From positions 1 to 26,119 of IMG/VR virus record IMGVR_UViG_3300040944_000205: DNA of 26,119 bases; one strand, written 5' to 3'. Numbering within the stretch: position 1 is the first letter of the stretch; each line of letters begins with the position of its first letter. The position numbers and the translations under genes are program-made. The notes beneath the pieces are model-generated. The model was not told the origin of the DNA. It worked only from the letters and a program-made list of their open reading frames with translations, and did no database searches. Positions 1-26,119 of this stretch are shown here, in pieces. The DNA comes from a virus.

Positions 1-2
1 AC

Positions 3-104
3 GACGATATCGTCGACCACTGTTGCGACGCCTGGAACAAGCTCATCGATCAACCATGGCGCATCATGTCCATCGGGCTACGGGATTGGGCGCATGGGTT
101 CTGA
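3..104 (+). CDS. IS630-family transposase, C-terminal end (partial)
   Basis: The first 34 residues readable at the left edge form an open frame ending in TGA. They include NKLIDQPWRIMSIGLRDWA, which matches the usual C-terminal tail of IS630-family transposases as I remember them. The catalytic DDE domain lies outside the window, so intactness cannot be judged. The IS right end is probably just downstream (about 105-125), where a TA typical of IS630 target sites occurs, but no inverted repeat can be checked. It marks a mobile-element boundary at the left of the region. Confidence 0.6.
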   Translation, partial: DDIVDHCCDAWNKLIDQPWRIMSIGLRDWAHGF

Positions 105-199
105 TCAATGAGAACTGGTATTAGCCGGCGTGCGACAAAAGCGTCACTGGCTAGGGATGTGATTGGCCGTCGTCGTAATATCGTTCACGAGAGGATTGA

Positions 200-1213
200 A
201 TGGATTATGCTTTTCGGCTGCGTCTCTATCGCCGCATTGAGCGAGAGCGCCAAACAAAGGTCTTGGCGTTCATTACCGGGGATAGGCCGGGTATGGAAAC
301 TGCGATTGCGCCGGATTGCATAGCGCCGTTTGTCGCGCTGCTGGATCAGATTGGGCCAACGAATAAAATTTCGTTAGTCCTGTATACGAACGGCGGCCAA
401 ACCCTTGTCGCTTGGCGGCTGGTAAATTTGATACGGACATTCTGCGATGAACTTGAGGTCATTGTCCCGACAAAGGCGCTGAGCGCCGGCACACTAATCA
501 CGATCGGTGCCGATAAAATCGTCATGACGAAACAGGCGGCGTTGGGACCAATTGACCCAAGCGTTAATAACCCGCTAAACCCACAAGCAAATATACTCTG
601 GCAAATGCGCCAAGTTCCGGTGAGCGTAGAAAATGTCCGTTGATATATAGACGCAGCTCAGAACGAGTTAGGCATCAAAAATGAAAGCGCGATTGCATCC
701 GTTTTAATAAATATGGCTCAATATATCCATCATCTTGTTCTTGGCGAGATATTTAGGACGCGGGAGCAAATACGATTTCTTGCGGGTAAGCTAATTGTTA
801 GGCAAGTTGCCGACTCGGAAAAGCAAAAGTCCATCATATACTTCTTGTGTGCCGATAGCGGCAGTCATGATTATACGATAAATAGACGCGAGGCTACGGA
901 ACTCGGGCTAAATATTGAAAAGCCATCCGAAGCGTTTTATAAGGTTATTGGTCAGATCGACGGTAGCTGGAGGACGCAGCTTGAGCTTGATCGTCCGTAT
1001 CTTCCTCAGGGGGTGGTCAGCGCGGCCCATGCTGCGCCAGCTACGCCGGTCCAATATACCCATATTCGAGCTCTAATCGAGGGAACGCGAGGCGGTTCTT
1101 TCGGCTTTGTATCGGAAGGCAACTTGACGCAAACGCCGATCGCTGGCGCGTTGGGGCCTCAGAATGCGATCAACGATAATCGAACTTTTGAAGGATGGAG
1201 GAGGTTGGTATGA
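200..1213 (+). pseudogene. Serine dehydrogenase proteinase (SDH/ClpP-crotonase fold) with an in-frame TGA
   Basis: Two collinear open stretches (200-640 and 644-1213) lie in one reading frame, separated by a single TGA at 641-643; together they would encode about 336 residues. The first half has the features of the SDH_sah family of ClpP/crotonase-fold serine proteases: a YTNGGQT glycine-rich oxyanion segment, ALSAGTLITIGAD with the likely nucleophilic Ser, and ALGPIDPSV. The second half continues without any other lesion and ends in a low-complexity tail. An Arg codon CGA turned into TGA by one transition would explain the stop. The family is membrane-linked or cytoplasmic peptidase-like; the substrate is unknown. 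A purine-rich GAGAGG lies shortly before the ATG. It is either a recent pseudogene or a sequence error. Context: next to an IS630 end, outside the phage cluster. Confidence 0.75.
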
Positions 1214-1398
1214 AACACAAACCAACTGCCGCGGATGCCGCGCCACAATTTCAGACAACCGCCAACGGTCTGGATGGCTACACGAACTCGTCTGCCGTTC
1301 TCGGAAATACAGCAGACGCGATTCGAAATACCACGGTCATAGTTTCGCAAACCATCTGCATAGAGCCGATTTATTGCGCCCAGAGGCGACTTGGCTAA
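1210..1398 (+). CDS. Small hypothetical protein (62 aa) with a strong RBS
   Basis: This 62-codon frame starts at the ATG that overlaps the TGA stop of the upstream protease gene (ATGA overlap). It is preceded by GGAGGAGG at 1197-1204, about 5 bases before the ATG, an unusually strong Shine-Dalgarno sequence. That coupling is the main evidence that it is real. The product is Thr/Ala/Asn-rich with two cysteines near the C-terminus, no membrane segment and no motif that I recognise. It may be a translationally coupled partner of the protease. A fortuitous frame remains possible. Confidence 0.45.
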   Translation: MKHKPTAADAAPQFQTTANGLDGYTNSSAVLGNTADAIRNTTVIVSQTICIEPIYCAQRRLG

Positions 1399-1428
1399 TG
1401 CCCAAGTGGGGGTAACGCTTCGCCGCGC

Positions 1429-1872
1429 TCACTCCCCGCCAAGATCCAGAATCGACACCTTGGCTGTCGCTATTTCGGTCGGCCACAGGATTTCCGTGAG
1501 ACCGGTCGCCGCGGCGACGCGTTGACCTTGCGGCGTGGCGTAGGTGATGACGCCGCCGCCAACCGCGTCGAGATAAGCGACGCCGCGGTTGACCGCTTGC
1601 GGCGTCGCCGGCGCATAGACCTCATGCTTATGCCATTTTTCACGGCAAGTGATCGGATCGATGGAATAGGTGTCATGCTCGGTCGCGAACAGCAGCGCGC
1701 CGTCCACCATCAGCAGACCCGAGTTGAAGCCGGTGTGCTGGTTCGTATCATAGGTGCAGGGCACCTTAAGCCGGCCCGCGTTTTCGCGCTTGATCTCATT
1801 TAGGGAAGAACGCCCGCGATAATTAGCGGCAAAGCAGTTTTCGGCTTCCGCTGTCGCGGAATAGGCGTTCAT
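1429..1872 (-). pseudogene. PQQ-dependent dehydrogenase remnant with a large internal deletion
   Basis: The 147-residue frame looks like two distant parts of a PQQ-binding beta-propeller dehydrogenase (normally about 550-600 aa) joined in frame. The N-terminal part carries an early-blade pattern (ENAGRLKVPCTYDTNQHTGF, then SGLLMVDGALLFATEHDTYS and NRGVAYLDA). Directly after it comes GGGVITYATPQGQRVAAATG and WPTEIATAKV, which resemble the C-terminal blade of the same family. The middle, including cofactor- and metal-binding blades, is gone, and there is no signal peptide. It cannot be an active dehydrogenase. It overlaps the preceding minus-strand frame by 4 bases. Such enzymes oxidise alcohols in the periplasm of methylotrophs, which is one hint to the host. 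Confidence 0.65.
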
Positions 1873-2150
1873 TTTTTTCCGCGCGCTCGAATTTGAGCGG
1901 CGACAAGGCCGCCGACACGCAGGACGAACTGTATCAACGATTCATCGCGTTGCTTGGCCGACAGGATCGGGCGAAATTCACCGTTCAAGCTCCGGTTCGA
2001 GGAGTGCCGGGAGCCCTTGGCCTTGGCGGCCTTTCGATGCGCGATATCCAGATCGCGCGCGGTCGTCACGGTGGCCATGATGGAGTTAATGGGTGGCTGC
2101 GATGGTTGAACGGCGCGCGGATTTTGGACCGCTGCAAAGGTCTTCGTCAT
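1869..2150 (-). CDS. Hypothetical small basic protein (93 aa)
   Basis: Minus-strand frame just upstream of the PQQ-dehydrogenase remnant, with its stop overlapping the remnant's ATG. I chose the ATG at 2150 because codon use from there on looks coding (mostly G/C third positions); the frame is open further upstream to 2267. The product is rich in Ala, Arg and Lys, ends in a basic tail (IRARGKK), and has no recognisable motif. A competing plus-strand frame at 1893-2378 covers the same DNA, so the strand is not certain. No function can be given. Confidence 0.3.
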   Translation of the reverse strand: MTKTFAAVQNPRAVQPSQPPINSIMATVTTARDLDIAHRKAAKAKGSRHSSNRSLNGEFRPILSAKQRDESLIQFVLRVGGLVAAQIRARGKK

Positions 2151-2639
2151 GTTGAATGCTCCATGGTCTTCTTTGATCGTTTCCACGTCGACGCGAATAT
2201 GCGGCGCAGCGGCATGAAGGAGGCGCAAAAAGCCAGAGGTGCTCACAAGATGAACATCGACGCCCAAGAACGATTCAAGCGAACCAACAAAGTTGGATCG
2301 CTGGCGCGGACGGGTCCGCTATCGTTTCACGCATGGAAACCCCTGTTTTCGCGAAACGTGGTTAAGGGAACAGCTTAACGGTGGCAATTTAGTGGTGCCG
2401 CGCGAAATATGTGAATTAAAGTCATGAAATGGCGATCAAATTTTGTGGCGTCGCCATTTGCGCGTCTCCGCCGGTCCGCGGCGCTCCGCGTGATCGGCGG
2501 GGCGTCATCCAAATTCCCGAGTCGAAGGAAATTTTTTCCCCCGCGCCGAGCGCCGGGGTTGAAAGGGTCGAGCGGCGCAATATCCTCCATGCTGAAGCGA
2601 AAGCTTCCTCCAATTACGAAGAATCGGAAGGAGGAGGAA
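2151..2639. other. Stretch without a supported gene; contains one hairpin
   Basis: I see no frame here that I can defend. A 9-bp inverted repeat (AAATGGCGA at 2427-2435 with TCGCCATTT at 2451-2459, 15-base loop) lies upstream of the small exported-protein gene and could be a regulatory or mRNA structure. There is no following T-run, so it is not a terminator. The rest is GC-rich with overlapping shadow frames on both strands. Confidence 0.35.
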
Positions 2640-2915
2640 ATGATCGATTGCAAACACTCGGCGCTCTTCGCCGTCGTTGTTGCTTCGGCTCTCGCCGGCT
2701 TCAGCGGCGTCGCTCTCGCGGGCGATAAATCGGCCGACAAGGGCGCCTGGGCCACGCCGAACGTGCCGGGAATGCCCGGTTACAAGGAACCGGCGAAAGG
2801 TCCAGACGAGCCGAAGAAGCCTATTCCCGTGCCGCCCGCCGACGCGAACTCGGCGAGCTATCTGCAGCACATGGGCGCCGAGCCCGAAAAAAAAGCCGAG
2901 CCCGAAAAAAAATAA
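2640..2915 (+). CDS. Small exported proline/lysine-rich protein (91 aa)
   Basis: The ATG at 2640 is preceded by GGAAGGAGGAGG (2626-2637), a very strong ribosome binding site, which fixes this start over upstream in-frame options. Residues 1-28 form a signal peptide: a short charged start, a hydrophobic core (ALFAVVVASALAGFSGVAL) and a likely cleavage after ALA. The mature part of about 63 residues is Pro-, Lys- and Glu-rich, with PNVPGMPGYKEP and a tandem AEPEKK-AEPEKK tail encoded by two 18-bp repeats each containing an A8 run. It is presumably a periplasmic, disordered small protein; I know no function. It is closed by its own terminator and is probably monocistronic. Confidence 0.75.
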   Translation: MIDCKHSALFAVVVASALAGFSGVALAGDKSADKGAWATPNVPGMPGYKEPAKGPDEPKKPIPVPPADANSASYLQHMGAEPEKKAEPEKK

Positions 2916-2941
2916 GCGGCGCGGGGCATATGCGAACAGTG

Positions 2942-2972
2942 AAGCGGCCGTGTTTTCACGGCCGCTTTTTTT
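2942..2972 (+). terminator. Rho-independent terminator after the small exported-protein gene
   Basis: Perfect 11-bp stem AAGCGGCCGTG (2942-2952) with CACGGCCGCTT (2957-2967), a 4-base TTTT loop, and a run of seven T ending at 2972. It separates the left flank from the terminase. Confidence 0.9.
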
Positions 2973-3050
2973 AAGTTTAGCGCAGCATCGATGAGTGAAG
3001 GGTGATTGGAGCTTCGCTCCGCCGCGACTTGGTTGAATCCTTCCCGTGAA

Positions 3051-3106
3051 CCCTCATCCGACCCTTGCTGACGCAAGGGCCACCTTCTCCCACAAGTGGG
3101 AGAAGG
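3051..3106. repeat. Intergenic palindromic repeat, copy 1
   Basis: It begins CCCTCATCCGACCC, has a small inner hairpin, then the 24-bp palindrome CCTTCTCCCAC-AA-GTGGGAGAAGG (3083-3106). The same unit recurs in at least seven other intergenic gaps of the window. It lies directly before the terminase start, which argues against using the GTG inside the palindrome as start codon. Confidence 0.85.
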
Positions 3107-3128
3107 ACAGAGCCGCCGATTGTCCCGC

Positions 3129-4451
3129 ATGATCCACTCGCAAAACCTCGCGCGCATGACACCCTTCGAGCGCGAGGCCTTCGTTGCCGCGCTCACGCCG
3201 CGCGAGGCCGCGGAGCTGCCGTTTCTTTGGGAGTTTTGGGCGCGCCCGCCGCAGCTTTTGCCTGATGGCGATTGGGTCTATTGGCTGCCGCTTGGCGGGC
3301 GCGGCTGCGGCAAGACCCGCACCGGCGCCGAGGCCGTGCGGCGATGGGCGAAGACCAACGCCTACGTCAACATCATCGGCGCCGCCGCCGACGATGTGCG
3401 CGACGTGATGGTCGAGGGCGAGTCCGGCCTCATTAATATTTGTCCGCCCGATGAACGCCCCAAATTCGTCGCCGCGCGCAATTGCCTGGAATGGCCGAAC
3501 GGCGCGCGCACGCTATTGTTTTCGGCTGAAGCGCCGGAGCGCTTGCGCGGCAAGCAGCACTGCAAGCTATGGGCCGACGAACTCGCGGCCTGGCGCTACC
3601 CGGAAGCGTGGGATCAGGCGGTGTTCGGGCTGCGGCTCGGCGAGCGGCCGCAAGCCGTCATCACGACGACGCCGCGCCCGACCAAACTCATTCGCGAATT
3701 GCTCGCCAATCCGCTGACACACGCCACGCGCGCGACGACTTACGACAATCTCGCCAATCTGCCGCAAAGTTTTATCGACAGAATTTTGCGCGCCTATGAG
3801 GGCACGCGGCTCGGGCGTCAGGAGCTGAACGCCGAACTGCTGCTCGACACGCCCGGCGCGCTGTGGACGCGCGCCACGATCGAGGCCGCTTATCTCGCGA
3901 AGCCCCCGGCGCTGACCCGCGTCGTCGTCGCGATCGACCCGCCGGCAAGCTCCACCGAGCGCGCCGACGAATGTGGAATCATCGTCGCTGGTCTTAGCGA
4001 AAACGGCGAGCCCTGCGTGCTGGCGGACCTGTCGTCGCAGGGCGACACGCCGCTGCGCTGGGCGAGCCGCGCGGTCCAGGCGGCGCGCGATTTCGAGGCC
4101 GACGCCATCGTCGCCGAGGTCAACAATGGCGGCGACATGGTGGAGACGGTCATCCGCCAGATCGACGCCAACGTGCGCGTGAAATCCGTGCGCGCCAGCC
4201 GCGGCAAGTTTTTACGCGCCGAGCCGGTGGCTGCGTTGTACGAACAAGGCCGCGCGAAACATGTCGGCGTGTTCGCCAAGCTGGAGGACCAGATGTGCCT
4301 GATGACGCCGGAGTTCGACCGCCGCGCGGCGGGGTTTTCGCCCGATAGAGTCGACGCGCTGGTGTGGGCGGTGACGGAACTGTGTTTTTCGCAAAACGAC
4401 GGCGCGGCGATTATCGATTTTTATCGGAGGCTGGCGAGGGAGGCGAAGTAG
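3129..4451 (+). CDS. Phage/GTA terminase large subunit (DNA-packaging ATPase-nuclease)
   Basis: The 440-residue product has the two parts of a large terminase. The N-terminal ATPase has Walker A GGRGCGKT (56-63) and Walker B LWADE (147-151) followed by an ITTTPRP coupling-type motif (178-184). The C-terminal RNase H-fold nuclease has acidic residues in AIDPPAS (D270), AEVNNGGD (E330) and PDRVDALVWA (D409). The length is normal for the HK97/GTA-type family. It packages DNA into proheads through the portal. I chose ATG 3129; ATG 3156 is an alternative, and the longer GTG start at 3096 lies inside a repeat. The last codons (IDFYRRLARE) recur as a short remnant at 9117. No small terminase is seen in the window. 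The gene looks intact. Confidence 0.93.
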   Translation: MIHSQNLARMTPFEREAFVAALTPREAAELPFLWEFWARPPQLLPDGDWVYWLPLGGRGCGKTRTGAEAVRRWAKTNAYVNIIGAAADDVRDVMVEGESGLINICPPDERPKFVAARNCLEWPNGARTLLFSAEAPERLRGKQHCKLWADELAAWRYPEAWDQAVFGLRLGERPQAVITTTPRPTKLIRELLANPLTHATRATTYDNLANLPQSFIDRILRAYEGTRLGRQELNAELLLDTPGALWTRATIEAAYLAKPPALTRVVVAIDPPASSTERADECGIIVAGLSENGEPCVLADLSSQGDTPLRWASRAVQAARDFEADAIVAEVNNGGDMVETVIRQIDANVRVKSVRASRGKFLRAEPVAALYEQGRAKHVGVFAKLEDQMCLMTPEFDRRAAGFSPDRVDALVWAVTELCFSQNDGAAIIDFYRRLAREAK

Positions 4452-4462
4452 GGGGCGCGGGA

Positions 4463-4489
4463 CCACCTTGTCCCACCCAAGGGAGAAGG
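4463..4489. repeat. Degenerate intergenic palindromic repeat, copy 2
   Basis: ACCACCTTGTCCCAC and GGGAGAAGG are recognisable parts of the repeat unit seen at 3083-3106, with the palindrome centre decayed. It lies just after the terminase stop. Confidence 0.5.
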
Positions 4490-4529
4490 CGGCCCCATGT
4501 CCGGACCGACTTTCGATGTTGTCCGGAGT

Positions 4530-4793
4530 TCAGCCAAGAACGCGGACGCCGGCGCGGATGTTGCCGCTATAGCCGCTAAGATCAATCGCGACATGCCAAT
4601 GTCCCGAACGCGGCACAGGCAACCTTACCGGCGAGCGCGTCGCGTAGCCGCCGAAGAATTGGTGGCGGCCACCGCGCTGGTAGTCGTTGAAGTTGCTGCT
4701 ATCCAACAACCGCACATTCGCGGCGTTGGAAAGAGTGACTTCGACAAATTCGTTTCCGTCGAGGAACCCGAGGTCGTGATGCAGGAAGTTCAC
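4530..4793 (-). CDS. DUF1883-family protein (87 aa)
   Basis: GTG at 4793 is preceded by GGGAGG at a good distance, so I prefer it to longer starts (the open frame runs to 4946 but overlaps the upstream gene). The product begins NFLHHDLGFLDGNEFVEVTL and contains SGHWHVAIDLSGYSG, the hallmark pattern of DUF1883, a small beta-rich domain of unknown biochemical role that also occurs fused to effector-type domains such as TIR. The second gene of a minus-strand pair, it starts about 16 bases after the stop of the yjzC-like gene. It is oriented against the terminase, so it is cargo and not part of the virion operon. Confidence 0.8.
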   Translation of the reverse strand: MNFLHHDLGFLDGNEFVEVTLSNAANVRLLDSSNFNDYQRGGRHQFFGGYATRSPVRLPVPRSGHWHVAIDLSGYSGNIRAGVRVLG

Positions 4794-4809
4794 CGATGCG
4801 CCTCCCGAC

Positions 4810-5001
4810 TTAGCGCTTCTTGCCAGCGCCATTGTGCGCGGGACGATGAACGACATAGCCCTGACCCGGCTTTGGCGTCGGCGGAAGCGGCTTTCCTTGA
4901 ACCGCCGTGCGTTCACGGCCGGTGTCGCCGCCGCGCGGCCCGACAATCTCGTATTCGCCAGACACCGGCGCGCTCTCGCCCGGCTTGTAAATCTTGGACA
5001 T
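4810..5001 (-). CDS. YjzC-like small protein (63 aa)
   Basis: The 63-residue product has KPGESAPVSGEYEIVGPRGG and PLPPTPKPGQGYVV, the pattern of the short YjzC-type family (known in Bacillus and widely scattered; function unknown). The ATG at 5001 faces the divergent XRE/ImmA-IrrE gene across about 147 bp. It probably forms an operon with the downstream DUF1883 gene. The protein is glycine/proline-rich, likely soluble and small-domain or disordered. Confidence 0.7.
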   Translation of the reverse strand: MSKIYKPGESAPVSGEYEIVGPRGGDTGRERTAVQGKPLPPTPKPGQGYVVHRPAHNGAGKKR

Positions 5002-5070
5002 TTTCCCAGCCCTTTCCGGCTATCGCGTTGATTCCGCCCAGAATGTTTTGCACGGACACATGTATTTCAA

Positions 5071-5128
5071 TTGACATTTACGTCAACCTTGTGTTAACGA
5101 ATATATCATAAAAATAAGAACGTCAACC
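5071..5128 (+). promoter_or_regulatory. AT-rich promoter/operator region of the XRE-ImmA/IrrE gene
   Basis: The divergent gap is far more AT-rich than its surroundings. TTGACA (5071-5076) can serve as a -35 box, with a weak TTAACG 17 bases on. TTGAC and GTCAA form a small inverted repeat (5071-5086), and ACGTCAACC occurs twice (5080-5088 and 5120-5128), 40 bp apart, close to four helical turns. These are plausible binding sites for the XRE domain of the adjacent gene (autoregulation); this is inference. Confidence 0.5.
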
Positions 5129-5148
5129 ACCAATGGGAAGGTCGGCAC

Positions 5149-6231
5149 ATGTTCGGAGACAGGCTCAGGCTGGCGCGGAAACGCGCTGGCCTATCGTTGC
5201 GCGATCTTGCGGGGCGGATCGGCAATGATGTCAGCGCGCAAGCGATTTCAAAATACGAGACCGGAAAGATGTTTCCGAGTTCTAGCGTCCTTGTGACGCT
5301 CGGCAAGGCGCTGGGGGTGTCGCTTGATTTTCTGATGAGCAATGAAGTCGTGGCGCTCGCCGGCGTCGAATTTCGTAAACACTCAGGAACGTCGGCGGCG
5401 GAGCGCGCTCACGCTGAATCCGTTGTGATCGAGGAAGTTGAACGGCATCTGGCTCTCGATTCGATCTTGGGTTTGGACAGCGAAAAAAACGAACTTCCGA
5501 AAAAGCTCGTCACCGTTCGTTCCTGCGAAGAAATCGAGAAATGCGCCGACGATCTTCGAAGAAAATGGGAGCTTGGAAACGATCCGATTCCAAGCCTGAC
5601 GGGCCTTCTCGAAGACAAGGGCGTCAAAATTATCGCGGTCGATATTCCGAAGGCCCTATCCGGCCTTACGGGCAATGTGCAACGTCCGAACGGCAAGCCG
5701 GATGTGCCAATTATCGTCGTCAGCACGCAGTTCACGATCGAACGACGACGCTTCACGCTCGCCCATGAACTAGGCCATCGGGTCATTGGCGACGTAGAAG
5801 GAGATTTGAAGCTCGAAAAGGCCATTCATCGCTTTGCGGGGGCCTTTCTCGTTCCAAAAAAACACCTGCAATGCGAAGTTGCGGGTGCGCGCGACGCCCT
5901 GCCACCATACAACGAGATCGTGCGCCTCAAGCACCTCTATGGCGTCTCGGCGGCGTCGATGCTGGTGCGCCTGCGGGATATTGGCATTCTCTCGGAATCA
6001 ACGGTCAGTTACGCCTTCCAAACCTACGCGCGCACCTGGCGCACGGTTGAACCAATTCCGCTTAATCCCAAGGGGGCACGCGGAAAGCTTGAGCAACCAA
6101 CGCGGTTCGAACGCTCGGTTTATTGGGCGTTGGCCGATCGCCTTATTTCTTTGCCACGCGCCGCTGAACTGCTGTGCCAGCCGGTGTCTCAGGTCGAATT
6201 GGCGGTGCGAGGGCCTTCCATTGGCGATTGA
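5149..6231 (+). CDS. XRE-family regulator fused to an ImmA/IrrE metallopeptidase (360 aa)
   Basis: Residues 1-62 form an XRE/Cro helix-turn-helix (DRLRLARKRAGLSLRDLA, then ISKYETGKMFPSS). Residues about 120-260 form an ImmA/IrrE (COG2856) zinc peptidase with HELGH at 206-210 and a downstream EKAIHRFAGAFLVP helix carrying the third ligand-type Glu. Such proteins cleave or act as repressors and serve as antitoxin or switch proteins in mobile elements. The gene overlaps the following PIN-domain gene by 11 bases, so the two are translated together and probably act as a pair. It has its own AT-rich promoter region with repeated motifs. All metal ligands are present, so it looks active. Confidence 0.9.
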   Translation: MFGDRLRLARKRAGLSLRDLAGRIGNDVSAQAISKYETGKMFPSSSVLVTLGKALGVSLDFLMSNEVVALAGVEFRKHSGTSAAERAHAESVVIEEVERHLALDSILGLDSEKNELPKKLVTVRSCEEIEKCADDLRRKWELGNDPIPSLTGLLEDKGVKIIAVDIPKALSGLTGNVQRPNGKPDVPIIVVSTQFTIERRRFTLAHELGHRVIGDVEGDLKLEKAIHRFAGAFLVPKKHLQCEVAGARDALPPYNEIVRLKHLYGVSAASMLVRLRDIGILSESTVSYAFQTYARTWRTVEPIPLNPKGARGKLEQPTRFERSVYWALADRLISLPRAAELLCQPVSQVELAVRGPSIGD

Positions 6232-6745
6232 TGTTATTGTCAACGACACGTCCTGTCTCATCGACCTGCGGAAAGGCGGTATTCTCACGACCGCCCTTCT
6301 GCTTCCCTTTCGCTTTGTAGTCGCTTTGCCTCTCGTTGCAGCGGAACTGAATGACTTCGATGAAACAGATTGGGAAGACCTTTGCGGGCGTGGACTTGAG
6401 ATCGTCGATCTGGACGGCGCGCAAGTCCAATGCGCCATGAGGCTGAAAAGCCAATTCCCGGGTCTTTCCGTTTACGGTTGCTTCAGTCTTGCCATTGTTC
6501 AGACAACCCCCAACTCGATGCTGCTTACCGGCGATAGACTTCATCGAACAAGCGCCGTCGAGGTTGGCGTCAAGGTTCATGGAGTGCTTTGGGTTTCGGA
6601 TCAAATCGAGCAGGCGCGATTAATAAGCTTTGCCGATCTCGCCGACGCGCTCGAACGCCTAGACGCCGATCCGCTCGTATTTCTACCTGACGACGAGATC
6701 ACTAAACGCATCGCGCGCCTAAGGAAAAAATCGAAGGGACGATAA
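6221..6745 (+). CDS. PIN-domain protein, likely toxin partner, lacking one catalytic Asp
   Basis: In frame after the XRE/ImmA gene, starting at TTG 6221 (no ATG is available before the conserved N-terminus), giving 174 residues. The PIN-fold order is visible: VNDTSCLIDL (D9), VAAELND (E42), then LSVYGCFSLAI and MLLTGDRLHR (D105). In VapC-like PIN nucleases the third position normally reads YDCF or similar; here it is Gly (G86, codon GGT), one transition from Asp. RNA cleavage may therefore be lost. The 11-bp overlap with the XRE-ImmA/IrrE gene suggests a type II-like toxin-antitoxin or regulatory pair. Confidence 0.75.
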   Translation: MAIDVIVNDTSCLIDLRKGGILTTALLLPFRFVVALPLVAAELNDFDETDWEDLCGRGLEIVDLDGAQVQCAMRLKSQFPGLSVYGCFSLAIVQTTPNSMLLTGDRLHRTSAVEVGVKVHGVLWVSDQIEQARLISFADLADALERLDADPLVFLPDDEITKRIARLRKKSKGR

Positions 6746-6764
6746 CGGCAAGGTCGTAGTCGTC

Positions 6765-7607
6765 ATGCGCGCCGCGAGCGCGCCGGGGACTCTGGCCGAA
6801 GGCCTGTTCGGTTCGGCGGCCGACAGCGCGTTTCTCGCGGGCCTCGAAACATTGGCGGCGGCGATCGGCTCCGCGGCGACGCTTGGCGCGATTTTCATTC
6901 CGACCCCCGCCGGCGCCGTTTCGCATGGCGCGATGCCGGGCGAGTCGGGCCTTTCCTATTCCTTCGACGAACCCGCGGGGCTGCTGCGCCTATACCGCGA
7001 TGATGAGTCTGGCTCGCAAACCGTCGCCGAGGCGCGGCTGCGCCCCGACGGGATTCTCGCCGAGGCCGAAACCGGCCTGCCCATCGCGCGGATGGTCAAG
7101 GGGAGCCTCGTCTTCGACGCGGATTCGCTCCCCGACGCGAAGGCCGAAGCCGAGGCGCGGAGCGGGCGCGACGAACCGAAACTTTGTCCCGATCCCAACC
7201 GCGACGTTCCGCATGGGGCGTCGGAGCGCGCCATTGCCTATCAGGAGCAAATCAGCGCCTTGAACAATCCGCGCCGGCCCTTGCCGGCGGGCATGGCCGT
7301 CAGCCTGGAGAATCCGCTGACGGGAAAGAACGTCGCCTTCGACGACTGCCGCGAAAGCGACGGGACGATGATCGAAGCCAAGGGCCCGGGCTATGCCGGA
7401 CTGATGAAGTCCGATTTTTTGGCCAATAGAATTCGGGACGAAGAGTGGTTGCCGCAGGCTGGACGGCAGGTCGACGCCGCGGGATCGCGCGACGTAGAAT
7501 GGTTCTTCGCCGAGCCCGAGGCTGCGGCAAAAGCGGAGGAGTGGTTTGGGGGCGACGAAAGATTTCAAAAGATTACGATAGTCATCGTACCTGCAGAGGC
7601 ACCGTGA
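6765..7607 (+). CDS. Polymorphic toxin with C-terminal Tox-REase-5 nuclease domain (280 aa)
   Basis: Residues about 140-275 match the Tox-REase-5 family (restriction-endonuclease-fold toxin): a CPDPNRD start, ERAIAYQEQISALNNP, AVSLENPLTGK, and the catalytic-type core AFDDCRESDGTMIEAKGPGY with D194 and E204-x-K206 of a PD-(D/E)xK site. It would cut nucleic acid. Residues 20-52 are a hydrophobic, Ala-rich segment, as often precedes this domain in type VI secretion effectors, but there is no PAAR, VgrG or signal sequence. The frame reads on for about ten codons upstream of the ATG (from 6732), which suggests a truncated longer toxin. The stop overlaps the first Imm52 gene (TGATG), the usual toxin-immunity coupling. 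It sits between terminase and portal genes. Confidence 0.88.
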   Translation: MRAASAPGTLAEGLFGSAADSAFLAGLETLAAAIGSAATLGAIFIPTPAGAVSHGAMPGESGLSYSFDEPAGLLRLYRDDESGSQTVAEARLRPDGILAEAETGLPIARMVKGSLVFDADSLPDAKAEAEARSGRDEPKLCPDPNRDVPHGASERAIAYQEQISALNNPRRPLPAGMAVSLENPLTGKNVAFDDCRESDGTMIEAKGPGYAGLMKSDFLANRIRDEEWLPQAGRQVDAAGSRDVEWFFAEPEAAAKAEEWFGGDERFQKITIVIVPAEAP

Positions 7608-8374
7608 TGAGCAAGCCAAATTTCGTAGAGTTTAAGAGCGAAAGCAAAAGCTATTATATCGGCGCGAGCTGGGAGCAGCGCGCCGAGACTCCGGAGGAAC
7701 TCGCCGCGCGTTTCCTGCGCATGATCGATTCCCTGAAGGAGATCGACCCCGTTTTCAGTTTTTGGACCTGTGGCAAGAAGCGTCCCGAGAAACTCGAAGA
7801 GGTCCGCGACCGCTACGCCGAGGAAATCGCGGCGGGCATAACGCGGGACGATTGGAGAGAGCCCATTCCCGCCGACGGCTATCGCTTCGGCGCGCACACC
7901 CGCGACACGCCGAAGGACCGCTCCTTCTATGTGACGTGCAAAGGGGGCTCGACCATCAAACGTAGTTTCACCAATAGCGTGACGCTTGCGACAGATTCCC
8001 CGACCGGCTCTCGACCGGATGCGGAAGTGGTCAGCTATCGCGTCTTTCGCCCCGCCTTGCTGGCGATCGTGAACGCCTGGGACCCTGTCCGGGCGCGCGC
8101 CACCTCCCATCCGCTCATTCGATCATACACAGGCGATTCATATTTCGCGCCCGCCTGGATTCAATATCTCAATCCCTGGCTCGCCGAGAAAATCACGCCG
8201 CCGTCGACGGTTCTGTCCGAGCATTTGCCGAATGGCGGGCTGTTGATGTCGGCGACCACGGAAACCTTCGATGTCGACAACCCCGCGCATCTCGCCGCGG
8301 CGCAAGACATGGCCGCCGCCATGGCGCCGCTCAACGAACTCCCTTGGCCTTCACAGACCGAGGCGCCGTCATGA
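7607..8374 (+). CDS. Imm52-family immunity protein, copy 1 (255 aa)
   Basis: The start overlaps the toxin stop (TGATG). The protein has the Imm52 pattern: YYIGASWEQRAETPEELAAR near the N-terminus, LRMIDSLKEIDPVFSFW, GYRFGAHTRDTP and a conserved C-terminal part with SATTETFDVDNP. Imm52 proteins neutralise Tox-REase-5 toxins by binding in the cytosol, and the gene order here is the classic pair. Copy 2 follows with an ATGA overlap, so all three genes form one coupled operon. Length is normal and no lesion is seen. Confidence 0.88.
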   Translation: MSKPNFVEFKSESKSYYIGASWEQRAETPEELAARFLRMIDSLKEIDPVFSFWTCGKKRPEKLEEVRDRYAEEIAAGITRDDWREPIPADGYRFGAHTRDTPKDRSFYVTCKGGSTIKRSFTNSVTLATDSPTGSRPDAEVVSYRVFRPALLAIVNAWDPVRARATSHPLIRSYTGDSYFAPAWIQYLNPWLAEKITPPSTVLSEHLPNGGLLMSATTETFDVDNPAHLAAAQDMAAAMAPLNELPWPSQTEAPS

Positions 8375-9087
8375 CCGAATTCATCCAGAACTTCATCAAA
8401 GGCCGTTGGGAGGCGCGCGCCGAAACGCCCGAGGAACTCGCCGCGCGCTTCTTGCGCATGATCGACGCCTTCGAGGCGATTGTTCCCATTTTTCGCTTTT
8501 GGGCCTGCAACTATAGATACCCAAGGAATTTCGAGACGCTACGCGACAGCTTCGCGCAGGAAATCGCCGCAAAAGTCGCGCAAGACGGCTCGGGAAATCG
8601 CTATCCTCAATTAGGTTATCGTTTCGGCGCCTATACACGAGACGCGCCTGAGGGCGGCTCTTTCATAATCGAGTGCAAAGCGGGCGCGACAGCCGAGAAT
8701 GCCTTCCCCAATGACGTAACGATGGCGACGTTTGGTCGCAATCCCGACCCGGAGATCATCGACTATCGGCTCACGCGCTCCGCCTTGCTGGCGATCGTTG
8801 ACGCCTGGGAGCCGGTCCAAGCCGCCGCATTTTCCAACCAACTCTTCATGCGAAGCCGCGAAGCCAAGTATTTTCGCGAGGCCTGGATCCAATATCTTTG
8901 TCCCTGGCTCGCCGAGAAAATCACGCCGCCGTCGACGGTTCTGGTCGAGCATTTGCCGAATGGTGGGCTGTTGATGTCGGCGACGACGGAAACCTTCGAT
9001 GTCGACAACCCCAAGCATCTTGCCGCCGCGCGCGACATGGCCGCCGCGATGGCGCCGCTGAACGCGCTGCCCTGGCCTTCGAAGTGA
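8371..9087 (+). CDS. Imm52-family immunity protein, copy 2 (238 aa)
   Basis: ATG 8371 overlaps the stop of copy 1 (ATGA); an in-frame ATG at 8344 would run deep into copy 1 and is less likely. It has the same architecture: WEARAETPEELAARFLRMID, FRFWACNYRYP, GYRFGAYTRDAP and SATTETFDVDNP. The middle differs clearly from copy 1 at protein level, whereas the 3' part is almost identical in DNA (111 bp at 8902-9012 against 8174-8284 with 4 differences). This suggests duplication with gene conversion, or an immunity gene stacked for a different toxin allele. Confidence 0.86.
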   Translation: MTEFIQNFIKGRWEARAETPEELAARFLRMIDAFEAIVPIFRFWACNYRYPRNFETLRDSFAQEIAAKVAQDGSGNRYPQLGYRFGAYTRDAPEGGSFIIECKAGATAENAFPNDVTMATFGRNPDPEIIDYRLTRSALLAIVDAWEPVQAAAFSNQLFMRSREAKYFREAWIQYLCPWLAEKITPPSTVLVEHLPNGGLLMSATTETFDVDNPKHLAAARDMAAAMAPLNALPWPSK

Positions 9088-9116
9088 AGAGTAAATCGCG
9101 CGACGTTAGATAATAC

Positions 9117-9145
9117 ATCGATCTTTATCGGAGATTGGCGAAGGA
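9117..9145 (+). repeat. Remnant of the terminase 3' end (direct repeat of 4413-4441)
   Basis: 25 of 29 bases match the terminase 3' end at 4413-4441, and all differences preserve the peptide type: IDFYRRLARE in the terminase, IDLYRRLAKD here. It lies just after the second immunity gene, so cargo block 1 is bracketed by the true terminase end and this remnant. Confidence 0.7.
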
Positions 9146-9173
9146 CCGCCAGCACCCAAAATCTCGAGGGCGC

Positions 9174-9310
9174 CCTTCTCCCGCTCGCGGGAGAAGGTGT
9201 CGCGCGAAGGCGCGACGGATGAGGGCCGCCGCGGCTTACTTAAATCCTTCCCATGAACCCTCATCCGACTCCGCTTCGCGGAGCCACCTTCTCCCACGGG
9301 TGGGAGAAGG
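9174..9310. repeat. Composite inverted intergenic repeat, copy 3
   Basis: The left half is the palindrome CCTTCTCCCGCTCGCGGGAG (arms CCTTCTCCCG/CGGGAGAAGG, 9174-9197) running to GGATGAGGG (9225). After about 32 bases comes the inverted right half, CCCTCATCCGACTCC to GTGGGAGAAGG (9258-9310). The halves can pair into a long hairpin. It lies between cargo block 1 and the portal gene. Confidence 0.85.
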
Positions 9311-9380
9311 AAGCGCCATCGCCTGATTCAACTCAAATCCCAAAAAACCAAGAGCCTCATCATGCCGCACGTCTTCACGA

Positions 9381-9406
9381 CCGCGCGTCTTTTTCGCGCG
9401 GGGTTT
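9381..9406 (+). terminator. Possible weak terminator hairpin before the portal gene
   Basis: 7-bp stem CCGCGCG (9381-9387) with CGCGCGG (9395-9401), a T-rich loop, then GGTTTTA. The T-run is short and interrupted by Gs, so termination is uncertain. It ends a few bases before the portal ATG. Confidence 0.35.
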
Positions 9407-9412
9407 TAGCCC

Positions 9413-10816
9413 ATGGCCGCGCGCGATAGCCAAGCCGGGCGCCCTTCATGGTCGCTGGCTCCGCAGGCCCTGTCCATCGCTTATGGACAGGCGCAATTCA
9501 TGTCGTCGACCGGCGCGACCAGTCCTTCCGGCTGGTTCGGGCCGCTGACGCCGCTCAGCCCAATCGCGCCTCCCGAGGTCGCCGGGCGGCAGATGGATTT
9601 TCCGTCGGGCTACAACATCGTCTCCGGCGCGCGCGCCTATGAGCCGATCGGCTTCGAGGATCTGCGCGCGCTCGCCGAAACATACGATCTGCTGCGGCTC
9701 GTCATCGAGACGCGCAAGGATCAGGTCGAGCGCATGTCGTGGTCGCTGCGCCCGCGCCGCCGCGCGACTGGGCCGGGCGGCGCGCGCATAAACCAGCTCA
9801 CGCGGTTTTTCGAGCGGCCCGATGGCCAGCATTGCTTCGCGATCTGGCTGCGCATGCTGCTCGAAGACCTGTTCGTCATCGACGCGCCGACGCTTTGGCG
9901 CCAGCGCGCACGCGGCGGCGAATTGGTCGCGCTGCATCCGCTCGACGGCGCGACGATCAAGCGGGTCATCGACGATTGGGGCCGCACGCCGCAGCCCTTT
10001 TTCGACAACGGCGCGCTGGTTCATCCCGTCGCCTATCAGCAAATATTGAAGGGCTATCCCGCGGTCGATTACGCCGCGCGCGACATCATCTACGCGCCGA
10101 GGAATCCGCGCGCCAATCGCGTCTATGGATTCAGCCCGGTCGAGCAGATCGTGATGACCGCCAACATCGCGCTGAAGCGCCAGATGTTCACGCTGTCGCA
10201 TTTCACCGAAGGCAACATCCCCGAGAGTCTGATCGGCGTGCCCGATAGCTGGACGCCCGATCAGATCAAGAATTTTCAGGACTATTGGGACGCTTAATTT
10301 ACCGGCGATCTCGCGGCGCGCCGGCGCGCGAAGTTTGTCCCCGGCGGCGTCGCCAAAACCTTCATCCAGACGAAGGAGCCGGAACTCAAGGGCGTGTTCG
10401 ACGAATGGCTGGCGCGCATCGTTTGCTATGCGTTCAGCGTCTCGCATCAGGCTTTCGTCAATCAAACCAACCGCTCGACCGGCGAAACGCAGAAGGAGAT
10501 GGCGGAAGAAGAGGGGCTGTGGCCGGTTTTAAAGTGGGTGAAGCGGCTGATCGACGGCGTGTTGCTCGAGGATTTTGGCGAAGAGGACATCGAATTCGCC
10601 TGGGGCGAGGACGCGCAGATCGACGCGGGCCAGCAGGCGCAAGTGCTGACGAGTTACGTCGGCGCGGGAATTCTGACGCGCAACGAAGCGCGCGTGAAGC
10701 TCGGCGAGGCGCCGGTGACGGACCCGGCGGCGAATTTGTTGCTGGTGACGACGGGCGCCGGGCCGGTGACGGTGGATCAACTGCTGGACGATCCACAGGG
10801 CTTAAAAAAAAAGTAG
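9413..10816 (+). pseudogene. Phage portal protein gene with an in-frame TAA; C-terminus joined to a toxin in the -1 frame
   Basis: The frame from ATG 9413 encodes an HK97-type portal protein: LAETYDLLRLVIETRKDQVERM, then HPLDGATIKRV, YAPRNPRANRVYGFSPVEQI and the long helical region. TAA at 10295-10297 cuts it after 294 residues, just before FTGDLAARRRAKFVPGG. The same frame then runs on cleanly to TAG 10814-10816, giving about 466 residues if the stop were a sense codon such as TAT/TAC. Portals form the dodecameric ring through which the terminase pumps DNA and which holds the tail connector. The last codons TTA AAA AAA AAG TAG lie on an A9 run (10804-10812) containing A_AAA_AAG, the dnaX-type slip heptamer. 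A -1 shift there leads into the toxin frame. The 3' end is duplicated at 12000-12224. Confidence 0.88.
10797..10816 (+). promoter_or_regulatory. Candidate -1 frameshift site at the portal-toxin junction (A_AAA_AAG)
   Basis: The portal frame reads TTA AAA AAA AAG TAG. A_AAA_AAG is the heptamer used in E. coli dnaX, and the A9 run also permits transcriptional slippage. AGGG at 10797-10800 could act as an upstream Shine-Dalgarno-like stimulator. A -1 shift (or one extra A) continues into the toxin frame for 283 codons. A plain homopolymer indel is the alternative. Confidence 0.5.
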
Positions 10817-11661
10817 CGAAGGCATTTGATCCCGACCAGCCGCGCGATTGGCATGGGCGGTTTGGGTCTGGCGAACTCGCCAAATACAATCCGCATCACG
10901 ACGAAAAAGGCCGCTTCGCCACCGCCGACGGCGCGCGCGCTGGCGCGAAGGCGCCGCACAACCGAGATCGTGAAGCCAGACCGAAGGGCGCGCGGGTCGC
11001 GGGCGTCTTGAGCGAGCTGCTCGGACACATGGTTCCACCGCCCATGGGCGGCAATCGACCGCGCCGGTATGAGCAAAATCAAAATCCTTCGCTCACCGAC
11101 CCGCCGCCGCCGAGCTTCCCCTCGATGCCGCCCGACGCCCCGAAGGACGAGTCGCCCCCCGCGGCGGTGGAGTCGCCGAAGGAACCCGTCGCCGCAGCGG
11201 GCGCGCCGGCGCCAGAGGAACCGGAACGCGACGAAGGAGCAGAACAAGGGGCCGCCAAGCGTGGCGCGCTCAAGGGATCGTTGGATGGCCTGACCGACGC
11301 CGAAAAGGAGTTCGTCGAACGGCAGCTTGCTGCGGGGAACGATGTCGAAACAATTCCCGCCACGAATGAGCAAAGGAGCGCGGATTTTTTCATCAACGGC
11401 GTTCGCACTGAACTTAAGACCGTTTCGCGGATAGTTGACACCAGGCCGGACGGCCTTTCGGGCGCGATCTCAAGCCGTATTATGGATGCGCGAGGTCAAT
11501 CGAGCGTGATTTATATTGACGCTCGCGCGCAGTCTGGCATGACAAAAGATGTCGCCGAACGCGCGATAAAACGTGCGTTTGGCGCGGATGGTAGGGGTCG
11601 GATATCGCGCGTAACAATCGAGACGCTGGATGGAACGGTTGTTCGCTCAAGGAGGCAATGA
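10813..11661 (+). CDS. CdiA_C-type tRNase toxin module, -1 extension of the portal protein
   Basis: 282 residues read in the -1 frame relative to the portal, with no good start of their own near the beginning. Two DPDQPRDWHGRF / YNPHHDEKGRF-like motifs at residues 5-40 are of the kind seen in phage proteins ahead of toxin domains. Next comes a Pro/Glu/Ala-rich linker (about 60-150). The C-terminal 125 residues resemble the CdiA_C tRNA-nuclease domain: LAAGNDVETIP, SADFFINGVRTELKTVSR (D...ExK catalytic core), SRIMDARGQSSVIYIDAR. The protein would be a portal-linked cytotoxic nuclease. The stop overlaps a small gene in immunity position. GC is lower towards the 3' end, consistent with transfer of the toxin tip. 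The fusion needs slippage at A9; internal initiation (for example near the ATG at 11029) is possible. Confidence 0.72.
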   Translation, partial: VAKAFDPDQPRDWHGRFGSGELAKYNPHHDEKGRFATADGARAGAKAPHNRDREARPKGARVAGVLSELLGHMVPPPMGGNRPRRYEQNQNPSLTDPPPPSFPSMPPDAPKDESPPAAVESPKEPVAAAGAPAPEEPERDEGAEQGAAKRGALKGSLDGLTDAEKEFVERQLAAGNDVETIPATNEQRSADFFINGVRTELKTVSRIVDTRPDGLSGAISSRIMDARGQSSVIYIDARAQSGMTKDVAERAIKRAFGADGRGRISRVTIETLDGTVVRSRRQ

Positions 11662-11951
11662 TGGAAAAGAAGACTGTGTGCCTCCCCACCGAGGAGGAAC
11701 TTAGCAATCGGCTGCTTAAGCATCTAAAGTGGCGCCCAGGCTCAACGGAGGTCGCGCTTTTGTGGAAGGGCTACCTTGCCGCTCTTTTGGAGTGGAGCCT
11801 AATAGAGGTTCAAGCTTACGACCGGCTAATTGCGCACCTCCCCAAAATCGCGCTCAAGGAGTCACACGAATTGTTCCTTGGCGAGCCCATCACGCCTGAG
11901 CAGGAAAAAGTGATCGACGAGTATCTGGCGGGGCAGAAAGAGAATTTATAA
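11661..11951 (+). CDS. Putative immunity protein for the CdiA_C-like toxin (96 aa)
   Basis: AAGGAGG at 11649-11655 is well placed for ATG 11661 (an ATG at 11658 is also in frame, giving one more residue). The gene overlaps the toxin stop. The product is small, acidic to neutral and largely helical (LLKHLKWRPGSTEVALLWKG, DRLIAHLPKIAL, TPEQEKVIDEYLAGQ). I do not recognise a named family. Its position directly behind a nuclease toxin domain and the coupled start make an immunity role likely. Base composition is lower in GC than the flanking portal copies, as expected for a laterally moved toxin-immunity cassette. Confidence 0.65.
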   Translation: MEKKTVCLPTEEELSNRLLKHLKWRPGSTEVALLWKGYLAALLEWSLIEVQAYDRLIAHLPKIALKESHELFLGEPITPEQEKVIDEYLAGQKENL

Positions 11952-11999
11952 CTGCGAGTAAAAGGCGTTGGCGCCGCCTGAGCCCTCCGAAACGCAGTT

Positions 12000-12224
12000 G
12001 AATTCGCCTGGGGCGAGGACGCGCAGATCGACGCGGGCCAGCAGGCGCAGGTGCTGACGAGTTACGTCGGCGCCGGGATTCTGACGCGCAACGAAGCGCG
12101 CGTGAAACTTGGCGAGGCGCCGGTCGCTGACCCCGCCGCCAGTGTGTTGCTGGCAGCGACGGGAGATTTGCCCAAGCCGCGGCGGGAGCGCGTCCCGGGC
12201 GTAGGCGCGGGGGCCGCGCTATAA
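12000..12224 (+). pseudogene. Displaced second copy of the portal gene 3' end
   Basis: Bases 12000-12163 repeat portal bases 10592-10755 at roughly 90% identity (about 16 differences in 164) and keep the frame: EFAWGEDAQIDAGQQAQVL through the end of the domain. Beyond that the copies diverge. This one ends in its own short tail (PKPRRERVPGVGAGAAL, stop at 12222-12224) with no toxin. It has no start codon or ribosome site, so it is not expressed alone. It looks like the original portal C-terminus pushed downstream when the toxin-immunity cassette came in; recombination over the repeat would delete 1408 bp and restore a toxin-free portal. Confidence 0.85.
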
Positions 12225-12263
12225 ATGAACCCACGGCGTTCGCGCGATGGGGAGCCTTTTAAA

Positions 12264-12842
12264 ATGAAACAATCCACGAAAGCGACGGCCCGGCTCTTTT
12301 TCGCCGCCTGCTTTTGTTGCGCCCTGGCGTTTTACGCGGGCCTTGGCCGCGCCGAGGACGCCAAGCCGACCGCCAAGCTGATCAAGCTCGCGGTGTTCGA
12401 TCTCGAACTCGACGATTTCAGCGCCGGCGGCCCGCTGGCCGGCGAAAGCGCGGAGGAGACCGCGCGGCTGCGGCGCGTCACCGCGCTGGCGCGCGAGCAA
12501 CTCGCGAAATCCGGCCTGTTCGAACTCGTCGATACAAGCGCGTCCAGCGATGTGAATCAAAGGGAGCACTGGCTGCGCAAATGCAACGGCTGCGAGGCCG
12601 ACATCGCCCGCGCGCTCGGCGCCGATATGTCCTTCCTCGGCTTCTTCCGCAAGATCAGCGTGATGGAGCAAAACCTTGAATTTCGCATCCGCGACGCCCA
12701 AACCGGCGAGTTCCTCAACGTGTCGCAAACGGATTATCGCGGCGAGACCGACGAGTCCTGGAGCCGCGCGATTGTCTGGCTCATCAGGCACGGCCTCGTC
12801 GAACCGGAACTCGCGCGCCGCGCGCAAAAACAGGGCCCGTAA
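12264..12842 (+). CDS. Secreted DUF3280/DUF2380-type protein (192 aa)
   Basis: ATG 12264 follows GGGGAG and starts a signal peptide (MKQSTKATARLFFAACFCCALAF..., likely cut after GRA near residue 30); the earlier in-frame ATG at 12225 would spoil it. The mature part has LAVFDLELDDFSAGG, LVDTSASSDV, LRKCNGCEADIARALGADM and TDESWSRAIVWLIRHGL. This pattern matches the DUF3280/DUF2380-annotated periplasmic proteins common in methylotrophic alphaproteobacteria, often near PQQ dehydrogenase genes. The function is unknown; the C-x-x-C of KCNGCEAD could bind metal or form a disulfide. It is a host-type gene lodged in the virion operon between portal and protease, and is followed by a terminator. Confidence 0.75.
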   Translation: MKQSTKATARLFFAACFCCALAFYAGLGRAEDAKPTAKLIKLAVFDLELDDFSAGGPLAGESAEETARLRRVTALAREQLAKSGLFELVDTSASSDVNQREHWLRKCNGCEADIARALGADMSFLGFFRKISVMEQNLEFRIRDAQTGEFLNVSQTDYRGETDESWSRAIVWLIRHGLVEPELARRAQKQGP

Positions 12843-12880
12843 GCCCGCGCCTTTCGAACGCCAACCAAACCCAAGCCAAC

Positions 12881-12910
12881 AAGGCTCGCCTCGCGCGGGC
12901 CTTTTTCTTT
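12881..12910 (+). terminator. Rho-independent terminator after the DUF3280-type gene
   Basis: 8-bp stem AAGGCTCG (12881-12888) with CGGGCCTT (12896-12903), one G-T pair, followed by a T-rich tract CTTTTTCTTT. It would separate the cargo gene from the protease gene. Confidence 0.7.
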
Positions 12911-12924
12911 AAGGACGCGCACAG

Positions 12925-14124
12925 ATGACGCAGTTGCAGATGTTCATTCCGCTCACCAAGATCGACGCGGGCAAGCGGCTTGTTTATGGCGTCGTCACCG
13001 CCGAGACGCCGGATCGCGGCAATGAGGTCTGCGATTACGCCAGCACCAAGCCCCATTATCAAAAATGGTCGGACGAGTTCCGCAAGGCCAGCGGCGGCAA
13101 GAGCCTCGGCAATCTGCGCGCCATGCATGGCAAGGTGGCGGCGGGGCGCGTCGAGGCGATCCATTTCAACGACGACGACAAGCAGATCGAAGTCTGCGCG
13201 AAGATCATCGACGACGCTGAATGGGCCAAGGTCGAGGCGGGCGTCTACACCGGATTTTCGCAGGGCGGCGGCTATGTGAAGCGCTGGCCCGACGAGAACG
13301 ACCCGGACCTCATGCGCTACACCGCGAGTCCTTGCGAGATTTCGCTCGTCGATCTGCCCTGCCTGCCGAGCGCGACATTCGCGATGATCAAGGCCGATGG
13401 CGCGGTCGAGACGATGAAGTTCGCGAGTTTCGACGCCGCCGTCGAGCAGGTGTGGATCGCCGGCGACGGCAAGACCTTCAAGAAGAAAGCCGAGGCGCTG
13501 GCGCATCAGGCCTTGCTTACGAGTTCCGCGTCCATGCTGGACGCGCTCGAGCAAATGGAGAACGATCTGGGCAAGGCCGCGCCAGGGGCGAGGACGCAGG
13601 CTCTGGAGCGTCTGCGCAAATGTCTCGGACAAGAAGCGTTCGAGGCCGGCCGCGCCATCGCCGCCTTGCAAATCGTGTTCGACGTGCTGGCGGCGGAAAT
13701 CGCCGAGGGCGAGGACGACGAAGGGCAGATCGCCGCGTTGCAAGACGCCATCGTCAGGCTGAAGGATTTTATCGTCGCGGAAATCTCCGAGGACGACGAA
13801 GACGACGAACAGCCCTCCGATATTTTGGAGCAAGCCGCTTCGCCGCGCGATTTCGCCAAGATTTCCGAAACGCTGGAGGCCGCGCGGCTGGAGCGCGACG
13901 CGCAGAAGGCTTTGCTTGCCGAACTCGCGCCGCGTCTCGAAAAGCTCGGCCAGCGCGTCGAGAAGCTCGCCCGCCAGCCGCTGCCGCCGCCGATGCTCGC
14001 CGGCACGCGCGCGGTGGAGAAGGGCGCGGAGGCGCGCGTCGAAGACCTCGCGGCGATGACCGGCGAGCAACGCGCGGCGCTGCTCATCAAGGTCGCGCAG
14101 AGCCAGCCGCGAGCGCTGCGATAA
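12925..14124 (+). CDS. XkdF-like prohead protease with C-terminal scaffold region (399 aa)
   Basis: Residues 1-150 resemble the XkdF-type phage peptidase: VYGVVTAETPDRGNEVCDY, LRAMHGK with H68, TGFSQGGGYVKRW with S112, and CEISLVDLPCLPSATF. This His/Ser arrangement is that of head-maturation proteases. The remainder (about 170-399) is helical and very charged, with an acidic tract (EISEDDEDDE) and coiled-coil-like repeats (LAELAPRLEKLGQRVEKLAR), as expected for a fused scaffold. It would cleave itself and the capsid protein during head maturation. The position between portal and major capsid genes is canonical. It looks intact. Confidence 0.82.
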   Translation: MTQLQMFIPLTKIDAGKRLVYGVVTAETPDRGNEVCDYASTKPHYQKWSDEFRKASGGKSLGNLRAMHGKVAAGRVEAIHFNDDDKQIEVCAKIIDDAEWAKVEAGVYTGFSQGGGYVKRWPDENDPDLMRYTASPCEISLVDLPCLPSATFAMIKADGAVETMKFASFDAAVEQVWIAGDGKTFKKKAEALAHQALLTSSASMLDALEQMENDLGKAAPGARTQALERLRKCLGQEAFEAGRAIAALQIVFDVLAAEIAEGEDDEGQIAALQDAIVRLKDFIVAEISEDDEDDEQPSDILEQAASPRDFAKISETLEAARLERDAQKALLAELAPRLEKLGQRVEKLARQPLPPPMLAGTRAVEKGAEARVEDLAAMTGEQRAALLIKVAQSQPRALR

Positions 14125-14130
14125 CGACGG

Positions 14131-14676
14131 CTAGCCGGCGGCCCGGTCCGCGCCGGGCGCCGCTTCGTCCCGCGCGCAATGGCGCGCTTCCTCGAAGGCT
14201 AGCCGAAGCTTATGTTCGAGCGAAGCCTTGAGGCTTGTCTTGAGCAAGCATCCGCCGGAAGCCGCGAGCTTCGCGACGACGTGGTCGTCGATTTCGTGTT
14301 TCGCGACGTTGCGTTCCAACAGCAGGGCCGCCCGGCCCGGCTTCAGCACATCGTCGACTTCCTTGACGAACTCCTCGCTCACGCCGGCGCCCCTCAAGCC
14401 CTCGCCGACGGCGCCCGCCGCGGCGCCGGCGAGAACGCCGAAAACGGGATGCAGAAAAAGCAGCCCGATGAGCAACCCCGACATCGTGCCCGTTCCGAGG
14501 TTCAAGGCCCCGGAGTGGACGATATGGCTGAGTCTTATCGCGCCCTTCTTGTCGCGCGCGGCGACCACGGCGTCGGAGATGCGAAAGATTTCCTCGCGCG
14601 GCAGCGCCAGCAGCGCATCGCGCGCCGCTTCGGCGGCCTTTGCGTCGGGATAGCCAATCACAATCAGGTCGCGCAT
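14131..14676 (-). CDS. DUF1269-family membrane-associated protein (181 aa)
   Basis: Minus strand, converging on the protease gene with only 6 bases between the stop codons. ATG 14676 begins MRDLIVIGYPDAKAAEAARD, the start typical of DUF1269. The centre (about 62-90) is a hydrophobic Gly/Ala-rich stretch (GLLIGLLFLHPVFGVLAGAA), followed by LLLERNVAKHEIDDHV. DUF1269 proteins are small, probably membrane-associated stress-type proteins of unknown activity. The gene lies opposite to the virion operon between protease and capsid genes, so it is an inserted host-type gene. Palindromic repeats lie upstream of it. Confidence 0.8.
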   Translation of the reverse strand: MRDLIVIGYPDAKAAEAARDALLALPREEIFRISDAVVAARDKKGAIRLSHIVHSGALNLGTGTMSGLLIGLLFLHPVFGVLAGAAAGAVGEGLRGAGVSEEFVKEVDDVLKPGRAALLLERNVAKHEIDDHVVAKLAASGGCLLKTSLKASLEHKLRLAFEEARHCARDEAAPGADRAAG

Positions 14677-14769
14677 GTCGCACCCTCTCGCTCGCGCGCC
14701 GCGATGGGCGCTCTTGCTCATATGGGGCGATACGGGCGCGGACCAATCGCCGCCGAAACGCCGGCCCTC

Positions 14770-14997
14770 CCTTCTCCCACTTGTGGGAGAAGGTGGCCTC
14801 GCGAAGCGAGGTCGGATGAGGGGCGCCCGTCGCAAGCGACGGACTTTGGCGAGGTCGGATGAGAAGCGCCGGGATCACCCCGCTTTCTTCGCCGCGCCTC
14901 TCTGAAAATCGACCGTCTTCGCATCGTCGTCGTCGCCGACAGAACCCTCATCCGACCCGGCTACGCCGGGCCACCTTCTCCCACAAGTGGGAGAAGG
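14770..14997. repeat. Pair of inverted intergenic palindromic repeats, copies 4 and 5
   Basis: The left unit 14770-14822 (CCTTCTCCCACTTGTGGGAG to GGATGAGGG) and the inverted right unit 14945-14997 (CCCTCATCCGACCCGG to GTGGGAGAAGG) flank about 120 bp with another GGTCGGATGAG fragment. They fill most of the 382-bp gap between the DUF1269 gene and the capsid gene; nothing else is seen there. Confidence 0.85.
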
Positions 14998-15058
14998 GAG
15001 GCGCCCACCAACACCCGCGCCGGGGACGGCGCGTCCACCTCATAGCGGAACTCCCCAC

Positions 15059-16585
15059 ATGACCATCCATCACACCACGCATGAAGTTCTGGAAGCCATT
15101 CGCAAATCGCAGAGCCTGCCGCAGGGCGATCCGCGGCTGCTCGCCTTCGGGCTCGAAAAGAGCACTTTTTCGCAGCCGACCAGCGCGACCGACGGCCTCG
15201 CCTTTTACGATCTCGAACCCGGCGCGAAGTTCCTCGCGCCCGTGCTCACGCCGCTCCGCAACGAGACGCCGCGCGTCTCCGGCCGCGGCGGCATTCAGGC
15301 CAATTGGCGCGCCATCACCGGCATCAACACCAACGGATTGCGGCTCGGCGTTTCCGGCGGCAACCGCGCCGGCGTGCAGGCCGTGACGACAGCCGATTAC
15401 TTCGCGTCCTACAAGGGCATCGGCCTTGAAACCTCGGTCGACTTCGAAGCCGAATACGCCGGCGTCGGCTTCGACGACGTGCGGGCTCAGGCCGGCCTGC
15501 GTGGGCTTCAGGCGACGATGATCGGCGAAGAGGCGCTGATCCTGGGCGGGAACAATTCACTTGCGCTGGGCGTCACGCCAACCCCGACCTTGACCGCTTC
15601 CGCCAGCGGCGGGTCGCTCGCCTCCGGCACGCTGTCGGTGATTTGCGTCGCGCTGTCGCTCGACGGCTTCATCAATGGCTCCGTGCTCAACGGCGTGCAG
15701 TCGCAGATCACGCGAACCAACGCCGACGGCTCCACCGACATTTTCGGCGGCGGCGCGGCGCAGAAGTCGACGAACGCCACGGTCGCCGTCACGGGACCGT
15801 CGGGCGTCGTCGCGGCTGTCGTCGCGGCTGTCGTCGCGACGGTGCGCGGCGCGCTCGGTTACGCCTGGTTCTGGGGCGCGGCGGGCTCGGAAGTTCTGGG
15901 CGCGATCACGTCGGTCAATTCCGTGAGTATTTCGGCGACCGCCGCCGGAACGCAGACGGCGGCCTCGCTTCCCGGCGCCGATTGGTCGAACAATGCGCTC
16001 GTGTTCGACGGGCTGCTCACCATCGCGCTGAAGCCGGGCTCCGGCTCCTATGTCGCGTCGCAGGCGAGCGGGACGGCTGGCGTCGGAACGCCGTTGACGG
16101 CGGATGGCGCGGGCGGCGTCGTCGAGATCGACGCGGCGCTGAAATCCATGTGGGACAATTATCGTCTCTCGCCCGACACCATCTGGGTCAACAGCCAAGA
16201 AGCGCTGAACATTTCGAAGAAGATTCTCGCCGGCGCCGTCAATTCGGCGCAGCGCTTCATCTTCAACGCCGCGCAGGATGCGATCGGCGGCGGCGTGATG
16301 GTGCGGACCTATCTCAACCGCTTCTCGATGAGCGGCGGCTCGACGCTGGACATCCGAGTGCATCCCAATTTGCCGGCGGGAACCATTCTGATGACCGCGC
16401 GCAGCATTCCCTACCCGCTGTTGGGCGTCGGCAATGTGTTCCAGATCAGAACGCGCCGCGATTACTACCAGATCGAATGGCCGCTGCGCACGCGCCGCTA
16501 CGAGTATGGCGTCTATGCGGACGAAGTGTTGCAGCACTATTTTCCGCCCTCGTTAGCGGTGATTTCCAACATCGCGAACGGGTGA
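15059..16585 (+). CDS. Phage major capsid protein with a large insertion domain (508 aa)
   Basis: ATG 15059 follows a weak CGGAA ribosome site; longer starts fall in the repeat. The N-terminal part (FYDLEPGAKFLAPVLTPLRN, then GINTNGLRLGVSGGNRAG) and the C-terminal part (WVNSQEALNISKKILAG, VMVRTYLNRFSMSGG, IPYPLLGVGNVFQIRTRRDY) look like a capsid core of the HK97-type fold. They are separated by about 170 Ser/Thr/Ala/Gly-rich residues that probably form a surface insertion or Ig-like domain. This insert contains a 12-bp tandem repeat, three times (15806-15841), coding VVAAVVAAVVAT. Position after the protease/scaffold and before the connector gene is canonical. Assignment rests on context plus fold-like pattern more than on a single motif. 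Confidence 0.8.
   Translation: MTIHHTTHEVLEAIRKSQSLPQGDPRLLAFGLEKSTFSQPTSATDGLAFYDLEPGAKFLAPVLTPLRNETPRVSGRGGIQANWRAITGINTNGLRLGVSGGNRAGVQAVTTADYFASYKGIGLETSVDFEAEYAGVGFDDVRAQAGLRGLQATMIGEEALILGGNNSLALGVTPTPTLTASASGGSLASGTLSVICVALSLDGFINGSVLNGVQSQITRTNADGSTDIFGGGAAQKSTNATVAVTGPSGVVAAVVAAVVATVRGALGYAWFWGAAGSEVLGAITSVNSVSISATAAGTQTAASLPGADWSNNALVFDGLLTIALKPGSGSYVASQASGTAGVGTPLTADGAGGVVEIDAALKSMWDNYRLSPDTIWVNSQEALNISKKILAGAVNSAQRFIFNAAQDAIGGGVMVRTYLNRFSMSGGSTLDIRVHPNLPAGTILMTARSIPYPLLGVGNVFQIRTRRDYYQIEWPLRTRRYEYGVYADEVLQHYFPPSLAVISNIANG
15806..15841 (+). repeat. 12-bp tandem repeat x3 inside the capsid gene
   Basis: GTCGTCGCGGCT occurs twice in a row and a third time with two changes. It codes Val-Val-Ala-Ala repeats in the insertion domain. 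The unit length keeps the frame, so copy number could vary without breaking the gene. Confidence 0.85.
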
Positions 16586-16593
16586 CGCGACTT

Positions 16594-16733
16594 CCTTCTC
16601 CCGCCCGCGGGAGAAGGTGGCCCTTGCAAAGCAAGGGTCGGATGAGGGCTGCTGCGAAGGATTCCACCAGGTCGCGGCATCCCTCATCCGTCACGCCTTC
16701 GGCGCGCTGCCTTCTCCCACAAGTGGGAGAAGG
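16594..16733. repeat. Composite inverted intergenic repeat, copy 6
   Basis: The left half 16594-16648 (CCTTCTCCCGCCCGCGGGAG to GGATGAGGG) and the right half 16681-16733 (CCCTCATCCGTCACGCC to GTGGGAGAAGG) are inverted around a 32-bp spacer. It lies between the capsid and connector genes. Confidence 0.88.
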
Positions 16734-16774
16734 CAGCGCCCGCCGCACGCAGATAGAAAACGGAGCATCCACCC

Positions 16775-17602
16775 ATGACCACCGGCGATCTTGTCGCGCT
16801 TGGCGCGGTGAAGAACTGGCTCGGCGTCACGACGAACGACGACGACGCGCTGCTCGCCGCGCTGATCTCGCAGATCAGCCGTGGCATATACAACTACATC
16901 AACCGTTCCTTCGTGCTGCCGACCGAGGTGACGGAGGCTTACGACGGCACGGGGCGCGATCAGCTTTTGCTGCGCAACTGGCCCATTGGCGCGGTCTATT
17001 CCGTCGTCGTCGACGGCAAGGCGATTCCGCCCGCGCCGATGATGGCCGCGAACGTCCATCCGACGCATGGCTATGTGCTGGAGCAAAGCGACGACGCGCC
17101 GCCCGGCGTGATGCAGCAACTGTTCTTGCGCGGGCCGCATGTGTTTCACAAGGGGCGCCAGAACGTCGTCGTCTCCTATCGCGCCGGCTATGAGATCGTC
17201 GGCGAGGCGCAGGCGATTCCGTTGAGCGCGCCTTTCACGATCGACGCGCTCGCGCCTTACGGCGGATGGGCCGCGGACACCGGCGTTACTTACGCAGGCG
17301 GCGCGGCGATGAGCGCGGTTTTGAGCGCGCCCGCGCAGGGGCAATATTCGGTCAGCGCCGGCGTTTACACATTCGCCGCCGCGGACGCGGGCGCCGCGGT
17401 CGCCTTGTCCTATGGCTATATCCCCGCCGATCTCGAGCAATGCGCGCTCGAATGGGTCGCCGACCGCCACAAATACAAGGACCGCATCGGCATGACGAGC
17501 AAGAGTCTCGGCGGCCAGGAGACGGTCGCCTATCAGAACAAGGCGACGCCCGATTTCGTCGCGCAGTCGCTGGTGAATTTCCGCAGGATCATCGCGAATT
17601 GA
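16775..17602 (+). CDS. Head-tail connector protein with an inserted beta module (275 aa)
   Basis: The N-terminal helical part (LGAVKNWLGVTTNDDDALLAALISQISRGIYNYIN) is typical of gp6-like head-tail connectors, which assemble as a ring under the portal. The usual ending, a YRAGY strand then an IPADLEQCALEWVADRHKYKDR helix, is split by an extra module of about 70 residues (145-215) that includes QGQYSVSAGVYTFAAADAG. A clearly related module occurs in the tail tube gene at 19160-19291. The frame is intact. The ATG lies about 40 bases after a palindromic repeat. Confidence 0.8.
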   Translation: MTTGDLVALGAVKNWLGVTTNDDDALLAALISQISRGIYNYINRSFVLPTEVTEAYDGTGRDQLLLRNWPIGAVYSVVVDGKAIPPAPMMAANVHPTHGYVLEQSDDAPPGVMQQLFLRGPHVFHKGRQNVVVSYRAGYEIVGEAQAIPLSAPFTIDALAPYGGWAADTGVTYAGGAAMSAVLSAPAQGQYSVSAGVYTFAAADAGAAVALSYGYIPADLEQCALEWVADRHKYKDRIGMTSKSLGGQETVAYQNKATPDFVAQSLVNFRRIIAN

Positions 17603-17614
17603 GGCGCGCCTTTT

Positions 17615-17754
17615 CCTTCTCCCGTGGAACGGGAGAAGGTGGCCCTTGCGAAGCATGGGTCGGATGAGGGTTGTTGCGACTTGGTTGAAACTCCCAGGCG
17701 GCCCTCATCCGTCACGCCTTCGGCGCGACACCTTCTCCCACGAGTGGGAGAAGG
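17615..17754. repeat. Composite inverted intergenic repeat, copy 7
   Basis: Left half 17615-17670 (CCTTCTCCCGTGGAACGGGAG to GGATGAGGG), right half 17702-17754 (CCCTCATCCGTCACGCC to GTGGGAGAAGG), 31-bp spacer. The spacer shares TTGTTGCGACTTGGTTGAA-like sequence with the flank of copy 1. Confidence 0.88.
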
Positions 17755-17784
17755 GAGAGCCGCCCTACGAATGAGAATTCGCCC

Positions 17785-18258
17785 ATGCTCGACGTCGACA
17801 TCGAAGGTGCGGCCGAACTCGCCGCGCGGTTTGACGCCATGCCCGCCGCGATCCGCGCGGCGCTCAGGGACAAGATCGCCGATCTCGCCGATCGACTGGT
17901 CGACAAGATCAAGAACGACAAACTCGGCGGCGAGGTCTTGCGCGCGCGCACGGGCGCGTTGCAGGGGTCGATAGGATCAAGCGTCGACGACGACGGCGCG
18001 AGCGTTTTTTCGGCGGGCGTCAAATACGCCTTCGCGCAGGAATACGGCTTTGACGGCGACGAGACGGTCGCCGCGCACGCCCGCGCGATCCGCGAGGCCT
18101 TCGGCAAGGCGATCGCCCCGAAGATGATTTTCGTGCGAGCCTTTTCGCGTCACATGAACCTGCCCGAGCACAGCTTCATGCGCTCGGCGCTGGACGACAT
18201 GCAAGACGAAATCGCGTGCGCTTTGAGCGATGCCGTCAGCGAAGGGTTGGACACATGA
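17785..18258 (+). CDS. HK97 gp10-like head-closure/tail-joining protein (157 aa)
   Basis: The product has the pattern of the HK97-gp10_like/virion-morphogenesis family: LDVDIEGAAELAARFDAMP, a helical pair, then LRARTGALQGSI and VKYAFAQEYGFDG, with a C-terminal helix after RSALDDMQDEI. These proteins join head and tail. It overlaps the next gene by 4 bases (ATGA), so the two are coupled. The position after the connector gene is canonical. No lesion is seen. Confidence 0.83.
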   Translation: MLDVDIEGAAELAARFDAMPAAIRAALRDKIADLADRLVDKIKNDKLGGEVLRARTGALQGSIGSSVDDDGASVFSAGVKYAFAQEYGFDGDETVAAHARAIREAFGKAIAPKMIFVRAFSRHMNLPEHSFMRSALDDMQDEIACALSDAVSEGLDT

Positions 18259-18716
18259 ATGTCGCGCGTGAAGCGGTCTTGGCGGCGCTGGTCGCCTTGC
18301 TGGAAGGCGTCGAGTTCGATCAGCCGGTCAATGGCCAGACGGGATTCGTCTCGGTGTCGCGGCGCTTGAAACTCTGGGCCGACGTGCCGAAATCGCAGCG
18401 CCCGGCGCTGTTCGTCAGCGAACACCGCGAGCAGCCGAGCTATCAGAGCGAGGCGTTGCCGAGCAAGACCACGCTGAGCGTCGATCTCTTCATCTATATC
18501 GACGCCAGCGACAGAAACACCATTCCCGCGAGCGCGCTCAACACGATCATGGACGCGCTGGACGCCGCGCTGAGGGCGTCGCCGATGGCGGGTAACCGCC
18601 AGACGCTCGGCGGCCTCGTGTCGCATTGCCGCGTCGACGGCGCGGTTTTGAAAGACCCCGGCGATCTCGACGGCGACGGCCTGCTGTGGGTTCCGCTGAA
18701 GATACTGGCGCTTTGA
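18255..18716 (+). CDS. Tail terminator/completion protein (153 aa)
   Basis: ATG 18255 overlaps the gp10-like stop. The protein begins with a helix (VAREAVLAALVALLEGV) followed by beta strands (GFVSVSRRLKLW, PALFVSEHREQPSYQ, TTLSVDLFIYIDAS) and ends with RVDGAVLKDPGDLDGDG and a final strand, a layout of small tail terminator proteins (gpU/gp37-like role). I assign it by length, secondary-structure pattern and its fixed place between the gp10-like and tail tube genes; there is no diagnostic motif. Confidence 0.65.
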   Translation: MNVAREAVLAALVALLEGVEFDQPVNGQTGFVSVSRRLKLWADVPKSQRPALFVSEHREQPSYQSEALPSKTTLSVDLFIYIDASDRNTIPASALNTIMDALDAALRASPMAGNRQTLGGLVSHCRVDGAVLKDPGDLDGDGLLWVPLKILAL

Positions 18717-18725
18717 CGCGCTCTT

Positions 18726-18749
18726 CCTTCTCCCACTTGTGGGAGAAGG
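18726..18749. repeat. Single palindromic repeat, copy 8
   Basis: CCTTCTCCCAC-TT-GTGGGAGAAGG, a perfect 24-bp palindrome between the tail terminator and tube genes, without the CCCTCATCCG arm. Confidence 0.88.
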
Positions 18750-18795
18750 GAGCGCCCGCGGGATACGACATCTTAAAACTTAAGGAACCAAACGC

Positions 18796-19540
18796 ATGTC
18801 CAACAACACTTCGCTCGCCTTCGGCTCCGGCGTCCTGATCGGCACGACGTCGGCCGGACCCCTGCAATTTGGAACCTTGCAGGATGTGTCGGTCGACTTT
18901 TCCTTTTTCGGTCAAGTCGCTGATGGGGCAATATCAGTTTCCGGTCGCGGTGGCGCGCGGCGCCGGCAAGATCTCGGGCAAGGCGAAATTCGCCAATATC
19001 GACGGCCCCATCCTCAACACGATTTTCTTCGGCAATACGCCGGCGACCGGCGAGACGCTGTGGTCCTATAATGAAGGCGCGACTGTCGGCGCCGCCTCGC
19101 CCTACACCGCGACGGTGCCCAACGCCGCGAATTTCGACGAGAATCTCGGCGTCGCCTATGCGTCGAGCGGACTGCAACTGACGCCCGTCGTCAGCAGCCC
19201 GGCGGCTGGGCAATATAGCGTCGCGAGCGGCGTCTATACGTTCAGCTCCGCCGACGCCGGCAAGGCCGTGCTGATCACCTACAGCTATACGCAGTCCGTC
19301 GCGGGCTCGAAGGCGGTGATCTCCAACAAGCTGATGGGCGTGGCGCCGACGTTTCAGATCGACTTTTACCAGACCAACCCCAATGTCGCCGGCGCGCAAT
19401 GGTCGCTGCGGCTGTATAGCTGCATCTCGTCGAAGCTCTCGATGGGCAGCAAGCTCGAAGACTTCACGATTCCCGAAATGGATTTCGAAGCCTTCGCCAA
19501 TGCGTCGAACAACATCGGCCAATTGAACACCGCGATTTAA
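18796..19540 (+). pseudogene. Major tail tube protein, frameshifted at a T5 run
   Basis: It starts at ATG 18796 (MSNNTSLAFGSGVLIGTTSAGP, with AAGGAAC upstream). After VDFSF the frame breaks, and the rest of the protein (SVKSLMGQYQFPVAVARGAG to the TAA at 19538-19540) is read in the +1 frame. Removing one T from T5 (18904-18908) restores a continuous product of about 247 residues. The tail tube protein polymerises as rings around the tape measure; the position before the chaperone gene fits. The protein contains a GQYSVASGVYTFSSADAGK module also found in the connector. It may be a sequence error or a real 1-bp insertion; as given, no full tube protein is made. Confidence 0.82.
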
Positions 19541-19549
19541 GGCGCTCCC

Positions 19550-19735
19550 ATGAATCCCGATCCCAACATTGACTGCGCCGGCGCGCCGGTGGTGACTCTG
19601 GCCGGGCGCGAATGGTTCGTGCCCGTGCTGGCGATGCGCCAGGCGCGCGTCGTCGTGCCGGCCCTGATGCGGCTCATGCCCGTATTGCAGGAAATGCAGA
19701 GCGGCCAGCCCCAGGCGATGGTGATCGGCCCCCAG
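19550..19735 (+). pseudogene. Tail assembly chaperone gene, 5' part (interrupted by an IS3-family element)
   Basis: Starts 9 bases after the tube gene. 62 residues: VVTLAGREWFVPVLAMRQARVV and PALMRLMP are in the style of small tail assembly chaperone (TAC) proteins. The frame stops at the first codon of the inserted IS. The remainder (SEENYDAIIAVVHAALTRAYP...) resumes at 21002 with the codon phase kept across the element. Confidence 0.75.
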
Positions 19736-19755
19736 TGATGGGTCCAGTTTTAATG

Positions 19756-20613
19756 TTAGTGCATTGTCGGCCTCGGAGCCAGCGCGGGCGGCGGAGCCGG
19801 TTGGGGTTGCGCAGCCGCCCGTGCGGTCATGGCTGGCACGAACACCTCAGGAGCTGGTGGCTTGTAACCCAATGATCCATGTGGACGGACGGTGTTGTAG
19901 TGACGCCGCCAGCTTTCGATCACGATCCTTGCTTCGGCAAGCGAGTAGAAAATTTCGCCGTCGAGCAGCTCGTCACGCAAGCGCGCGTTGAAACTCTCGA
20001 TGAAGCCGTTTTCCCAGGGGCTGCCCGGCGTGATGTAGGCGGTCTTCGCGCCGACGGCGGCGATCCATTCCTGCACGGCCTTGGCGACGAACTCGGGACC
20101 ATTGTCAGAACGGATGTGCTCCGGAACGCCGCGCAGGATGAACAGATCGGTGAGCACGTTGATTACATCGATGGATTTCAGCTTCCGATCGATGCGAATG
20201 GCCAGACATTCGTGCGTAAACTCGTCGACGATGTTCAGCATCCGATATTTCCTTCCGTCATGGGTGCGATCCTCGACAAAGTCGTAAGACCAGACATGAT
20301 TGCGCCGCTCCGCTCGCAGGCGAAGGCATGATCCGTCGGCGAGCCACAGCCGGCCGCGTTTGGGTTGTTTGGCTGGAACCTTCAGCCCCTCGCGTCGCCA
20401 GATCCGTTCGACCCGCTTGTCGTTGACGACCCAACCCGCCGTTGTGCGAAGCATCTCCGCGATCTTCCGATAGCCGTAGCGGCCATACTGGCGGGCAAGC
20501 TCGACGATGTCGGCGGTCAGCCGCTCCTCGTCCTCTCGTCCCGTCGGAACGCGGCGCTGGGTCGAACGATGCTGTCCGAGCACGCGGCAGACCCGGCGCT
20601 CGGACAGTTTCAA
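19756..20613 (-). CDS. IS3-family OrfB (DDE transposase/integrase core)
   Basis: The integrase-core DDE triad is present: VWSYDFVEDRT (D), RSDNGPEF (D) and PWENGFIESFN (E), with an upstream HTH_21-type region (GRYGYRKIAEMLR). The first ATG is at 20613, but the frame is open upstream over LLSPARRRACIDHVR and overlaps the end of orfA. Like other IS407-group elements it is most likely made as an OrfAB fusion by a -1 frameshift. The C-terminus has an Ala/Pro-rich tail. The protein looks intact, so the element may be active. Confidence 0.93.
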   Translation of the reverse strand: MKLSERRVCRVLGQHRSTQRRVPTGREDEERLTADIVELARQYGRYGYRKIAEMLRTTAGWVVNDKRVERIWRREGLKVPAKQPKRGRLWLADGSCLRLRAERRNHVWSYDFVEDRTHDGRKYRMLNIVDEFTHECLAIRIDRKLKSIDVINVLTDLFILRGVPEHIRSDNGPEFVAKAVQEWIAAVGAKTAYITPGSPWENGFIESFNARLRDELLDGEIFYSLAEARIVIESWRRHYNTVRPHGSLGYKPPAPEVFVPAMTARAAAQPQPAPPPALAPRPTMH

Positions 20614-20657
20614 CTCGGATCGAACATGATCAATGCAGGCGCGGCGACGCGCGGGGC

Positions 20658-20936
20658 TTAGAAGTTTCCCTTTGCAGCCTCGGCGAGGATCATCTTGTCC
20701 AGGGTCAGGTCGGAAACGGCGCGGCGCAACCGGGCGTTCTCCGCCTCGAGCTCCTTCATTCGTTTGACCTGGTCGACCTTCAGGCCGCCAAACTCCTTAC
20801 GCCATCGATAATAGGTGACCTCCGTCGTCCCGATCGAGCGCACCGCGTCGGCAACGCTCTTCCCCTGCGACAACAGGACATCAATCTGGCGCAACTTTGC
20901 GACGATTTCTTCAGGCGTGGGTCTCTTCCGCGGCAT
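20658..20936 (-). CDS. IS3-family OrfA (helix-turn-helix protein, 92 aa)
   Basis: ATG 20936 has GAGGAGG at ideal distance upstream, so I prefer it over the in-frame ATGs at 20954 and 20966. The protein is a typical IS407-type OrfA: MPRKRPTPEEIVAKLRQ, SIGTTEVTYYRWRKEFGGL (HTH), then a leucine-zipper-like LKELEAENARLRRAVSDLTL and a GNF end. It binds the IS ends and regulates transposition. Confidence 0.92.
   Translation of the reverse strand: MPRKRPTPEEIVAKLRQIDVLLSQGKSVADAVRSIGTTEVTYYRWRKEFGGLKVDQVKRMKELEAENARLRRAVSDLTLDKMILAEAAKGNF
20664..20670 (-). promoter_or_regulatory. -1 frameshift heptamer G_GGA_AAC for the OrfAB fusion
   Basis: On the minus strand the orfA frame reads AAG GGA AAC TTC TAA. 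G_GGA_AAC is a classic -1 slip heptamer, and the -1 frame leads directly into LLSPARRR of orfB. Confidence 0.75.
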
Positions 20937-21001
20937 TTCGGTCCTCCTCTTCATGTCCAAAGACATACCTCAGGGTGGACCAGTTCAATGGGGGTGGATC
21001 A

Positions 21002-21262
21002 GGAGCGCGGCTCTCCGAGGAAAATTACGACGCGATCATCGCCGTCGTTCACGCCGCGTTGACGCGCGCCTATCCCGAACTGTCACGCGAGATGTTTCTC
21101 GATTTGCCGGCCTCGACGCCCGAACTCGTCGCGGCGCTCGGCGTCGTCACGCGCCAGACCGGCTTCTTCCGGCCGGCCGATGCTTCGGGAGACGGTTTGG
21201 GGGAAACATTGGGGGAGACGGCGAAGCCTGCGACGGCTCCCCGAAATTCTTCGACCGGCTGA
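21002..21262 (+). pseudogene. Tail assembly chaperone gene, 3' part after the IS
   Basis: It continues the chaperone interrupted at 19735: LSEENYDAIIAVVHAALTRAYP, MFLDLPASTPELVAALGVV and RQTGFFRPADASG. The pattern (a D/E-x-L-x-x-P-A-S-T-x-E-L core) fits a small GTA/phage tail chaperone. It ends at TGA 21260-21262 in a Gly/Thr-rich tail. A second open frame (-1) continues past this stop to 21486, the arrangement of phage chaperones that use programmed frameshifting. Confidence 0.75.
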
Positions 21263-21486
21263 TCGCCCATTACTGCCAATGTTCAGGCGAGCGATGGGAC
21301 GACGCGCTGGAATCGAGCCTGACCTTCCCGCGCCTGTTCGCGCGCCAAGGCTATTGGCGCGAGTTCCCGCCGACGCATGTCTTGGTGCGCGCGATAGCGG
21401 TGGGGCTCGGCGTGTTCAAGCCGGCGGCGGCGCCGATGGACGCGATGGCGACGTTGAAGGCGATGTTTCCGGAGGGGAGGATTTAG
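21208..21486 (+). CDS. Probable long-form extension of the tail assembly chaperone (-1 frame)
   Basis: This frame overlaps the chaperone 3' end and has no ATG, GTG or TTG start near its coding part. It encodes GSPKFFDRLIAHYCQCSGERW, LTFPRLFARQGYWREFPP and VLVRAIAVGLGVF, ending at TAG 21484-21486. In many siphophages (lambda G/GT type) such a second half is fused to the chaperone by a -1 shift. Runs of G in TTG GGG GAA (21197-21205) and TTG GGG GAG (21209-21217) permit P-site slippage. The start given is only a guide. It is probably the T part that contacts the tape measure protein. Confidence 0.6.
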   Translation: MGGDGEACDGSPKFFDRLIAHYCQCSGERWDDALESSLTFPRLFARQGYWREFPPTHVLVRAIAVGLGVFKPAAAPMDAMATLKAMFPEGRI

Positions 21487-21583
21487 AGGTCCGCATCCAT
21501 CGTCATTGCGAGATTCAATCCCGCCATCCACTTCAGCAGCCGCGGATCGGCGGCGGTCCTGGCGAAACGGTTTTCATGCGCGC

Positions 21584-21844
21584 TCACGGGTGCGCGGTCC
21601 GCGCCAGCGCGATCACCGCGCCGAGGATGATCACCGTCTGAAAGCCAATCGTGCCGAACATCCATTTGATGATTTCGGATTTGGCGGCCTCAATCTCGAT
21701 TTTCAGATCGGCCTTGGTCGCAAGGTCATCGTGCAGCGCGTCGGCGATGGCGGAGGCGAAACCCTCCGCCTGCTCGGTGGTGAGATGGGCTTTTTCTTTT
21801 AGCGCTTGGGCGAATTTCAACGTGTCGAAGGCGATGGTCGTCAT
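21584..21844 (-). CDS. Small coiled-coil protein with a C-terminal membrane anchor (86 aa)
   Basis: ATG 21844 starts MTTIAFDTLKFAQALKEKAH, a beginning shared by the DUF1640-like CCDC90-type bacterial coiled-coil proteins. A heptad-rich middle (ATKADLKIEIEAAKSEIIKW) is followed by one membrane helix (MFGTIGFQTVIILGAVIALA). These proteins are common near integrases and in mobile DNA, with no established function. Opposite strand to the virion genes, between chaperone and tape measure genes. The open frame extends upstream to 21892, but the conserved start is at 21844. Confidence 0.7.
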   Translation of the reverse strand: MTTIAFDTLKFAQALKEKAHLTTEQAEGFASAIADALHDDLATKADLKIEIEAAKSEIIKWMFGTIGFQTVIILGAVIALARTAHP

Positions 21845-21925
21845 GGCTTTGGCTCCATCCCCCCAAATAGCACAGGTCCGCCCGCCGCGCACGTCTCTGT
21901 CGCGGCGCGCGCCAAGACCCGCCCC

Positions 21926-22477
21926 TCAACCCGCCTGCTTCTTCACCCAGGCGACATAGCTGTCCATCCAGTTCTGCAAGAACTGCGGTTTGGCGGGCCC
22001 GATCTCGCCATGGGCGTCGAACAGGCCCTCCTTCGCCTGGATGAAGGCTTCGGGCTGGCCCAGCGTCGGCGCGTCGAGATAGGCGAGGATGTTGCGCAAA
22101 TGCTGCTGCGCCATCGCCGTGCCGATCGCGCCGACCGAAACGCCTATGACGCCGGCGGGCTTGCCTGCGAAGGCGTTGGCGCCATAGGGGCGTGACGCAT
22201 TGTCGATCGCGTTTTTGAGCACGCCGGGAACCGAGCGATTATATTCCGGCGTCACGAACAGAACGCCCTTGGCGGCGGTGATCTCGCCTTTCAGCCGCTT
22301 CACCGACGCGGCCTGGTTCGCGTCGTCGTCCTGATTGTAGAGCGGCAGATCGCCGATTTGCGCCTGGTGGAGAGAAAACTCCGGCGGCGCAAGTTTGGCG
22401 AGGGCGTTCGCCAGCTTGCGGTTGTAAGAGTCGCGGCGAAGGCTGCCGACCAGCACAAGGATTGGATAGGGGCTCAT
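21926..22477 (-). CDS. NADPH-dependent FMN reductase family protein (183 aa)
   Basis: ATG 22477 has GGAGA eight bases upstream; a TTG at 22492 is the alternative. It has the flavodoxin-like FMN_red features: ILVLVGSLRRDSYNRKLANA (phosphate-binding loop) and FVTPEYNRSVPGVLKNAIDN (flavin-binding loop, hallmark PEYN). These enzymes reduce FMN, quinones or azo compounds with NAD(P)H in the cytosol. Full length, no lesion. A host-type metabolic gene on the opposite strand inside the tail region, so cargo. Confidence 0.9.
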   Translation of the reverse strand: MSPYPILVLVGSLRRDSYNRKLANALAKLAPPEFSLHQAQIGDLPLYNQDDDANQAASVKRLKGEITAAKGVLFVTPEYNRSVPGVLKNAIDNASRPYGANAFAGKPAGVIGVSVGAIGTAMAQQHLRNILAYLDAPTLGQPEAFIQAKEGLFDAHGEIGPAKPQFLQNWMDSYVAWVKKQAG

Positions 22478-22642
22478 ATCGATCGTCTCCAAAAGTCGGG
22501 GATCAGCGGACGCATCGAAAGGGCAAATATTGTTCGGCCGCGGCGAAAGGCCAATTGTCGCTTCTCAGCGTTGCAAAAGTCCAAACAGAGAACATAAAAT
22601 TCGCGCCAGTTCCGGCGCGGCTCAAATAGGGAAAAACCGTCC

Positions 22643-23941
22643 ATGGCCGACGATGTGACGATCCGCTTTAGCGCCGACACCGACGATTTGGAGGACGGTC
22701 TCGCCAATGTGCGCGGCGCCGTCGGCTCGGTGACGCCGGACCTCAAGAAGCTCTCGGAGAGCGTCAGCGACGCCGCGCAAAAAGCCGCGCCCGCGACGGC
22801 GGCCTTTTCGCGCATGTCGGTCGCCATCGGCGACGGCCTGACCGGCGCGTTGCGGCCGGCTTCCGCCGCCTTGGGGGGGGCGCTCGGCGACGACGCCGGC
22901 GCCGCCAAGAAGCGCATCGACGACGAGATCAAGGCGCTGCAAGAATCGCTGGCGATCAAGAAGACGATTTTCGACGGCGAGGCGAAGCTCAAGAACATCA
23001 GCGAGGGCGAAAAAATCGCGTTCGTGAGGGCCGCGACGCAGGAGGAATACGAGGCGCAACGCGCTTTGCTGGAGCAGGAGGCGGGGCTCGCCGATCTGAG
23101 CGTCAAGCAAAAGGAGGCGGCGCTGAGCAAGATCAGGACGCTCGAAGCGACGCATCAAAAGCAGATACTGCAACTCGCCTACCAGGCCGCCGAGGAGCAG
23201 GACAAAATTTGGCAGGGTCTCGCGAGCAAAATCGGCTCTTCGATGAGCTCCAGCATCATGGGGTTGTTGCAGCACACGACGACCTTTCGCGAAGGCGTGC
23301 GCCAAATGGCGGTGCAGGCGACGCAATATTTCGTCAATATGGGCACGCAATGGGTCGCCAGTTTCGCGATGAACATAGCCAAGAACGTCGCGACGCATGT
23401 GATGGGCGAACAGGCGATGACGGCGGCGACGCAACTCGGCGTTTCCGAGCGCACGGCGAGCGAGGCGGCGGGAAGCGTCGCGGACCTCGCCGGCAAAGTG
23501 GCGGCGGTGATCAAGAGCATCATGGCGTCGTCGGCCGAGGCTTTCGCCGGCGTGTTCGGCTTCATGGCGCCGCTGCTGGGGCCGGCCGCGGCAGGTCCGG
23601 CGGATGCGGCGCAGGCGACCGTGGCGGGCGCGGCCAGCATTGCCTCCTTCGACATCGGCGCCTGGAACATTCCGCAAGACCAGCTCGCGATGGTGCACAA
23701 GAACGAACTGGTGATGACCGCGAGTCAGGGCGACGCCTTCCGCAACCTCGTCAACAATGGCGGCGCGGGAAGCGACCCCGCGCCGAGCGTTCACGCGCCG
23801 GTGAACTTCCATGTCCACGCGCTCGACGCTCAGGGCGTCGCGAGCTTCTTGCAAGGCAATGGCCGCGAGATCATGAAGGCGGTCGGCCGCCATGTGCAGG
23901 ACGGGCTGCACCTTGGCGTGCGGGGACTGAATCCGACGTGA
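22643..23941 (+). CDS. Phage tail tape measure protein, short (432 aa)
   Basis: ATG 22643 follows AGGGA. Residues 1-130 begin DVTIRFSADTDDLEDGLANV, the style of lambda-family tape measure N-termini. Then come long helical, charged segments (EIKALQESLAIKKTIF, EEYEAQRALLEQEAGLADLS). The middle and C-terminal parts have hydrophobic helices (FGFMAPLLGPAAAGPADA) and an end with HAPVNFHVHALDAQGVASFL. The protein sets tail length and may pass into the target cell membrane. At 432 residues it predicts a short tail. The virion operon resumes here after the minus-strand cargo. Frame intact. Confidence 0.82.
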   Translation: MADDVTIRFSADTDDLEDGLANVRGAVGSVTPDLKKLSESVSDAAQKAAPATAAFSRMSVAIGDGLTGALRPASAALGGALGDDAGAAKKRIDDEIKALQESLAIKKTIFDGEAKLKNISEGEKIAFVRAATQEEYEAQRALLEQEAGLADLSVKQKEAALSKIRTLEATHQKQILQLAYQAAEEQDKIWQGLASKIGSSMSSSIMGLLQHTTTFREGVRQMAVQATQYFVNMGTQWVASFAMNIAKNVATHVMGEQAMTAATQLGVSERTASEAAGSVADLAGKVAAVIKSIMASSAEAFAGVFGFMAPLLGPAAAGPADAAQATVAGAASIASFDIGAWNIPQDQLAMVHKNELVMTASQGDAFRNLVNNGGAGSDPAPSVHAPVNFHVHALDAQGVASFLQGNGREIMKAVGRHVQDGLHLGVRGLNPT

Positions 23942-24114
23942 GCCGGCAATTCGCGCTCACCTCTTGAGCGGTCGCCGCTCGATTGGCGCGGGCGGCGCGT
24001 GTGAGTAGTTTCCGCTTCTATCCCCGCCATATCCCGCGCGCTATGCTGCATCCGCCGCCAGCGTTCGAACACTCCGCGACGGAACATTTACTTTTCTTTT
24101 GAGGAAACGCAAAC

Positions 24115-24549
24115 GTGACACGACATTGGTGGCTTTGGGTCGTCTATCTGGCGATTTTTATCGTGGTGGGCGCGGGTCATTGCGTTTGGTTCGCGGCGAC
24201 TCTCGATCCGGCGATCGGGTCGCGGTTTGGCGCCGCCTTGACTGCTATAGGCGTCATCGTGACGGCGCAACCGTTCTTTCGCACCGGATTTAAAGACGCC
24301 GTTGATCGTCAGATGCCCGAGGGTGTGGTCGAAGCGGTAAGCCGTCCGCTTGCCGCCCAGCCTCTCGCGGGCCACTCGCCCGCGCATTTGCTCAAGCAAC
24401 AGAGAGAAGCGCACAAGGTCGCGCGCCCTGGCGTCGTGCACGATGTCATAGCCGAACGGGTGATTGGCGTCGCGCTCATATTCTTTGGAACACTCGCGCA
24501 CGGCTATGGCGACTTGCCGTTGAAGTGGCTGGGATTCACGGGGAACTGA
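24115..24549 (+). CDS. Small inner-membrane protein of unknown function (144 aa)
   Basis: GTG 24115 with GAGGAA (24101-24106) upstream. Hydrophobic helices at about residues 5-28 (WLWVVYLAIFIVVGAG), 37-55 (GAALTAIGVIVTAQPF) and 112-128 (ERVIGVALIFFGTLAHGY), with a hydrophilic section between the second and third. I recognise no family. It stands where baseplate genes would be expected, between tape measure and TIM-barrel genes. A holin-like role cannot be excluded but is unsupported. Confidence 0.6.
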   Translation: MTRHWWLWVVYLAIFIVVGAGHCVWFAATLDPAIGSRFGAALTAIGVIVTAQPFFRTGFKDAVDRQMPEGVVEAVSRPLAAQPLAGHSPAHLLKQQREAHKVARPGVVHDVIAERVIGVALIFFGTLAHGYGDLPLKWLGFTGN

Positions 24550-24681
24550 CCTGACGACTCGCTGCTCGCTTTCGCAAGGCGCGCGGCGGCTCGCGTCCGC
24601 ATGCGCATTTCCGAGGCCGGACGCGGCATGCCCGTCCTTTGCTTCCTCGCCCCGCGTCTCTGACGACCATTCGAGGCCCGC

Positions 24682-26001
24682 ATGACCTTCCCCTATCTCT
24701 CCGCGATTAACCTCATCCCCGCGTCGGGCGAGTTCGTCTACGACACCGTGGCGTATAGCGGCGAGCCGCCGGGCTCTTCGACCTTCACGCCGATCAACAC
24801 CTATCACGCGCCTGGCGGAACGCGCACGGACGTTATGTTCGCGCTCGATCAGTTGCAGGCGACGCTGCCCAATTGCGAGAGCGTCGCGCTGGTCGTGCAA
24901 TGGCTGGGGAACTCGCTCGACGCCTCGACGTGCCAGGTCTATCCGGCGACGACCTATCTCCTTAACGGCGCGGTCGGCGCCTTCGAGCCGACGGCGGGTG
25001 GAACGGATTCGTGGCGCGTCTCAGACGTGACGCTCGCCACATCCGGCCTCATTCCGATCAGCCGGCCCGACGGCGTTCACGCCGTTTACGGCGGCACGCC
25101 CTCCGATCAATCGGTCGTGCGCTGCATCGCGGAGCTTAAAGATCGCGGCTTCAAGGTCGCGCTCTATCTGATGATGAACATGGACGTGACCGGCAAGCCG
25201 TGGCGCGGCCTCGTGACCTATTCGCCCGATGTCTCCAGCGCCGCGACGACGGTGGCGAATAATTTTCTGGGAACCGCCGCGACCTCGCAGTTCACGCGCG
25301 ACGCGACCAATCTCACCGTGCATTATTCGGGCGACGTGCTCGACTTCACCTATCGCCGCTTCGTGCTGCATTACGCCAATCTCGCGGCGCTCGCGGGCGG
25401 CGTCAATCTCTTCGTGTTCGGCTCCGAGCTGCGCGGGCTCGAGGCGATACGCGGCCCCGCCTGGACGCCCGCCGGCACGACGGACGGAAGCGGAAACGCG
25501 GTGTGGGATTATCCGTTCGTCGCCGGGCTCGTCACGCTGGCCAATGATTGCCGCTCGGTGTTCGACGCGGCGGGTTTCACCAAGAATCTCGCGGCGCGCG
25601 AAAACCTCATCACCTATTCCGCCGATTGGTCGCAATGGATGGGCGCGCAGCACGCGGGCGTAACGGGAATCTTTCCGCATCTCGACACGCTGTTCGCGTC
25701 ATCCAACATCGATTTCGTGTCGATCGACAATTACATGCCGTTGTCGGACTGGACCACCGGCGACGGCGGTCTCGACGCGCGAAACTGGCGTCTGCCGGCG
25801 CCTGCCTCTTGGCCGCTCGCCAGTCCGACGACGCTCGGCTTTGGCCTCACCGGCGCGCCGGACGTTCATCGGCTCGACTATCTGACCGCCAACATCGAGG
25901 GCGGCGAGAAATGGGGGCAATTCTGTACCCTAACCTACATGTTTTGTCCGCAACATATGGTGTGCGCGTCACCGCAAACGGAGCGCATCTCTGCCCTCTA
26001 A
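24682..26001 (+). pseudogene. GTA TIM-barrel-like host-specificity/baseplate protein, truncated at both ends
   Basis: The frame carries the GTA TIM-barrel-like domain: AINLIPASGEFVYDT, SVALVVQWLGNSLDAS, ELKDRGFKVALYLMMNMDV, LFVFGSELRGLEAIRG, ENLITYSADWSQWMG, DFVSIDNYMPLSDW and NIEGGEKW. In GTA gp15-type megaproteins this domain lies several hundred residues from the start; here it begins almost at once, with an in-frame TGA 21 bases upstream. After NIEGGEKW (about 25915) the sequence leaves the family, and an unrelated tail of about 28 residues ends at TAA 25999-26001. The usual remainder, including receptor-binding parts, is absent. It is a fragment of the tail-tip protein. Confidence 0.78.
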
Positions 26002-26119
26002 ATCTAGTGGCGCGCCCTGCGCTATCCGGCGCGGAACCGCGCGGAATCATATGCCGTTGATAGGGTTGGATTCGTGATCAGGATTGGTCGCGGGGGCGCA
26101 TCGCGCTGCGCGGAAACGT
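25918..26119. other. Unidentified sequence after the break in the TIM-barrel gene
   Basis: From about 25918 the DNA no longer fits the TIM-barrel family. AATTCTGTACCCTAACCTAC starts a less GC-rich stretch followed by GC-rich non-coding-looking sequence to the edge. I see no defensible gene. It may be the end of an insertion element or a deletion joint; no inverted repeat can be confirmed inside the window. Confidence 0.4.

Follow-up and report, generated by a model that had tools for sequence, protein, structure and literature searches.

The window, a record of 26,119 bases from a virus of environmental bacteria, encodes the same beta domain of about 70 residues in two different virion proteins, the head-tail connector and the tail tube protein. 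In the connector the domain (hereafter the module) is an insertion that many relatives lack, one relative carries it at a second site of the same protein, and further families of structural proteins carry it as well. The module is probably a mobile accessory domain, resembling the D2 domains of tail tubes and the attachment domains of neck adaptors, that would sit on the periphery of virion rings, has been copied among virion proteins and most likely adds contacts between subunits or to the capsid.

The window and its gene order

The features of the window are collected in Table 1. Two genes lie between the carriers of the module, one related to tail completion (Neck1-like) proteins and one to tail terminators. 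The location of a transposase gene right behind the short orf that follows the tube gene suggests an insertion sequence within the tail genes. Upstream, a DUF3280 protein adjoins the head genes, which is unusual company in a phage gene cluster. Short palindromes of similar type (CTTCTCCCAC..GTGGGAGAAGG) were noticed by eye between late genes, at positions 16700-16740, 17610-17640, 17730-17760 and 18725-18750. A scan of genome contigs with the connector yielded one relative among 35 stretches, a Methylocystaceae metagenome-assembled genome (93% identical) in which the module occurs twice, in orfs that equal those of the window in size.

Table 1. Genes of the window and sequence features related to the module
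Feature	Position	Strand	Evidence or remark
Terminase	3096-4451		
DUF3280 protein	12225-12842		PF11684, E 6.6e-39
Head-protease-like gene	12925-14124		
Head-tail connector/adaptor gene, 275 aa	16775..17602	+	Pfam PF05135, phrog_442, match of model to DT57C/T5 neck adaptor
Native beta domain of the connector, equivalent to an attachment domain (residues 47-138)	16913..17188	+	Predicted strands E50-58 to E127-137
Left edge of insertion site, YRAGY, residues 135-139	17177..17191	+	Two connector alignments
First module copy, inserted in the connector (residues 147-215)	17213..17419	+	BLASTP, alignment of relatives; pLDDT
Right edge of insertion site, IPADLEQ, residues 216-222, where the next helix starts	17420..17440	+	Two alignments; H218-233
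Tail completion / Neck1-like gene	17785..18258	+	phrog_5, E 2.5e-10
Tail terminator-like gene, start uncertain	18216..18716	+	phrog_8150 (E 3.6e-26) and the terminator family phrog_4204 (E 0.0025)
Tube N-terminal segment, in a frame different from the rest	18796..18906	+	MSNNTSLAFGSGVLIGTTSAG; tubes of relatives are single-frame
Tail tube protein, main frame	18869..19540	+	phrog_8234, E 8.8e-55
Inserted module, copy 2, tube	about 19079..19291	+	BLASTP; HMM
Short orf after tube	19550-19738		
Transposase with integrase core	19756-20613	-	Directly after the short orf
Tape-measure-like protein	22643-23941		
GTA megatron-like tail protein, near the end of the record	24682-26001	+	GTA_TIM PF13547, E 9.7e-46; phrog_4271, E 2.8e-66

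Homology of the two copies

When the connector (16775-17599) was compared with the tube frame (18869-19537) by BLASTP, a single significant stretch was found, in which 31 of 69 residues are identical (E 3e-13). Local alignment of the two proteins scores 143, the highest score among 1000 shuffles being 61; without the modules it drops to 26, and the sharing is confined to the module. At the level of families, profile-profile comparison by hhalign linked the connector and tube modules over 73 columns (probability 99.6%, E 2e-24). The DNA of the two window copies is identical at 115 of 201 aligned bases. At E <= 10 the 26 kb record contains no further copy. The initial annotation had quoted a peptide from each gene and called the two clearly related; both peptides are present in the genes to which it assigned them, and their relationship is borne out. 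Its placement of the module was right, its extent too short: the domain occupies the larger intervals of Table 1. In the tube, the module HMM matches residues 81-151 of the orf that opens at 18839 (E 9.3e-30, obtained with L002, a locus of identical sequence).

The module is covered by no model of Pfam or NCBIfam above cutoff. A Pfam scan of the module segments alone found no family at E <= 1, including the Ig-like families Big_1, Big_2, I-set and FN3, and the scan of the tube gave nothing but a sub-threshold match to DUF11 (E 0.21). When the PDB was searched by sequence with the alignments of both families, no credible match came up, only weak ones unrelated to the module. Among PHROGs the module forms a piece of the tube family phrog_8234, which the connector matches by way of residues 149-215. 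Nineteen positions are conserved in at least 70% of the copies with the same residue in connectors and tubes (Pro, Gly, Val, Tyr, Phe, Ala, Asp and Gln); they look like structural positions of strands and turns.

The insertion site in the connector

The connector was identified by Pfam PF05135, the gp6-like head-tail connector family (residues 9-54, E 1.2e-7, 32.4 bits against a cutoff of 21.2), and by phrog_442, a head-tail adaptor family (E 2.8e-20), and its model superimposes on the neck adaptors of DT57C and T5 (Z 11.2 and 11.1, 3.6 Å, with 167 of 170 residues of 8hqo_P aligned). Like T5 p144, in which the attachment domain is described as residues 46-110 (PMC11313276, in part), it has a beta domain of its own.

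The module had been said to split the Y-x-x-GY ... IP-x-DLEQ joint of such connectors, and relatives without it do pass straight from YTAGY to IPxDLEQ. In 29 aligned connectors, 22 with and seven without the module, the flanks agree and the gap falls exactly between YxAGY and IPxDLEQ. A query with a module-free connector retrieved 61 viral loci, of which nine have the module and 50 lack it (one of the remaining two is cut at a contig edge and one has no match to the core profile). Altogether the module is present in 64 of 142 distinct connectors of full length, and beside 44 tube loci the neighbouring connector is module-bearing in 30, module-free in 11 and not in view in three. One connector (L144), whose usual joint is intact, has the module elsewhere, in the stretch from helix 1 to helix 2, and its copy nests in a branch otherwise composed of 44 tube copies (support 83/94).

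The tail tube protein

The reading frame of the tube gene is interrupted near 18,900 (region 18796-18920), a detail absent from the initial annotation; the break lies in a T/C-rich run. In close relatives such as L014 and L006 the gene is in one frame; the break in the window is either a sequencing error or a broken gene.

The module is nearly universal in tube proteins: it is present in 43 of 44 tube loci, in 35 of 36 loci retrieved with a module-free tube query, and in 176 of 187 distinct tube orfs. Nine of the 11 orfs without it run off a contig edge and one is the N-terminal fragment of the window, which leaves L057 as the sole complete tube from which the module is cleanly absent. The connector of L057 is likewise module-free, and its 4.5 kb contig contains no module copy at E <= 1. 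Constant presence as part of the core fold, which the initial annotation had named as evidence against a mobile module, is contradicted in the connector by the 50 module-free loci, and in the tube it very nearly holds, with this one complete exception.

Four loci (L059, L173, L236 and L237) each have a tandem pair of tube genes with a module in each gene, and in another tube (L106:1336-2358) about 80 extra residues interrupt the module, possibly an insert within an insert.

Predicted structures

AlphaFold modelled the connector with a pLDDT of 83.4 (block means of 83-96 over residues 141-230), and the module appears as a separate beta unit that follows the protein's own beta domain and runs directly into helix 218-233. 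The tube was modelled from a relative, L014; the model is poor overall (66.9), the module blocks have pLDDT of 88-95, and their strand order is as in the connector module. A helix (residues 70-78) precedes the module in a host part of low confidence, and L057 skips exactly the module part. Structure prediction of both proteins, the check proposed initially, thus gave a confident separate beta unit in each. The best PDB match of the tube model is the SPR tail tube protein (8xkn, E 7.3e-6); a search of BFVD with the same model returned no informative names.

The tube module aligns with a crAss001 portal-assembly chain (Z 8.3, 2.2 Å, 71 residues) and with residues 44-111 of the T5 adaptor (9ilp_a, Z 6.6, 2.2 Å, 67 residues), and the connector module with a neck chain of phage 812 (Z 7.7, 2.0 Å, 65 residues) and with residues 89-155 of the SPR tube protein (Z 5.7, 2.6 Å, 64 residues), a part that is taken for its D2 domain. 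Across the two copies, matches to 8xkn_B reached Z 5.1-5.7, to 9jgh_G Z 5.0-5.6 and to 6xgr_A Z 4.5 at 4.7 Å. Neck, tube and baseplate proteins thus all contain small beta domains that the module matches, with Z of 5-8, values that for a beta sandwich of 65-75 residues can reflect a common arrangement alone; the Ig-like PrgB gave Z 3.2. The term Ig-like, applied to the module initially, would fit at most at the level of the fold, the Pfam scan having matched no Ig-like family. The idea that the module derives by sequence from the native beta domain of the connector was rejected, hhalign giving a probability of 0.1-0.8% despite folds of similar appearance.

Other carriers of the module

The module HMM, run over the loci gathered, found at least 224 matches in at least 222 orfs, a census that is a lower bound and, owing to the scan with a degenerate DNA motif that was used in gathering loci, enriched for module-bearing genes. 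When 221 carriers, some of them the same gene in overlapping loci, were clustered with the module masked and nine representatives were scanned, seven clusters resulted: at least 140 tube proteins, at least 65 connectors, at least six megatron-like tail proteins (Phage-tail_3/Rcc01698-like), at least five unclassified proteins of about 970 residues without Pfam match (from three genomes), at least two baseplate hubs (PF09931/PF09356), at least two DUF2460 proteins, which we take to be GTA-type distal tail proteins, and at least one protein with a sheath-like C-terminus. In both DUF2460 carriers and one hub (L048) the family profile picks up again beyond the module; in another hub (L166) the module lies upstream of BR0599. 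The sheath-like carrier has a Pfam match below cutoff and a PHROG match at E 4e-21. It is a protein of 1481 residues (L127:414-4856), and its tail-sheath-like C-terminus may indicate that the module is not confined to non-contractile tails. In isolated phages, some of them siphoviruses, the module is rare: a query with the consensus matched eight of 50,697 records at E <= 1, among which Rhizobium phage RHEph12 reached no better than E 0.4. Brevundimonas phages vB_BpoS-Polewnik and Strzyga are isolated siphoviruses, and in Polewnik the connector, the tube and a DUF2460 protein each contain the module.

The search in other virion proteins, which had been proposed initially, thereby found further carriers, and the description of the module as mobile is supported by its presence or absence among relatives, its two insertion sites in one connector family, the seven clusters of carriers and the separate beta unit in both models. 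It has the look of an accessory component reused among virion proteins, in a role that is putative. A broader proposition, which we put forward tentatively and rate at somewhat less than even, is that a single family of domains has spread along the whole tail axis, from the neck adaptor through tube, DUF2460 protein and hub to the megatron at the tip, in a large group of siphophages from the environment. It would have entered these proteins again and again, at loops and where strands pass into helices, and in the adaptor its resemblance to the attachment domain would allow tandem chaining. In that case the module would serve as general trim, which phages could fit to any ring or leave off.

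Origin and possible function

The module is most likely kin to the peripheral D2 of this family of tail tubes and would have been copied from there into other virion proteins. In the lineage of the window it would have been added to the connector where the attachment domain meets the C-terminal helix bundle, and its last strand (..SYGY) appears to take the place of the strand (..SYxAGY) through which the host domain leads into the helix. By analogy, the module would lie on the outer face of the ring in both proteins, presumably a 12-mer in the neck adaptor and a 6-mer in the tube. In view of its fold matches to the T5 attachment domain and to part of the SPR tube, we take it for an accessory domain at the ring periphery that would add contacts, most likely to adjacent subunits and, in the neck, to the rim of the portal or capsid.

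The module might instead be a putative binder of host-surface glycans shared by the neck, tube and tail tip, by which the particle would stick along its length, in line with the common surface binding suggested initially. For Douge, Ig-like domains on both capsid and tube are reported to bind mycobacterial glycans (PMC13033339, in part), tail-tip proteins are among the carriers, and the occurrence in isolated siphoviruses is also compatible with such a role. No shared polar patch was seen beyond the 19 structural-looking conserved positions, however, and the authors who described the R4C adaptor considered its Ig-like domain unlikely to act in adsorption since it adjoins the head (as argued in part of PMC10276861). 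Glycan binding is a possible but rather unlikely function. The natural pairs with and without the module, together with the two sites in one connector family, make a clean system for testing the purpose of the domain: if neck and tube copies both bind host cells, adsorption would be the shared role; if only contacts between subunits change, stabilisation would be.

As an alternative to insertion, the module could be ancestral to both proteins and have been lost repeatedly from connectors. A tree of the connector core (142 sequences thinned to 111, orfs that do not span the core profile being dropped) requires five changes of module state, two of them forced by well-supported branches, and gain cannot be told from loss in it; near-universality in tubes would also suit an ancestral module. 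Against this, the second site in L144 with its intact joint needs a gain, the hub copies are at two places, and the module is absent from the T5 adaptor p144 (170 aa, one attachment domain) as from most connector loci, making repeated loss improbable. Among 117 distinct locus pairs, both proteins have the module in 50, the tube only in 66, neither in one and the connector only in none. This nested occurrence and the near-universality in tubes point to a direction from tube to connector; the pattern fits a spread from the tube without proving it, and loss could give the same pattern.

The two copies are homologous, lie 1.7 kb apart and belong to one late gene cluster, as a recent duplication or ongoing gene conversion in the phage lineage of the window would predict. 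In 58 loci with both copies, however, the identity of connector and tube modules is 0.432 within genomes and 0.431 between genomes, 915 of 2000 permutations reach the observed within-genome value, and in trees the copies group by carrier, not by genome. These results and the divergent DNA of the two copies lead to rejection of this scenario, which has hardly any probability left; equal identity and grouping by carrier place the separation of the two copies long before the phage of the window. Resolution is poor in the module trees, which were built from 71 columns, and a single change between tube and connector is all that their starred branches require; copies with fewer than 55 profile positions or more than 105 residues were dropped (250 thinned to 198), and a reduced tree of 70 rows excludes seven long-branch rows and all 13 other carriers. 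Convergence on a generic beta hairpin pattern (GxYxV..GxYxF..G.V.ISY) in place of common descent, for which one could cite the fold matches across many virion beta domains and weak PHROG cross-matches to other structural families, is equally far-fetched given the profile-profile match, the identity over 69 residues and the shuffles that fall short.

Comparison with known systems

The D2 domains of the tail tubes of YSD1/Chi and SPR are beta sandwiches inserted after a helix of the tube core; the tube module has the same placement and may be similar in fold. In YSD1, domain 2 is inserted between alpha1 and beta4 (described in part of PMC8718954), and the accounts of known D2 domains place them outside the tube, that of YSD1 packing on its neighbour (PMC8718954 and PMC10981675, each in part). 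The module differs in that its sequence family occurs also in neck, hub and other tail proteins and has no credible sequence match in the PDB, and its alignment to YSD1 D2 is weak (Z 4.5, 4.7 Å).

The attachment domains of adaptors (T5 p144, RcGTA g6 and the R4C adaptor) are a second point of comparison. The tube module may be similar in fold to that of T5 p144, yet hhalign found no sequence-profile link (below 1%). The connector of the window has its own attachment domain, to which the module would be added as a second, tandem one, an arrangement that would account for the tolerance of the joint for the module. The Ig-like attachment domain of the R4C adaptor also falls outside the Pfam Ig families (as stated in part of PMC10276861); unlike the inserted module, it belongs to the adaptor itself.

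Promiscuous Ig-like domains of tailed phages, reportedly described by Fraser et al. in 2006, are likewise small accessory beta domains (Big_1, Big_2, I-set and FN3) spread across structural proteins. The module shares this trait in the wide sense, the same domain being found in several structural classes, but it matches no Pfam family and in the two proteins of the window is an internal insert. Its distribution resembles that of the promiscuous Ig-like virion domains, but it falls outside the Pfam families to which they belong. Where a review enumerates Ig-like carriers, it names fibre, baseplate, tube, capsid and Hoc proteins, and the neck adaptor is not in that list (PMC9022992, in part). 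Mosaicism of phage proteins similarly places homologous domains in different functional classes; receptor-binding, baseplate, endolysin and replication proteins are stressed in part of that account, in which sharing between neck adaptor and tube is absent (PMC10684548). A search of open-licence PMC papers recognised no description of this module family in adaptor and tube, nor of its neck-adaptor carrier. Annotators gain a profile for a domain without a model in the Pfam and NCBIfam collections searched. Promiscuous Ig-like domains of virions were already known; what appears to be new, within the papers searched, is a single family that extends across neck, tube and tip proteins.
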